A DNA stretch of 64,000 bases from Gemmatimonas phototrophica (GTDB lineage Bacteria > Gemmatimonadota > Gemmatimonadetes > Gemmatimonadales > Gemmatimonadaceae), in contig CAMBNV010000006.1 of NCBI GenBank assembly GCA_945869195.1, positions 1 to 64,000 on the forward strand, written 5' to 3'. Shown here one piece after another: positions 1 through 64,000 of the stretch. Both the position numbers and the translations under genes were made by a program. Within the stretch, counting starts at the first letter, position 1. The number at the start of each line of letters is the position of its first letter. The notes under the pieces are model-generated. The model saw only the letters and a list, made by a program, of their open reading frames with translations, was not told where the DNA came from and ran no database searches.

Positions 1-148
1 CGGCGGCCTCGCGGGCACGCGAGGCCGCCGCCACTGAGTCGGCATTGAGCGTAGGCACCGGTGCCACCACGGGGGCGGGCTTGGCGCAGGCGGCAGTCAA
101 TGCAGCGACGCAGCCTATGATCGCAACGAGATGATGGCGGTTTTTCAT
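1..148 (-). CDS. pal: Pal-like outer-membrane lipoprotein, 5' part only (gene runs off the left edge)
   Basis: Only the N-terminus (about 49 residues) is in the window. It starts MKNRHHLVAI and has a short hydrophobic stretch ending in a lipobox (LTAAC, Cys near residue 21), followed by a Pro/Ala-rich linker and an Ala/Arg-rich segment, as in peptidoglycan-associated lipoproteins. It lies 37 bp downstream of tolB in the same direction, which is the normal place for pal in a tol operon. The OmpA-like peptidoglycan-binding domain would be outside the window, so the assignment rests on the signal and the position. Confidence 0.75.
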   Translation of the reverse strand, partial: MKNRHHLVAIIGCVAALTAACAKPAPVVAPVPTLNADSVAAASRAREAA

Positions 149-185
149 GTAGGGATCTCGGTAAAATGAACGGATGTGCTCTGTT

Positions 186-1514
186 TCAGCGCGCGCTGAA
201 GAGACGTGGGGACCACGCAGCCATTCGCGAAGCCGGTCCGTGCGTCAACTGCCTGAGACGTCCGGATTCGGTGTCCAACACCCACAACTGCTTGCTGCCG
301 GAACGTGACGACGTAAAGACGAGATGGCGCGCATCGGGCGCCCACGACGGGTCCTCGTTCACACTGTCCATCGTGTGCTGCTTTACCGCATGGTCGCGCA
401 AACCGATCGTTGCAATCTGCAACCGCCCTTCGATCTGCGTCGAGAAGGCAACGAACCGACCATCCGGCGACCAGGCAGGGTCTGCACGGTAGAGTTGATC
501 CCCAAAACCTGAGGTGGTGAGGTGTTCAGGGTTCGCCCCATCACTGTCGGTAATATATATCTCCGGACGTCCGAGCCGCGATGTCGTGAAGGCGATCCGA
601 CGCCCATCTGGCGCGAAGGTCGGCTGCGAGTTGGTACTCCCCCGCCCGACGGTCACGCGAGACGGCTGGGCCGACCCGTCGATCGGCGCAAGGAACAGGT
701 CGGTGCCATCGCTGCCGCTGGAAAAGACGAGTGAGCGACCATCGGGAGAGAACGCCGGTGATGAGTTCGACCCCCGCTCCTTCACAAAGCGGCGTGTCGA
801 TCCGCGCGCGAGATCCCGGACCACCACCCGCGTCCCATCGTCCAGCATCTCGGTAAAGGCGACGGTGGTGCCATTCGGGTGCCAGACGGGTCCGAGGGCC
901 GAGCCAACACCGGCCACCTGCTGCAACGCGGCGCCATCGGCGTCCACCTGCCAAAGCGTTCCTCCCCGCACGAAGAGCACCCGCGTACCCGAGATTCCCG
1001 CCACCCCGGTACTCCAGCGTTCCACCTCGTCACTCACCGCATGAACCGAGCGACGCCAGTCGGGCGAGAGCGCCGGCACACCCAGAGGAAAGTCGCGGCT
1101 ATGCATCAGGCGGCCCGCAGCGACCTCGTACAGGACCACGTGGAGCGCACCAGCCGGGTTGATCGTGAGCTGCAGCACCGCCGCCGCGCCGAGTTGGGCG
1201 AAGAGCGGAAAGTTGAGCGGTTCGGTGGGCGGCACACCCGAGTCGGGAGCGATCACCGTCACGCGGTCCCCGAAGTCGATGTCTCGAGCGATAATCGCGC
1301 GGATCGAGTCCGCCTGCTGACCACGCATCGGGAGCAGGTAGAGACCGGGGCGACTGCTGCCGGAATAGGTCAGACCGATGCGTACACTCTGCGGTTCCTG
1401 CGCGCCCGCACGCACCGGCAGCAGGAGCGCCAGTGCCGGCGACAGGAGCGCAAGAACGAGTGCCGTGCGGCCGGGCCTATTGAACAGGTCAATACTGGGG
1501 AAGCAGACGGTCAT
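186..1514 (-). CDS. tolB: TolB, periplasmic beta-propeller protein of the Tol-Pal system
   Basis: 442 residues. An N-terminal signal peptide (hydrophobic to about residue 38, ending near RAGAQ) is followed by the TolB N-terminal domain (about 40-165) and a C-terminal six-bladed propeller. The propeller shows repeated WSPDG/FSPDGR/FAPDGRRIAF motifs, with Asp-Gly turns at regular spacing up to about residue 435. TolB binds Pal and links the inner-membrane TolQRA motor to the outer membrane during envelope constriction. The ATG start overlaps the stop of the upstream TolA/TonB-like gene by 4 nt (ATGA), which implies translational coupling. Length is typical of the family. Confidence 0.93.
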   Translation of the reverse strand: MTVCFPSIDLFNRPGRTALVLALLSPALALLLPVRAGAQEPQSVRIGLTYSGSSRPGLYLLPMRGQQADSIRAIIARDIDFGDRVTVIAPDSGVPPTEPLNFPLFAQLGAAAVLQLTINPAGALHVVLYEVAAGRLMHSRDFPLGVPALSPDWRRSVHAVSDEVERWSTGVAGISGTRVLFVRGGTLWQVDADGAALQQVAGVGSALGPVWHPNGTTVAFTEMLDDGTRVVVRDLARGSTRRFVKERGSNSSPAFSPDGRSLVFSSGSDGTDLFLAPIDGSAQPSRVTVGRGSTNSQPTFAPDGRRIAFTTSRLGRPEIYITDSDGANPEHLTTSGFGDQLYRADPAWSPDGRFVAFSTQIEGRLQIATIGLRDHAVKQHTMDSVNEDPSWAPDARHLVFTSSRSGSKQLWVLDTESGRLRQLTHGPASRMAAWSPRLFSAR

Positions 1515-2221
1515 CGCAGCCGCGCGGGGTCGAATTTGAAGTTCACCGGAAGAATGTCATTTGCGAAACCCGCCGGCAGCGGACCGAATCCCGCGGTCGC
1601 GGCCTCGACCGCGCCCTGCGCCTCAAGATCGAAACCGTAATTGCCGCTCCGCTTCACAAATCGAAACCCGGTGACGGTTCCGTCGCGCCGAATCATGAAA
1701 AAGACCTCACCCGTCAGGGCGCCAGGATTGCGCGGCTTGAAGTTGATCGCGATCTGTCGAATGATGTTCTGCAGATACCCGGGAAACGGAAAATCGATCC
1801 CTTCGATGCGCACGTTCGCGACGTCTGTTCCCGGTCCGCCCACCACACCCCCGCCGGCGGTGGGTGCCGTGGTCACCTTCGTCTTGGTAGGGACCTCAGT
1901 GATATTCGTCGTCGCACGCGTGGTGGGGCGAACCGCTTCGGTCGGCGTCTTGATTGGCGCGATCGCCTCAGTGGCGTTCGTCGCAGCTCGCGCCGGAGCC
2001 TCGGACTGCACGGGGGGCGTGACCGGCGGCGGCGTGCGCACCACCCCCGCCGCGCGTTCGCCCGGCGGCGCGGCGATCAGGTCTACGCGATACAACGGCG
2101 GCAGATCAATGACGTCGGCCGCCTTCCAGAGGACGAGGGCAACGATCGCCGTGCCGTGCAGTAGCACCGACACCAGAAGCGGCCCGCCGAGCCCGGATGC
2201 CCGGCGGGCAGTCGTAGTCAC
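1511..2221 (-). CDS. TolA/TonB-like energy-transducing protein
   Basis: 236 residues from a GTG start. There is one N-terminal membrane anchor (about residues 14-35), a periplasmic Pro/Ala/Thr-rich linker (about 55-130) and a C-terminal TonB/TolA-type domain (about 145-236) with the usual pattern PGYLQNIIRQI...GTVTGFRFVKRSG. It stands in the TolA position between tolR and tolB but lacks the long helical Ala/Lys-rich domain II of enterobacterial TolA, so a compact TonB-like TolA substitute is the best description. GTGA overlap with the tolR stop. Confidence 0.85.
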   Translation of the reverse strand: MTTTARRASGLGGPLLVSVLLHGTAIVALVLWKAADVIDLPPLYRVDLIAAPPGERAAGVVRTPPPVTPPVQSEAPARAATNATEAIAPIKTPTEAVRPTTRATTNITEVPTKTKVTTAPTAGGGVVGGPGTDVANVRIEGIDFPFPGYLQNIIRQIAINFKPRNPGALTGEVFFMIRRDGTVTGFRFVKRSGNYGFDLEAQGAVEAATAGFGPLPAGFANDILPVNFKFDPARLR

Positions 2222-2634
2222 CGAGGAATCTCCTCTGGCTCGGTCACGAGCCCGATGTTCCCAATCCCTGCGCCGCGCATGAGCGCCAGTACTTCAACGA
2301 CGCGGCCGTAGTCGGCGCGGCGGTCCGCACGCAAATAGACACCGTCACGACCGGCCTTTGCCGCAAGACCGCGGATCGAGCCGCGAAACTCCGCGAGCGA
2401 GAGCGAAACCTCGTCGGCAAAGATCCGGCCGTCACGCGTGACCGAGATGACCAGCGAACTCTTGGCGTTGAGCGGCCGGGCCTCGGCGCGCGGGAGCGAG
2501 ACGTCCACGCCCCCCGTCATCATCGGCGCGGTGATCATGAAAATGATCATCAACAGCATCATCACATCGATCAGCGACACGACGTTGATCTCTGCGTTGA
2601 GCGGGGTGCGTTCCCCGCGGCCGCGGCGGCGCAC
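2218..2634 (-). CDS. tolR: TolR/ExbD-family proton-channel subunit
   Basis: 138 residues. There is a single transmembrane helix near the N-terminus (about 16-40, NVVSLIDVMMLLMIIFM) with the conserved channel Asp in SLIDV, then a periplasmic ExbD/TolR domain. With TolQ it forms the proton-driven motor. The GTG start directly abuts the TAG stop of tolQ (no gap). The end overlaps the next gene in a GTGA. Confidence 0.92.
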   Translation of the reverse strand: MRRRGRGERTPLNAEINVVSLIDVMMLLMIIFMITAPMMTGGVDVSLPRAEARPLNAKSSLVISVTRDGRIFADEVSLSLAEFRGSIRGLAAKAGRDGVYLRADRRADYGRVVEVLALMRGAGIGNIGLVTEPEEIPR

Positions 2635-3339
2635 CTAGATCCTTCCCTCGCGCGCCATCAGCGCGATCACCTCAGAGCCGAATCCGTCGAGCTCCCCGTC
2701 GAATCGATTGAGCCGCGCGGCGAACAGATTGTAGCCGAAGAAGGCGGGGATCGCGACCGCGAGTGCGAATGCCGTCGCGATGAGCGCCTCGGCCACGCCG
2801 GGCGCAATCGCCGCCAGGTTCCCCGAGCCACCGCGCGCCACTCCAAGAAACGCGCTGATCACGCCGATCACCGTCCCCATGAGCCCAAGCAGCGGACTCA
2901 CCGAGCCAACCATCGCGAGGAACGGGATATACGTCCCCAGCGCATCACGTTCATTATTGGTCTCAGAGTCGAGCACGAGGCGGAGTGCCTGCACCTGCGA
3001 CGCAGAGAGTGTTGCCGGCGCGCCGCTGCCATCGCCGATCGTGCGCGTGTCCGTGAGGAACTGCAGGGCCCGCTTGAGCACCCGCGTGTGGGCGCTCGGT
3101 TGGGAACGATGCGCGAGCGAGGCAACGTCGTCGAGTCGATTGCACCGATGGAACTCAACCATAAACTTCGACGCGGCCTGCTCGGCTCGGCGATACGTAC
3201 TCCACTTGGAGAGCATCACCGCCCACGAGGCGAGCGAGAGAATCGCGAGCACCACCAACACGACTTTGCTGAACGGGCTCGCGTTGAGGACGAGTTCGGG
3301 AACCGTGGACGGAACCGCAGCCGCAAGTTGGAGGAACAT
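2635..3339 (-). CDS. tolQ: TolQ/ExbB-family motor protein
   Basis: 234 residues. Start chosen at ATG 3339 (MFLQLAAAVPSTV...) because the upstream in-frame extension to 3708 overlaps the epimerase gene and is Arg-rich shadow sequence. There are three hydrophobic helices (about residues 18-40, 130-155 and 170-200), with the MotA/TolQ/ExbB signature in the last two (GSVSPLLGLMGTVIGVISAF, then ALAVAIPAFFGYN). It partners TolR in the proton-driven Tol motor. The start overlaps the epimerase stop by 1 nt (TGATG). Confidence 0.93.
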   Translation of the reverse strand: MFLQLAAAVPSTVPELVLNASPFSKVVLVVLAILSLASWAVMLSKWSTYRRAEQAASKFMVEFHRCNRLDDVASLAHRSQPSAHTRVLKRALQFLTDTRTIGDGSGAPATLSASQVQALRLVLDSETNNERDALGTYIPFLAMVGSVSPLLGLMGTVIGVISAFLGVARGGSGNLAAIAPGVAEALIATAFALAVAIPAFFGYNLFAARLNRFDGELDGFGSEVIALMAREGRI

Positions 3340-4289
3340 CAGCGACCAGAGAACGAGTGGTAGGTGCGTTGGAGTCCCTCCTCGAGGGAGACCGCGGGGG
3401 TCCAGCCGAGCCCAATCTTGGCCTTCTCGATACTCACGCAGGAGCGCCGCTGTTCGCCGGCGCGCACTGGGGCGTGCTCCAGCGGGACATTCTTCCCCGC
3501 CGCGCGCATGAGCGTCTCGGCGAGTGCCACGACCGAGGTCTCGACCTGAGTCCCGAGGTTGAAGGCACGCGTATCGACTCGGCCCGCCGGGATCCCGGCA
3601 TGGTTCGCCGCGAGCAGATGGGCCCGCGCGACGTCGCCGACGAAGACATAGTCGCGCGTCTGGGCGCCATCGCCGAACACGGTCATCGCCTTGCCCTCGA
3701 TGAGGCACTGGCAGAAAATCGCGACGACGCCCGCTTCGCCGTGCGGATCCTGACGGGGACCGTAGACGTTGGCGAAGCGTAGCGCCACGTAGTCGAGTGC
3801 GTGGACACGCGCGTAGTACGAGAGATAGAGCTCGGTGGCGAACTTGGCGATACCGTACGGGGACTCGGGGTCCTTCGGGTACTCCTCAAGGTTGGGCGGC
3901 TCGACGAAGTCACCGTACACCGCGCCGCCGGTCGAGGCGAAGGTCAGTCGCGTCTTCTGCCCCGACGCATGGACGGCGTGAATAATGTTCACAGAGCCGC
4001 CGATGTTGACGTCCACGTCGAACAACGGGTCGGCGACGCTCTTACGGACATCGACCTGCGCCGCGAGGTGGCAGACGACGTCGAACCGGCCCTCACGAAT
4101 GCAGGTCGCGGCCGCTGGTGAACGGATGTCCGCGTGAACGAAGTCGGCCGTCGCGGGAACCTGCGTTCGCTTGCCACTCGACAGGTTGTCGAGCACGGTC
4201 ACCGAGGCGCCGTCGGCAATAAACGCATCGGCGACCGTGGAGCCGATGAATCCGGCCCCGCCGGTGATCAGTACACGGCGCGGAGTCAT
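3339..4289 (-). CDS. NAD-dependent sugar-nucleotide epimerase/dehydratase (GalE-like, extended SDR)
   Basis: 316 residues. The N-terminal Rossmann motif TGGAGFIGS (about residues 9-17) and the catalytic Ser plus YxxxK (YGIAK, about 145-149) define an extended short-chain dehydrogenase. HLAAQVDVRKSVADP, FANVYGPRQDP and GDGAQTRDYVFVGDVA are typical of UDP-glucose/UDP-GlcNAc 4-epimerases. The exact substrate cannot be read from sequence. It lies 39 bp downstream of the LysM gene and is coupled to tolQ through TGATG, so it is probably co-transcribed with tol-pal, an unusual arrangement. Confidence 0.85.
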   Translation of the reverse strand: MTPRRVLITGGAGFIGSTVADAFIADGASVTVLDNLSSGKRTQVPATADFVHADIRSPAAATCIREGRFDVVCHLAAQVDVRKSVADPLFDVDVNIGGSVNIIHAVHASGQKTRLTFASTGGAVYGDFVEPPNLEEYPKDPESPYGIAKFATELYLSYYARVHALDYVALRFANVYGPRQDPHGEAGVVAIFCQCLIEGKAMTVFGDGAQTRDYVFVGDVARAHLLAANHAGIPAGRVDTRAFNLGTQVETSVVALAETLMRAAGKNVPLEHAPVRAGEQRRSCVSIEKAKIGLGWTPAVSLEEGLQRTYHSFSGR

Positions 4290-4328
4290 CTTAGAAAGAT
4301 AGACGGCCGTTCGCGAGGAACGAATGCC

Positions 4329-5429
4329 TCAGGGCATCTTCGCGCTGACGCGTCCGGCCATCCCCGGCATAATCGCGCCTTCGGTCTGCGCGATCAGGAT
4401 CGCGCTCGCGCCCCACGTCGTCACACGCGTGATCTGCAATACGGCGACCTCGGTCGGCGGGAGCGGAACACCCTCGGCGTCGGTCCCCGCCTCCTGCTGC
4501 AACGTGACCTGGTCTCCCGTCACGAGTCCGTCGGCGGTGCCGGACGAGAGAATCAGACTCTGGCCAAGCGACGGCACGAGCGGTTCGTTGTAGAGCCAGA
4601 GCACGGAGGTGCGCAACCCAAACTCGACGCGCACCGGCCCTCCGGCCACCATGGCGGACTGGTCTACCGAGATGAGTTCTTGGCCCTCGATCACATTTTC
4701 GTATGCCGCGACCAGCACCCCCTCCGCCACGCCATTCTGCGCCACACCCTTCAGCTCGAAGATGCCAGTCGGGATCACGATGCGACCTTTGCCAGCGATG
4801 GTCGGACCGTATCGAAACGCAACGAAGCGTTCCTTGGCCGCGCCGGTGGCGTTGGCCGGGAGCTGGAGCTGTACCTGCTCAAACAGTTGCACCGGGCGCG
4901 CATACCTCGTGCGTGCGACGGTTTGCGTGCTGAGAGAGGCGCCCACCCGACCAGTCCCAGTCAGGCCCGTCTCGTCCCAGAGGAACGGGGCGCTTGCATA
5001 GTCGCCGGCGCGGACCGCAGTCGCGCGCGCGCCGATGACTAGCGCCTGCCGTGCTCCACGCACGACCGTGGCGCGCTCTATGCTGAAAATCGTTTTTGAT
5101 GGCGGCGCGACCTCGCGGGCCGACGAGACCGACCCCACCAACTCATGGGGCGCGGTATCTGCCGGAGTCCCCGGCGTCGCGGCCACATCACCGCTGATCA
5201 CCAACACCTGATCGGGGTAGATAAGATCCGGGTCCTGCACCGTCGCGGTGTTGCGCCGGTAGATGTCGGGCCACCTGAAGGGATCACCCAGATATTGCTG
5301 GGCAAGATCCCAGAGCGTGTCGCCCTTCTTAACCGTATGGGTCTGGCTCGTTCCCTGCGCTCGCAAGGCGAGCGGCGAGAGGGCGAGGCCAGCGAGGGCG
5401 ATCGTAGAGAACAGGCGGGAGCGGAACAT
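4329..5429 (-). CDS. Secreted LysM-domain protein
   Basis: 366 residues from ATG 5429. The upstream in-frame extension is rejected because a clear signal peptide (MFRSRLFSTIALAGLALSPL...) begins here. A single LysM domain follows (about residues 30-80: HTVKKGDTLWDLAQQYLGD...WPDIYRRN...PDLIYPDQVLVI). The remaining 280 residues are of unrecognised fold, rich in beta-strand-like hydrophobic alternation. LysM implies non-covalent peptidoglycan binding in the periplasm. No catalytic domain is recognised. Its position next to tol-pal suggests an envelope role (inference). Confidence 0.82.
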   Translation of the reverse strand: MFRSRLFSTIALAGLALSPLALRAQGTSQTHTVKKGDTLWDLAQQYLGDPFRWPDIYRRNTATVQDPDLIYPDQVLVISGDVAATPGTPADTAPHELVGSVSSAREVAPPSKTIFSIERATVVRGARQALVIGARATAVRAGDYASAPFLWDETGLTGTGRVGASLSTQTVARTRYARPVQLFEQVQLQLPANATGAAKERFVAFRYGPTIAGKGRIVIPTGIFELKGVAQNGVAEGVLVAAYENVIEGQELISVDQSAMVAGGPVRVEFGLRTSVLWLYNEPLVPSLGQSLILSSGTADGLVTGDQVTLQQEAGTDAEGVPLPPTEVAVLQITRVTTWGASAILIAQTEGAIMPGMAGRVSAKMP

Positions 5430-5749
5430 GGGGGCAGTGGCAAAAGATGAACGGCCGACACGAGGACCCCTCGCGGCGCGGCAACGCCGCGGACGGCGTA
5501 TACAAAAAGGACGACTGACACTGAGGCGGGGAAACGCCTCGACGATATAGAGTATCGCCAGTGCGGTTCGGGCGCCAATCTCTGGACGAGCAGCGGTCCG
5601 CATCGAGGACGACCAGGACTCGCACCGGCCGGGCGACGGGGGGGGCGATAGGGCTCAGCGACTCGGGCGACCCGACTGGGTGTTGGCCTGACGGCAGAAG
5701 GGCGGCCCCCTGCGGAGCCGCCCTTCCGTTACTCCCACAGGTCTCGACT
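5430..5749. other. 320-bp intergenic region between ssb and the LysM gene
   Basis: No convincing gene. It holds the inverted repeat after ssb (described separately), a 6-bp GAGGCG/CGCCTC hairpin near 5522-5540 and AT-richer patches (tatacaaaaa near 5499-5508; gatatagagta near 5542-5552) that could be promoter elements for the LysM gene. No well-spaced -35/-10 pair was found. Confidence 0.5.
5698..5725 (-). terminator. Candidate terminator after ssb
   Basis: Perfect 9-bp GC-rich stem (5698-5706 pairs with 5717-5725), 10-nt loop, 24 bp downstream of the ssb stop. The T-tract on the minus strand is short (TTCTG), so efficiency is uncertain. Confidence 0.5.
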
Positions 5750-6229
5750 TCAGAACGGCAGGTCGTCGTCCCCGTCCATCGCCGCTGGGAACTCTTCGAA
5801 GCCGTCCCCGCTGCCAGCCGCCTTCGCGCTCGTAGCCGTACGCGCTGGGCGCACACCGCCACCCTCGCCGCCCTCGCCGCCCTTGCCGCCCCCGAGAAGG
5901 AGGATCTCCCGCACATTAATCTCCGTCACATACTTGGTCTGCTTGTCCTTGTCCTCGTACTGGCGATACTCAATTCGCCCCTCGACGAAGATCTTGTCGC
6001 CCTTCTTGACATAGCGCTCGATCACGTCGGCGAGACCAGAGCCCTTGCCGTTCCACGCCACGCACTTGTGCCACTCGGTCTTTTCCTGCTTCTCGCCCGA
6101 GGGCGTAGTCCACTGGCGGCCGGTCGCGATCGAGAACTGCGCGACCTTGCTGCCGTTCGACGTCGTGCGAATCTCGGGATCGGCGCCGAGGTTTCCGATC
6201 AACGTCACCTTGTTCAAGCTGCGGCTCAC
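5750..6229 (-). CDS. ssb: Single-stranded DNA-binding protein
   Basis: 159 residues. Residues 1-110 form the OB fold (MSRSLNKVTLIGNLGADPEIR, FSIATGRQW, WHKCVAWNGKGSGLADVIERYVKKGDKIFVEGRIEYRQYED). A Gly/Ala-rich linker (about 118-150) leads to the acidic C-terminal tip DDDLPF that docks repair and replication partners. The GTG start is fixed by a strong AGGAGG about 7 nt upstream. An inverted repeat sits just upstream (see separate entry). Confidence 0.97.
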   Translation of the reverse strand: MSRSLNKVTLIGNLGADPEIRTTSNGSKVAQFSIATGRQWTTPSGEKQEKTEWHKCVAWNGKGSGLADVIERYVKKGDKIFVEGRIEYRQYEDKDKQTKYVTEINVREILLLGGGKGGEGGEGGGVRPARTATSAKAAGSGDGFEEFPAAMDGDDDLPF

Positions 6230-6239
6230 AGTGCCTCCT

Positions 6240-6270
6240 GGTATGGGTCAGTCCGCGAGCGAACCATACC
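6240..6270 (-). promoter_or_regulatory. Inverted repeat in the ssb leader
   Basis: GGTATGG (6240-6246) and CCATACC (6264-6270), 7-bp perfect arms with a 17-nt spacer, immediately upstream of the ssb ribosome-binding site. It could be an operator or a leader hairpin; no known motif is recognised. Confidence 0.35.
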
Positions 6271-6314
6271 GGAGCTCGGTGGTCCTCGTCGCATCGGAGA
6301 ATTCCGTCCGTAAG

Positions 6315-6782
6315 CTAATCGGCGCCGGGGGACGGTGCGCCGGCCCGGCGCATGATCACGGCGTCCTCGGCGGGGTGCCGGTAGTAGGCCTTGCGCCGAC
6401 CAGTCGCCAAAAAGCCGCGCCCGCGGTAGAGCGCCTGCGCCGCCTCGTTCGAGTCGCGCACCTCGAGGAAGACCGTGGCCCCACCACGGTCGCCCAGCGT
6501 GGCGAGGAGGTCGTCCAGCAGGCGACCGCCGACTCCGGCGCCGCGCCGCGCGGAGGCGACGCAGAGATTCACGAGCTCGGCCTCGCGTCCGATCGCCCAG
6601 GCGATGCAGTACCCGACGATTCGCCCCTCCTGCTCGGCGACCGTGGCGAGCGCCAGCGGCTGGGCGATCATCGACCGAATCGACTCGAGCGTCCACGGGT
6701 CCGAGAACGAGGCGGTCTCGAGCGCATGAATGGCTGGCCCGTCGGCGGTGGTGGCCGGGCGGACCCTGACCTCGGCGGTCAC
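6315..6782 (-). CDS. rimI: RimI-type ribosomal-protein-S18-alanine N-acetyltransferase (GNAT)
   Basis: 155 residues from GTG 6782, which overlaps the tsaB stop as GTGA; the longer upstream frame is tsaB shadow. GNAT fold: VRPATTADGPAIHALE (strand 1/helix 1), then LVNLCVASARRGAGVGGRLLDDLL, which contains the acetyl-CoA pyrophosphate loop (R/Q-x-x-G-x-G/A), and EVRDSNEAAQALYRGRGF, the RimI signature. The tsaB-rimI order is common in bacteria. Some RimI proteins acetylate S18 and others act more broadly. Confidence 0.88.
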   Translation of the reverse strand: MTAEVRVRPATTADGPAIHALETASFSDPWTLESIRSMIAQPLALATVAEQEGRIVGYCIAWAIGREAELVNLCVASARRGAGVGGRLLDDLLATLGDRGGATVFLEVRDSNEAAQALYRGRGFLATGRRKAYYRHPAEDAVIMRRAGAPSPGAD

Positions 6783-7459
6783 GGCGCGAGACGGTCGAGC
6801 GCCAAGGGACGTCCGTGCGTCGCCTCCCACTTCACCTGCGCCTCCGCCAGTCGACCATAGACTGGCTCCCACGAGGCGAGATCCGCCGCACCGATGGTCC
6901 CGACGAGCGCGTCGCACCGCGCCACCCCGCGCGCATGTGGCGCCACCGCGAGCGCCTCGTCAGGGCCGATCAGCGTCGCCCCGAGCAGCGCCGCCCGTTC
7001 GGCGACCCCCGCCGCCGGCGCAAGCCCCATCGACTCCACGTCAGAGATCTCCCCGTTGGCGGCGACAGTCACGAGCGCGAGATAGCGATCACCGCGCATC
7101 GCATCGAGTGTCGCGAGCCATCGCCCACCCCCACGCGTTCTCTCGTCCCCGGCGACAATCAATGCCAGTGAAGGAACGCCGTAGAGGGAGCACCCCGTCC
7201 CCTCGCACAGACCCTTGGCGATCGCGCCGACCACGCGCAGCGCGGTGAAGCTGCCGGGTCCGGCACCACAGACGATGCGCGCGAGGTCGCGCGGCGTCGC
7301 GCCGGCCTCACGGACCACCTCGAGCAGCTGGGGAAAGAAGAGCTCCCGCCCGGCGCTCTTCATCTCCACGGTTCGTTCCGCGCAGAGCATGCCGTCGACG
7401 AGGACGGCGATCGTGCCGGCCGAGGCCGCGGCGTCGAGCGCGAGGGTGACGCCCGTCAT
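6779..7459 (-). CDS. tsaB: TsaB, tRNA N6-threonylcarbamoyladenosine biosynthesis subunit
   Basis: 226 residues from ATG 7459 (TGATG overlap with the tsaE stop); an alternative ATG lies at 7465. ASKHA-like N-terminus (LALDAAASAGTIAVLVDG), then LFFPQLLEVVREAG and the family motif GAGPGSFTALRVVGAIAKGL (about residues 65-85). TsaB is the scaffold partner of TsaD and TsaE in forming t6A37 on ANN-decoding tRNAs. It lies in a coupled tsaE-tsaB-rimI trio. tsaD is not in the window. Confidence 0.92.
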   Translation of the reverse strand: MTGVTLALDAAASAGTIAVLVDGMLCAERTVEMKSAGRELFFPQLLEVVREAGATPRDLARIVCGAGPGSFTALRVVGAIAKGLCEGTGCSLYGVPSLALIVAGDERTRGGGRWLATLDAMRGDRYLALVTVAANGEISDVESMGLAPAAGVAERAALLGATLIGPDEALAVAPHARGVARCDALVGTIGAADLASWEPVYGRLAEAQVKWEATHGRPLALDRLAP

Positions 7460-7896
7460 CACCATGAGAGGCGACGGACCTCGGGCCGCCCATCCAGATG
7501 CGCGAGCTGCAGGGCAATGTGCCCGACCGGCAGTGCCCCCTCGGCGCGCTCGGGCCACTCGACGAGCACAATCGCCTGTGCGCGCAGGACGTCCTCCCAC
7601 CCGATCTGGAGGAGTTCCGTGGGGCCCCGCAGCCGGTAGAGATCGAGGTGGATCACTGCGCCTCTCGGCGACGCGTACTCCCGCACCAGGCCGTACGACT
7701 GGCTCGTCACCGGTTCGAGTGCGCCCTGCGCGCGGACGATTGCGCGGATGAGGGTTGTCTTCCCCGCTCCGAGATCTCCGGACAGGGTGACGAACGCCGG
7801 CGCGGTGAGCGAAAGACTAAACCGCGCTCCCCACTGCAGCAGCTCCTCCTCGTTCAGCTCAGCGACGGGCACGGGCACCTCGCGCGCCGCCGTCAC
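7459..7896 (-). CDS. tsaE: TsaE, ATPase of t6A biosynthesis
   Basis: 145 residues from GTG 7896. P-loop [21 protein letters not shown], then the family signature [15 protein letters not shown]...HLDLYRL and a C-terminal [14 protein letters not shown]. The gene overlaps the 3' end of uvrB by 38 nt. Other in-frame starts exist upstream (ATG 7926), but the GTG gives the standard TsaE length of about 150. TsaE hydrolyses ATP to drive the TsaBD cycle. Confidence 0.9.
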
Positions 7897-9910
7897 CCAT
7901 CGCCGCCTTGATGTCGAAGAGCTCATCGCGGAGGCGCGCTGCCGTCTCAAAGTCGAGGTCCTTCGCCGCCGTCCGCATCTCCCCTTCGAGCCGCTGCACG
8001 AGGGCCGGGAGATCATCAGTCCCATAGGTACGTTGGGCCTCGGCCACCTTTTTCTGCTTCTTCCCGTGCGTCCGTGCGGCGTCTCGCTGGTCCGTCCCGT
8101 CGCGTGCGTCGGCCACGCGTGTCATAATGCGCACCTGATCGTGGCTCTTGATCACGCCGGTCGGTACGATCCCGTGCGCGATGTTGTGCGCCTCTTGCGT
8201 TCGGCGGCGGCGGTCGGTCTCGTCGAGACAGCGCTGCATCGACCCGGTGATCCGGTCAGCGTAGAAAATCGCCCGACCGTCGATATGTCGGGCGGCGCGG
8301 CCTACCGTCTGAATAAGTGAGCGATCCGACCGCAGAAAGCCCTCCTGGTCGGCATCGAGGATCGCGACGAGCGACACTTCGGGCAGGTCGAGCCCCTCGC
8401 GCAGCAGGTTGATGCCGATGAGCACGTCGAACTCACCGAGGCGCAATCCGCGAATGATTTCCATTCGTTCGATCGCGTCGATATCCGCATGCATGTAGCG
8501 CGCGCGGACGCCCACCTGAGAGAGGTAGTCGCTGAGATCCTCTGACATCCGTTTGGTGAGCGTGGTGACGAGGACCCGTTCACCCCGCCGTTCCCGCAGG
8601 CGGATCTCGTGCAACAGGTCGTCGACCTGCCCCGTCACCGGGCGGATCTCGATCACGGGATCGAGCAGGCCGGTCGGGCGGATCACCTGTTCAACCACGA
8701 CGCCGTCGGAGAGTTTGAGTTCGAGGTCGCCCGGCGTCGCCGAGACGTTGACGGCGCACGGCGTGAGCGAGAGGAACTCATCGAACATCAGCGGCCGATT
8801 GTCGAGCGCACTCGGCAGCCGAAACCCGTACTCGACGAGCGTGGTTTTGCGGGACCGGTCCCCGTTGAACATCCCGCCGATCTGCGGCAGCGTCACGTGC
8901 GACTCATCCACGACGACGAGGAAGTCCTTCGGAAAATAGTCGAAAAGACAGGCGGGCCGATCGCCCGACTTCCGCCCGGCCAGGACCCGAGAATAGTTCT
9001 CGATGCCGGGGCAGGTGCCGATTTCGAGCATCATCTCGATGTCGAAATTCGTGCGCGACTCGAGGCGCTGCGCTTCGAGCAGCTTGTTCGCGCCTTTGAG
9101 CACGGCCAGCCGCTCGATGAGCTCGACGCGGATCTCCTTCACCGCCCGTTCCAGTGACGGACGCGTCGTCACAAAATGTTTGGCCGGGTAGATCGCCGTG
9201 CTCGACAACGTCGCGATCGTTTTGCCGCTCAGCGGGTCGATCTTCGTGATTCGCTCGATCTCATCGCCGAACATCTCGATCCGGACCGCCTGCTCCTCGT
9301 ATGCAGGAAAGATCTCCACCGTATCACCGCGCACTCGGAAGGTGCTACGCTCAAAGGCGACGTCATTGCGGCCGTACTGAATCCGCACCAGCGCCTTGAG
9401 GATGTCATCGCGGGCGATCGCCTGTCCGACCTCCAGCGTCACCATCGAGGCGCGATAGGTCGCGGGGTCGCCGAGGCCGTAGATCGCCGAGACGGTGGCG
9501 ACGATGATGACGTCGGCGCGCTCCATCAACGACGAGGTCGCGCGGAGCCGCAGGCGGTCGATATCCTCGTTGATTGAGGCGTCTTTCTCGATGAAGGTAT
9601 CCGAGGACGGCACATACGCCTCGGGCTGATAGTAGTCGTAGTACGAGATGAAGTACTCGACCGCATTATGCGGGAAGAACCCCTTCAACTCCCCGTACAG
9701 TTGGGCCGCGAGCGTCTTGTTGTGCGAAAGCACGAGCGCCGGCTTGCCGTAGTGCGCGATGACATTGGCCATGGTCATCGTCTTCCCCGATCCCGTCACG
9801 CCGAGCAGCGTCTGGAATCGGTCGCCACGTGCGAGCCCGGCCGTGAGCTCAGCGATGGCGCGCGGCTGGTCGCCTGCGGGGGAGAACGGCGCCTCAAGCT
9901 GGAACACCAA
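7859..9910 (-). CDS. uvrB: UvrB, excinuclease ABC subunit B
   Basis: 683 residues. Opens [17 protein letters not shown]; Walker A GVTGSGKT (about 38-45), damage-sensing beta-hairpin region [21 protein letters not shown], Walker B VVDESH, helicase motifs V/VI ([26 protein letters not shown]) and a C-terminal UVR domain (about 640-670) that contacts UvrC. The first codon could be TTG 9910 or GTG 9907; neither has a clear ribosome-binding site. It acts after UvrA to verify lesions in nucleotide excision repair. Confidence 0.97.
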
Positions 9911-9913
9911 GGG

Positions 9914-10363
9914 TCAGCCGCCCAGGCCCGGTACAAGCGCACGCTGCCACGGGATTCCCGCCAGGAGCAGCAGCAGCGTGACAGTCGTGAACACCAGGAG
10001 CTTGCGATGCCGTCTCACATCATCCGGCGCGTTCTTCGCGACGATGCTCCCGATCGTCATGACCGCGACCGCAATCACCATCAGCGTTGGGTGCTCGGCG
10101 ATGAAGAACCGCACGGCCCCGTCCGCCATCGTCGCCTGCATGTCGGTCATCGCGGTGCGGACCAGGGGGCTGATCACGAACAAGACCAGGCCCGTGAGCA
10201 GCTGCACGTGGAGCAACGCCATGAAGATGACGCCGAGGCGGCGCGCCGCAGCGTACGGGCGGCGGCCCGTCAACCCCTGCCCCGCCTTGACGATCGCGAG
10301 GACACCCACGACGAGGATCAGCCAGCGCAGTGCGTTATGCGTCAGAAGGAGTGCGGGATACAT
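9914..10363 (-). CDS. Small integral membrane protein, function unknown
   Basis: 149 residues from ATG 10363. Four hydrophobic helices (about 9-27, 44-66, 88-108, 120-138) in a short protein with conserved-looking His residues (HNALRW, LHVQLLTG), and a C-terminal GIPWQRALVPGLGG. The layout resembles small cytochrome-b-like or SirB-like four-helix membrane proteins, but no haem assignment can be made. It ends 4 bp before uvrB and may be co-transcribed with it. Confidence 0.7.
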   Translation of the reverse strand: MYPALLLTHNALRWLILVVGVLAIVKAGQGLTGRRPYAAARRLGVIFMALLHVQLLTGLVLFVISPLVRTAMTDMQATMADGAVRFFIAEHPTLMVIAVAVMTIGSIVAKNAPDDVRRHRKLLVFTTVTLLLLLAGIPWQRALVPGLGG

Positions 10364-10476
10364 GGGCAAGGAGGCGGATGAGGGGACTGAGGCGACGAAC
10401 CGAGCGCGCCCGGTGGACGCGGACCAAAGACACTCTGACGTCTACGCTCTACTGTCTGCTTTCTGCTCCCTCCAAT

Positions 10477-12708
10477 CTAAGCCTCGTCCCCACTCAGACG
10501 CTCTCGACGCCCCACTTCGCTGACCCCCTTCACGCGGCGCGCCGCCTTGATGATCTTCTCGAGGTGCGCCAGGTTCTCGACTTCCACCAGCGCTCCCCCG
10601 GCGACACGCCCATCGGTGGTCTTGAGCTCCAGCGACCGGATGTCGGTCCCAGTCCCGCTGACGGCTGCCGCGAGGTCGGCGTATAGACCGCGCCGGTCAT
10701 TCCCTTCGATCGCGAGCCAAACAACGAAGCGCTCACCCGCGATCTCTTGCCAGGCGATCTCGAGGCGCCGTTCCGGCTCGTGGCCGAGATGCAGGAGATT
10801 GGGACAGTCGTGCCGGTGAATGCTCACCCCCCGCCCACGCGTCACGTAGCCGACCACCGTGTCGCCGGGGACGGGTTGGCAGCACTGGGCGTAGCGCACC
10901 AAGAGCCCATCGACTCCCTGAATGCGCAACCCGCGCGACGTCCCCGGTCGCCGCATACGATCGAGCAGGCGCTCGAGTACGCTCGGCCTGAGCGCCGTCT
11001 TCGGTGAGTCCTCAAGTTCAGGGAAGATCGCTTTCAGGAGCTGCGTGACTGTGATGTCACCCTGACCAATGCTCGCCCTGAGATGGTCGATGTCGTTGAG
11101 CGAGAGCGCCTCGGCGCCTCGCGCCAGCTCCGCATCGGTGAGCAGTGCGTGGCGACGGCGACGGAGCTCTCGGTCAAGGATTTCCTGTCCGACCGCGACG
11201 AAGGTCTTCTCTTCTTCATGGCGCAGCCATTGCCGAATCCGTTGCCGCGCGCGGCCCGTCCGCACATGCGCCAGCCAGTCGCGGCTCGGTCGCGCGGTCG
11301 CCGACCGGATGATCTCGACCGTCTCGGAGTTGCGCAGTTCCCGCGAGAGCGGGACAATCCGTCCGTTGACTCGCGCGCCCTGCGTGTGCAGACCGACTTC
11401 CGTATGCACGGCGAACGAAAAGTCGATTGGCGTTGCTCCCTTGGGCAACTGGATCACATCGCCATTCGGGGTGAAAACGAAGATCTCGTCCTGATAGAGG
11501 TCGAGTTTGAGAAACTCGAGGAACTGATCTGGGGTGTCGGCATCGAGCTGCAGCTCGAGCACCTGACGAAACCAGGACAGCTGCCGGTCGAGATCGCCCT
11601 TGCTCCCCTTCTCACTTCCCTTGTACCGCCAGTGCGCCGCGATGCCGTACTCCGCCGTTCGGTGCTGCTCGCGCGTACGAATCTGGATCTCAAAAAGCGT
11701 CCCGCGCGGGCCGAAAATCGTCGTGTGGAGCGACTGGTAGCCATTTGACTTGGGGCTCGCGATGTAGTCCTTGATACGCTCCTGTAGCGGCGTCCACGCA
11801 CCGTGAATGACCCCGAGCGCATGGTAGCACTCCGAGACATTCTCGACGAGCACGCGGATCGCGTACAGATCGTAGATCTCGTCGTACGGTTTGTCCCGCC
11901 TCGCCATCTTCTTCTGGATCGACCAGAGATGCTTGGGACGTCCGCTCACCTCGTGCACGATCACGCCGGAGTCCTTCAGCTTGGTCTCGAGGGGCGTAAT
12001 CATCCCCTCAATCAACGCATCGCGGTCACCGCGCTTATCGGCGAGGAGCGTCGCGAGAGCGCGATACTCCTCCGGCTCGAGCCACTGAAAGGCGAGATCT
12101 TCGAGCTCGGCCTTCATCGACGAGAGCCCGAATCGATACGCCATCGGCGCGTAAAGGTCGCGCGTCTCGAGCGCGATGCGCCGCCGCTTCTCCTCCGGCA
12201 TCCACTCGAGCGTCCGCATGTTGTGCAGACGGTCGGCGAGCTTCACGAGGATCACGCGCGCATCCTTCGCGACCGAGAGCAGGAGCTTGCGATAGCTCTC
12301 CACCTGGCGCTCCTCGCGCGACGCCAGCGGGAGGTGACCGATCTTGGTGAGGCCGTCGACGATCTGCGCGATCTCGCGCCCGAATTCGCGCTCGACGTCT
12401 TCCACCGTGAACACCGAGTCTTCGACGACGTCGTGAATCAGTCCGCTCGCCACGGTCACACTGTCGAGATGCAGCTCGGCGAGGATCTTCGCCACCTCCA
12501 CGCAGTGCGTGACATACGGATCGCCGTTCCGGCGCGTCTGCCCGGCATGCGCCTTTTCGCTGAACAGATAGGCGCGCGCGAGCAGCTCAGCGTCGAGCCG
12601 CTCGGGGAGCGGCTCGTCCGCGAGGTCCCAGCCGGGAATGATGTCGGTAAGGACTAGCGCGCTCAGGCTCGGCTCCGGGATTGGGGCCCGCGAGGACGGG
12701 CCCGACAA
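10477..12708 (-). CDS. Bifunctional (p)ppGpp synthetase/hydrolase, RelA/SpoT homologue
   Basis: 743 residues in long-RSH order: HD hydrolase domain (His about 68, HD at 92-93, ED at 96-97: IHDVVEDS); synthetase domain with a basic RIKDYIA motif, as in bifunctional enzymes, and NGYQSLHTT; TGS domain (VFTPNGDVIQLPKGATPIDFSFAVH); a zinc-finger-like region (YAQCCQPVPGD); and a C-terminal ACT domain. Both catalytic sites look intact, so it probably makes and degrades (p)ppGpp. The first codon is TTG 12708 with no clear ribosome-binding site. No ATG or GTG lies in frame before the HD domain, so the exact start is uncertain. Confidence 0.94.
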   Translation of the reverse strand: MSGPSSRAPIPEPSLSALVLTDIIPGWDLADEPLPERLDAELLARAYLFSEKAHAGQTRRNGDPYVTHCVEVAKILAELHLDSVTVASGLIHDVVEDSVFTVEDVEREFGREIAQIVDGLTKIGHLPLASREERQVESYRKLLLSVAKDARVILVKLADRLHNMRTLEWMPEEKRRRIALETRDLYAPMAYRFGLSSMKAELEDLAFQWLEPEEYRALATLLADKRGDRDALIEGMITPLETKLKDSGVIVHEVSGRPKHLWSIQKKMARRDKPYDEIYDLYAIRVLVENVSECYHALGVIHGAWTPLQERIKDYIASPKSNGYQSLHTTIFGPRGTLFEIQIRTREQHRTAEYGIAAHWRYKGSEKGSKGDLDRQLSWFRQVLELQLDADTPDQFLEFLKLDLYQDEIFVFTPNGDVIQLPKGATPIDFSFAVHTEVGLHTQGARVNGRIVPLSRELRNSETVEIIRSATARPSRDWLAHVRTGRARQRIRQWLRHEEEKTFVAVGQEILDRELRRRRHALLTDAELARGAEALSLNDIDHLRASIGQGDITVTQLLKAIFPELEDSPKTALRPSVLERLLDRMRRPGTSRGLRIQGVDGLLVRYAQCCQPVPGDTVVGYVTRGRGVSIHRHDCPNLLHLGHEPERRLEIAWQEIAGERFVVWLAIEGNDRRGLYADLAAAVSGTGTDIRSLELKTTDGRVAGGALVEVENLAHLEKIIKAARRVKGVSEVGRRERLSGDEA

Positions 12709-12710
12709 TC

Positions 12711-12741
12711 GTTATATCGCCGGACGCGCGGCACGGGTCAA
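12711..12741 (-). promoter_or_regulatory. Possible sigma-70 promoter before relA/spoT
   Basis: TTGACC (12736-12741) and TATAAC (12711-12716) on the minus strand with a 19-nt spacer, slightly long. Transcription would begin almost at the TTG start codon, so either the promoter or the start assignment may be wrong. Confidence 0.3.
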
Positions 12742-12802
12742 GCGCGAGCGAGCGGCGCGGCTTGGCCGCGGCGCGACTAATGGACGCGCCCAGCCTTCGC
12801 AC

Positions 12803-13483
12803 TTAGAGCAGCCCAGTCTCGGCGAACGAGACGAACCGGCCGCGTCCGATCACCACATGATCCTGGATCGGAATGTCAAGCAACCGGCCGGCGGCCACCA
12901 GCTGCGCCGTGATCGTGCGATCGTCCGCGCTCGGGGTTGGATCGCCCGAGGGATGGTTATGCACGAGCACCAGACTGGCGGCGCGCTCCGCGATCGCCTC
13001 GCGAAAGACCTCACGGGGATGCACCAGCGAGGAGTTCAAGATGCCCCGGCTCACCAGGACGTCACGCTCCAAGCGGTGTTGCGCGTCGAGGACCGCAACA
13101 TGGAACTCTTCGACCGTCAGCCCCTCGAGCCGAGGCGCGTAGAACCGCCAGACGTCGCGCGGGCCACGCATCGGGGCGCCCTCGTCCGCTCCCTCGGCGG
13201 CCCGTCGACGCCCGAGTTCGAGAGCCGCCTGGATCGCGAGGGCTCGGACTTCGCCAAGCCCCGGGTGATCGGTCAGTGTGGCCAGGGGCAGCTGTCCGAG
13301 CCGCCGTAGCGATCCGCCGGCACGCGAAATTACAGCCGCCGCGATCTCCGTCGCGCTACGCCCGGGTGCGCTGGTGCCGAACACGAGGCCCAAGAGTTCG
13401 CTGGTCGTGAGCGCGGACGGGCCAAGGGCGCGCAGGCGTTCTCGCGGGCGGTCGGCCGCGGGGAGATCGAGGACGGAGGGCAC
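12803..13483 (-). CDS. radC: RadC-family JAB1/MPN protein
   Basis: 226 residues from GTG 13483 (a TTG at 13498 is possible but less likely). The N-terminal helix-hairpin-helix part (about 10-80: LPAADRPRERLRALGPSAL, ELLGLVFGTSAPGRS) is followed by the JAMM metal motif HNHPSGDPTPSADD (about 170-183) and a closing HVVIGRGRFVSFAETGLL. Bacterial RadC proteins carry an intact metalloprotease-like site, but their role is unsettled; the old DNA-repair name is doubtful. Confidence 0.93.
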   Translation of the reverse strand: MPSVLDLPAADRPRERLRALGPSALTTSELLGLVFGTSAPGRSATEIAAAVISRAGGSLRRLGQLPLATLTDHPGLGEVRALAIQAALELGRRRAAEGADEGAPMRGPRDVWRFYAPRLEGLTVEEFHVAVLDAQHRLERDVLVSRGILNSSLVHPREVFREAIAERAASLVLVHNHPSGDPTPSADDRTITAQLVAAGRLLDIPIQDHVVIGRGRFVSFAETGLL

Positions 13484-13529
13484 GCGGCGACAATACAACA
13501 GTCGCCGTCCCGGTTAGGCACCAAACGAC

Positions 13530-13567
13530 TGCGCCCGCATCCCCAGGACTCCGGGACCGCGGGCGCA
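13530..13567 (-). terminator. Candidate terminator after secA
   Basis: 9-bp perfect arms TGCGCCCGC (13530-13538) and GCGGGCGCA (13559-13567) with a 20-nt loop, about 37 bp past the secA stop. No clear T-run, so this is tentative. Confidence 0.4.
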
Positions 13568-13603
13568 CTCGTTCATCATGCCTGCCGTCGGCGGAGCACT
13601 CGC

Positions 13604-16834
<3,231 letters not shown>

Positions 16835-16848
16835 CCGATATTCACTCG

Positions 16849-17439
16849 TTAGGTGGTGCGATACAGTCCGTTGGCCGCGATGTACGCGGCGATGTCGTCC
16901 GTCACGAATCCCCGCAGCGACTGCTCTGCACGCACCCGGGCGCGAATCTCCGTGGCCGAGATGTCGATCCGGCGCGTGGACATCCGCTCCAGGTGGACGC
17001 CCTCCGGTAGCGGCCCCCCCATCCCCTCCCCGATCCCGCGCGTCATCACCATCAGGCGTGACAACCGCGAGAGTTCGACGGGCTCACGCCAGTGTGGCAA
17101 GGTGGCTGCAGTGTCCTCACCCATAAGAAAGGTGAGCTCGGCCGCTGGGTGGGCCGCCCGGTACGACCGGACGGTGTCGATCGAGAAAGATAACCCGTCG
17201 CGCTCGGTCTCGATGGGATCGACCGCCAGCTGCGGATCGCGACCGGCGAGCAGGTGCACCATCGCGATCCGGTGCTCTATCGACGCGCTGTCCACTAGGG
17301 CTTTGAGCGGCTGTCGTCCCGCCGGGATCAGCACGACCCGATCGAGGTTGAGATGCTCGATCGCACTCAGCGCCAGATGCAGATGGCCGAGGTGCGGAGG
17401 GTCGAAGGTCCCGCCGAGCAGACCGAGGCGTTCGGGCAC
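16849..17439 (-). CDS. nadD: Nicotinate-nucleotide adenylyltransferase
   Basis: 196 residues from GTG. Nucleotidyltransferase motif GGTFDPPHLGHLHLA (about 8-22), then VVLIPAGRQPLK and a C-terminal ISATEIRARVRAEQSLRGFV, the second ATP-binding signature. It converts nicotinate mononucleotide and ATP to deamido-NAD. It lies 10 bp after bamD and 14 bp before secA. Confidence 0.95.
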   Translation of the reverse strand: MPERLGLLGGTFDPPHLGHLHLALSAIEHLNLDRVVLIPAGRQPLKALVDSASIEHRIAMVHLLAGRDPQLAVDPIETERDGLSFSIDTVRSYRAAHPAAELTFLMGEDTAATLPHWREPVELSRLSRLMVMTRGIGEGMGGPLPEGVHLERMSTRRIDISATEIRARVRAEQSLRGFVTDDIAAYIAANGLYRTT

Positions 17440-17449
17440 GGCCGTCGCC

Positions 17450-18226
17450 TTAGGGGAGGGCGGCGGTCATCGAGGTGCTGTCACTCGTCGGGAGGAGACA
17501 GGTCGTCATCACCTCGCGATCAGTCGGGAAGGCCGCGCGGAGCGCGTCGCACATTTCCGCCGCGTCCTCCTTGTAGTTCAGGAGCGGCTGCCGATAGATC
17601 TCGACCATGCGGAGCATCGCCTGTCGCGCCTTGTCCGACGTCGGCCAGTTGCGGACCACGTCCTTGAAGTACAGGATCGCCGAGTCGAAGGCCTTGCGCC
17701 GCATGTAATGCGACCCCGTCTCGTAGTCCTTCGCCGCGAACTGCTCGTCGAGGCGCTGCAGTTCGTTCGTCGCCGTGTCAAGGAGCGTCGAGTTGGGGTA
17801 CACGCCCTGCAAGAGGCGGAACTGAGTCTGCGCAAGGAGCCCGTACTGCGGATCGAGGCTTGCCTCCTTCCACAGGCTCCCGTAGGCGCGGCCCGAGGCC
17901 AGCAGCGCGTCGTCGGCGAGCGAATCGTCGGGCAGCGTTTCCGTCAGTCGGATAAAGGCCTGTGCCGCAAGCAGGCGCTCGTCCCGTGCGAGCCGCGCCT
18001 TGCCCAGATACCACTGCGCGAGCGGAAGCAAGGTGTCGCGCGTTGGCAGGTCGAGCGTCAAGCGCTCGAACGCCAGGGCGGCATCGTTCCATTTCTTCTC
18101 GCGAAACTTTGCCATTCCCGCCGTATACAGCTCCGTCGAGGTGGGATAGTCGCGCACGCTGAAGGAAGCAAAACATCCGGTCGCCGCGCACGCGACCAGG
18201 AGGACCAGTAGGCTCTGACGTCGCAT
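17450..18226 (-). CDS. bamD: BamD-like outer-membrane assembly lipoprotein
   Basis: 258 residues. Type II signal peptide with a lipobox ending at Cys18 (ACAATGC), then TPR-like repeats (about 30-235; AGMAKFREKKWNDAALAFERLTLDLP, AQAFIRLTETLPDDSLADDAL, YETGSHYMRRKAFDSAILYFKDVVRNWP). This matches BamD/YfiO: a periplasm-facing lipoprotein that works with BamA to insert outer-membrane beta-barrels. The ATG overlaps the stop of the upstream UDP-glucuronate decarboxylase gene (TAATG). BamA is not in the window. Confidence 0.88.
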   Translation of the reverse strand: MRRQSLLVLLVACAATGCFASFSVRDYPTSTELYTAGMAKFREKKWNDAALAFERLTLDLPTRDTLLPLAQWYLGKARLARDERLLAAQAFIRLTETLPDDSLADDALLASGRAYGSLWKEASLDPQYGLLAQTQFRLLQGVYPNSTLLDTATNELQRLDEQFAAKDYETGSHYMRRKAFDSAILYFKDVVRNWPTSDKARQAMLRMVEIYRQPLLNYKEDAAEMCDALRAAFPTDREVMTTCLLPTSDSTSMTAALP

Positions 18227-19182
18227 TAGGTAGGGGGCTGCATCCGCGCGGACCCGTCGAGTCCGCGGAAATATTCAATGGTCTGCACGAGGCCCTCGCG
18301 CAGTTGGATCGATGGCTCCCACCCGAGCAATGTGCGCGCCCGGGTGATGTCGGGCTGTCGCACCCTGGGATCGTCGGCCGGGAGCGGATGTGACCTGATA
18401 ACCGAACGAGAGCCGGTGAGTTCCAACACCAGCTCCGCCAACTGTCGGACCGTGAACTCGTTGGGGTTCCCGATGTTCACCGGCATCTGCTCACCACTCT
18501 GGAAGAGACGATAGATCCCCTCCACCTCGTCTGAAACATAGCAAAATGACCGCGACTGCGATCCGTCGCCGTAGATCGAGATCGGCTCGCCGCCGAGGGC
18601 CTGGACGATGAAGTTCGAGACAACGCGCCCGTCACCCGGCCGCATCCGGGTGCCGTAGGTGTTGAAGATCCGCACGATCCGCGTGTCGACCCCATGCGCC
18701 CGCTGGTACGCCATCGTCATCGCCTCGGCGAAGCGCTTGGCCTCGTCGTAACAGCCGCGCGGACCAATCGGGTTCACGTTGCCCCAGTAACTCTCGGGCT
18801 GTGGATGCACGAGCGGGTCGCCGTAGACCTCGGAGGTCGACGCGAGGAGGAACCGCGCCTTTTTGGCGAGCGCGATCCCCAGCGCATTGTGCGTGCCGAG
18901 CGACCCGACCTTGAGGGTCTGGATCGGCATCTCGAGGTAGTCGACCGGGCTCGCGGGTGAGGCAAAGTGGAGCACGCCGTCCAGCGGACCGTCGACGAAT
19001 GTGTGCTCGGAGATGCTATGCCGAACGAAGGTGAATCGCTCGTCTCCCGTTAAGTGCGCGATATTGTCAGCGTGGCCGGTGAGGAAGTTGTCGAGTCCGA
19101 CCACTGAGTGCCCGTCCGCGAGGAAGCGGTCGACCAGATGCGATCCGAGAAAGCCGGCGGCGCCGGTGATCAGAACCCTCAC
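18226..19182 (-). CDS. UDP-glucuronate decarboxylase (UDP-xylose synthase), extended SDR
   Basis: 318 residues from GTG (GTGA overlap with the dehydrogenase stop). NAD-binding [24 protein letters not shown] and [14 protein letters not shown] (YxxxK = YDEAK) are diagnostic of the UXS subgroup; then [22 protein letters not shown] and [14 protein letters not shown]. It converts UDP-glucuronate to UDP-xylose with tightly bound NAD. The directly upstream UDP-glucose dehydrogenase would supply its substrate. Confidence 0.92.
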
Positions 19183-20486
19183 TCGCGTCCCCTGCCAAGC
19201 GAACGGTAGGTGAAGCCGAGCGCACGCATCTTTTCGGGGTCGTAGAGGTTTCTGCCATCGACGACCACCGGACGATTCAGCGCCGCCCTGATCCGCGCGA
19301 AGTCCGGGAAGCGGTACTCATTCCAGTCCGTGACGACCACGAGCGCGTCCGCGCCTGCGAGCGCGTCGTACCCCGTCGCGGCATACGCGATCCGGTTGCC
19401 AAGGCGACGCTGAGTCTCGGGGATCGCCGCCGGGTCATGCGCGACGACGGTCGCTCCCGCATGGACGAGCGCCTCGATCAACGTGAGTGAGGGCGACTCA
19501 CGCATGTCGTCGGTGTTCGCCTTGAACGCGAGCCCCCAGAGCGCGACGCGACGGCCGCGGAGCTCGCCACCCAGCGCCTCACGCACCTTGTCGAACAGCC
19601 GGTGTTTCTGGCGCTCGTTGGCGTCCTCGACCGCGCGCAGAATCCCCAACGGAGCCCCGCACTCCTCGGAGGTCCTCACGAGCGCCTTCACGTCTTTCGG
19701 GAAGCACGACCCGCCGTACCCCGGTCCCGGAAAGAGGAAGGCCGGACCGATCCGCGAGTCCGATCCGATCCCCTTGCGCACGAGGTCGACGTTCGCGCCG
19801 ACCTTCTCGCACAGGTTGGCGATCTCATTCATGAAGGAGATACGGGTGGCAAGCATCGCGTTCGCGGCGTACTTGGTCATCTCCGCCGATGGGATGTCCA
19901 TGAAGATGATCGGCTTGCCGGTGCGCACGAAGGGCGCGTAGAGCTCGCCCATCCGGTCGCGCGCGAAGTCGGCGTCCACGCCGATGACGACACGATCGGG
20001 CTTCATGAAGTCGTCGATCGCCGCTCCTTCCTTCAGGAACTCCGGATTGGAGCACATGTGGAACGGATGGGCGATAAGCGGACGGATCACCGCCGCGACC
20101 TTGTCGGCCGTACCAACGGGGACCGTCGACTTGGTGATGACGACGATCTCGCGGGTCGCGTGACGCCCGATCGAGTCGGCGACCGCGAGCACGTGCTTGA
20201 GGTCGGCGGACCCGTCCTCGTCCGGCGGCGTACCGACGGCGATGAAGATGACCTCGGCCCCCGCGATCGCGGCGCCGACGTCGGTCGTGAACGTCAGGCG
20301 ACCCGAGGCCTGATTGCGCTCGACGTATTCCTCGAGTCCCGGCTCGTAGATCGGCAGGACGTTCTGCTTGAGACCGTCGATCTTCGCCACGTCGAGGTCG
20401 GCGCACACGACGTCGTTGCCCGTCTCGGAGAGACAGGCGCCGACGACGAGTCCGACGTACCCGGTGCCGATGACGGTGATCTTCAC
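19179..20486 (-). CDS. ugd: UDP-glucose 6-dehydrogenase
   Basis: 435 residues from GTG. NAD-binding [39 protein letters not shown] and the catalytic Cys in [18 protein letters not shown] (about 250-268); the C-terminal NADP/UDP domain has [18 protein letters not shown]. It oxidises UDP-glucose to UDP-glucuronate. It is coupled on both sides by GTGA overlaps to the UDP-GlcNAc dehydrogenase upstream and UXS downstream. Confidence 0.95.
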
Positions 20487-21835
20487 GCGTGGTGCCCCCG
20501 CGCCACGTGGGACTTGGACGAGGTGAGTTGCACGAGACGCGCGCGCCCCGGCGTGAGCTTCGACGTGACGTTGCGCGCGTCGATCACGAGCGCGGCCCTG
20601 TCGACCACGCGCTGGTAGTCCACCGACGTGTGGTCGGTGATCACGACCACGGCGTCGACTTCCGCCAGCAGCGCGTCGGTCAGTTCCACGCCGTGCATCT
20701 CATGCCCGTCCTCGCGGAACGACGGCACATGCGGGTCATGGTACACGACGTGCGCGCCGCGCTCCTCGAGCAGGCGCATCACGTCGAGCGCCGGGCTCTC
20801 GCGCATGTCGTCGATGTCGCGCTTGTAGGCGACCCCGAGCACGAGGACCTTGCTCCCCTTCACCGACTTGCGGTCGTCGTTGAGCGCCCACGAGATCTTC
20901 TCGACCACGTAGTCGGGCATCGCCGAGTTGACCTCGCTCGCGAGGTCGATGAAGCGCGTCTTGTAGTTGAGCGACCGCATCTTCCACGCGAGGTAGTGCG
21001 GATCGAGCGGGATGCAGTGCCCGCCGATGCCGGGGCCCGGCGTGAACTTCATGAATCCGAACGGCTTCGTGGCCGCCGCGTCGATCACTTCCCACACGTC
21101 GACGCCCAGGCGGTCACAGACGATCGCCATCTCGTTCACGAGGCCGATGTTGACCGAGCGGAAGGTGTTCTCGAGCAGCTTCACCAGTTCCGCCGCCTCG
21201 GGCGACGAGACCGGCACCACGACGTCGATCGTCGACTGGTAGAACGCGGTCGCGACCGTGTTGCAGGCCGGCGTGATGCCGCCCACGACCTTCGGCGTGT
21301 TCTTCGTGTGGTAGACCGGGTTGCCCGGGTCCACGCGCTCGGGGCTGAAGGCGAGGAAGACATCCTCGCCCACCGTGAGCCCGCGCTCCTCGAGTCGCGG
21401 CTGCAGCAGCTCGCGCGTCGTGCCGGGATAGCTCGTGCTCTCGAGGACGATCAGCATGCCCTCGTGCGCGTACTGCGCGACCGTCGCGGAGGCCGAGAGG
21501 ACGTACGACATGTCCGGGTCGCGGGTCTTCGCCAACGGCGTCGGCACCGCGATCGAGACGGTGTCGACGCCGGCGAGCTTCGATGCGTCGGTCGTCGCGA
21601 GGAACTTGCCGCTCTTCACGTGTTGCGCCACCCGCGCGCCGGGGATGTCCTGGATGTGTGAATCGCCCCGCATCAACAGCGCGCAGACGCGCTCGCTGAC
21701 GTCGTAGCCGACGACAGTGAATCCCGCCTCGCAGAGCTCCATCGCCAGCGGGAGCCCGACGTAGCCGAGGCCGATCACGGAGCCGACGGCCGTGCGGTCC
21801 TGGATCTTCTTGAGGAGCTGCTGCTGCATGCTCAT
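20483..21835 (-). CDS. wbpA: UDP-N-acetylglucosamine 6-dehydrogenase (WbpA-type)
   Basis: 450 residues. NAD-binding VIGLGYVGLPLAMELCEAGF, FSPERVDPGNPVYHTKNTPKVVGG and the catalytic Cys in GPGIGGHCIPLDPHYLAWK; C-terminal VLVLGVAYKRDIDDMRESPAL. The SPERxDPGN and GGHCIPLDP forms separate this group from Ugd and match UDP-HexNAc dehydrogenases. It makes UDP-GlcNAcA, the substrate of the WbpB/WbpE pair encoded next to it. The exact HexNAc substrate is inferred from context. Confidence 0.88.
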   Translation of the reverse strand: MSMQQQLLKKIQDRTAVGSVIGLGYVGLPLAMELCEAGFTVVGYDVSERVCALLMRGDSHIQDIPGARVAQHVKSGKFLATTDASKLAGVDTVSIAVPTPLAKTRDPDMSYVLSASATVAQYAHEGMLIVLESTSYPGTTRELLQPRLEERGLTVGEDVFLAFSPERVDPGNPVYHTKNTPKVVGGITPACNTVATAFYQSTIDVVVPVSSPEAAELVKLLENTFRSVNIGLVNEMAIVCDRLGVDVWEVIDAAATKPFGFMKFTPGPGIGGHCIPLDPHYLAWKMRSLNYKTRFIDLASEVNSAMPDYVVEKISWALNDDRKSVKGSKVLVLGVAYKRDIDDMRESPALDVMRLLEERGAHVVYHDPHVPSFREDGHEMHGVELTDALLAEVDAVVVITDHTSVDYQRVVDRAALVIDARNVTSKLTPGRARLVQLTSSKSHVARGHHA

Positions 21836-21860
21836 GCGGAGCGCGGGGTTGGGGTGCGGG

Positions 21861-22973
21861 TCACTTGCCGAAGAACGAACGCACGCCCGCGACGACCTCG
21901 TCGAGCTGGGCGCGGGTGAGTTCGGGGAAGACGGGGAGCGAGACCACCTCGTGCGACGCCTTCTCGGACTCGGGGCAGCTCCCCTGCTTGTAGCCGAGGT
22001 ACGCGAAGCAGGGCTGCAGGTGAAGCGGGAGCGGGTAGTAGACCGAGTGGCCGATTCCCTTGGTCTTCAGGTGGTCCTTGAGCGCGTCGCGCCGATCGAT
22101 TCGAACCGTGTACTGATTGACGATCGATTCATTGGCCGGATCGATGAAGGGCGTCGTGAGGTCACCCAGATCCGCGAAGGCCGCATCGTAGTACGCGGCA
22201 TTGGCGCGGCGCTTGGCGCTCCACCCCGCAAGGTGCGGCAGCTTGGCCGAGAGCACCACCGCCTGCAACGCATCGAGTCGCGAGTTGTAGCCGACCTCTT
22301 CGTGCAGGTAGGTCTGCACCGAGCCATGTGTGCGGAGGCGCATGAGGCGCTTGAAGATCGTTTCGTCCTGGGTGACGATCATGCCGCCGTCACCGTAGCC
22401 ACCGAGGTTCTTCGACGGGAAGAACGAGAAGGTCCCAATCGTTGCCGCCTCACCCGCCATCCGCCACTGTCCATCGATCTGCCGGCGCGCGCCGATGCTC
22501 TGCGCAGCGTCTTCGATGATTGGCATGGTCGGCAACAGGCGACGCACCTCTTCGACCGCCGCCATCTGGCCGAAGAGGTCGACGGGGATGACCGCCTTCG
22601 TCCGCGAGGTGACCCCGGCCGCCGCCAAGTCGGGGCGAATATTAAACGTCTTGGGGTCGATGTCGACGAAGACCGGCTTGGCGCCGACGTTATGGATGGT
22701 GCCCGCCGTCGCGAAGAAGGTGAACGGGCTCGTCACCACCTCGTCGTCGCGGCCGATGTCGAGGGCACGCAGCGCGATGAGGATCGCGTCGGTGCCGTTG
22801 GCGCAACCAACCGCGTACCTGGTCCTGGAGAGCCCAGCGATCTCGCATTCGAACGCCGACACAGGTGCGCCGAGGATGAACGCCTGATCGTCCACGACCT
22901 TGAGGAGGTTTTGTACCACCTCGTCGCGGATGGTGTCGTGCTGGGCCTTGAGATCGAGAAGTGGAACGGCCAT
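21861..22973 (-). CDS. wbpE: PLP-dependent sugar aminotransferase (DegT/DnrJ/EryC1/StrS family, WbpE-type)
   Basis: 370 residues from ATG 22973, which has an AGGTGA about 9 nt upstream. VPLLDLKAQHDTIRDEV opening, then GCANGTDAILIALRAL, TSPFTFFATAGTI, IEDAAQS and the PLP lysine in SFFPSKNLGGYGDGG (about 185). Expected reaction: amination of UDP-3-keto-GlcNAcA to UDP-GlcNAc3NA with glutamate. A 115-bp gap separates it from the WbpB-type gene upstream. Confidence 0.9.
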   Translation of the reverse strand: MAVPLLDLKAQHDTIRDEVVQNLLKVVDDQAFILGAPVSAFECEIAGLSRTRYAVGCANGTDAILIALRALDIGRDDEVVTSPFTFFATAGTIHNVGAKPVFVDIDPKTFNIRPDLAAAGVTSRTKAVIPVDLFGQMAAVEEVRRLLPTMPIIEDAAQSIGARRQIDGQWRMAGEAATIGTFSFFPSKNLGGYGDGGMIVTQDETIFKRLMRLRTHGSVQTYLHEEVGYNSRLDALQAVVLSAKLPHLAGWSAKRRANAAYYDAAFADLGDLTTPFIDPANESIVNQYTVRIDRRDALKDHLKTKGIGHSVYYPLPLHLQPCFAYLGYKQGSCPESEKASHEVVSLPVFPELTRAQLDEVVAGVRSFFGK

Positions 22974-23088
22974 AAGTGTCACCTATCTCGGTTGGATGGG
23001 ACCGGGCGAACCATTTGCGGCGCAAGCAGTTAAAGATCGCCGGGCCGCCTCGGTGAGTCAACGAACTCCGCCGCTCGATACCGCCCGA
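22974..23088 (-). other. 115-bp gap within the nucleotide-sugar block
   Basis: Holds a TTGACT (23056-23061, minus strand) and an AT-rich TTTAAC (23029-23034), but the 21-nt spacing is too wide for a standard promoter. It may hold an internal promoter for the wbpE-secA segment. No gene seen. Confidence 0.3.
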
Positions 23089-24129
23089 TCAGGAGCGGAG
23101 CGGGAGCGGGACCTCACGGCCCGTCTTAGCGGACTCGTAGATGCCAAGGACGAGTTCGAGCGACTTCCGGCCTCCCCGTCCGTCGGTATCCGCGGTGGCC
23201 TCCCCTCGGATCACACTGAGCACGTTTCGGTAATACGGCTCGTGTCCGAATCCGTACACCGAGGCGGGCGCACTATTCGCGGACTCCACCAGCTTGTCAT
23301 CATCGTCGTAGTCGGCAAACTGCCAGTGCTCGATCCGGTTGACAGCGGTGCCACCGATCTTCACGGTACCTTTTTCGCCGAGCAGCGTGATCGACCCCTC
23401 AAGGTTCTTGGGGAAGGTGAGCATCGTCACCTCGAGCACGCCGATCGCCCCGTTGCGGAACTTGAGGATCGCCGCGCCGGAGTCCTCGGCCTCGATCCGC
23501 CGGGCCAATGTGGCGGTCTTGGCCATCACACTCTCCACCGGGCCAACGAGCCACTGAATGAGGTCGACGTAGTGCGAGGCCTGATTCATGAAGGCCCCGC
23601 CGTCGAACTCCCAGGTGCCGCGCCAGGGCGCCTGATCGTAGTACTCCTGCGGACGCGCCCAGCGCACCGTCGCGTTGGCCATGAAGATTCGCCCGAATCG
23701 TCCCTTGTCCATCGCGCGCTTCACCAACTGGACCGTCGCGTTCAGTCGGTTCTGCTTGATCACGAACAACTGGACTCCTGCGTCGTCACAAGCCTTGACC
23801 AACTCGTCGGCGGACGCGAGCGAGATCGCCATCGGCTTCTCGCAGATGACATGCTTCCCCGCCCTGGCGGCCGCGCTCCCATGCGCCGGGTGAAGCCCCG
23901 ACGGTGTCGCGATCGAAATGACCTCGCACGGGACCTGCGCGAGCAGCTGCTCGTAGCTCGTGAAGAAGGGCACGTGCCACCTCTCCCCGGCCGCGCGGGC
24001 CCGCGCTTCGACCGAGTCACAGACGGCCACGAGGGTCAGCCCCTCAATGCGGTCGATCGCTTCGAGATGGTTGGCGCTGATGCGGCCGCAGCCAACGAGC
24101 GCGACGCGAATGGGGGGGAGCGAACTCAT
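23089..24129 (-). CDS. wbpB: Gfo/Idh/MocA-family oxidoreductase (WbpB-type UDP-GlcNAcA 3-dehydrogenase)
   Basis: 346 residues. Rossmann motif VALVGCGRISANHLEAI, catalytic EKPMAIS (Lys about 100), then IKQNRLNATVQLVKRAM and RWARPQEYYDQAPWRGTW...GGAFMNQASHYVDL, characteristic of WbpB/WlbA. These enzymes oxidise the 3-OH of UDP-GlcNAcA, some recycling NADH with 2-oxoglutarate. Coupled to the acetyltransferase gene by ATGA. Confidence 0.9.
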   Translation of the reverse strand: MSSLPPIRVALVGCGRISANHLEAIDRIEGLTLVAVCDSVEARARAAGERWHVPFFTSYEQLLAQVPCEVISIATPSGLHPAHGSAAARAGKHVICEKPMAISLASADELVKACDDAGVQLFVIKQNRLNATVQLVKRAMDKGRFGRIFMANATVRWARPQEYYDQAPWRGTWEFDGGAFMNQASHYVDLIQWLVGPVESVMAKTATLARRIEAEDSGAAILKFRNGAIGVLEVTMLTFPKNLEGSITLLGEKGTVKIGGTAVNRIEHWQFADYDDDDKLVESANSAPASVYGFGHEPYYRNVLSVIRGEATADTDGRGGRKSLELVLGIYESAKTGREVPLPLRS

Positions 24130-24710
24130 GGGCGTGGCTCGGTTTCGGGGACCAACATGTCAGCCACTAGGGTGTAGGACGTGCCGCAATCGGCGCAGCG
24201 CGCACGCCCGCCGTCGAGACGGAGCGCCTCACCGCAGGCGCAGACCCAGCCGCGCTGACGCGCCGGCACGCCGGTCACGAGCGCGTAGGCGGGCACATCG
24301 CGCGTGACCACGGCACCGGCGCCGACCAGGCAGTACTCGCCGAGCGTGACGCCGCAGACGATCGTGGCATTCGCCCCGATGCTCGCACCACGGCGCACGA
24401 GCGTCCGGCGGTACTCATGCTTGCGACTGACATGGCTCCGCGGGTTGATCACATTCGTGAAGACCATCGATGGCCCGCAGAAGACATCGTCCTCGATCTC
24501 GACGCCTTCGTAGATCGAGACGTTGTTCTGGACTTTCACATTGCGCCCAAGGAGCGTGCCGCTCATCACCACTGTATTCTGGCCCAGCGAGCAGTCGGCA
24601 CCGATCACGGCGCCCGGCATCACATGGCAGAAGTGCCAGACTTTGGTGCCCGCGCCGAGCACCGCTCCGGCGTCGACATAGGCGGAGGCATGCACGAAGG
24701 CCTCGGTCAT
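24126..24710 (-). CDS. wbpD: Left-handed beta-helix N-acetyltransferase (WbpD-type) with C-terminal zinc-ribbon-like tail
   Basis: 194 residues from ATG 24710, which forms an ATGA with the carB stop. Hexapeptide repeats ([62 protein letters not shown]) form the acyl-CoA-dependent acetyltransferase. Residues about 157-180 carry CACG...CADCG, a four-cysteine pattern likely to bind zinc. Expected reaction: acetylation of the 3-amino group to give UDP-GlcNAc3NAcA. Confidence 0.88.
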
Positions 24711-27700
24711 GCGAGCTGCTCCTGCCACTCCTGCAACGACCGGACCGTCGGCGCCTGCTCCCGCATCGACTCGATCGCATCGCAGGCCGCACTCGCCCCA
24801 GAGAGCGTGGTGGTGTACGGGACGCGATTCGCTACTGCGGCCTGGCGCATGGTGTAGTCGTCGCGCTGGGAGGCGGTGCCAAGCGGGGTGTTGATCAACA
24901 GTTGAATCTCCCCGTTCACCATGAGGTCGATCGCGTGCGGACGGCCCTCGCTGACCTTAAAGACGCGTGTCGAAGGCACCCCGTGCTCTGCCAGGTAGCG
25001 GCTGGTGCCGTCGGTCGCAACGATCCCAAAGCCCATCGCGTGGAAGCGTCGGGCCATCGGCACCGCACCAGCGCGGTCCATCGCGTTGACGGTGATCATC
25101 ACCTTCCCCTTCAGAGGCAGTCCGTTCCCGGCGGAGATCTGCGCCTTCGCGAAGGCCGTGCCGAAGCTCTCGCTGACTCCCATCACTTCACCGGTCGAAC
25201 GCATCTCCGGGCCGAGAATCGGGTCGAACTCGCGGAACTTCGAGAACGGAAAGACCGCCTCCTTCACCGCCACGAACGGCGCGATGATCTCCGCAGTGTA
25301 CCCCAGCGCCTCGAGCGTCTCTCCGAGCATCACGCGAGCCGCCAACGAGGCGAGCGGCTTTCCAATCGTCTTCGAGACGAACGGAATCGTGCGCGAGGCG
25401 CGTGGATTCACTTCGATCACATAGACCACGTCGTCCTTCACGGCGTACTGCACATTGATGAGCCCGACCACGCCCAGCGCCTTTGCGAACGCGACCGTGT
25501 GCCGACGCATGATGTCCTGATGCTCCCGAGTGATCCGGGCCGGCGGCAGGCAGCAGGCTGAGTCACCAGAGTGGATTCCCGCCGCCTCAATGTGCTCCAT
25601 TACGCCGCCGATGACCACGGTCGTGCCATCCGATATCGCGTCGACATCGGCCTCGAACGCATCTTCGAGGAAGACGTCCACCAGCACCGGGCGCTCCTCA
25701 GAGACGCGGACCGCGCGCACGAAATATTCGCGCAGCGACGGCTCGTCATACACGATCTCCATCGCGCGTCCGCCGAGCACGTAGCTGGGGCGCACGAGCA
25801 CCGGATACCCGATGCGCGAGGCGATCGTGACGGCTTCGGCGACGCTGGTCGCCGTGCCGTTCGGCGGCTGTGCCACCCCGAGCCCGCGCGCGAGCGCCTC
25901 GAACCGCTTCCGATCCTCGGCGATGTCGATCGCCTCGGGCGACGTGCCGAGGATTCGCACCCCGGCCGCCTCGAGCGGTTTGACCAGTTTCAGCGGCGTC
26001 TGGCCACCGAGCTGTACGATCACGCCAACCGGCTGCTCGCGCTCGACGATCTCGAGGACATCCTCGAGCGTCAACGGCTCGAAGTAGAGCTTGTCTGAGG
26101 TGTCGTAGTCGGTCGAGACAGTCTCTGGATTGGAGTTGACCATGATCGTCTCGTAGCCGGCCTCGCGTAGCGCGATCGCCGCACGGACGCAGCAGTAGTC
26201 GAACTCGACCCCCTGCCCGATCCGGTTCGGCCCACTCCCCAGAATGACCACCGACTTTTTGCCCGAGCGCGGCGCTTCCGACTCCTCGTCATACGACGAG
26301 TAGAGGTACGGCGTGTTCGACGGAAACTCGCCCGCGCAGGTGTCGACCATCTTGTACGCCGGACGGACGCCGAGCGCCCAGCGGCGTTCGCGCACCGTCG
26401 CCTCGGTCTCTCCGCGGAGCCGCGCGAGCTGCGGATCGGAGAAGCCCATGCGCTTCATACGACGCAGCGTATCGGCATCGACCTCGGGGAGCGCCGTGTA
26501 CACCGTCTCAGCGTCAGAGAGCTCCTCGAGCTGTCGTAGGAACCAGGGATCGATGCCCGTGCGGTGGTGCAGCTCCTCGACGGAGATCCCGAGCTTGAGG
26601 CCGCGCTTGAGTTGAAAGATTCGCTCGGGCACCGGCATGGCGAGCGCTGTCCAGACGGCGTCGAGCGAAGCGTCGGCCACGCGATCGTCCTCCGGACGAC
26701 GTGCGACCTCCCACCCGGCGCGCCCGGTCTCGAGTGCGCGCAATCCCTTCTGGAACGCTTCCTTAAACGTCCGCCCGATCGCCATCGACTCACCGACCGA
26801 CTTCATCTGGGTCGTCAGATACGGATTCGCGCCCGGGAACTTCTCGAACGCAAACCGAGGCACCTTCACCACGACATAGTCGAGCACCGGCTCGAAGCTC
26901 GCCGGCGTCGTCTTCGTGATGTCGTTCGGGATCTCGTCGAGGTGATACCCCACGGCGAGCTTCGTCCCGATGCGCGCGATCGCGAAGCCCGTGGCTTTCG
27001 ACGCGAGCGCGGATGACCGTGAGACGCGCGGATTCATCTCGATGACGACCATGTCGCCGTCCGCCGGATTCACCGCGAACTGGATGTTGCAGCCGCCCGC
27101 CTCGACCCCGATCTCGCGAATGACCTTGATCGCCGCATCGCGCATCGTCTGATACTCGCGGTCCGAGAGCGTCATCGCCGGGGCACAGGTGATCGAATCG
27201 CCCGTATGCACGCCCATCGGATCGATGTTCTCGATCGAACAGATGATGACCACGTTGTCGGCCGAGTCGCGCATGACCTCGAGCTCGTACTCCTTCCACC
27301 CGATCAGCGACCGTTCGATCAACACCTGCGAGATCGGCGACTCATCGAGACCGCGGCGCACGATCTGTTCGTACTCCTCGCGGTTGTAGGCGATGCCGCC
27401 ACCGGAACCGCCGAGCGTGAATGCGGGACGGATGATCGCCGGGAATCCGGTCCAGTCGGCGATGTCGAGCGCCTCGGTCCATGTGGTCGCGATCTTCCCC
27501 TCCGGGCATTTGAGCCCGATCCGCACCATCGCTTCGCCGAAGAGCTTGCGGTCCTCGGCGACCTTGATCGCGCGCGCGTTCGCGCCGATCAGCTCCACTC
27601 CGTACTTCTCGAGGACGCCATTCTCGTACAGCGCCATCGCCACGTTGAGCGCCGTCTGGCCCCCCATGGTCGGGAGCAGCGCATCGGGCCTCTCGCGCGC

Positions 27701-27920
27701 GATGATGAGCTCGACGTACTCGGGCGTCACCGGCTCGATGTACGTCCGGTCGGCGACCTCGGGGTCGGTCATGATCGTCGCCGGATTGGAGTTCACGAGG
27801 ATGACCTCGTACCCCTCCTCGCGGAGCGCCTTCGCCGCCTGCGTGCCAGAGTAGTCGAACTCGGCGCCCTGCCCAATGACGATCGGGCCGGAACCAATGA
27901 GCAGGATGCGATGGATGTCG

Positions 27921-27934
<14 letters not shown>
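24707..27934 (-). CDS. carB: Carbamoyl-phosphate synthase large subunit
   Basis: 1075 residues, full length. Two tandem ATP-grasp halves ([28 protein letters not shown] near the start; the second half begins [24 protein letters not shown] near 555), [16 protein letters not shown] and [16 protein letters not shown], and a C-terminal MGS-like regulatory domain (about 940-1075). With CarA it makes carbamoyl phosphate for pyrimidines and arginine; carA is not in the window. It is embedded between rmd (14-nt overlap) and wbpD (ATGA). Confidence 0.97.
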
Positions 27935-29923
<1,989 letters not shown>

Positions 29924-29972
29924 CTACCAGCTGCGTTCTACCCGATCCCCTCGCCCCACTCTATCACACAAA

Positions 29973-30000
29973 CGGGGGAAGCGCCAAGACGCTCCCCCCG
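29973..30000 (-). terminator. Rho-independent terminator of the ribosomal alpha operon
   Basis: 11-bp GC-rich arms (29973-29983 and 29990-30000) with one A-C mismatch, 6-nt loop; on the minus strand the stem is followed by GTTTGTGTG. Lies 24 bp past the rpmB stop. Confidence 0.8.
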
Positions 30001-30024
30001 TGGTGCATGTGCGTTGCAACGGCC

Positions 30025-30246
30025 TTAGACGGCGACGGCGATCCCACGAGGCGCGCGCTGGATCTTGCCGGCGTTCAGGCAACGGGTGCAGACCTTGATC
30101 TTCGTGACCTTACCCTGGATCGCGATGCGGGCCACCTGAAGATTGGGCTTCCAGGTGCGACGCGTCGAGTTGTTCGCATGCGAACGGTTGTTGCCGAACG
30201 CGACGCCCTTGTCACAGACGTAGCAACGATTGCGCTGAATGGGCAT
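30025..30246 (-). CDS. rpmB: 50S ribosomal protein L28
   Basis: 73 residues from ATG 30246. Two CxxC pairs (CYVCDKG and CTRCLNAG) mark the zinc-binding form of L28, with NNRSHANNSTRRTWKPNLQ between. Last gene of the operon, 4 bp after rplQ; L28 is more often paired with L33 (rpmG) elsewhere. Confidence 0.95.
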   Translation of the reverse strand: MPIQRNRCYVCDKGVAFGNNRSHANNSTRRTWKPNLQVARIAIQGKVTKIKVCTRCLNAGKIQRAPRGIAVAV

Positions 30247-30250
30247 CGGA

Positions 30251-30607
30251 TCAACCCTGGATGATTTCAATGCGCGCCATATCTGCGCCGTCACCCTTGC
30301 GGTGACCGGTCTTCAGGATGCGCGTGTAACCGCCCGCCCGCGTCGCGAGCTTGGGGCCAACAACCTGGAAGAGCTTGTCGGCGGCGGCACGCTTCTGCAC
30401 ATGCTTGCCCGCGAGGCGACGGGCATGGAGCGTACCCGTGCGCGCCTTCGTGATCAGCTTTTCAACGAAGGGCCGGAGCTCCTTCGCCTTGGCTTCAGTG
30501 GTCTCGATCGCGCCCTGCTCGATGAGCGAGGTCGCGAGGTTGCGGAGCAGCGCCAGGCGCTGCTCGGAGGTGCGGCGGAGGCTCCGCCCAGCTTTGCGGT
30601 GACGCAT
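30251..30607 (-). CDS. rplQ: 50S ribosomal protein L17
   Basis: 118 residues from ATG 30607. MRHRKAGRSLRRTSEQRLALLRNLATSLI and the TTEAKAKELRPFVEKLIT signature. Follows rpoA by 4 bp, the usual order. Confidence 0.97.
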   Translation of the reverse strand: MRHRKAGRSLRRTSEQRLALLRNLATSLIEQGAIETTEAKAKELRPFVEKLITKARTGTLHARRLAGKHVQKRAAADKLFQVVGPKLATRAGGYTRILKTGHRKGDGADMARIEIIQG

Positions 30608-30611
30608 CGTC

Positions 30612-31682
30612 CTAGTCCTCTTCGTCGTCGGGAGCGTTCGCGGCCGCGCGGCTCGGTGGCGTGCCCCAATCGGCCACGCGAACACCATCCGTCGACTCTT
30701 CGAACTTCATGCCGAAATTCAGCCCTTCCTTCTCCAGAAGATCGGCGATTTCCTGGAGTGACTTCTTCCCGAAATTCTTCACCTGCAGGATCTGCGTCTC
30801 AGTCTGGCGGACGAGATCGCCGAGCGAGCGGATGCTGGAGTTCTTGAGTGAGTTGACCGAGCGAACCGAGAGAGACAGGTCGTCGATCGGGGTACGGAGG
30901 AGCTCGGCGAGTCGTGCGCCCTCGGAGCTGCCTTCCGCGCCCGGCACCGCAACGGCCGCGGCGGCTGCGGTCCCAAAGCTCGCGAAGTACTGGAAGTGCG
31001 TCTGCGCGAGCGCCGCTGCGTAGCTCACCGCCTCCTCAGGCGTCACCGTTCCGTCAGTCTCGACGGAGAGTGTGAGACCGTCGTAGTCGGTGCGCTGGCC
31101 TACGCGGGTCTCGGCGACCGAGAAGTTCACGCGGCGGACCGGCGAGTAGATCGAATCGATGCGCACGAGGTCGACTGGCAGGTTACGGTCCTGCGGGTGC
31201 TGGTCGGACTCCATGTAGCCGCGACCCTTGTTGACGTAGAGCTCGATGGAGAGCTCGCGGTCATCCTGGATCGTGAGAAGATGATGCGCGCCGTTCACGA
31301 TGCGCACGCCAGCCGAGGCGTCCAGCTGTCCGGCCGTCACGGCGCCCGACTTCCGAACCTTGAGGCGCAGGATCGCGTCCTCGATGTCCTCGTCGAGTGC
31401 GAGTACCAGCGTCTTGAGGTTGCCGATGATCTGGTGGAGATCCTCGACGACGCCGACGATCGTCTGATGCTCATGCAGCACGCCGTCAATCCGGAAGCCC
31501 CAGACGGCGGCGCCACGGAGCGACGAGAGCAGCATGCGGCGCATGCTGTTGCCGAGGGTGTGGCCGAAGCCACGCTCGAGGGGCTGGAGCCGGAATTCGG
31601 CCACATTCGGATGGTCCTCGCGCTTCGTCATTTCGACGAGCTGCGGACGGACCAGTCCGCGGAGGTCGATCGTATTCGCCAT
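30612..31682 (-). CDS. rpoA: RNA polymerase alpha subunit
   Basis: 356 residues. N-terminal dimerisation domain with FRLQPLERGFGHTLGNSMRRMLLSSLRG; the C-terminal domain (about 260-340) contains IRSLGDLVRQTETQILQVKNFGKKSLQEI, the UP-element and activator contact surface. An unusual 194-bp spacer separates it from rpsD. AAGG about 10 nt upstream of ATG 31682 is the probable ribosome-binding site. Confidence 0.98.
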   Translation of the reverse strand: MANTIDLRGLVRPQLVEMTKREDHPNVAEFRLQPLERGFGHTLGNSMRRMLLSSLRGAAVWGFRIDGVLHEHQTIVGVVEDLHQIIGNLKTLVLALDEDIEDAILRLKVRKSGAVTAGQLDASAGVRIVNGAHHLLTIQDDRELSIELYVNKGRGYMESDQHPQDRNLPVDLVRIDSIYSPVRRVNFSVAETRVGQRTDYDGLTLSVETDGTVTPEEAVSYAAALAQTHFQYFASFGTAAAAAVAVPGAEGSSEGARLAELLRTPIDDLSLSVRSVNSLKNSSIRSLGDLVRQTETQILQVKNFGKKSLQEIADLLEKEGLNFGMKFEESTDGVRVADWGTPPSRAAANAPDDEED

Positions 31683-31876
31683 TAGCCTTGATCCTTGAGT
31701 GGAGGTGTCACGATGACGTTAACGCGCCACCGACGCCGTACCCCGCCCCTGACGCGCGGTACGCCCGTAAGACTGTCAGGGAGTCCTTTCCTGCCAAGCC
31801 GGTGAGCGGGGAAGTAGGCGAGGACGCCCCTACGGGCGGCCTTCTCATTCCCCTGCTCCCCACGCCTGCCGTGCGC
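31683..31876 (-). other. 194-bp spacer between rpsD and rpoA
   Basis: No gene seen. On the minus strand it can form a CGTACC/GGTACG hairpin with GC-rich interior (about 31735-31765) and a small CGCCC/GGGCG hairpin near 31835. It is much longer than the other gaps in this operon (0-4 bp, or 1-nt overlap) and could be a leader for control of rpoA. No good -35/-10 pair was found. Confidence 0.4.
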
Positions 31877-32509
31877 TTACTTCGAGTAGAGCTCCACGAC
31901 GAGCTGTTCCTGCGCCGCGATCGGAATGCTCTGCCGCTGCGGACGCTCAAGCATGCGGCCCGAGAACGTCTCTTTATCGACGGCCAGCCAGCTCGGCGTG
32001 GCCCCACGCGACGCGACCTCGAGGGCCGCCGCGACGATGACGAGCTCGCGGGACTTCTGGCGCAGGCGGATCTCCTGACCCGGCTGCACGTTGAAGCTCG
32101 GGATGTCGACCGACTTCGCGTTGACCTCGACATGACGGTGGCGGATCAGCTGACGCGCGGCCTTGCGACTCGCAGCGAAGCCCAACCGGTACACCATGTT
32201 GTCCAGGCGGCTCTCAAGAGCGGCGAGCAGGTTGTGACCAGTCACGCCCGGGAGCGACGAAACGCGCTCGAACGTATTCCGGAACTGCTTCTCGCTCAAT
32301 CCGTACATGCGCTTGATCTTCTGCTTCTCACGAAGCTGCTTCGCGTACTCGCTCACCTTGCGGCGGCGCGCCGTCGTCTGGCCGTGCTGGCCGGGCGCGT
32401 ACGGGCGCCGCTCCACCGGACACTTCTCGGTGAAACACTTGGTGCCCTTGAGGAAGAGCTTCGTACCTTCACGCCGGCACTGCCGGCAGCTGGGACCTGT
32501 ATAACGCAT
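31877..32509 (-). CDS. rpsD: 30S ribosomal protein S4
   Basis: 210 residues. N-terminal MRYTGPSCRQCRREG with four Cys (C9, C12, C26, C31) in the zinc-binding C+ pattern, KQKIKRMYGLSEKQFRNTF, and the S4 RNA-binding domain (LESRLDNMVYRLGFAASRKAARQLIRHRHVEVNAK). It primes 30S assembly and in other bacteria autoregulates its own operon. Confidence 0.97.
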   Translation of the reverse strand: MRYTGPSCRQCRREGTKLFLKGTKCFTEKCPVERRPYAPGQHGQTTARRRKVSEYAKQLREKQKIKRMYGLSEKQFRNTFERVSSLPGVTGHNLLAALESRLDNMVYRLGFAASRKAARQLIRHRHVEVNAKSVDIPSFNVQPGQEIRLRQKSRELVIVAAALEVASRGATPSWLAVDKETFSGRMLERPQRQSIPIAAQEQLVVELYSK

Positions 32510-32512
32510 TGC

Positions 32513-32890
32513 TTAGACCCTCCGGCGCTTGGGCGGCCGGCAGCCGTTGTGCGGAATAGGAGTCACGTCCTTGATGGACTTGACCTGGAGGCCAGCAGAC
32601 GCGAGCGCCTGGATTGCCGACTCGCGCCCGGAGCCCGGGCCCTGGACTTTCACGTGTACGCGGCGCATACCGAGCGACATCGCTTCGCGCGCGCACTGTT
32701 CGGCCGCGACGGTCGCGGCGAACGGCGTGGACTTCTTCGATCCCTTGAACCCGGCCTTGCCAGCCGAGCCCCAGGAGACGGCGTTGCCGTGCGGATCGGT
32801 GATCGTGATGAGGGTGTTGTTGAACGTCGCATTGACATGCGCAACCCCCTCGGCGTCGACCACCTTCTTGGCCTTCTTTCCGATTGCCAT
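32513..32890 (-). CDS. rpsK: 30S ribosomal protein S11
   Basis: 125 residues. [51 protein letters not shown] and the C-terminal [16 protein letters not shown] are canonical. The ATG overlaps the rpsM TAA (TAATG). Confidence 0.98.
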
Positions 32891-33267
32891 TACTTGGTCA
32901 CCTTCTTCTTGCCCGCGATCGCGCGGCGCGGCCCCTTCTTCGTGCGGGCATTGGTGTGCGTGCGCTGGCCACGGACAGGCAGGTTCCGACGATGCCGGAT
33001 CCCGCGATACGACCCGATGTCCATCAGGCGCTTCACGTTCATCGAGATCTCGGTGCGGAGCGCACCTTCGACCCGATACAACTTCTCAATCTCCTGACGG
33101 AGCTTGTTCACGTCAGTGTCAGAGAGGTCACGGATGCGCTGCTCCGAGTTGACCCCGGTCGCTGCGAGGATACGGCGGGACAGAACGCGGCCAATGCCGT
33201 AGATGTACGTCAGGCCGATCTCGACCTTTTTGTCGCGCGGAAGATCCACGCCGGAAATTCGAGCCAT
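32890..33267 (-). CDS. rpsM: 30S ribosomal protein S13
   Basis: 125 residues. [54 protein letters not shown] are canonical. Lies 6 bp after rpmJ. Confidence 0.98.
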
Positions 33268-33273
33268 GGTCGG

Positions 33274-33390
33274 TTAACCTTGCCGCTGCTTGTGCTTGGG
33301 ATTGCGCTTGCAGATGATGCGCGTCACGCCGGCACGCTTCACCACCTTGCAGTGCTCGCAAATCGGCTTCACGCTGCTGCGAACTTTCAC
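33274..33390 (-). CDS. rpmJ: 50S ribosomal protein L36
   Basis: 38 residues from GTG 33390 ([19 protein letters not shown]). The C-x2-C...C-x4-H zinc ribbon (CEHC, then CKRNPKH) is intact. The longer upstream frame is not protein-like and spans the promoter. First gene of the operon. Confidence 0.95.
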
Positions 33391-33430
33391 GGGGACTCCA
33401 AAAGGCCGGACTAGACAGAGTGCATGGAAA

Positions 33431-33447
33431 TGCCCGCTTTTCGGGCA
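33431..33447 (-). promoter_or_regulatory. Leader hairpin upstream of rpmJ
   Basis: Stem TGCCCG/CGGGCA (6 bp, 5-nt loop), located between the promoter and rpmJ so it would lie near the 5' end of the operon mRNA. Possible autoregulatory leader, unproven. Confidence 0.4.
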
Positions 33448-33454
33448 GACACGC

Positions 33455-33483
33455 AGGATAATCAGTGGAGGCCCTTGACACAA
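33455..33483 (-). promoter_or_regulatory. Sigma-70-type promoter of the ribosomal alpha operon
   Basis: -35 TTGTGT (33478-33483) and -10 TATCCT (33455-33460) on the minus strand, 17-nt spacer, 65 nt upstream of rpmJ and facing it. Confidence 0.65.
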
Positions 33484-33521
33484 GGGTCCTGACTCACGTG
33501 TACGGAGTGGGGCAGGTCGAC

Positions 33522-34232
33522 TCAGTCGCGAAGACTGAGGAGTACGCGCTCGAGAGTCGCCGCAGGGTCGGGTGATGCCGTCACGGCCCGTCCGAGCACC
33601 AGATATGAGGCCCCGTCCCGCGCCGCCCGCGCCGGAGTCACTACCCGAGACTGATCGTGTGCGGCGTCGCCGTCGAGCCGCAGACCGGGGATGAGCGGGG
33701 AAAGCCCTGGAAAGGAACTCCGGACCGCGGCGACCTCATGCCCCGAACAGACAACGCCATGCGCCCCGCTGGCCTGCGCCACGGCGGCGAGTCGAGTGAC
33801 CTCTGCGCCCAGCTCTGGCACGTCGCGCCCAAGTGCTACTCCGACCGACCGCGCATCGAAGCTCGTGAGTACCGTCACGACGAGAATCCCGGTGGTCGGC
33901 CCCGCCCCCTCCACCGCCGCCTCGACCATGGCAGTGCCTCCGTAGCCGTGCACCGTCAATAGCGAGACGCCCATGCTTGAGGCGCTGCGCGCCGCCCCCT
34001 GCACCGTATTCGGGATGTCATAGAGCTTGAGGTCGAGAAAGACTCGGCGCCCGATCGACTGCAGCCACTCGACCACGCGTGGCCCCTCGGCCGTGAAGAG
34101 TTCGAGGCCCACTTTCACGAAATCAGCGCGCGGGCCGAGTCGGTCGACGAGGAGACGCGCCGCAGCGATCGTCGAGACATCAAGCGCGATGATCGGTTGG
34201 GCGCGCAGGGGGGCTCTGCCAGTCGTGTTCAC
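33522..34232 (-). CDS. pyrF: Orotidine-5'-phosphate decarboxylase
   Basis: 236 residues from GTG 34232 (GTGA with the pyrD stop). [19 protein letters not shown], the catalytic [14 protein letters not shown] (Lys and Asp tetrad), VHGYGG and the phosphate-binding [20 protein letters not shown]...YLVLGRAVT. Last step of UMP synthesis. Next to pyrD. Confidence 0.95.
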
Positions 34233-35155
34233 GAAGGCCACTCCAGGGTGCCGATCAGCTCCGCGATACGGGCGACGCCGCGGGCATCGCACCAGCGGGC
34301 CAGGTCGCGTACGAGGCGCCCCGGGAGCTTGGGATCCGCGAGGCCCGCAGTGCCGACGGCCGTCAGGCTCGCCCCCGCCATGAGGTATTGGACTACATCC
34401 GTCACCTGCTGAATGCCTCCGGCCCCGATGATGGGGACCGAAACTGATTGCCGGACCCGACGCACCGCGAGCACGCCGACCGCGAGGAGAGCCGGGCCGC
34501 TCACCCCACCAGAGCCGAAGCCGAGTACCGGGCGGCGGTGCTCCACATCGATGACGAGGCCAGGGATCGTGTTCACGACCGTGATCCCGTCAGCACCGGC
34601 GTCGACAGCCCGTTGCGCCATCTCACCGATCTGCGGAAGAGTCGGCGAGAGCTTGACAAAGATCGGCTTGCGCGTGGCTACGCGAGCGCCGCGCACCACC
34701 TCAGCAAGGGCGACCGGATCGGCGCCGAACTCCAGGCCGCCCTGCTTCACGTTGGGACAGCTGACATTCAGCTCGTACCCCTCGACGCCCGCGGCCTGAT
34801 CGAGTCGGGCGACGACCGCTCCGAAATCCGCCGCTTCGCGCCCCACCACATTCACGAGCACCCGTGGACGACGGAGATGCGCGGCGATCCAGGGCAGGTC
34901 GTTGGCGAGCACGCCGTCGACGCCGGGGTTGGCGAGGCCGACGGCGTTGATCATCCCGCCAGCGAAGTCGGCGACCCGCGGTGCCGGAGCACCGTGGCGC
35001 ACCTCGAGCGAGACCGCCTTTGTGACGAAACCGCCGAGCTCTTCGAGTGCCATCACGTCGGCGAGTTCACGACCGTACGCGGCCGTGCCCGCCGCGAGGA
35101 GGATCGGATTCTGGAACTGGAGCCCCAACACGGTTGACGCGAGCGACGAACTCAT
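34229..35155 (-). CDS. pyrD: Dihydroorotate dehydrogenase, class 1B-type catalytic subunit
   Basis: 308 residues. QFQNPILLAAGTAAYG, KAVSLEVRHGAPAPR, the catalytic Cys in YELNVSCPNVKQGG (about 130-143), VKLSPTLPQIGEMA and FMN phosphate site IIGAGGI. Cys as base places it in class 1; the overall form matches 1B, which normally needs a PyrK electron-transfer subunit. No pyrK is seen here. Overlaps the amidase stop by 4 nt. Confidence 0.93.
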   Translation of the reverse strand: MSSSLASTVLGLQFQNPILLAAGTAAYGRELADVMALEELGGFVTKAVSLEVRHGAPAPRVADFAGGMINAVGLANPGVDGVLANDLPWIAAHLRRPRVLVNVVGREAADFGAVVARLDQAAGVEGYELNVSCPNVKQGGLEFGADPVALAEVVRGARVATRKPIFVKLSPTLPQIGEMAQRAVDAGADGITVVNTIPGLVIDVEHRRPVLGFGSGGVSGPALLAVGVLAVRRVRQSVSVPIIGAGGIQQVTDVVQYLMAGASLTAVGTAGLADPKLPGRLVRDLARWCDARGVARIAELIGTLEWPS

Positions 35156-36381
35156 CGCGGCGTCGCCCGCAGGCGGCGTTCGTAGTGGTGGAGGTACTCG
35201 ACCGCCGCGTCGGCCATGGCGGTCGCCGCTTCGAGCTGTCCGCTCTCGCTCGACATCCAGCGTGCATCCTCGGGATTCGAGCCAAATCCGATTTCCACGA
35301 GCACCGCGGGCATGTAGGCGGTCGAGAGGACGATGAGCCCGCCCTGCTTGACACCGCGGTTGGGCCCCTGATGGAAGGCGGCGAGCTTCTGCTGCACGAC
35401 TGCCGCCAGCTCGCTCGACTCGCGCAGGTGCTCGTTGCGCGCCAAGTCATTCATGATGAAGGCCAGCGCGTCCGGCGGCGGCGCATCGGAGTCCGTCTCG
35501 AACCGGACCACGTCGTTTTCCATCGCCGCGACGTGCGCTTCGTCCTCGGTCCGGGCGGTCGAAAGGTAGAACGTCTCGAAGCCGCGGGCCGACGTCGGGT
35601 TCTTCCAACGGGGGTTCGCCGAGTTCACATGGACGGAGATAAAGAGGTCGCCATTCGCGCGGTTGGCGATCGGACCACGGTCGCCGCGCGCAATGAGCGT
35701 GTCGGTCGTGCGCGTCATGATGACGAGGATCCCCTTCGCCTCGAGTTCGCGTGCGAGCCGTTGCGCCACCGCGAGCGCGATCCGTGCCTCGGAGAGCGGA
35801 CGCCCGTTGACCATGGCGCCCTGCATGCCGGGATCACGACCGCCATGACCGGCGTCGACGACGACGGTGTACCGGCGCGAAAGTCCAGCGGACACGTTGC
35901 TCACGGGCACCACCGTGGGTGCCGGTGCGCCACTCGGGACCGAGCGCGTCGCGATCGCCGGGAAGAGTCGAACCTCCGACCGCGCGTGGTCCCAGAAAAT
36001 CCCGATGCCAAACCGGGGGATGATCTCGCTGAACAGCTGCAGCGAGACGTACGGCGCGCCGCCGATCAGGCGCGTCGACTCCAGCAGCGGGAGCGCGTAC
36101 CCGTTGAACGTCGCGAACGGCAACCCTTCACGCAGTTCGAGCGTTGTGCCGTAGAGTCCCAGCCGCCAGCGTCCCTCGCCAACGCGATCGAGCGACCCTC
36201 CGAGCAGGCGCGCCACGACCGCGGCAGGCACAAGGCCACCGCCGGCCGATGGCGTCAGCCGCACGACGGTGTCACCCGTGATGCCCTTCACGCGAATGAC
36301 ACCACCCGGAGGGGCGCGAAACGCCGCACCCACCGCGAGAGCGACTGCCGCGACCACGAGGGGGCGGAGACGACGCATCAT
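35152..36381 (-). CDS. N-acetylmuramoyl-L-alanine amidase (Amidase_3, AmiC-like), secreted
   Basis: 409 residues. Signal-like N-terminus (MMRRLRPLVVAAVALAVGAAF). An N-terminal region of about 170 residues resembles a copper-amine-oxidase-like or AMIN-type wall-targeting module (uncertain). The catalytic domain (about 195-405) has the zinc His in VVVDAGHGGRDPG, the Glu in RPLSEARIALAVAQRL and ISVHVNSA, then FETFYLS. It cleaves the MurNAc-peptide bond during septal splitting. Start overlaps the smpB stop as ATGA. Confidence 0.9.
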   Translation of the reverse strand: MMRRLRPLVVAAVALAVGAAFRAPPGGVIRVKGITGDTVVRLTPSAGGGLVPAAVVARLLGGSLDRVGEGRWRLGLYGTTLELREGLPFATFNGYALPLLESTRLIGGAPYVSLQLFSEIIPRFGIGIFWDHARSEVRLFPAIATRSVPSGAPAPTVVPVSNVSAGLSRRYTVVVDAGHGGRDPGMQGAMVNGRPLSEARIALAVAQRLARELEAKGILVIMTRTTDTLIARGDRGPIANRANGDLFISVHVNSANPRWKNPTSARGFETFYLSTARTEDEAHVAAMENDVVRFETDSDAPPPDALAFIMNDLARNEHLRESSELAAVVQQKLAAFHQGPNRGVKQGGLIVLSTAYMPAVLVEIGFGSNPEDARWMSSESGQLEAATAMADAAVEYLHHYERRLRATPR

Positions 36382-36851
36382 GATCGCGTCCGGAGCGCGC
36401 GCTGCATGTCGCGCTGATCGTCCTTCTCTTTCAGATCGGCGCGCTTGTCATGAAGCTTCTTGCCGCGTCCCAGGCCGATCCGCACCTTGGCTCGCCCGAG
36501 TTTGAAGTACAGTTCGAGCGCCACGAGCGTGAGTCCTTTCCGTTCGACCGAGCCGATGAGATGCAAAATCTCCTTCTGGTGCAGCAGCAGCTTCCGCGTG
36601 CGAGTCGGCGCGTGGTTCCAGATATTCCCCTTATCGTATGGGGCGATGTGCGCGTTGAGGAGCCAGACCTCACCGGCGACCACCACGGCGTACGCATCGC
36701 CGATCTGCACGCGGCCGTCGCGCAACGATTTGACCTCGGTCCCAGACAGCACCAAGCCCGCCTCCCACGTCTCGAATATCTCGTAGTCGAGGTGGGCGCG
36801 TTTGTTCCTGGCGACGGGAACGATGGAATCGTCGGGCGGCGGCTTGGTCAT
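36378..36851 (-). CDS. smpB: SsrA-binding protein SmpB
   Basis: 157 residues from ATG 36851; the longer frame to 37250 crosses the opposite-strand tRNA and terminator and is rejected. RNKRAHLDYEIFETWEAGLVLSGTEVKSLRDGRVQIGDAYA, HIAPYDKGNIWNHAPTRTRKLLLH and the basic C-terminal tail GLGRGKKLHDKRADLKEKDDQRD. It delivers tmRNA to stalled ribosomes. No ssrA gene was recognised in the window. Confidence 0.97.
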   Translation of the reverse strand: MTKPPPDDSIVPVARNKRAHLDYEIFETWEAGLVLSGTEVKSLRDGRVQIGDAYAVVVAGEVWLLNAHIAPYDKGNIWNHAPTRTRKLLLHQKEILHLIGSVERKGLTLVALELYFKLGRAKVRIGLGRGKKLHDKRADLKEKDDQRDMQRALRTRS

Positions 36852-36877
36852 CTGCTCTGAAGAATGACGACTGAGCG

Positions 36878-36906
36878 TTGACTTGGGTATCCGTGTTCGG
36901 TACGTT
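36878..36906 (+). promoter_or_regulatory. Promoter of tRNA-Leu
   Basis: TTGACT (36878-36883) and TACGTT (36901-36906) with a 17-nt spacer, ending 9 nt before the mature tRNA 5' end. Confidence 0.65.
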
Positions 36907-36915
36907 TCCCGACTT

Positions 36916-37002
<87 letters not shown>

Positions 37003-37029
37003 AGCGGCATCCTGACACCGTTGCACGAA

Positions 37030-37077
37030 AAACGACGAAGCGGGAGTCGCCTCACAGCGACTCCCGCTTCGTCGTTT
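37030..37077. terminator. Strong bidirectional terminator
   Basis: Perfect 21-bp stem (37030-37050 pairs with 37057-37077), 6-nt loop CTCACA, stem ends AAA/TTT. Sits between tRNA-Leu (forward) and the 188-residue unknown gene (reverse), so it can stop transcription from both sides. Confidence 0.9.
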
Positions 37078-37089
37078 CCACTCGCGGAA

Positions 37090-37656
37090 TTAGCGACTGC
37101 CCGGGAGCACGGATGGTTGCACATCCTCGGGAAGCTCGGCCTCTCCGTAGGCCGCGCGCAACGACTCGGTGGCCTCCTCGGCATAGCGCTCCAGCAGTTC
37201 AATCGCGTAGGCGAGCGGGGCCCCCGCGGTGCGGGCGCCATCGCTCGCAAACGCGAGGAGACAGCGCCCCACGCGGTCCTCCGGGGGGATCGTCCCGCCG
37301 CGGAGCGTCATCGCTTCGCGATATGCGAGGAGGCGCTCGCTGAACTGTCGCTCGGCGAGCTCACGTCGGTCAATCGCAATGTGCGGATCGGCCCCGAGAG
37401 CGGCGAGGAGACCGGCGCTGACATCGGCGGCCGTTCGGTCGGCGAGCGCATTGCGCTCCGCAACGATCAGTCCGAGTGCCGCGCGCGCGTAGCGCAGTTC
37501 CCAGCGCGCATGATCGAGATCCCCGTTCGCTGCGGCATCGGCGAGCCACGCGGCGTCAGCCTCCGCCGGCTCGCGCCGGAGCGCCTCGACCACCCGGCGC
37601 GCACTCCGCGCGCGCACGCGCGACTGCCGCCACTCCGACGTGAACGGGAGCGGCAC
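37090..37656 (-). CDS. Unknown protein downstream of the Rrf2 regulator
   Basis: 188 residues from GTG 37656, which has a GAGG about 10 nt upstream overlapping the regulator stop. No family recognised. The sequence is Ala/Arg/Glu-rich, predicted mostly helical (ARSARRVVEALRREPAEADAAWLADAAANGDLDHARWELRYARAALGLIVAERNALADRTAADVSAGLL), with no signal peptide or membrane helix. The later part (EDRVGRCLLAFASDGARTAGAPLAYAIELLERYAEEA) also reads as helices. Ten bp after the regulator stop, so very likely co-transcribed. The long extension to 37755 is regulator shadow. Confidence 0.72.
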   Translation of the reverse strand: MPLPFTSEWRQSRVRARSARRVVEALRREPAEADAAWLADAAANGDLDHARWELRYARAALGLIVAERNALADRTAADVSAGLLAALGADPHIAIDRRELAERQFSERLLAYREAMTLRGGTIPPEDRVGRCLLAFASDGARTAGAPLAYAIELLERYAEEATESLRAAYGEAELPEDVQPSVLPGSR

Positions 37657-37666
37657 GGGCGACGCC

Positions 37667-38122
37667 TCAGGCCTGCAGTACGGGGAGACCCACGCGCTCT
37701 CGCACCTGCGGCTCCGTGTACAACAGGTCGGAGAGACGCACCCCCTCGAGCGCATCGTCGATCCGGCGTTGCAACATCATCCAGACTGGCCGAATGCTGC
37801 AATCACACGACTGCGCGCACCGTTCGGCGTCGAGTGGGTGCGTCTCGCAATGCAGATCGAACGTCACGAGTTCGGCGGCGCTGACGATCTCACGCACGGT
37901 GATTTCGCTCGACGGACGCGCAAGGACGTACCCCCCCTTGGCTCCCCGCGTACTCTGCACGATCCCGGCGCGCCGGAGCCGCAACAGAATTTGTTCGATG
38001 TAGTCGCCAGGCAACTTTTCACGCGCGGCAATCTCGCGACCCGTGACCGGCCCCTCGTCGGGACGCCTCGCGAGGTGCAAGGTGCAGATAACGCCGTACT
38101 CCGCCCAAGTAGTGATCCGCAT
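37667..38122 (-). CDS. Rrf2-family transcriptional regulator, IscR-like with Cys cluster
   Basis: 151 residues from ATG 38122. Winged-helix DNA-binding domain (AEYGVICTLHLARR, ITGREIAAREKLPGDYIEQILLRLRRAGIVQSTRGAKGGYVLARP), then four Cys at 92, 102, 106 and 108 (HCETHPLDAERCAQSCDC) where Rrf2 proteins bind a Fe-S cluster. Spacing differs from classical IscR (92, 98, 104), so it is an Rrf2-type sensor rather than certain IscR. No isc or suf operon lies beside it. An 8-bp palindrome CTTGCAAG (38125-38132) just before the start could be an autoregulatory site. Confidence 0.88.
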   Translation of the reverse strand: MRITTWAEYGVICTLHLARRPDEGPVTGREIAAREKLPGDYIEQILLRLRRAGIVQSTRGAKGGYVLARPSSEITVREIVSAAELVTFDLHCETHPLDAERCAQSCDCSIRPVWMMLQRRIDDALEGVRLSDLLYTEPQVRERVGLPVLQA

Positions 38123-38184
38123 TGCTTGCAAGATGCGCTCCCATGCCCAGTTGGGACAAGGGCGCTCGTGGCGGACCGGTGGCG

Positions 38185-38979
38185 TCAGAACCCGATGGAC
38201 GAGAGCGGCTGGCCGAACGTCGAGATAATCGACAGTCGCGTCCGCGAATCGACCATGATTTCGCGCCCGCGAACCCGCAAGGCACGGGTGCTGCGGGTGA
38301 CGTCGAGGGCAAGCCGCCACGCATCGAGATAGCCGGCGCGGATGGTCGCCGATCCGTCGTCGGTGAACGAGCAGAAAATCTGTTCGTTCGCCGCGCCCGA
38401 CGACACACCGGTCGCGTAGCGCAACGAGAAGGTCATCTGCGATCCCGCGGACGGGGCCGCGGTCCACACCACGGGGAGGTCGAGGTTCTCGGCGGGCACG
38501 CCAATCGCCCCATGCGTGAACGCTTCGGCCGTACGAATCGAGATCGCGGTAGCCGGAAAGCCATCCACCGCACCGGGGATGGTGACGGAGAGCGTGTCAC
38601 CGGGGGTGTACGGAATGCCAAGCGGATTGACGAGCGTGTAGAAACGCAAGGAAATGTTTGGGAGCGCCTGCATCGAATCGATACGACCCCCGATGCGCGT
38701 GAAGAGAAAATCGCCGGCATTTAACGTCTGCAGTCCGGGGTTGACCGCGGTGGTCGGATTGTAGAGCGCAACCACACAGGTGTCGCCGACCACCGGGACG
38801 TACGCAAGATCGGACTGATCGTAGAACGCGGCTTCGGGACGGATCACGTAGCTGCTGCCGCCATTGGCGTACGCCGCGACGGAGATCGTTCCGAACCGAC
38901 CCACCGGTAGTGCCAGAGGGTCCAGGCACGCCGTCGTAGCGAGGAGAAGGACCGCGAGGGAGAGCGAGCGCGCGCGCAT
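38185..38979 (-). CDS. Secreted lipoprotein, function unknown
   Basis: 264 residues from ATG 38979; an upstream ATG at 39009 is possible. Lipoprotein-like signal (MRARSLSLAVLLLATTAC, Cys at residue 18), then a beta-rich domain with no recognised motif (SISVRT..., TFSLRYATG). Probable periplasmic or outer-membrane lipoprotein. Convincing coding character and length, but no functional clue. 70 bp before the MBL gene stop. Confidence 0.72.
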   Translation of the reverse strand: MRARSLSLAVLLLATTACLDPLALPVGRFGTISVAAYANGGSSYVIRPEAAFYDQSDLAYVPVVGDTCVVALYNPTTAVNPGLQTLNAGDFLFTRIGGRIDSMQALPNISLRFYTLVNPLGIPYTPGDTLSVTIPGAVDGFPATAISIRTAEAFTHGAIGVPAENLDLPVVWTAAPSAGSQMTFSLRYATGVSSGAANEQIFCSFTDDGSATIRAGYLDAWRLALDVTRSTRALRVRGREIMVDSRTRLSIISTFGQPLSSIGF

Positions 38980-39049
38980 GTAACCGACGGGGAGGAGGGA
39001 AAGACGCATGAGGATATCTACCCGGTGTGGGGCTCGGAATGCCATCCGG

Positions 39050-39700
39050 TCAGGCGCGGCGCGGGAGCGGACGTGCCGCACCGGTCAGGAAGGGATTGCC
39101 GGTCACCTCGGTGCCGATGGTGGTGGCTGGCCCGTGACCAGGATGGACGCGCAGGTGCGCCGGGAGCGCCGTCAGTCGTCGCAAGGAGGCCGCGAGCGCG
39201 TCGGGATCGCAGCCCGGCAGGTCGCTCCGCCCGATTGAACCCGCGAAGAGGAGATCACCGCTGAAGCAGTGTTCCACTCCGATGAAGGCGACATGGCCCG
39301 GTGCATGCCCGGGCAGATGCCAGACGGTGAACGGTTCGCCAGCAAACTCCAGCAGCTGTCCCTCAGTGAGTGCATGCTCGGGTGGCTCCGGCTGCTCGAA
39401 CGGGATTCCGTAGTTCGCCGCGGCGCGGGATCCGAGGGCATACATCTCGAGATCCGCGGGGTGCAGATGCACCGGCACGCCGGGCCAGACGCGACGTACG
39501 CCGCTGATCCCGCCAATGTGGTCGAGGTGCGCATGGGTGAGCCAGACGGCGACGAGCCGGGCCCCGAGGCGTGCGATCTCGGTGCAGATCCGCGTCGCTT
39601 CCTCTCCCGGATCGATCAGGATCACCTCGGCGCGGACCGGGTCGTGCAGCAGCCAGCAGTTCTCGTCGAATGCGCCGACGACGAGCGACGAGATGTTCAC
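39050..39700 (-). CDS. Metallo-beta-lactamase-fold hydrolase (glyoxalase II-like)
   Basis: 216 residues from GTG 39700 (GTGA overlap with trxB). Metal motif THAHLDHIGG (His56, His58, Asp60, His61), then HLPGHAPGHVAF, FSGDLLFAGSIGRSDLPG and a C-terminal HPGHGPATTIGTE. The family hydrolyses thioesters such as hydroxyacylglutathione or related compounds. Gemmatimonads may lack glutathione, so the substrate is open. Confidence 0.88.
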   Translation of the reverse strand: MNISSLVVGAFDENCWLLHDPVRAEVILIDPGEEATRICTEIARLGARLVAVWLTHAHLDHIGGISGVRRVWPGVPVHLHPADLEMYALGSRAAANYGIPFEQPEPPEHALTEGQLLEFAGEPFTVWHLPGHAPGHVAFIGVEHCFSGDLLFAGSIGRSDLPGCDPDALAASLRRLTALPAHLRVHPGHGPATTIGTEVTGNPFLTGAARPLPRRA

Positions 39701-40683
39701 CCTCTGCCGGGGACGAGCATCGGTTGCGGCTGGGGTGCCGGCGATCCGCTCTTGCGCGCGGTGAGGAACTTCTCGACGGCGATCGCGGCCGTGGTCGCAT
39801 CGCCGACGGCGGTCGTGACCTGTCGGGTGAGCTGTGCCCGCACGTCCCCGGCCGCGAAGAGGCCCGGAATGGACGTCTGCATATTCGAGTCGGTGATGAG
39901 GTACCCCGACGCGTCGTGTGCAAAATGACCGCGGAGGATCCCCGTATTCGGAGTGAAACCGACGAAGATGAAGATGCCGGTTGCGACCAGATCGCTCGCG
40001 GCGCCGGTCCCGGTGTGGCGGATCCTCGCGTGCGTCATGAGACCGTCCGCTCCGACGATCTCGTCGACGACGGTATCGAAGACGACTTCGATCTTGGGGT
40101 TCGCGAAGACGCGCTGTTGGACGATCTTCGACGCACGAAAGCTGTCGCGCCGGTGCACCAGAAAAACCTTCTCGGCATAGCGCGTAAGGAAATCAGCCTC
40201 CTCGCAGGCAGCGTCACCTCCACCGACGACCATGATCGTGTGGCCGCGATAAAAGGCACCGTCGCAGATGGCACAGTACGAGACACCCTTCCCGGCATAC
40301 GTGATCTCCCCGGGCACCTCGAGCTTGATCGGCGTGCCGCCCGCTGTGACGATCACCGTCGGCGACAGATACACGTCGCCACTCTCGACCGTCGTCTCGA
40401 ACAGACCATCGGCGCGCTTCTCGACCTGCTGCACGGGCGTGGAGGTGCGAATCTCAGCTCCAAACTTCTCGGCGTGCCCCTGGAACTTGGCCGCGAGGTC
40501 ATGGCCGAGCACATGCTCAAACCCGATGTAGTCCTCGATCACCTCGGTGTTGAGCAGTTCTCCGCCGGGAAAGCCGCGTTCAAGGACGACCGCTCTGAGC
40601 ATCGAGCGTCCGGCATAGAGGCCGGCGCACATCCCCGCAGGGCCTGCGCCCACAATCACCACTTCGTATTCATGCGTAGCCAA
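39697..40683 (-). CDS. trxB: Thioredoxin reductase
   Basis: 328 residues. FAD site VGAGPAGMCAGLYAGRS, redox pair CAIC (Cys137, Cys140) followed by DGAFYRG, NADPH site VVGGGDAACEEA and C-terminal GDVRAQLTRQVTTAVGDATTAA. Start at TTG 40683 with GGAGAG 8-9 nt upstream; the nearby ATG is out of frame. Reduces thioredoxin with NADPH. Confidence 0.95.
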   Translation of the reverse strand: MATHEYEVVIVGAGPAGMCAGLYAGRSMLRAVVLERGFPGGELLNTEVIEDYIGFEHVLGHDLAAKFQGHAEKFGAEIRTSTPVQQVEKRADGLFETTVESGDVYLSPTVIVTAGGTPIKLEVPGEITYAGKGVSYCAICDGAFYRGHTIMVVGGGDAACEEADFLTRYAEKVFLVHRRDSFRASKIVQQRVFANPKIEVVFDTVVDEIVGADGLMTHARIRHTGTGAASDLVATGIFIFVGFTPNTGILRGHFAHDASGYLITDSNMQTSIPGLFAAGDVRAQLTRQVTTAVGDATTAAIAVEKFLTARKSGSPAPQPQPMLVPGRG

Positions 40684-40781
40684 CTGACTCTCCGTGCGGG
40701 CGTTTTTGATCGGGGAAATCTAGACGAGTCGCCGGAGCGGAGCCACCGGACCCAATCAGAACAGGCGATCTGCGACGGCGC

Positions 40782-41540
40782 TCAGGGCCCCGCGAGTTGT
40801 AGGACGGCGAGGGCCCCGTGACAATGCGATACCGTACCGATGAGGACCTCGGCGGGTCCCTGGGCCGCCGCGTCAGCGATGAGGCGGTCGGCCGCTACCA
40901 CGTCGGCGACGCCGAACATCCCCACACCGTACGCGCGGTGTGCACAGTGAAACACCGCGGGCCCGTCGATCCGGCGACCCTGCAATCGCGCAGTCTCGAC
41001 GAACGCGCGCACCGTGAGCGGTAGACTCCAGGCGCGCGGACCGCGCGTATGCGGGCAGGTGCGCGGCTCGATGCAGTTGATCGGGCACTCCCAGGTGGCA
41101 AAGCTCACATAGTGCGTGCCATCATCCCCCGCGCGCTGCCAGGGCACATCGAGCGCCCCGTCGAGCGGTGCGATACCGATCCCACGCCCCGGCCACCGCG
41201 CCCGTGCTCGGGACACGAGCCAATGCGACATGAGGTGGGGCATGAGCGGCGAGGGCACGATCGCGTCGACGGGTGTCGCCTCCACGCCCCGCTCGGCGGC
41301 GGCACCGAGATACTCGTTGAAGAAGAGCGCCCAGTCGCGGACGATCACCGTGACGTCCGCTGCATCGGCAGCGATGGCGCAATCGGGATCACGGTCCACG
41401 ACGACGAGGCGCTGCCAGCGCAGCGCGCCGGCCGCTCGCGCACGGCGCAGCTGTCGGACATAGTACGATCCGTAGCAGCCACCACCGACCACCACGATGT
41501 CGCCGTATTCCTGAGCCTCGCGGGCCTCAGTGCCGGACAC
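40782..41540 (-). CDS. Unknown Rossmann-like protein with a Cys motif
   Basis: 252 residues from GTG. The N-terminus has a glycine-rich VVVGGGCYGSYYVRQL (19-33), resembling a dinucleotide-binding loop, followed by VVVDRDPDCAI (Asp at the expected end of strand 2). A second feature is WECPINCIEPRTCPHT (150-165), with Cys152, Cys156 and Cys162 and further Cys/His at the C-terminus (VFHCAHRAYG, SHCHG): a possible Fe-S or zinc site. No named family is recognised. It overlaps the SDR gene stop by 14 nt, so it is coupled to that gene. Confidence 0.75.
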   Translation of the reverse strand: MSGTEAREAQEYGDIVVVGGGCYGSYYVRQLRRARAAGALRWQRLVVVDRDPDCAIAADAADVTVIVRDWALFFNEYLGAAAERGVEATPVDAIVPSPLMPHLMSHWLVSRARARWPGRGIGIAPLDGALDVPWQRAGDDGTHYVSFATWECPINCIEPRTCPHTRGPRAWSLPLTVRAFVETARLQGRRIDGPAVFHCAHRAYGVGMFGVADVVAADRLIADAAAQGPAEVLIGTVSHCHGALAVLQLAGP

Positions 41541-42258
41541 CGCGACCCCCGTCGACCCGCAGGGTCTCCCCGGTCACAAACGGCGCGTCGAGCAGATACG
41601 CGACCGCCTGTGCCACGTCGGCGGGGGTCCCGATTCGCCGCATCGGTGTCGCGGCGGCGAACTGCGCCGTGACGTCATGCGGCACGTCGACAGGCGCGAG
41701 CACGAAGCCCGGCGCGACCGCATTGACGCGCACGCGGGGCGCGAGCGCTGCGGCGAGGTGCCGTGTGAGTGCCTCGACGCCAGCCTTACTCACGCCGTGC
41801 ACCAGATAGTCGGGCCAGGGTTCCTGGGCCAGGTGATCGGCGATATTGATAATCACGCTCCCCTCGCGCATCACGGCGGCGGCGGCCTGCGCGAGCAGAA
41901 AGGGGGCGCGCAGATTCAGGGCGATGATGTCGTCGAAGGCCTGGGCAGTGGTTGCCCCGATCGGTGTCCGGACCATGCCGGCGGCAGAGTTCACCAGGAC
42001 GTCGAGTCCTCCGAACAGCTCAAGGACGTCGGCGACGAGTCGCGGCGCGGCCTCTGCGAGCCGCAGGTCAACACCGAACGCGCGCGCCTCGCCCCCCGCG
42101 TCGCGGATCCGGGCGACCGTGTCGTGCGCTCCATTTGCCGACGCGTGGTAATGCACCGCAACGCGCCACCCCTCGGCGCCAAGGGCAATCGCGATCGCCT
42201 GCCCGACTCGTTGGCCGGCGCCGGTGACGAGCGCGACGCCGCGCACCGCGCTGGTCAC
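41527..42258 (-). CDS. Pteridine-reductase-like short-chain dehydrogenase with Tyr-to-His at the active site
   Basis: 243 residues from GTG (GTGA with the PHP gene). NADPH site TGAGQRVGQAIAIALG with Arg as in PTR1/FolM, NSAAG, IINIADHL with the Asp typical of pteridine reductases, and PGFV...GETLRVDGG at the end. The catalytic YxxxK position reads H-G-V-S-K (from DYLVHGVSK), so the usual Tyr is His; the Lys is kept. The codon is CAC in the window. It may be inactive, altered, or use another residue. Confidence 0.85.
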   Translation of the reverse strand: MTSAVRGVALVTGAGQRVGQAIAIALGAEGWRVAVHYHASANGAHDTVARIRDAGGEARAFGVDLRLAEAAPRLVADVLELFGGLDVLVNSAAGMVRTPIGATTAQAFDDIIALNLRAPFLLAQAAAAVMREGSVIINIADHLAQEPWPDYLVHGVSKAGVEALTRHLAAALAPRVRVNAVAPGFVLAPVDVPHDVTAQFAAATPMRRIGTPADVAQAVAYLLDAPFVTGETLRVDGGRGVRH

Positions 42259-43121
42259 CCGGCTCGCACCCTAGTCACGCGCGCGTCTTGCGCCTCGAGC
42301 CAGGCCATCGGGACCTGCATCGCGCCGAGGACGCGACTCCCCTGCATCGCGCCATGCCAATCGGATCCGCCGCTCGGCACCAGTCCGAAGAAGTCGGCGA
42401 GAGCGGCGATGCGCTTCATGTCCTCGCCCGAATGCCCCGGATGCTTCACTTCGAGCCCGTCGAGCCCGAGGGCGACGAGCGGTTCGATGCGCTCACGCCG
42501 TCCCTCGGCTCCGGGGTGCGCGATCACGGCGATGCCGCCGGCCTCGTGCACGATGGCGATGCCCTCGGCGATCTCGAGCCGCTCTTTCTCTACAAAGGCC
42601 GGCTTGCCCGCCGCGAGATAACGATCAAATGCTTCGCGCGAATCCTTCACCAAGCCACCAGCGATGAGCGCCTTCGCAACATGTGGTCGGCCGACCGCGC
42701 CGCCCGCGGCGGCCTCGAGCACGGCCTCGACGGTGACCGCCACGCCCACGGCGTTGAGTCGCGTGACGATTTCGCCGGCGCGCGCCGTCCGGCGGTCACG
42801 ATAGATCTCGAGCCGTGCCTGCATCGCGCTCACGTCCCGGATGTGCAGCCCGAGGAGATGGACCTCGAACGCGCCCTGATGCACACTCATCTCCACACCG
42901 GGAACAAGCCGCATCCCGAGCGCGTCGGCGGTGCGCTGCGCCTCGGGGATGCCCGCGAGCGTGTCATGGTCGGTGAGCGCGAAGGCGGCGAGTCCCGCGC
43001 GATGTGCGGTTTCGACCGCGACGACGGGCGAGTGTGCGCCGTCTGAGGCCGTCGAGTGCGCATGGAGGTCCACGCAGAGCGCCGGCGCCGGCGCCGGCAC
43101 CCTTCCACCATCACCGCTCAC
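42255..43121 (-). CDS. PHP-domain phosphoesterase (YciV/TrpH-like)
   Basis: 288 residues from GTG (GTGA with the small gene upstream). Metal motifs DLHAHSTASDG (His20, His22), ALTDHDTLAGIPEAQ, GVEMS and IAHPGAE, then SGGSDWHG. This set matches RNase AM/YciV-type 3',5'-nucleoside bisphosphate phosphatases. Cytosolic. Confidence 0.9.
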   Translation of the reverse strand: MSGDGGRVPAPAPALCVDLHAHSTASDGAHSPVVAVETAHRAGLAAFALTDHDTLAGIPEAQRTADALGMRLVPGVEMSVHQGAFEVHLLGLHIRDVSAMQARLEIYRDRRTARAGEIVTRLNAVGVAVTVEAVLEAAAGGAVGRPHVAKALIAGGLVKDSREAFDRYLAAGKPAFVEKERLEIAEGIAIVHEAGGIAVIAHPGAEGRRERIEPLVALGLDGLEVKHPGHSGEDMKRIAALADFFGLVPSGGSDWHGAMQGSRVLGAMQVPMAWLEAQDARVTRVRAG

Positions 43122-43384
43122 TGCGCGTAGCCGGCCTCAGGGGACGTCTGGCTTGGCTGCGACTGACCGAAGAGTCGGCGCAGCTCGGCCTCGCCGAGCT
43201 CGGCGAGCGACTGTTCGCGCGACCGCGCACCGGCGGGCGAGTACCGCGTGACGCGCACCTCGCGCTCGTCGGCGACGCCGCTCACAAAGAGCAGGCTAAA
43301 CTCGTCGGCGTCGTACTGCGTGATGTAGCCGCTCGGGTGGACGTTCCACTTTCGGCCTTCGATCTCGATAGTGCGCGTGGGCAT
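43118..43384 (-). CDS. Small unknown protein (88 aa)
   Basis: Opens TRTIEIEGRKWNVHPSGYITQYDADEFSLLF, ending RRLFGQSQPSQTSPEAGYAQ. Predicted beta-rich, then helical. No family recognised. Linked on both sides: TGATG with the 86-aa gene upstream and GTGA with the PHP gene. Coding is supported by these junctions. Confidence 0.72.
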   Translation of the reverse strand: MPTRTIEIEGRKWNVHPSGYITQYDADEFSLLFVSGVADEREVRVTRYSPAGARSREQSLAELGEAELRRLFGQSQPSQTSPEAGYAQ

Positions 43385-43644
43385 CAGGCCAACTCCACAA
43401 TGGAATAAATTCGCGCCGGGTCCAGCACCGGATCCGGCGAAGCCGCGTGGGCCGCGGCGAGCGATTCGGCGTCATCCGCCTCACAGAACTCGACAAACGC
43501 GCCGTGCAGACCCTTCTCCTCGAAGACCCAGTACCGGCAGCCGGTGCGCAGGTAATGCGCCTCACGGTGGTGGAGCCGCTCAAAGAATTTTGCGCGGTCG
43601 TGGGGCGTCACCACGCTGCGATGAATACTGAGTGAGCGCGGCAT
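43384..43644 (-). CDS. Small unknown protein (86 aa), possible ABM-like alpha/beta barrel
   Basis: SIHRSVVTPHDRAKFFERLHHREAHYLRTGCRYWVFEEKGLHGAFVEFCEAD. The strand-helix-strand order resembles dimeric ferredoxin-like (ABM/EthD-like) folds, but this is by pattern only. One base after the E2 stop, so probably in the same transcript. Confidence 0.68.
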   Translation of the reverse strand: MPRSLSIHRSVVTPHDRAKFFERLHHREAHYLRTGCRYWVFEEKGLHGAFVEFCEADDAESLAAAHAASPDPVLDPARIYSIVELA

Positions 43645-43645
43645 C

Positions 43646-44989
43646 TCAGCCAGCGACCGACTCGAGGGTCTTTTTGAGATCGGCCATGAAGCGGTCGGCG
43701 TCTGCGCCGTCCACTACACGGTGGTCAAAGCTGATCGAGAAGTAGGCACAGGTGCGAATGGCAATCGTATCCTCGCCATCTGGACCAGCGATGACCTTCG
43801 GTCGTTTTTCGATCGCGCCCAGGCAGAGGATGGCGGTCGTACCAAGCGGGATGATCGGCGTGCCCATGAGCGAGCCGAAGACGCCGGGGTTGGTGATGGT
43901 AAAGGTCGCGTCCTGCACATCGACCGGGCTGAGCTTCTTTGACCGCGCGCGCAGCGCGAGGTCATTCGTCCCGCGGGTGATGCCGGTCAGATTGAGGCCG
44001 TCGGCGTCCTTCAGAACCGGCACGATGAGCCCGGTGGGTTCGAGCGCCACGGCAATGCCGATATTGATGCGTTTGCGCAGGATCACGTCCGTACCGCTCA
44101 CCGTGGCATTGAGCACCGGGTGACGGCGGAGATTCTCGATGACGGCCCGAATAATGAACGGCAGGTAGGTGAGCTTCTGCCCCGTCTCGGCTTCGAAGGC
44201 CAGACGCGTGTTCGCACGGATCCTGGCAATGCGCGTCAGGTCGATCTCGAAAAAGCTCGTCACATGCGCCGCGACCTGCTTGGCCTGACGCATATGGTCG
44301 GCGGTGAGGCGACGGAGCTTCGACATCGGCTCGACGACGTCGCCGGACCAGGCGCGGAATGTCGGCTCGTGGCCCTGACCGATTGGGATGCTGGTCGACG
44401 AGGGCAGTCCACCAGGCATCGACGGCGCAGCGGCCGACGGCGTGCCGCTCTCGAGGTACACGACGAGGTCCTGCTTGGTAACGCGGCCGGCGATGCCCGA
44501 GCCGGACAGCGCGGAAATATCGACGCCCGCGTCAGCCGCCATGCGGCGCACGAGCGGCGACGACTTGGTCCGAATGCGCTCTTCGAACGAACCGGCCGTG
44601 GCCGGCGGGCGCGCGGGCACCGATGGTACCGCCGGTGCGACGACGGGAGGGGGAGAGACCACCGCGGTAGTGACCGACGCTGGAGCGGCAGGCGCAGCGG
44701 CAGGCGCAGCGGCAGGCGCAGCGGCAATCGGCGCGAGCAACGCCCCCTTGTCAGTCTCAATACGGGCGACAACCGCGTTCACCGGCACGGTCGTTCCCTC
44801 GTGTACGATGATTTCGGCAAGCACACCAGCCGACGGTGCCGGGATTTCGGCATCGACCTTGTCGGTGGAGATCTCAAAGATGGGTTCGTCGCGCTTGACC
44901 TCGTCGCCGAGCTTCTTGAGCCACTTCGACAGGGTGCCTTCAGCGATCGACTCGCCCATCTGGGGCATGATCACGTCTATACGGGCCAC
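43646..44989 (-). CDS. 2-oxoacid dehydrogenase E2, dihydrolipoamide acyltransferase (branched-chain type)
   Basis: 447 residues from GTG. Lipoyl domain (1-80, lysine in EISTDKVDAEIP), Ala/Pro-rich linker with a 12-bp repeat in DNA, peripheral-subunit-binding domain (about 145-180: SPLVRRMAADAGVDISALSGSGIAGRVTKQD) and catalytic domain with HRVVDGAD near the end. It transfers acyl from E1 to CoA. E1alpha and E1beta lie just upstream; the E3 gene is not in the window. Confidence 0.92.
   Translation of the reverse strand: MARIDVIMPQMGESIAEGTLSKWLKKLGDEVKRDEPIFEISTDKVDAEIPAPSAGVLAEIIVHEGTTVPVNAVVARIETDKGALLAPIAAAPAAAPAAAPAAPASVTTAVVSPPPVVAPAVPSVPARPPATAGSFEERIRTKSSPLVRRMAADAGVDISALSGSGIAGRVTKQDLVVYLESGTPSAAAPSMPGGLPSSTSIPIGQGHEPTFRAWSGDVVEPMSKLRRLTADHMRQAKQVAAHVTSFFEIDLTRIARIRANTRLAFEAETGQKLTYLPFIIRAVIENLRRHPVLNATVSGTDVILRKRINIGIAVALEPTGLIVPVLKDADGLNLTGITRGTNDLALRARSKKLSPVDVQDATFTITNPGVFGSLMGTPIIPLGTTAILCLGAIEKRPKVIAGPDGEDTIAIRTCAYFSISFDHRVVDGADADRFMADLKKTLESVAG
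44685..44720. repeat. 12-bp tandem repeat, three copies, in the E2 linker
   Basis: Unit GCGGCAGGCGCA at 44685, 44697 and 44709, with a partial fourth. Encodes the Ala/Pro linker. Whole-unit changes keep the reading frame. Confidence 0.8.
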
Positions 44990-45003
44990 GGATACAACCT
45001 CGC

Positions 45004-45303
45004 TCAGTTCTTGTCGTCAGAAGACTCGGGCAACGGCGACAGAGGGCGCCGGAGAGCCGAGACCACGAGCCACGGAAGGGTCAGGAAGCCAACACAGGCC
45101 CCGACCGCTGCATAAATGTACCAATCGCACGTCGGGATGCCGTCACAGGCCGGCGCCTTCATGAAGAAGGCGGCGCCCTTGGCGACAAGGACCGCGACCA
45201 TGGCACCCGAGAGCGCCCCGATCCAGGCCATGAAACAGCCGATCGCGAGGAGGCGCACCCGCGAGGGACCCGCGCTGAGGGGCGTACCGCCGGCGCTGCT
45301 CAC
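45004..45303 (-). CDS. Small membrane protein (99 aa) in the dehydrogenase operon
   Basis: From GTG 45303 (GTGA with E1beta). Two hydrophobic helices (about 17-42 and 63-85) flanking a short loop with two Cys (PACDGIPTCDW) that could form a disulfide if periplasmic. No family recognised. Confidence 0.7.
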   Translation of the reverse strand: MSSAGGTPLSAGPSRVRLLAIGCFMAWIGALSGAMVAVLVAKGAAFFMKAPACDGIPTCDWYIYAAVGACVGFLTLPWLVVSALRRPLSPLPESSDDKN

Positions 45304-46277
45304 CAGGCCGCCAGTCGGAGCGCGGCCGTGACGATGTCCTGGACCTGCGGCAGGACGAAGTCCTCCAAGGCGGGAGCATACGGCAGGGGGATGTCGTGCG
45401 CCGTCACGCGCAGCACTGGCGCGTCGAGATGGGCGAAGCAGGTCTCACTGATTCTCGCGGTGATCTCACCGGCGATCCCGCCGGTGCGCGTGTCCTCGTG
45501 GACGACGAGCACGCGGTGGGTCTTGCGCGTCGTCGCGAAGATTGCCTGGTCGTCGAGCGGGGCCAGCGTGCGGAGGTCGATCACCTCGACCGAGAGCCCG
45601 TGTTCAGCGTGCAGCTGCTCGGCGGCTTCGAGCGACTTATGGACCGTCGCGGCGTACGTGATGATCGAGAGGTCCGTGCCTTCGCGTGCGGTGCGCGCCT
45701 TGCCGATCGGCACCACATGGTCACCGGCCGGCATGACGCCCTTAATCCGGCGATAGAGATACTTGTGTTCGAAAAAGAGCACGCAATCGTCGTCGCGAAT
45801 GGCCGCCTTCATCAGGCCTTTCGCATCCTCAGCGGTCGCCGGATAGACGACTTTGAGGCCCGGCGTATGAATGAAGCCGGCCTCGGGATTTTGCGAATGG
45901 AACGGTCCGCCGCGCACATAGCCACCGCTGGGCCCGCGGACGACCATCGGGCAGCCGAGAAAGGCGCGATAGCGTGCCGTCGCGACATAGTTGGTGAGCA
46001 TGTCGTACGCATTGGCCATGAAGTCGATGAACTGCATCTCCACCACGGGCCGCATCCCCATGTGCGCGGCGCCGGCCGCGGCGCCAACGATCGCGATTTC
46101 GCTGATCGGCGAGTCGATGACGCGCGGCTCGCCATACTTGGCCATCAGCCCGTCGGTCACCTTAAAGGCCCCACCGAACGCGCCGATGTCCTCGCCGATC
46201 AGGAAGACGTTCGGGTCGCGCGCCATCTCTTCGTCGAGGGCCTCGCGAATGGCCTCGAGATAGGTGATCTCAGGCAT
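45300..46277 (-). CDS. 2-oxoacid dehydrogenase E1 beta subunit (branched-chain type)
   Basis: 325 residues from ATG 46277 (TGATG with E1alpha). TYLEAIREALDEEMARDPNVFLIGEDIG opening, GMRPVVEMQFIDFMANAYDMLTN, SGGYVRGGPFHSQNPEA and FFEHKYLYRRIKG. The last motif resembles branched-chain more than pyruvate enzymes. The C-terminal transketolase domain has VEVIDLRTLAPLD. Confidence 0.92.
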   Translation of the reverse strand: MPEITYLEAIREALDEEMARDPNVFLIGEDIGAFGGAFKVTDGLMAKYGEPRVIDSPISEIAIVGAAAGAAHMGMRPVVEMQFIDFMANAYDMLTNYVATARYRAFLGCPMVVRGPSGGYVRGGPFHSQNPEAGFIHTPGLKVVYPATAEDAKGLMKAAIRDDDCVLFFEHKYLYRRIKGVMPAGDHVVPIGKARTAREGTDLSIITYAATVHKSLEAAEQLHAEHGLSVEVIDLRTLAPLDDQAIFATTRKTHRVLVVHEDTRTGGIAGEITARISETCFAHLDAPVLRVTAHDIPLPYAPALEDFVLPQVQDIVTAALRLAAW

Positions 46278-47419
46278 CACCGCGGCGCTCCTTTCGACGC
46301 ATCCCAGGTGCCCCACCCCTCGGCGCGCTCGGTGCCGAGCGCAGAGACGTCGGCCCCTTCACGATACCAGAGCGGCCGCTCAGACGGCGGGTCGGCATAG
46401 ACACCGACAAGGGCGTCCAGCGGCTGCGGGAGCGGTGAGGCTTCGGCAACGTCGGTCGCGGCGTCGACTTCCTGCGCGATGCGCGCATCGATGGCATCGA
46501 GCGTCGCCTGCGGCACCTTCTCGCGGTCGACGAGGACGCGCACAAAACGATCGATCGGGTCGTTGTCAGCGGCCCATCCCTCGACCTCGCCCGGCTGCAC
46601 GTACGACTGGTTGTCGTGTTCGGCGTGCCCTTTGCGACGAAAAGTCATGAACTCAAGGAGGGAGACCCCCTCGCCAGCGCGCGCCCGATCGACCGCGCGT
46701 TTCGTGCAGTCATACACGGCGAGTACATCGTTGCCGTCGACCTGCTCACCGTAGACGCCGTAGCCGATCGCCTTGTCGACAAACTGCTTCGCCGCGGTCT
46801 GCTTGTGGGTGGGGGTCGAGTACGCGTACCCATTGTTCTCGATGATCACGACGAGCGGAAGCTTCTGGACGGCGGCGAAGTTGATCCCTTCGTGGAATGC
46901 GCCGGTGCTCGTCGCGCCGTCGCCGACGTAGACGAGCCCGACGCGATCCTCGCCGCGCATTTTAAATGTCAACGTGACGCCGGCCATCACCGGAACCATG
47001 TCGCCGAGCGGCGAGATCTGACCGAGAAATCCGCGCGTCTTCCCCGCTTCACCGAGGTCGCCGAAGTGGATGTTCAGTTCGCGACCACGCGTGGGCGAGT
47101 CGCCCCTCGCCATGTACTGTTTGAGGATCTCGACAGGCGTGGCACCCTTCACGAGCATGGCACCCATGTTCCGGATCAGCGGCGACATGACGTCGCGTGC
47201 CTCGAGCGCGTAGCAGGAGCCCACCGCGTCGGCCTCCTGGCCGAGCGAGCGAAAGAGCCCACCGACGACCTTGGTCTGGCGATAGAGCGCCACGAGGCGT
47301 TCTTCGAGTGTCCGGGTGAGGCGCATCCAGTGATAGAGCTCGAGCTTGCGCTCAAGAGGCAACGCTTCACCGAGGCTCGCGCCCGGGCCTTCACCGAGCC
47401 GCCGACGGCGACTCGACAT
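46277..47419 (-). CDS. 2-oxoacid dehydrogenase E1 alpha subunit (branched-chain type)
   Basis: 380 residues from ATG 47419 (TGATG with the 103-aa gene). ThDP site GDGATSTGAFHEGINFAAVQKLPLVVIIENNGYAYST, and a phosphorylation-loop-like RKGHAEHDNQSYV. ILKQYMARGDSPTRGRELNIH suggests a branched-chain-type enzyme. Forms the E1 heterotetramer with E1beta. Confidence 0.92.
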   Translation of the reverse strand: MSSRRRRLGEGPGASLGEALPLERKLELYHWMRLTRTLEERLVALYRQTKVVGGLFRSLGQEADAVGSCYALEARDVMSPLIRNMGAMLVKGATPVEILKQYMARGDSPTRGRELNIHFGDLGEAGKTRGFLGQISPLGDMVPVMAGVTLTFKMRGEDRVGLVYVGDGATSTGAFHEGINFAAVQKLPLVVIIENNGYAYSTPTHKQTAAKQFVDKAIGYGVYGEQVDGNDVLAVYDCTKRAVDRARAGEGVSLLEFMTFRRKGHAEHDNQSYVQPGEVEGWAADNDPIDRFVRVLVDREKVPQATLDAIDARIAQEVDAATDVAEASPLPQPLDALVGVYADPPSERPLWYREGADVSALGTERAEGWGTWDASKGAPR

Positions 47420-47730
47420 CAATAGGCCGGGGCGAAGGAGTGGCGCGCATCGACCTGCGTGTGCAGCTGGACGAAGAACTTCTTCACGTTGCGGTCAACG
47501 CGGCTCTCGCCCATCTGATCGGTGCTCGCCTCAACGAAGGTGTAATGCCCCCCTTCCATGCGGACAGAGATCTCGAGCGTCGACGGAACCTCAGGGGTAC
47601 CGACAACCCCGGTGAAGGTGCGTGAACGCTCGCGTGCGCCGGTCGGCCGGAGGCCGATCGTCGGAAAGAAGGCATCGGCGGTGGCGAGCACTGCGTCGGG
47701 ATGCAGGGAGGTGCGATGGAAGTGGCGCAT
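47419..47730 (-). CDS. Small unknown protein (103 aa) upstream of E1 alpha
   Basis: From ATG 47730, MRHFHRTSLHPDAVLATADAFFPTIG; the longer frame overlaps the lipoprotein gene and is rejected. Ends DRNVKKFFVQLHTQVDARHSFAPAY. No family recognised. Fully coupled to E1 alpha. Confidence 0.7.
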   Translation of the reverse strand: MRHFHRTSLHPDAVLATADAFFPTIGLRPTGARERSRTFTGVVGTPEVPSTLEISVRMEGGHYTFVEASTDQMGESRVDRNVKKFFVQLHTQVDARHSFAPAY

Positions 47731-47779
47731 GACTGCAGGAGAGAGGATGTAGGGGAGAGGTGTTAGAGCCGTCGGACGG

Positions 47780-48211
47780 TCAGCTGCCCGGCGCGATTTC
47801 GTTCCGGACCGTCTGACGCCAGTCGAGGGTGCGCTGCAGGGCCTTGGTCGAGTCACGGCGGAACTGGATGCCGAGCGCCCACTCGCCCGCCGTGACGAAC
47901 ATCATGTTGGCGCGGTAGGTCCCAGCCTCAGGGCCGTAGCGAAAGCCGTTGTGGGTGCTCTTGCGGTCGGCGTTCGTCGCAAAGATCCGGCCCTCACCGT
48001 CTGCGACCGCTTCCTGCGTCGTCTTGTCGCGCACGACGACCGTGTACGTGATCCGCTCCAGCGCGCGCGCCGGCATCACGTCGGCCGTGACCCGAATCTC
48101 GAAGTCGTCTGTCCAGAGCCGGATAGCTCCGTCATCCGGCCCAGGTCCACAACTCACGGCGCTGGCCACCAGCAAGGCGGCACTCAGCAGCCGTACGCCC
48201 ATCAGTCTCAT
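47780..48211 (-). CDS. Lipoprotein with YtkA/FixH-like domain
   Basis: 143 residues. Lipobox ASAVSC (Cys21), then a beta-sandwich-like domain (DFEIRVTADVMPARALERITYTVVVRDK, GRIFATNADRKSTHNGFRYGPEAGTYRANMMFVTAGEWALGIQF), resembling YtkA-like proteins. No assigned function. Precedes the dehydrogenase operon by 49 bp. Confidence 0.72.
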   Translation of the reverse strand: MRLMGVRLLSAALLVASAVSCGPGPDDGAIRLWTDDFEIRVTADVMPARALERITYTVVVRDKTTQEAVADGEGRIFATNADRKSTHNGFRYGPEAGTYRANMMFVTAGEWALGIQFRRDSTKALQRTLDWRQTVRNEIAPGS

Positions 48212-48335
48212 CTGCGATGTCCTCTGCGTGATTGGTCACGGGCTGTGACCGTGGGATCGCCTACGAGCTGAAAGATAGCCACTGCCGCAGGCCGTGCGCG
48301 CCGTCTGTGGAGAGCCTGCCTCCGGCAGAGGACCC

Positions 48336-48977
48336 TCAGCTCCACGCCGAACCGCCCGCCGCGACCGCGGTGGACCGGAAGACGTGTCGGATCCGCTGCA
48401 CCACAGTCACCACCGCCGTCACGGCTAACAGTGCCACGACCGCGTCGAGCACCCATCCATCGAAGGCGCGTCCAAAGAAGGCGGCGGGCGCTGCGAGCAG
48501 CGTGATCCGCTCCGGCCGCTCCAGCCACCCCACGCCCTGCATCTCCACCCCAATGAGCTCGGCGCGGGACCGCGTGTAAGAGGTGAGCTGGGTCGCCACC
48601 AGCGCAACGAGCGCGATGAGCACCATGGCGGCCTGTCGCGGCACCTCGTGCACCGCGTAAAAGACCAGGAAGCCACCGAACAGGAACGCGTCGGCGATGC
48701 GGTCGAGCGTCGCATCGTAAAAAGAGCCGAACACCGTCTCACGCCCGCTCCGACGGGCCACGGCACCGTCCACCACATCGAAAAATGCGAGCAGGCCCAA
48801 TGTCCACCCACCGAGGGAAAACCAGCCGATTGCGTACAACACGCCGACCAGGCACGCGCTGACCGTGCCCACGGTTGTAATGACGTTCGGCGAGACGCGA
48901 TGCTCGACGCACCAGACGATGATCGGCTCGATCAGCTGGAGATACCCCACCTTGATCCAACGCCAGAGCTTGAGCAT
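48336..48977 (-). CDS. CDP-alcohol phosphatidyltransferase family membrane enzyme
   Basis: 213 residues. Full signature D67-x2-D70-G71-x2-A74-R75-x8-G84-x3-D88-x3-D92, and several transmembrane helices (about 36-66, 96-125, 160-195). Makes phospholipid head groups such as PGP, PI or a related lipid; the acceptor alcohol cannot be inferred. 25 bp after namZ. Confidence 0.9.
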   Translation of the reverse strand: MLKLWRWIKVGYLQLIEPIIVWCVEHRVSPNVITTVGTVSACLVGVLYAIGWFSLGGWTLGLLAFFDVVDGAVARRSGRETVFGSFYDATLDRIADAFLFGGFLVFYAVHEVPRQAAMVLIALVALVATQLTSYTRSRAELIGVEMQGVGWLERPERITLLAAPAAFFGRAFDGWVLDAVVALLAVTAVVTVVQRIRHVFRSTAVAAGGSAWS

Positions 48978-49002
48978 TCGTCAGCGGTGACGGGGGAGTG
49001 AG

Positions 49003-50271
49003 CTAGTAGAGGAGATAGGGCCGTACGCGACGCTGGAAGGCCACGATCTCCGGTTGCACGCGATCGATCACTTCGTCAGGGTCGTCTCCGCGAAGCAGCG
49101 CGATCCGTGCCGACGCTGCCCCCATCCGCCGGTCGAAGGTGCTGGCCGTGAGCCGCAGCGAATCGGGTGCCGACTTGGCGATCGCCCAGAGCAGGGCCGC
49201 CCCGATGCGCGCCACCTGCACCCGCGCCCGCGCCTCGACGACGATACGCACACCCGGAATCTCCCGGCCGGCAAACTTGGCGTCGCCCGGCTGGATCGGC
49301 GTGAAGCGGACCGCTTCGAATCGGACGCCGCCGAGCCCTCGCTCTTCGAGCGCGGCCGCGACCTGCTTGGCATCGAGCCAGGAGGCGCCGACCTGCTGAA
49401 AGGGACGATCGGTCCCGCGTCCCACCGACAGGTTGGACCCCTCGAAGGGCACCAGCGCCGGATAGAGCAGCGCGCTCTCGGTTGTCCGCATCGCCGGCGA
49501 CGGGATAGTCCACGGGAGCCCCGAGTCTTCCCACCACATCGAACGCCGATAACCCGACATTTGGACCACCGAGAGCTCGACGGGAATGTGCAGTTCGGCG
49601 GCGAACCAGCGAGCCATTTCTCCCATCGTCATACCGTGGCGCAGCGGGGCTGGATATAATGCGTATGCGGCGCCGCGGCGCTCCGGGGTGGGATCCTCGG
49701 GATTGGCGAGTGCGGAATCGAGCAGAAAGCCTTCGGCGCGCCCGCCGAGCGGGTTAGGGCGGTCGAGGACGACAAACGGGATGCCGACGCGGGCGGCCGC
49801 CCGCATCGCATAGACCATCACGCCAACATAGGTCCAGGTGCGCGTGCCGATGTCCTGCAAATCGAAGACGAGCGCGTTCAGGTCTCGGAGGAGGCTGTCG
49901 GGAGGTCCGACGGTCTCCCGGCGATACAGTGAATGCACCAGGAGCCCGGAACGCGCGTCGACCTGGTCTGGCAGGTTTTCCACGTCCTGGTCACCGCGAA
50001 TCCCGTGCTCTGGCGAGAAGAGACGGACGAGCTGGACGTTGGCGCGCTTCACGCGCAGATCACCCTGGAGCAGATCGACGTCGGAGGTGCCCTTGGCGTC
50101 GACGCCGGTGTGGTTGGTGATGAGCCCGATCCGTCTCCCCGCGATCAGGTGGAGCGAATCATCGAGCAGAACCGTGATCCCGGGGCGCAGTGCCGCACGC
50201 TCCGGCGCTCGCCGCGCGCCCTGGGCGCGCGGCGGCGTGGCACAGGCCACGCTCGTCCAGAGCAGCAGCAT
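49003..50271 (-). CDS. namZ: NamZ-type (DUF1343) exo-beta-N-acetylmuramidase, secreted
   Basis: 422 residues from ATG 50271. A short lipoprotein-like signal (MLLLWTSVAC) is visible; a GTG at 50337 is possible but would overlap the divergent nagZ start. The family motif LFSPEHGIRGDQD lies about 83-95, with LVFDLQDIGTRTWTYVGVM, VLDRPNPLGG and SVGRGTDRPFQQVGASWLD, all conserved in YbbC/NamZ. NamZ removes MurNAc from the non-reducing ends of wall fragments. Directly divergent from a NagZ-AmiE fusion. Confidence 0.88.
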   Translation of the reverse strand: MLLLWTSVACATPPRAQGARRAPERAALRPGITVLLDDSLHLIAGRRIGLITNHTGVDAKGTSDVDLLQGDLRVKRANVQLVRLFSPEHGIRGDQDVENLPDQVDARSGLLVHSLYRRETVGPPDSLLRDLNALVFDLQDIGTRTWTYVGVMVYAMRAAARVGIPFVVLDRPNPLGGRAEGFLLDSALANPEDPTPERRGAAYALYPAPLRHGMTMGEMARWFAAELHIPVELSVVQMSGYRRSMWWEDSGLPWTIPSPAMRTTESALLYPALVPFEGSNLSVGRGTDRPFQQVGASWLDAKQVAAALEERGLGGVRFEAVRFTPIQPGDAKFAGREIPGVRIVVEARARVQVARIGAALLWAIAKSAPDSLRLTASTFDRRMGAASARIALLRGDDPDEVIDRVQPEIVAFQRRVRPYLLY

Positions 50272-50304
50272 CCCCAGTATCCGACCTCCGTCCCATACCG
50301 ACTG

Positions 50305-53232
50305 ATGCCTTTTCGACCGTTGCCCATGATCTTCCACGCGTCGTTCCTCCGGCTGGCCGGACTCTCCGGCATAGTTGCCACACTGTCGTGCGCCGCGCCT
50401 GCGTCGCCCGGTGCTCTGACGCCCGAGTCGCGCGGTGCCCTGCGCGACGTCCCGGCGTCACTGACCGCGCCATTGCCGCTCGCGGCGACTCGGTGGATTG
50501 ACTCGACACTCGCCTCGCTCTCGTTGCGTGATCGCGTCGCCCAGATGATGATGATCTGGGTGCTCGGGGATTATACCAGCACGACCGACTCCTCGTTCGT
50601 TTGGGCCTCCGACCGGATCGCGCTCGATCACGTCGGCGGCGTGGTGATGTCGCTCGGGTCGCCGATCGAAGTCGCAGCGAAAGTGAATGCGATGCAGCAG
50701 CAGTCGCGGATCCCGCTCCTCGTGGCGTCGGACGTCGAACCCGGGCTGGGCCGACTCGAGGGCGGCACCTTCCTGCCGAATCTCCTGCGCGGTGGCGATG
50801 CCACCGTCTTGCCGAGCAACATGGCGATCGGTGCCAGCGGAAGCGTCCGGCATGCGCAGGCCGCGGGCCGCATCATCGGCCTCGAGTCCCGCGCGATCGG
50901 GATCCATGTGGCGTTCGCGCCGGCGGTCGACATCAACAACAATCCGGCCAATCCGGTGATCAACGTGCGCTCGTTCGGCGAGGAGCCGAACGCGGTCGCC
51001 CGGCTCGGCGCGGCCTTCGTGCTCGGGCTCCAGGAGACCGGCGTCGCGGCGACGCTCAAGCACTTCCCCGGTCACGGCGACACCGACACCGACTCGCACA
51101 ACGCGCTCCCGATCGTGTCGGCCTCGCGTGAGCGCCTCGATCAGATGGAACTGGTCCCATTTCGGGCCGCACTGGCGGCGGGCGCAGCCGCCGTAATGAG
51201 CGCGCACATCGCGCTCCCCGCGATCTCGCGCGATTCAACACCGGCGACGCTGGTGCCGGCGATCATGCACGGCCTGCTCCGTGACACCCTCGGGTTCCGC
51301 GGCCTCGCGTTCACCGATGCGATGGACATGCGCGGCGTCGGCGCCGGCTACGGACTGGACGAGAGTTCGGTGCGCGCCGTCCTCGCGGGCAACGATGTCC
51401 TCCTCATGCCGGCCGACATTCCCGCCGCGATCTCCGCGGTGACGGCCGCCGTCGAGCGCGGCGAAATCCCCGCGGCACGCATAGAGGCCTCGGTCCGTCG
51501 CATTCTCGAGTACAAGATCCGAACGGGAGCGATCCAACGCCCCTTCGTTTCCCTCGATTCCCTGCGTACGGTCGTCGGCACTGCCGCACACCGCGCGATC
51601 GCGCAGGCCATCGCGAACGACGCGGTCACGCTGCTCCGGAATGACGACGGACAGATCCCGTTCGCGCCGCGCGGCCGCACCGCGGTCATCACCTTCACGA
51701 GCGACGCGGACCTCAGCGCCGGCCGCACCTTTGGCGCCGAGCTCCGCACCCTCCTGCCGGAGACGCGCCTGCTGCGGATTACCCCGGGGACGCCCCGCGC
51801 GCGTCTCGATTCCCTACTCCGCCCAGACGAGCGCGTGGTGTTCGCGACCTTTGTGCGCACGATCGAGGGGGAGGGGCGGTTCGCCGTCGGTGCGCACGTA
51901 GCGCGCTGGGTAGACTCCGTCGCAATCGCCCGACCGCTGACCGTGGTCGCGTTCTCGAATCCGTACGTCGTACGCGAGTTTGGCTGGGTGTCTGGCTACA
52001 TCGCCACGTACGGCCGCGGCGACGCGACCGAGCGCGCCGCGGCACAGGCGCTCGCCGGACGCATTCCGTTCCATGGGCGCGCACCAATCTCCCTGCCGGG
52101 CTTCTACAGCGCCGGCGACGGCGCCCCCCGAGACACGGTGGCACAGGCCACGCTCGAGGACTCGCTCCGCACGATCCTCACGCGGGGCGTGCGCGACTCG
52201 GTCTTCCCGGGCGCGATCGCGGTGATTGGCGACCGGCGAGGTATCCTCACGCAGGTGAGCGCGGGCCGGATCGACTGGGCGGCTGACGCACCGACGCCGG
52301 ACCTCAACACCGTCTGGGACATCGCCTCGCTCACGAAGGTCGTCGGGATGACGACCGCGATGATGCAGCTCGTCGAGCAGGGGCACGTGGACCTCGACGC
52401 ACCGGTGCAGCGGTACCTTCCCGAGTGGACCGGGCCGCACAAGGAACGTGTGACGGTGCGGCACCTGCTCACCCACTCGGCCGGACTTCCGGCGTTCCGC
52501 CAACTCTGGAAACTGACGCCTAACGCCGACTCGGCGCGCGCGCTGCTCCTGAACACGCCGCTCGACACCGTTCCCGGCGCGCGCATGGTGTACTCGGACA
52601 TCGGCGCGGTCCTGCTCGGCTTCGTCGTCGAGCGGGTGGCCCGCGAGCCGCTCGACCGGTACCTCGACCAGCGCGTGTTCGCGCCCCTCGGCTTGCGCGA
52701 CACCCGCTATGCGCCACCGAATGCCTGGCGCTCGCGGATCGCACCCACCGAACAGGATCCTTGGCGCGGCCGACTCCTCCGGGGCGAGGTGCATGACGAA
52801 AACGCCGCCTTCCTTGGGACGCCAGTCGCCCATGCAGGTCTCTTCAGCTCGGCGAGCGACCTCGCGCGTTTTGCACGCATGCTGCTCAACGAGGGGGTGC
52901 TCGACGGCGTCCGTCTGATTGGCACCGCGACGGTGCGTGACTTCACGCGCGTGCAGAACGTGCTGGTGTCCAATCGCGCGCTCGGCTGGGAGACGCCCAC
53001 GGGCACCAACTCCGCGGGCCGCGTGATGCGGCGACCTGCCTACGGGCACACGGGCTTCACGGGCACGTCAATCTGGATCGACCCGACGACTGACCGCTTC
53101 GTCATCCTGCTGACCAACCGCGTCAACCCAACCCGAGAGAACTCGCGGATCGGCCCACTGCGCACGGCCGTCGCCGACCTCGTCACCACGCGCGCGATCA
53201 GTGAGCGGAACGCGATCCACCGGGCGCCCTGA
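50305..53232 (+). CDS. nagZ: NagZ-AmiE fusion: GH3 beta-N-acetylglucosaminidase with serine-beta-lactamase-fold amidase
   Basis: 975 residues from ATG 50305 (or 50326, where a lipoprotein signal ending TLSC begins). Extension to 49933 rejected as shadow of namZ. GH3 domain (about 60-400): KHFPGHGDTDTDSH (252-265, catalytic Asp-His loop) and FTDAMDM with nucleophile Asp338. Middle GH3 C-like domain (about 415-615). C-terminal beta-lactamase-fold domain (about 630-970): S-x-x-K as S675-L-T-K678, Y763-S-D and H915-T-G, as in B. subtilis AmiE-type muramoyl-peptide amidases. Predicted periplasmic. Removes GlcNAc and peptide from wall fragments. Confidence 0.9.
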   Translation: MPFRPLPMIFHASFLRLAGLSGIVATLSCAAPASPGALTPESRGALRDVPASLTAPLPLAATRWIDSTLASLSLRDRVAQMMMIWVLGDYTSTTDSSFVWASDRIALDHVGGVVMSLGSPIEVAAKVNAMQQQSRIPLLVASDVEPGLGRLEGGTFLPNLLRGGDATVLPSNMAIGASGSVRHAQAAGRIIGLESRAIGIHVAFAPAVDINNNPANPVINVRSFGEEPNAVARLGAAFVLGLQETGVAATLKHFPGHGDTDTDSHNALPIVSASRERLDQMELVPFRAALAAGAAAVMSAHIALPAISRDSTPATLVPAIMHGLLRDTLGFRGLAFTDAMDMRGVGAGYGLDESSVRAVLAGNDVLLMPADIPAAISAVTAAVERGEIPAARIEASVRRILEYKIRTGAIQRPFVSLDSLRTVVGTAAHRAIAQAIANDAVTLLRNDDGQIPFAPRGRTAVITFTSDADLSAGRTFGAELRTLLPETRLLRITPGTPRARLDSLLRPDERVVFATFVRTIEGEGRFAVGAHVARWVDSVAIARPLTVVAFSNPYVVREFGWVSGYIATYGRGDATERAAAQALAGRIPFHGRAPISLPGFYSAGDGAPRDTVAQATLEDSLRTILTRGVRDSVFPGAIAVIGDRRGILTQVSAGRIDWAADAPTPDLNTVWDIASLTKVVGMTTAMMQLVEQGHVDLDAPVQRYLPEWTGPHKERVTVRHLLTHSAGLPAFRQLWKLTPNADSARALLLNTPLDTVPGARMVYSDIGAVLLGFVVERVAREPLDRYLDQRVFAPLGLRDTRYAPPNAWRSRIAPTEQDPWRGRLLRGEVHDENAAFLGTPVAHAGLFSSASDLARFARMLLNEGVLDGVRLIGTATVRDFTRVQNVLVSNRALGWETPTGTNSAGRVMRRPAYGHTGFTGTSIWIDPTTDRFVILLTNRVNPTRENSRIGPLRTAVADLVTTRAISERNAIHRAP

Positions 53233-53242
53233 GCCAATCGCC

Positions 53243-53274
53243 CTGCCGGGATTCGTGATCGTCATCGCCGGCAG
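53243..53274 (+). terminator. Possible terminator after nagZ-amiE
   Basis: 7-bp arms CTGCCGG (53243-53249) and CCGGCAG (53268-53274) with an 18-nt loop, 10 bp past the stop. No T-run, so weak. Confidence 0.35.
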
Positions 53275-53302
53275 CTAGACACTCCGCACCGAGCCGTCCG
53301 GC

Positions 53303-53330
53303 TTGTTCCCGGCCCTTTCAGCCCTATATT
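53303..53330 (+). promoter_or_regulatory. Promoter candidate before the A-type Fe-S carrier
   Basis: TTGTTC (53303-53308) and TATATT (53325-53330), 16-nt spacer, 60 bp upstream of the start codon. Confidence 0.5.
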
Positions 53331-53390
53331 GCAGGGAAGCTCGATTAGGCCGCGACCGCGGCCCAGAACTCATCATCACCGAGGCGTCCG

Positions 53391-53747
53391 ATGAGCACCA
53401 TCAACACCATGGAACTCACCCTCAGCATCACGCCGTCCGCCAGCGCCGAAGTCCATAAATTCATGACCGCAGAGCAGGTGGCGCCTGAAGTCGGCGGCCT
53501 CCGCGTGAGCGTCCAGCCGGGCGGGTGCTCGGGCTTCAAATACAGCCTCCTGATCGAGGACAAGCCTGCCGAAGACGACACGATCCTGAATCAGGGCTCG
53601 TTCAATGTGTTCGTCGACCCGTTCTCGATGCAGTACCTCAACGGCGTCGTCATCGACCACGTGACGTCGATGCAGGGGTCCGGCTTCACGTTCAAGAACC
53701 CGAGCTCAACCGGCGGATGCGGCTGCGGTAGCAGCTTCTCGGCCTGA
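53391..53747 (+). CDS. A-type iron-sulfur cluster carrier (ErpA/SufA/IscA-like)
   Basis: 118 residues. Three-Cys cluster site: GGCSGFKY (Cys46) and GCGCGSSF (near 109-116). Transfers or holds Fe-S clusters. It has its own promoter and terminator and so is probably expressed alone, even though it lies among wall-recycling genes. Confidence 0.92.
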   Translation: MSTINTMELTLSITPSASAEVHKFMTAEQVAPEVGGLRVSVQPGGCSGFKYSLLIEDKPAEDDTILNQGSFNVFVDPFSMQYLNGVVIDHVTSMQGSGFTFKNPSSTGGCGCGSSFSA

Positions 53748-53799
53748 TCTAGAGTGGTTGTTGGTCGAACGCCGTCGCCGAAAATCATTCCAGCGGTGT

Positions 53800-53837
53800 A
53801 CGAGGCCCGTGGTCCCGTTGGTGGACACGGGCCTCGT
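53800..53837 (+). terminator. Terminator after the Fe-S carrier
   Basis: 12-bp perfect stem (53800-53811 pairs with 53826-53837), 14-nt loop, followed by GCCGTTCTC. Separates the Fe-S carrier from the transporter gene. Confidence 0.7.
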
Positions 53838-53890
53838 GCCGTTCTCACCGCGGACGCTCGGCATCCCGAGAGACCATCCCATCGAGGCCT

Positions 53891-55423
53891 ATGTCGCCGA
53901 CTGAACTGAGCAGTGGATTCAGCGCCCTCGACTGGGGGATCCTGGTCGTCTATCTCGCCGGCACTACGGCCCTCGGGGTCTGGCTCGGTCGCGATCAGAA
54001 GAACGCCCGCGACTATTTCGTCGCTGACGGCTCGATCCCCTGGTGGGCAGTCCTCTTTTCGATCGTGGCGACCGAGACAAGCGCGCTCACCTTCATCTCG
54101 ATACCGGGCCTCGCGTATCTCGGGAATTTCACGTTCCTCCAGGTGGCCACCGGCTATCTCCTCGGACGGATCGTGGTCGCCTATACGCTGCTGCCCCGGT
54201 ATTCCGAGGGGCGACTCGTCACCGCATACGCGCTCCTTGAACAGCGGTTCGGCCTCGCGACACGGCGCTTTGCCTCGGTGACCTTCATGGTCACGCGCGC
54301 GTTCGGTGATTCGGTGCGAATCTTTGCCACCGCGATCCCCATCGGACTGATCATCGGACCGTTCGTGCCAGCCGAGTATGTGACACCCGTGGCGATCCTC
54401 TCGCTCGGCGCGACCACGTTGCTCTACACCTATCATGGCGGCATGCGCGCCGTGGTCTGGACCGATGTGATCCAGACATTCGTCTACCTCGCCGGCGGAG
54501 TCGGCGCCGTCTATCTGATCGGCGCGGGCGTCGACGGCGGTTGGAGCCGCATCCTCGCGGACGCGGGTGCGGCGGGGAAACTGCAGTTCATCGACACGTA
54601 CGCGGGCATCGACCGGCCGCACACACTCTTCGCTGGCCTGCTCGGCGGCGGATTTCTCGCCATGGCATCGCACGGCGCGGACCAGCTCATCGTGCAGCGC
54701 CTGCTCACCGCAAACTCTCTGCGTGATGCGCGTCGCGCGCTGATCGGTAGCGGCATCGCGGTGATCGCGCAGTTCGCCCTCTTCCTGCTGATCGGTGTCG
54801 GCCTCTGGTCGTTTTATCAGGGACGCAGCTTCAGCGCCCCTGACCAGATCTTCCCGACGTTCATCATCGAGGAGATGCCGCCGGGCATGACCGGCCTCGT
54901 GATCGCCGCGATCCTCGCGGCCGCGATGAGCACGATCTCAGGATCGCTCAACTCGCTCGCCGCCGCGACGACCCACGACCTCTGGGTGCCGTTCCGCGGC
55001 CAGGGGGCGGACGGCCCCCAGTTGCTCCGCGTTTCTAAAATCTTCACGCTCGTCTGGTTCGTCATCCTTATCGGTGGAGCGCTGCTATATCATGCGGAAG
55101 GGACGCCCGTGGTCGTAGTCGCGCTGTCGATCGCGTCGTTCACCTACGGTGGACTACTTGGAGGATTCTTCCTCGCGATGCACTGGCCGCGCGCCATCCA
55201 ACGCGACGCGATCCTCGGAATGTCCGTCGGGATTGGCGTCATGAGCGTGATCGTCTTCGCCGGCCGGCTCGCGACGGCCATTCCGTCTCTTGCCGGTCCT
55301 CTCGCTCCGTTCATCGGAATCGCCTGGCCCTGGTACGTCCTGATCGGAACCTCGATTACCTGTGGCGCAGGGGTCCTCTCCTCACTCACACACGCCGCGC
55401 CCTCGAGGGCGCCTTACGCCTGA
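53891..55423 (+). CDS. Sodium:solute symporter (SSS family)
   Basis: 510 residues, about 13 transmembrane helices spread across the protein. Typical N-terminal DWGILVVYLAGTTALGVWLGRDQ, TSALTFISIPGLAY and GHGADQL-like MASHGADQLIVQRLLTANSLRDARRALIGSG, with AAILAAAMSTISGSLNSLAAATTHDLW for the sodium site. Substrate not readable from sequence; the kinase 14 bp downstream and the secreted hydrolases nearby suggest an amino sugar (inference). Confidence 0.9.
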   Translation: MSPTELSSGFSALDWGILVVYLAGTTALGVWLGRDQKNARDYFVADGSIPWWAVLFSIVATETSALTFISIPGLAYLGNFTFLQVATGYLLGRIVVAYTLLPRYSEGRLVTAYALLEQRFGLATRRFASVTFMVTRAFGDSVRIFATAIPIGLIIGPFVPAEYVTPVAILSLGATTLLYTYHGGMRAVVWTDVIQTFVYLAGGVGAVYLIGAGVDGGWSRILADAGAAGKLQFIDTYAGIDRPHTLFAGLLGGGFLAMASHGADQLIVQRLLTANSLRDARRALIGSGIAVIAQFALFLLIGVGLWSFYQGRSFSAPDQIFPTFIIEEMPPGMTGLVIAAILAAAMSTISGSLNSLAAATTHDLWVPFRGQGADGPQLLRVSKIFTLVWFVILIGGALLYHAEGTPVVVVALSIASFTYGGLLGGFFLAMHWPRAIQRDAILGMSVGIGVMSVIVFAGRLATAIPSLAGPLAPFIGIAWPWYVLIGTSITCGAGVLSSLTHAAPSRAPYA

Positions 55424-55437
55424 CCAGAATCCAGTCA

Positions 55438-56361
55438 ATGTCACAGCTCGTGGTGGGTGTCGATGGTGGTGGAAGCAAGACTGAAGTGATCGTCGCTGAT
55501 GGTCGTGGCAAGGAGATTGCCACGCTCACCGGTGCGCCGTCCGCCGTCCGCCCAAGCGATGTGCTGCACTCGGCCGAGGTGATTGGTGCCCTCGTCCGTG
55601 ATGCGCTCGCGCTGGCCGACTCGGCCGAGCGCCCTCGGGTACTCACCGTGGGCGTCGCCGGCGTGGGGCGAGAGCGCGAGCGTCACGCGTTGCAGCGTGC
55701 CCTCGACGGTGAAGGAATCGCCGACGAGGTCCAGGTCGTGACCGATGCCGACGTCGCAATGGAAGATGCGTTCGGCGACGGACCGGGGATTTTGCTGATC
55801 GCGGGGACGGGCTCGGTGGCGTTCGGCCGTGGGCCGACGGGCACCTTTGTTCGCTGCGGCGGGTGGGGCAACGTCTGTGGCGACGAGGGCAGCGGTACCT
55901 GGATTGGCCGCCGCGCGCTCAGCGTGATTACCGCGTCGCACGACGGCCGCGAGCCAGAGACGCGCCTGGCAGGCGCCGTGCTCACCGCGCTCCAACTTGA
56001 CGAGGTGGACGATCTCGTCGCCTGGGCCTCGACAGCAACACCAAAGGACATCGCCGCGCTCGCCGTGCCGGTGATGACGCTCGCCGCCGAACGCGACCTG
56101 CGAGCCAACTCGATCTGCACGCTCGCCGCCGAGGAGCTCGTTCTCCATGTGCGAACCCTGGCGCGGCAGCTCTTCGTCGACGAACGGGCATCGCTCCCGG
56201 TCGCGCTGGCGGGCGGGATGATGCCTCGCGGGTCATTCTTGCGACGGCTTGTCGAGCACCGTCTCAAGTCCGCGGTGCCAGGCTCGCACCTCCACGGTGA
56301 CGAAGTGCTCCCCGCTCGCGGCGCCATCAAGCTCGCCCGCAAGGCACTCGGGGGCGCCTAG
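55438..56361 (+). CDS. BadF/BadG-family sugar kinase (GlcNAc/MurNAc kinase candidate)
   Basis: 307 residues. ASKHA ATPase fold: GVDGGGSKTEVIVAD (phosphate 1), VVTDADVAMEDAFGDGPGILLIAGTGSVAFG (phosphate 2), GGWGNVCGDEGSGTWIGRRAL and VALAGGMMPRGSFLRRLV (adenosine). This group includes N-acetylglucosamine kinase and MurNAc/GlcNAc kinases (MurK). Coupled to the symporter, 14 bp apart, so it probably phosphorylates the imported sugar. Confidence 0.87.
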   Translation: MSQLVVGVDGGGSKTEVIVADGRGKEIATLTGAPSAVRPSDVLHSAEVIGALVRDALALADSAERPRVLTVGVAGVGRERERHALQRALDGEGIADEVQVVTDADVAMEDAFGDGPGILLIAGTGSVAFGRGPTGTFVRCGGWGNVCGDEGSGTWIGRRALSVITASHDGREPETRLAGAVLTALQLDEVDDLVAWASTATPKDIAALAVPVMTLAAERDLRANSICTLAAEELVLHVRTLARQLFVDERASLPVALAGGMMPRGSFLRRLVEHRLKSAVPGSHLHGDEVLPARGAIKLARKALGGA

Positions 56362-56378
56362 GCCACGGTCTGTTTTGA

Positions 56379-56419
56379 GAACGGCGCCGACCCTCAGGGA
56401 GAGGGGGTCGGCGCCGTTC
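56379..56419. terminator. Bidirectional terminator between the kinase and the permease
   Basis: 15-bp perfect stem (56379-56393 pairs with 56405-56419), 11-nt loop. Between convergent genes; the minus-strand tail is TCAAAACAG and the plus-strand tail ATACATTC. Confidence 0.8.
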
Positions 56420-56451
56420 ATACATTCACCGACGTCTCGAGCGAATCAGTC

Positions 56452-57948
56452 CTACTCGAAGTTCCGCGGCGGCAACCCGCGCCGCAGCCTCGAGTGCCGG
56501 TAGCCGTAGACAGCGTACAGTACGATCCCGATCACCAGCCAGATCCCGAAGCCCTTCCAGGCGTTGGCGGGGAGCCCCTTCATCACGAAGAAGCAGGCCG
56601 AAGCGCCACCCAGGCCAACGAACCAGACGAACGGTACCTTGAACGGCCGGTGACGGTCAGGCTCGGTCACGCGCAGCACGAGCACGCCGAGGCAGACGAG
56701 TACGAAGGCGAAGAGCGTGCCGATGTTGGTCAGGTCGTAGGTCGCGACGTCGTCGGCGACCAGCGCCGCGCAGGCAACCAGCACGCCGGTGATGATCGTC
56801 GTCACGTGCGGCGTCCGGTACTTCTTATGGAGCTTGGCCGCGCCCTCGGGCAGCAGTCCGTCACGCGCCATGGCGTAAAAGATGCGCGGCTGGCCGTACT
56901 GGAAGACGAGGAGCACCGCTGACATCGACACGACCGCGCCCGCGGAGATAATCCACCCGAAGCGTTGGAGTCCGGCCACATTGAACGCGTGCGTGAGCGG
57001 ATCGGACGACGCGAGCTGCTGGTACGGGACGAGTCCGGTCGCGACCGCGCCGACGATCACGTAGATGAGCGTGCAGATCCCAAGGCCCCAGAGGAGTCCG
57101 CGCGGCATGGTGCGCTGCGGATCCTTCACCTCCTCGGCGGCCGTTGAGATCGCGTCGAAACCGATGTAAGCAAAGAAGACGACGGCGGCACCTTGGTGGA
57201 TGCCGGTGAAGCCGTTGGGCGCGAACGGCGTATAGTTGGCGGTGTCGATGTGCTGCGCGCCGACGATCACGAAGAGAGCCAGCACGGCGAGCTTCACCAT
57301 CACCATGACGGCGTTGACGCGCGTGCTCTCGCGTACCCCGACGACAAGGAGCCAGGTGATGGCCATGACGATCATGAACGCGGGGACATTAAGCAGTACC
57401 GGTACGCCCATGATCCGCGGCGCGGACTCGATCAGACCGTGAATCGCTGGGTTGGAGCTCGCCGCGGCCTGGAAGTAGCCGTGCGTGAGCCAGCCCGGCA
57501 GCTCGACGAACGGAGAGATGAGCGAGGAGAAGTAACCGCTCCACGAGATCGCGACCGCGACGTTGCCGACGGCATACTCGAGGATGAGATCCCAACCGAT
57601 GATCCACGCGATGAGCTCGCCGAAGGAGGCGTAGCTATAGGCGTAGGCGGAGCCGGCCTGCGGAATCATCGCCGCGAGCTCGGCGTAGCAGAGGGCCGCA
57701 AGAGCACAGACTGCGCCCAGGAGCACGAAGGAGACGATGAGTGCCGGCCCAGCGCCGAACCGCAGCACCGCACCAGTGGGGCTCAGCGACCCGGCCGCCG
57801 CCGTGCCGAGCGTTGAGAAAATACCGGCGCCGATGACCGCGCCGATCGACAGGAAAATGAGGTCCTTGGTACCAAGCGTCCGCCGCATCCCCTTCCCGTC
57901 ATCGGGAATGACATCGGCGATTGGTTTGCGAGCCCAGAGCGACTTCAT
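56452..57948 (-). CDS. Amino-acid permease (APC superfamily, cationic amino acid transporter-like)
   Basis: 498 residues with 12 or more transmembrane helices. TKDLIFLSIGAVIGAGIFSTLGTAAAG opening (helix 1 with the unwound GAGIF), CYAELAAMIPQAGSAYAYSY, FFAYIGFDAISTAAEEVKDPQRTMPRG. Imports or exchanges amino acids; specificity unknown. Probably monocistronic. Confidence 0.9.
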   Translation of the reverse strand: MKSLWARKPIADVIPDDGKGMRRTLGTKDLIFLSIGAVIGAGIFSTLGTAAAGSLSPTGAVLRFGAGPALIVSFVLLGAVCALAALCYAELAAMIPQAGSAYAYSYASFGELIAWIIGWDLILEYAVGNVAVAISWSGYFSSLISPFVELPGWLTHGYFQAAASSNPAIHGLIESAPRIMGVPVLLNVPAFMIVMAITWLLVVGVRESTRVNAVMVMVKLAVLALFVIVGAQHIDTANYTPFAPNGFTGIHQGAAVVFFAYIGFDAISTAAEEVKDPQRTMPRGLLWGLGICTLIYVIVGAVATGLVPYQQLASSDPLTHAFNVAGLQRFGWIISAGAVVSMSAVLLVFQYGQPRIFYAMARDGLLPEGAAKLHKKYRTPHVTTIITGVLVACAALVADDVATYDLTNIGTLFAFVLVCLGVLVLRVTEPDRHRPFKVPFVWFVGLGGASACFFVMKGLPANAWKGFGIWLVIGIVLYAVYGYRHSRLRRGLPPRNFE

Positions 57949-58052
57949 GCGCGGCCCTCGGCGGCGGTGGATTCGGTCAAAGATCGGATGTCAGGGGAAA
58001 CTCCGCGAGATGCAAGCAGCGAAAGTTACCGGCGCCTCTCCCTCAAGGCCAG

Positions 58053-58889
58053 TCAGCGCGGTGCTTCGGCCGTGATTGAGACCGTATCGCGGACCGGCGT
58101 CCCGTTCCGGACGGCCGGACGGAAGCGAAGTTCGGCGAGCATCTCGCGGATCTTGCGGTTGTAGGCGCCGTCGCGCGAGGGGTTGAACGCGATGAGCTTC
58201 GCCGTACCGCGTTCGTCGACGTCGAACCAGGCAATCATCTTGTACGGCCTGACCCGATTGGGCACCGGGAGAGGCAGCAGCGAGAGATTGGTGATCCGCG
58301 GCGGAGAGATGTCTCCCCCTCCCCCACCGGTACCAGCGCCATTGCCTGATCCTCCCCCGGTGCCGACTCCAGATCCAACACCGCCGCCGCTCCCGGGGCC
58401 ATTCCCACCAGTGCCATCGTGGCCCGACCCGCCCCCCGCTCCTGCGGTAGGGGTGGTCGGGCCACTGGGAGTTTCCTCTGCAGGCACGGGCGCTGGAACG
58501 GAAATCGGCTTCGGTTCAGGCACCTTCTGTGGCTCCGGCTTCGGAGGCGGCACAACCGGCGGCGTGATTGCTGGCGCCTGGGGTGCCGCCAGCGGCGGAG
58601 CGACCTGGATATAGCGGAGGCGTTCTGGCCGCACGACATCGCCACCCGTGCCTCCGGAACCGCCACCTCCTCCACCGGCCGGCCCCGCTCCGCCCGCCCC
58701 TGCCGTCCCATCAATATCCAACTGTGTGGCAAGGAATGGCGGGAGCAGCAGCAGGAGCAGGACCAGGGCATGGAAAGCAAACGAAAAAACCAGGCCCTGC
58801 GGGCCACGACGATCCGGCTCCGGGATCCCGTGGAGGGGCCGAAGAATGCGGCGGGGCGTGCCGGAGGGCGGGAGGGCGGCGGGAGTCAC
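58053..58889 (-). CDS. TonB-like energy transducer with Gly-rich linker
   Basis: 278 residues from GTG 58889 (start uncertain). One hydrophobic anchor (about 33-55), a Pro/Lys-rich segment (VVPPPKPEPQKVPEPKP) and a long Gly-rich stretch, then a short C-terminal domain (about 205-278: PYKMIAWFDVDERGTAKLIAFNPSRDGAYNRKIREMLAELRFRPAV). It lies downstream of the exbD terminator, so it is probably a separate transcription unit. Confidence 0.75.
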   Translation of the reverse strand: MTPAALPPSGTPRRILRPLHGIPEPDRRGPQGLVFSFAFHALVLLLLLLPPFLATQLDIDGTAGAGGAGPAGGGGGGSGGTGGDVVRPERLRYIQVAPPLAAPQAPAITPPVVPPPKPEPQKVPEPKPISVPAPVPAEETPSGPTTPTAGAGGGSGHDGTGGNGPGSGGGVGSGVGTGGGSGNGAGTGGGGGDISPPRITNLSLLPLPVPNRVRPYKMIAWFDVDERGTAKLIAFNPSRDGAYNRKIREMLAELRFRPAVRNGTPVRDTVSITAEAPR

Positions 58890-58954
58890 GTATGGGGATC
58901 AGAGGAGGTCCGCGCGGCACCGCGTTCCCGGTCCAAGTCAGTCACAGTAAATAA

Positions 58955-58986
58955 TACGGCGGACGAGCCGTAAAAGGTTCGTCCGC
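58955..58986 (-). terminator. Rho-independent terminator of the tonB-exbB-exbD-exbD operon
   Basis: 13-bp stem (58955-58967 and 58974-58986, one G-U), 6-nt loop, followed on the minus strand by TATTATTTACTG. Confidence 0.88.
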
Positions 58987-59014
58987 CGCATGGCCAACGG
59001 GCACAACCGTTCGC

Positions 59015-59425
59015 TCAAGGATCCTTGGGCGTGACGCCGATGACCCGGACGCCGGAGCCGCGCGCGACGTCCATCGCGAGAATCACGTCCTGATACTGGA
59101 CCGCCGGATGCCCCTTCACGAAGATGATCTTATCTGGGCGACTCTCGTAGATCTCTTTGAGACGCGACGCAAGGTTTGCCTTGGTCAGCGGCTCCTTATT
59201 CACCGCAAAGGCGCCTTCTGGCAACACCTCCAAGACGATCTGGTCTGACGCCGTGTTGGCCGTGACCACCGCAGGCTGCGGGTCGGGCAGCTGCATGTCA
59301 ATCGCCTTGCGCATCATCGGCTGCATGATCATGAAGATGATCAGCAGCACGAGCATGATGTCAATCATCGGCACCACGTTCGGCTCACTGTTGAGCGAGC
59401 CACCACCACCAACGCTCATTGACAT
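59015..59425 (-). CDS. ExbD/TolR-family protein (second of two)
   Basis: 136 residues. Single helix with the conserved Asp (NVVPMIDIMLVLLIIFMIMQPM), then a periplasmic ExbD domain (DKIIFVKGHPAVQYQDVILAMDVARGSGVRVIGVTPKDP). Nine bp after the first exbD. Confidence 0.93.
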   Translation of the reverse strand: MSMSVGGGGSLNSEPNVVPMIDIMLVLLIIFMIMQPMMRKAIDMQLPDPQPAVVTANTASDQIVLEVLPEGAFAVNKEPLTKANLASRLKEIYESRPDKIIFVKGHPAVQYQDVILAMDVARGSGVRVIGVTPKDP

Positions 59426-59434
59426 GGTCGTCTC

Positions 59435-59896
59435 CTACGGCGCCTTGGAGGGTTGCTTGATCTCGTCACCGGCCACCGAAGACTCGGTCCCCGGCGTCTG
59501 GTCAGTGATTGCGGCCAAGACGCGCACACCGTTCTTCGACGCGATATCGATCGCGTCGAGAATCTTTCCGTACTCGAGTTCCTTGTGGGCCTTCACGTAG
59601 AGGATCTGGTCCACCGTGCGGGCCGAATAGATGCTCGTCAACAGGTCGGGAAGCGCCTCGTTGGCGATCTGCTTCTTATTCAGATAATAGTTGCCGAACT
59701 TGTCGATGCCGAGGACCTGATCATCGTCGGCCTCCGGATGCGCCTTCAGATTGACCCCCGAAGGCGGCTCGGCTGTGAATCCCGATGCAAGCGCCGGCGT
59801 CACCACCATGAAGATGATGAGCAGCACCAGCATTACGTCGATCATGGGGACGACATTCGGCTCTGCCTTAACGCCGCTCCCCGAGCTCATTTGCAT
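59435..59896 (-). CDS. exbD: ExbD/TolR-family protein (first of two)
   Basis: 153 residues. NVVPMIDVMLVLLIIFMVVTP with the conserved Asp, then a periplasmic domain. Differs from its downstream neighbour in the periplasmic part, so they may form a hetero-oligomeric channel with ExbB or have separate partners. 24 bp after exbB. Confidence 0.93.
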   Translation of the reverse strand: MQMSSGSGVKAEPNVVPMIDVMLVLLIIFMVVTPALASGFTAEPPSGVNLKAHPEADDDQVLGIDKFGNYYLNKKQIANEALPDLLTSIYSARTVDQILYVKAHKELEYGKILDAIDIASKNGVRVLAAITDQTPGTESSVAGDEIKQPSKAP

Positions 59897-59920
59897 AACG
59901 ACTCCCGCGGTTCGAGGAGA

Positions 59921-60661
59921 TTACTGCGAGATCGGGGAGGAGCCGGCCTGCGCCTTGGTGCTGAACTCACGCGTGAAGCGCGACCGACCAAACTCACCAG
60001 AGACACCCTTGATGAGGTAGTCAATCATCTCCTTGGAGACATACGTCATCTCGGCGGTGAGATTGTCGATCTTGGTCTGGAAGTAGTTGAAGAACCAGAC
60101 CGCCGGGATGGCGACGAGCAGACCGAAGCCGGTGGCGATCAGCGCTTCGGCGATGCCGACCGTGATCGCAGCGATGCCGGTCGAGCCCGACGTACCCATG
60201 GCGGCGAAGGCGTTGATGATACCGAACACGGTGCCAAGGAGTCCGACGAACGGCGATGTCGAACCGACCGTCGCGAGGACGGCGAGACCACGCTTCAGCG
60301 AGACAATCTCGATGAGCATATTGCGCTCGATGGCGCGCTCGGCCGAGTTGATGTCGGAGACGGTGACCGTTCCTTCGGAGAGCAGCGGCTTGACTTCGTT
60401 GAGCGCTCCGCCGAGAACTCTGGCAACATGCGACTTCTTATATGACTGCGCGAGGTTGATCGCCTCGGCGAGGTTGTCCTCCTCGAGGAACTGCGAGAAC
60501 TCAGGCGCGAACTTCAGCGTCTCTTTCTGGGCCTTGCGGAGACCCCACCACTTGCCGATGGCGACGGTGAGCGACCAGAGCGACATCACGGCAAGCGTGA
60601 ACCAGATGCCCTTCGCGAACGGCGGCGAATGCTCGAAGATGTAGCCAATGTCCATATTCAT
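59921..60661 (-). CDS. exbB: ExbB/TolQ-family motor protein
   Basis: 246 residues. Hydrophobic helix near 15-35, and the TolQ/ExbB pair (GSTSPFVGLLGTVFGIINAF, ALIATGFGLLVAIPAVWFFNYF). Uses the proton gradient to energise the TonB proteins. 40 bp after tonB. Confidence 0.95.
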   Translation of the reverse strand: MNMDIGYIFEHSPPFAKGIWFTLAVMSLWSLTVAIGKWWGLRKAQKETLKFAPEFSQFLEEDNLAEAINLAQSYKKSHVARVLGGALNEVKPLLSEGTVTVSDINSAERAIERNMLIEIVSLKRGLAVLATVGSTSPFVGLLGTVFGIINAFAAMGTSGSTGIAAITVGIAEALIATGFGLLVAIPAVWFFNYFQTKIDNLTAEMTYVSKEMIDYLIKGVSGEFGRSRFTREFSTKAQAGSSPISQ

Positions 60662-60701
60662 GAATCGAGTCTCCTGATGCGACGGTGAGGAAGGGTCTGG
60701 A

Positions 60702-61400
60702 CTACTTGTTGAGCGAGAATACGAACGGCTGCTGCACGAGCTGCTTCACCTTCCGTCCACCGACTTCCGCCGGCAGAAACCGCATATTCGGAAGCGCCTG
60801 GCGCACCGCCGACTCGAACAGGTCATGCGACTTTCGGATCACCTTGAAGGTCGCGACTTCCACGCGGCCCGTGGTGTCCACAACGAACTGCGCCAACACT
60901 TCGCCGGTCACATTCGCCGAGCGCAGGATGTCCGGGTAGCGGGGAGCTCCTGTGCCCGGCACCGGGGCCACCGGCTTCTCGACCTGGAAATCGAAGTACG
61001 GCTGGTCCGAAATGACCGTGCCGCCGACCACGCCCGACGCAATACCACCCGCGACACCACGGCCGGAGAAGTCCGCTTCGTTGGTCAGCTTCTTCGAGAG
61101 GTCGATCTCCGGAATCACGTCAGGGATGTTGATCGGTGCGGTGAGCACCTGGAACCCCTTCGCAATCGGCGGCGGCGCGGCCACATCGGGCGGCGGCGGC
61201 GTATCCGGGGGGGGCGGTTCGTCTTTCTTGATTTCGACGAAATCCACCTTCTGTGTCACTTCTTCCGCTACCGCTTCGGCCACCTGCTTCGTGGCGAGCA
61301 CGGACATCGAGATGAGGACGCCGTGGAGTGCGATGGAGAACAGCGTCGAGCCCAGCGTGCGGGTCTTCTGGGGTCTCGATTCGATCAGATTATTGAACAC
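60702..61400 (-). CDS. tonB: TonB energy transducer
   Basis: 232 residues from GTG 61400 with GGGAG about 9 nt upstream; the longer frame to 61460 crosses the leader hairpin. N-terminal anchor (about 18-40: STLFSIALHGVLISMSVLA), Pro-rich linker (DEPPPPDTPPPPDVAAPPP) and C-terminal TonB domain (about 160-225: RYPDILRSANVTGEVLAQFVVDTTGRVE). Transmits ExbB/ExbD energy to outer-membrane receptors. Confidence 0.9.
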   Translation of the reverse strand: MFNNLIESRPQKTRTLGSTLFSIALHGVLISMSVLATKQVAEAVAEEVTQKVDFVEIKKDEPPPPDTPPPPDVAAPPPIAKGFQVLTAPINIPDVIPEIDLSKKLTNEADFSGRGVAGGIASGVVGGTVISDQPYFDFQVEKPVAPVPGTGAPRYPDILRSANVTGEVLAQFVVDTTGRVEVATFKVIRKSHDLFESAVRQALPNMRFLPAEVGGRKVKQLVQQPFVFSLNK

Positions 61401-61427
61401 GCGTACGTCTCCCAGAGTGAAAAGTCG

Positions 61428-61461
61428 CGTGACGGCGCCCCAGTGGACGTCGACCGTCACG
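61428..61461 (-). promoter_or_regulatory. Inverted repeat in the tonB leader
   Basis: CGTGACGG (61428-61435) and CCGTCACG (61454-61461), 8-bp arms, 18-nt spacer, between the promoter candidate and the start codon. Hairpin or operator; no known motif recognised. Confidence 0.4.
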
Positions 61462-61462
61462 G

Positions 61463-61491
61463 ATAGTACGTGTGCTGACCGCGAGCCGTAA
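61463..61491 (-). promoter_or_regulatory. Promoter candidate for the tonB operon
   Basis: TTACGG (61486-61491) and TACTAT (61463-61468), 17-nt spacer, minus strand. The -10 is fair and the -35 is poor. Confidence 0.35.
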
Positions 61492-61534
61492 TCGGAGAAA
61501 GATTAAGTTTCGCTTACTAATGAGGACCGCGCGG

Positions 61535-63019
61535 TCACTCCGCCGATGCGGACGGGAGCGACCGTCGTTCGACGGGCGGCGGCGCGGGGAGCATCACCGT
61601 GAAGGTGCTCCCTCGACCAAGCCGTGAGGCGACGTTGATCATGCCGCCGTGCGCCTGGGCGATCCACTGCGCGATCGCCAGCCCCAGCCCGAAGCCGCCA
61701 CGCTCTGTCCCGCGCGCGCGCGCGCGATCAGCCCTCCAGAAGCGGTCAAAGATGAACGGTAAGTCGGCCCCCGCTAGTCCTAGACCGGTGTCATGTACCG
61801 CAAACGCGACCTCTTCTCCGCGACGCTCTAGCGCGACGGTGACGGTCCCGCCGCGCGGCGTGTACTTGATCGCATTAGTGAGCAGATTTAAGAACAACTG
61901 CCGTAGTCGCACGGGGTCGCCGTGCACGACAATCGGCTCGATGGCGATCAGCCGGACCTCGATGCCAGCCCCCTCTCCAAGGATTTCTGCCGTCTCGAAG
62001 ACGTCCTGCACCAGTGGCAGGAGATCCACCGGCTCCCGATCGATGTCGAAGCGTCCCTCGTCAGCGCGCGCGAGTGTCAACAACGAGTCCACGAGGTTGG
62101 CCATCCGCGATGTCTCGGCGAGCGCCTCCTCGAGGGCAGGCAGTTGATCGCCGGAGGCGTGTGACGACGCCATGGCGCGCTCGATGTCAACGCGGAGCAC
62201 CGTCAGCGGCGTCTTGAGCTCGTGGCTCGCGTCGGCCGTGAAACGCCGCAGGGCGCCAAACGACCCCTCGAGCCGGGCGATCATCGCGTTGATCTTTTCA
62301 GCCAGCCGATCGAGCTCGTTCTCTTGGCTCTCCACGGGAAGGCGCCGGTGCAGCGAGCGCCCGTCCTCGATCGCCTCGAGATCAGAGATGAGGTGGTCGA
62401 CCGGTTCGAGGTTCGCTCCCGCGAGCACCCAGGCCGCCACGATTGAGAGCAGGAAGATGAGCGGAAAAGCGAAGAGAATCGGCGGAAAGATCTCGAGCTT
62501 TGTGATGTCCAGCTCGGCCGCTGACTCGGCCGACAGTACGCGCAGGCCGCTACCGCGGCTCCCGGACTGTTCAAACCGCACCCGCGCCATCAGCCGCACC
62601 GTGTCGAGCGAGACAAACCCCGCGGACTGCGCGGGAGAGAACACGCGGACTACGGCGCGCGCCAGCTTGTCCTGGTCGGCCTGCACAAGCAGCGCGACCT
62701 CCGGGCTCGAGTAGAGGAGCCTTGACGAGTCGGCGACGATCACGTACCCGGGGAGCGCGCCAAGCCGGCTCACAATACTCGCCGAGAGCGGGGGCGGGGC
62801 CATTCGTGACTGCTCAGCGACGATCACCCGGTCGTAAAGTCCTGTGCCCGCCTGCTCGATGATCCGCGCGCCAAGCCTCGCGACGCTGTCCACGCGGCGT
62901 TGCAGCGCACCCTCCGCCGCCGTGCGGCTGGCCGAGAGCATGACGCCAGCGAAGACGAGCAGCGTCGCACCGAGCACGCAGGCATAGGCGACCGTCAGGC
63001 GAGCGCGGATCGTTTTCAC
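61535..63019 (-). CDS. Sensor histidine kinase
   Basis: 494 residues from GTG with GAGGAC upstream. First transmembrane helix (about 8-30), periplasmic sensor part (about 32-180), second helix (about 182-202), HAMP (about 203-255), HisKA with FTADASHELKTPLTVLRVDIERA (phospho-His about 267) and HATPase with NLLTNAIKYTPRGG, DTGLGL and GGFGLGLAIAQWIAQAHGG. Nine bp after its response regulator. Confidence 0.94.
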   Translation of the reverse strand: MKTIRARLTVAYACVLGATLLVFAGVMLSASRTAAEGALQRRVDSVARLGARIIEQAGTGLYDRVIVAEQSRMAPPPLSASIVSRLGALPGYVIVADSSRLLYSSPEVALLVQADQDKLARAVVRVFSPAQSAGFVSLDTVRLMARVRFEQSGSRGSGLRVLSAESAAELDITKLEIFPPILFAFPLIFLLSIVAAWVLAGANLEPVDHLISDLEAIEDGRSLHRRLPVESQENELDRLAEKINAMIARLEGSFGALRRFTADASHELKTPLTVLRVDIERAMASSHASGDQLPALEEALAETSRMANLVDSLLTLARADEGRFDIDREPVDLLPLVQDVFETAEILGEGAGIEVRLIAIEPIVVHGDPVRLRQLFLNLLTNAIKYTPRGGTVTVALERRGEEVAFAVHDTGLGLAGADLPFIFDRFWRADRARARGTERGGFGLGLAIAQWIAQAHGGMINVASRLGRGSTFTVMLPAPPPVERRSLPSASAE

Positions 63020-63028
63020 GTCGGGTCC

Positions 63029-63697
63029 TCAGCCCTTGAGAAGATAGCCAACACCACGCACCGTCGTGATGAGTTTCTTCTCGTGTGGCGCGTCAAGCTT
63101 TTTGCGGAGGTGGTTGATCACCACATCCACGATATTCGTCCCCGGATCAAAGTGATATCCCCAGGCGTACTCGGTGATGAGCGTGCGCGAGAGCACACGC
63201 CCCGCGTGGCGCGCGAGATACTCGAGGACGAGGAACTCCTTGGGTGTGAGGACCACCGGCAGTCCCGCGCGCACGACGGTACGCGCTCCGAGATCGATGA
63301 CTAGATCGGCAACCGAAATCTGCGGCGACACCATGGCGCGGGGACGCCGCGCGAGTGCTTCCACACGCGCCAGCAATTCCTCAAACGCGAACGGTTTGGT
63401 GAGGTAATCATCGGCGCCGGCACGGAGCGTCTCGACCTTTTCATCGATGGCGTCCTGGGCCGTCAGCACGAGGACAGGCTTCTCGAATCCCCGAGCGCGC
63501 AGATTGCGGAGCACCTGCTGCCCGGAACGGCCGGGAAGCCGCAGGTCGAGCACGACGATGTCGTAGGGCTGTGATCGGGCCCGGGCCTCCCCCTCCGCAC
63601 CGTCGGCGACGAGGTCCACGGTCCACCGCTGCTCCTCGAGCCCGCGCTTGACGAACTGGCCGACCGTGGGGTCGTCCTCAATCACTAGGACTCTCAT
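63029..63697 (-). CDS. OmpR-family response regulator
   Basis: 222 residues. Receiver domain with phospho-Asp in IVVLDLRLPG (Asp51), LTAQDA and KPFAFEELLARV; winged-helix DNA-binding domain (about 125-222: VVLTPKEFLVLEYLARHAGRVLSRTLITEYAW...VDVVINHLRKKL). Pairs with the histidine kinase. Confidence 0.95.
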   Translation of the reverse strand: MRVLVIEDDPTVGQFVKRGLEEQRWTVDLVADGAEGEARARSQPYDIVVLDLRLPGRSGQQVLRNLRARGFEKPVLVLTAQDAIDEKVETLRAGADDYLTKPFAFEELLARVEALARRPRAMVSPQISVADLVIDLGARTVVRAGLPVVLTPKEFLVLEYLARHAGRVLSRTLITEYAWGYHFDPGTNIVDVVINHLRKKLDAPHEKKLITTVRGVGYLLKG

Positions 63698-63785
63698 CTA
63701 CTCGACGACCGGGAAGAGGAGGCGGCAGGGTGACAGAAATCCGATCAGGCGCACCGCGAACCCATGACCGATGCTGCGCCACGAC

Positions 63786-64000
63786 CTACAGCTTCGCGAT
63801 CTCGGCTAGGATCTCGGCATTCTCGCGCCGGGTGCCCGGGTTAACCTCGACGTAGCTCCAACGCACGACCCCGTGCTTGTCGATCAGGAAATAGGCGCGG
63901 TTCGAAAAGAAGCGGTCGGCGAGCAGCGTGCCGTAGCTGCGCGAGACGTCTCGCCGAAAATCGGAGGCGAGATCCACCGGCATCGCGTACTTCGCTTTGT
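63786..64000 (-). CDS. Peroxiredoxin (AhpC/TSA family), C-terminal part only
   Basis: Partial, running off the right edge; the visible 70 residues are KYAMPVDLASDFRRDVSRSYGTL, then RAYFLIDKHGVVRWSYVEVNPGTRR, typical of the C-terminal half of Bcp/AhpC-type peroxiredoxins. The catalytic Cys is outside the window. Confidence 0.8.
   Translation of the reverse strand, partial: KAKYAMPVDLASDFRRDVSRSYGTLLADRFFSNRAYFLIDKHGVVRWSYVEVNPGTRRENAEILAEIAKL

Follow-up and report, generated by a model that had tools for sequence, protein, structure and literature searches.

A conserved locus of Gemmatimonas phototrophica with a proposed role in the salvage of cell-wall sugars

Known systems and the layout of the locus

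Two known systems, one from Firmicutes and the other from Bacteroidota, resemble the locus described here. The murQ-murR-murP-amiE-nagZ-ybbC(namZ) cluster of B. subtilis (PMC5061867) encodes NamZ, NagZ and AmiE together; free sugars are made outside the membrane prior to uptake by the PTS carrier MurP, and MurQ acts downstream. The murTKQ operon of T. forsythia specifies a transporter of the sodium-symporter superfamily and, after it, a MurNAc kinase of the BadF family (PMC5790795), and the uptake is of non-PTS type (PMC5790795, PMC7670621). MurK of this species phosphorylates MurNAc only, and Clostridium MurK phosphorylates both MurNAc and GlcNAc (PMC5790795); AmpG is present in T. forsythia, and AnmK is not predicted there (PMC7670621). 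RmNag3 of R. marinus, a species also devoid of AmpG, is an exported two-domain GH3 protein with a C-terminal beta-lactamase domain, similar to one of the proteins discussed below; it differs in being unclustered with NamZ, symporter or kinase, and it was assayed on chitooligosaccharides, not on muropeptides (PMC6987092).

The window analysed here is a stretch of 64,000 nt from Gemmatimonas phototrophica (contig CAMBNV010000006.1, assembly GCA_945869195.1), in which the locus occupies positions 49003-56361. Four intact ORFs, for NamZ, a NagZ-AmiE fusion, an SSS symporter and a BadF kinase, are found there, with one more gene in their midst:

49003..50337, minus strand: NamZ (DUF1343), predicted exo-beta-N-acetylmuramidase and predicted lipoprotein (Pfam NamZ_N and NamZ_C)
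50305..53232, plus strand: NagZ-AmiE fusion, predicted lipoprotein (ATLS-C), GH3 and beta-lactamase fold in a single 975-aa ORF
50524..51510, plus strand: GH3 (NagZ) catalytic domain of the fusion, residues 74-402 (Pfam, 264 bits; PDB matches; motifs)
52171..53151, plus strand: predicted AmiE-type serine hydrolase domain of the fusion, beta-lactamase fold, residues 623-949 (Pfam Beta-lactamase, 222 bits; motifs)
53391..53747, plus strand: IscA/ErpA-type Fe-S biosynthesis protein, 118 aa (Pfam Fe-S_biosyn, 70 bits)
53891..55423, plus strand: SSS-family sodium:solute symporter, proposed MurNAc/GlcNAc importer (SSF; TIGR00813; PDB 5nv9)
55438..56361, plus strand: BadF-type kinase, proposed MurNAc/GlcNAc 6-kinase (BcrAD_BadFG; PDB 8zo3)

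An earlier note on this DNA had described a DUF1343/NamZ gene divergent from a NagZ-AmiE fusion, and a sodium:solute symporter coupled to a BadF-type kinase. The ORFs and Pfam domains agree with both statements, and 14 bases separate the symporter stop from the kinase start. The list of four genes given in that note was correct, but it overlooked the IscA/ErpA-type gene that separates the fusion from the symporter. This gene, kept inside the cluster in 74 of 80 loci, has no evident link to wall sugars and is probably a conserved neighbour outside the pathway. The predicted start regions of NamZ and of the fusion, with start sites that are provisional, share some 30 bases in head-to-head orientation (50305-50337), and a similar overlap of BLAST alignments is seen in some relatives (L081, L084, L087).

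Unlike in B. subtilis, NagZ and AmiE of Gemmatimonas are fused, the locus contains neither murQ nor murR, and a sodium symporter with a separate kinase stands in place of the PTS carrier. Unlike in T. forsythia, murQ is unlinked from the locus, the kinase resembles the dual-specific Clostridium enzyme much more closely than T. forsythia MurK, and the genome has AnmK and no AmpG that we could find. All the parts are known elsewhere; it is their combination that differs from both model systems, and by analogy the locus may work like the NamZ/NagZ/AmiE cluster of B. subtilis joined to MurT/MurK of T. forsythia, for which growth rescue in E. coli is reported to need both proteins.

We consider it very probable, with good support from the gene context, that the locus serves the salvage of cell-wall sugars, with periplasmic stripping of muropeptides, sodium-coupled uptake of MurNAc/GlcNAc, phosphorylation by the kinase, and then MurQ; we infer the cellular location, the substrates, the sodium coupling and the order of steps. 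NamZ and the NagZ-AmiE fusion, exported and probably lipid-anchored, would act jointly in the periplasm: the GH3 domain would take off GlcNAc, the beta-lactamase-fold domain would cleave the peptide from MurNAc, and NamZ would release MurNAc from the non-reducing end, leaving free MurNAc, GlcNAc and peptide. The SSS symporter would bring in MurNAc, GlcNAc or both together with sodium; the BadF kinase, translationally close to it, would make the sugar 6-phosphate, and MurQ, whose gene lies elsewhere in a run with those for AnmK and another GH3 enzyme, would convert MurNAc-6-P to GlcNAc-6-P. In many relatives, a NagB-PIG-L protein encoded beside the symporter is a candidate for the GlcNAc-6-P step. 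If this is true, an entire family of bacteria common in soil and fresh water salvages wall sugars by a route free of PTS and AmpG, with every outer step encoded in one locus, and the two known systems are joined in a third phylum.

Hydrolases, symporter and kinase

NamZ_N and NamZ_C domains span residues 70-444 of the 444-aa NamZ protein (209 and 134 bits; Pfam cut-offs 26.9 and 25), assigning it to the NamZ family (GH171), with a predicted MurNAc-releasing activity. The protein has a single copy in the genome, its best PDB match is 4k05, and 74 of 78 relatives retain the Glu of its PEHG motif (residues 109-112). In the fusion, the GH3 domain is followed by a weak GH3_C match (24 bits, under the Pfam cut-off) and then by the beta-lactamase fold, which is also matched by the PBP4B model with 150 bits; with this domain order and the active-site motifs, the protein shares the architecture of RmNag3. 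The best PDB matches of the GH3 domain are GH3 N-acetylglucosaminidases, B. subtilis NagZ/YbbD among them. Its motifs KHFPGHGDT, D-S-H and FTDAM are nearly invariant in 49-50 relatives, and the SLTK, YSD and HTG motifs of the beta-lactamase fold are kept in 71-72 of 72. From family knowledge, we take the motif residues in all three domains to be catalytic. Architecture and motifs point to an AmiE-type domain, a predicted amidase, at the C-terminus of the fusion. Both hydrolases have lipobox-like N-termini when read by eye (TSVA-C in NamZ), which suggests that they are exported. In several same-genus relatives, the fusion and Fe-S genes flank an acyltransferase-3 gene (L084 6639-7757, L081 9031-10161, L082 8011-9123).

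The symporter matches SSF in Pfam with 138 bits and TIGR00813 in NCBIfam with 206 bits, above the cut-off of 184, and thus belongs to the SSS family, whose carriers transport many different substrates. The best PDB match is the sialic acid symporter 5nv9, which we take to be SiaT. Arg135 of SiaT has no aligned Arg in the Gemmatimonas protein; Arg136, Asp140 and Arg143, close by, are nearly invariant among relatives. The substrate is presumably MurNAc and/or GlcNAc, taken up with sodium. Some relatives from the family and order have a second, distant symporter added to the locus; such SSS proteins are encoded at L064 7513-9378, L070 7497-9257, L071 7044-8822 and L075 7040-8899, and perhaps in two-symporter loci there is one symporter per sugar.

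The kinase contains a BcrAD_BadFG domain (Pfam, 107 bits), and its best PDB match, with a single-sequence query, is the Clostridium acetobutylicum MurNAc/GlcNAc kinase 8zo3 (125 bits). A profile of the kinase matches 8zo3 over its full length (210 bits, profile positions 3-302), with the GGWG and GDEGSG region in common, as compared with a partial match of 32 bits to MurK of T. forsythia. The nearest characterised relative is therefore a MurNAc/GlcNAc kinase, and by sequence the protein belongs with the Clostridium MurK / NagK group, presumably acting on the same two sugars. It does not look like the T. forsythia type of MurK, as GGWG is found where the S133-P134-L135 pocket described for that enzyme (PMC10465942) would be expected. 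The sole NCBIfam match, to the NagK equivalog NF046058 (NagK_SO3507), scores 95 bits against a cut-off of 370. No second kinase of the same kind was found in the genome, which encodes one ROK kinase elsewhere.

Gene order in relatives and the substrate of the symporter-kinase pair

All 16 relatives from the same genus have their genes in the order NamZ, NagZ-AmiE, Fe-S gene, symporter, kinase. Among relatives from the family and order, the kinase-symporter pair persists, and NamZ or NagZ/AmiE is missing in some. A scan of named genomes produced 80 loci, nearly all from Gemmatimonadota and many from Gemmatimonadaceae or Gemmatimonas. The kinase adjoins the symporter in 79 of them, with a median gap of 15 bases, and NamZ and/or NagZ/AmiE is present in each of the 50 named loci with at least 8 kb of upstream sequence; some relatives' loci have no NamZ or no detectable NagZ. 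The arrangement recurs at the levels of genus, family and order, far beyond chance.

In 46 of the 80 loci, the Fe-S gene and the symporter are separated by a gene for a NagB-PIG-L fusion of about 650 aa. This insertion is seen at L081, L084, L088, L092, L063, L098 and in most of L121-L200. The fusion protein scores 860 bits with NF002557 (a glucosamine-6-phosphate deaminase-like model) and has Pfam Glucosamine_iso and PIG-L domains, the latter of de-N-acetylase fold; its place beside the symporter ties the symporter and the kinase to N-acetylated amino sugars.

The earlier note had read the locus as one of wall salvage and had named a gene order not conserved in relatives as evidence against this; the order is conserved, and the reading gains support from the gene identities, from the affinity of the kinase, from NagB-PIG-L in the 46 loci, and also because the nearest structure of the symporter is a transporter of an acidic N-acetylated sugar. 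Its mention of MurNAc/GlcNAc kinases among those of BadF type likewise fits 8zo3 as the nearest solved relative; we infer the substrates of both symporter and kinase.

A different pathway could be built from the same genes, namely uptake of GlcNAc or chitin oligomers, in which NagZ would free GlcNAc, the symporter and the kinase would handle GlcNAc only, and MurNAc would be ignored. RmNag3, which has the same architecture as the fusion, is active on chitooligosaccharides (PMC6987092), NagK_SO3507 is the only NCBIfam model that the kinase resembles, albeit below cut-off, and NagB-PIG-L is a GlcN-6-P-type gene. We nevertheless regard this pathway as unlikely: chitin use has no need of NamZ or of the AmiE-type domain, murQ and anmK are conserved, and the closest solved kinase takes MurNAc as well as GlcNAc (kinetics in PMC5790795). 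More improbable still is a symporter-kinase pair that merely neighbours the wall hydrolases and serves an unrelated solute, such as another amino sugar or sialic acid. The nearest transporter structure is indeed that of a sialic acid carrier, and the IscA-type and lipid synthase genes are equally conserved neighbours with no obvious link, so that conservation alone is no proof of a single pathway; against this, the gene just ahead of the symporter is time and again NagB-PIG-L, and the kinase falls in the NagK/MurK group.

From MurNAc-6-phosphate onwards

In the salvage of wall sugars, which we favour, MurQ would act next. The earlier note was right that MurQ is absent from the window, but the pathway does not halt there: the genome search that it proposed for murQ and anhydro-MurNAc kinase finds both on contig C8, where murQ (359 bits) is followed by anmK and then by a GH3 gene, and this rules out a pathway that lacks MurQ. 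The run lies at L204 5058-8937, and the anmK start overlaps murQ. By eye, no signal peptide is evident in its GH3 enzyme, which may be a cytoplasmic companion of the periplasmic one. Among 41 genomes, 40 have murQ above cut-off; murQ and anmK are adjacent in all 30 relatives' loci, 24 of which include the GH3 gene as well within the short stretch covered. No AmpG was found in the genome with TIGR00901, which fits breakdown before uptake.

By sequence criteria, the E. coli-type pathway of MurNAc recycling is represented by MurQ and not by a detectable NagA. With TIGR00221, just fragments below 42 bits were found in all 41 genomes of the order, and in a six-frame search of the G. phototrophica genome the best of all 33 candidates scored 28 bits. 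Nine over-threshold places in the genome correspond to seven ORFs for generic amidohydrolases, mostly signal-bearing, none of which exceeds 41 bits to nagA. Of 121 genomes sampled from the phylum, none was above cut-off when 14 candidates per genome were scored, a search of limited sensitivity, given that B. subtilis failed at 1e-20; six genomes of one distant family in this sample have NagA matches of 92-182 bits. A search of the genome for NagB with PF01182 gave no match, and NagB-PIG-L is absent. Neither nagA nor nagB, which the same note had asked to be sought in the genome, is detected, and the real gap lies at the deacetylation of GlcNAc-6-P. Stand-alone PIG-L proteins of the genome were rejected as substitutes for NagA; read by eye, one resembles bacillithiol BshB, and another is large, with a signal-like N-terminus.

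One tentative solution, which we hold to be possible and somewhat doubtful, is a NagA-free salvage, where the PIG-L domain of NagB-PIG-L would deacetylate GlcNAc-6-P and the NagB domain would deaminate GlcN-6-P, and genomes that lost the fusion would reroute GlcNAc-6-P, for example, via a mutase to GlcNAc-1-P and UDP-GlcNAc. Such a NagA-less continuation is a testable novelty; if true, it defines a missing step, GlcNAc-6-P deacetylation, with a single candidate enzyme. The motifs PHPDD and DPHGTH of the fusion are invariant in all 55 sequences. Its NagB part carries GKTGHIGFNEP, in which Thr presumably stands at the catalytic Asp position of E. coli NagB, so that the deaminase activity of this part is uncertain. 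LmbE-like enzymes include de-N-acetylases acting on GlcNAc compounds (PMC4101496); a literature search gave nothing useful on the NagB-PIG-L fusion or on wall recycling in Gemmatimonadota.

Counting long-frame matches only, NagB-PIG-L is encoded in 25 of 41 genomes. In the symporter-kinase tree, G. phototrophica sits beside a genome (G014) that has the fusion in its locus, and the absences are scattered over the tree; its loss from G. phototrophica is therefore the simplest reading. Short PF01182 matches in other families of the order are poor candidates for NagB, since those inspected adjoin pentose-phosphate or Entner-Doudoroff genes and resemble 6-phosphogluconolactonases.
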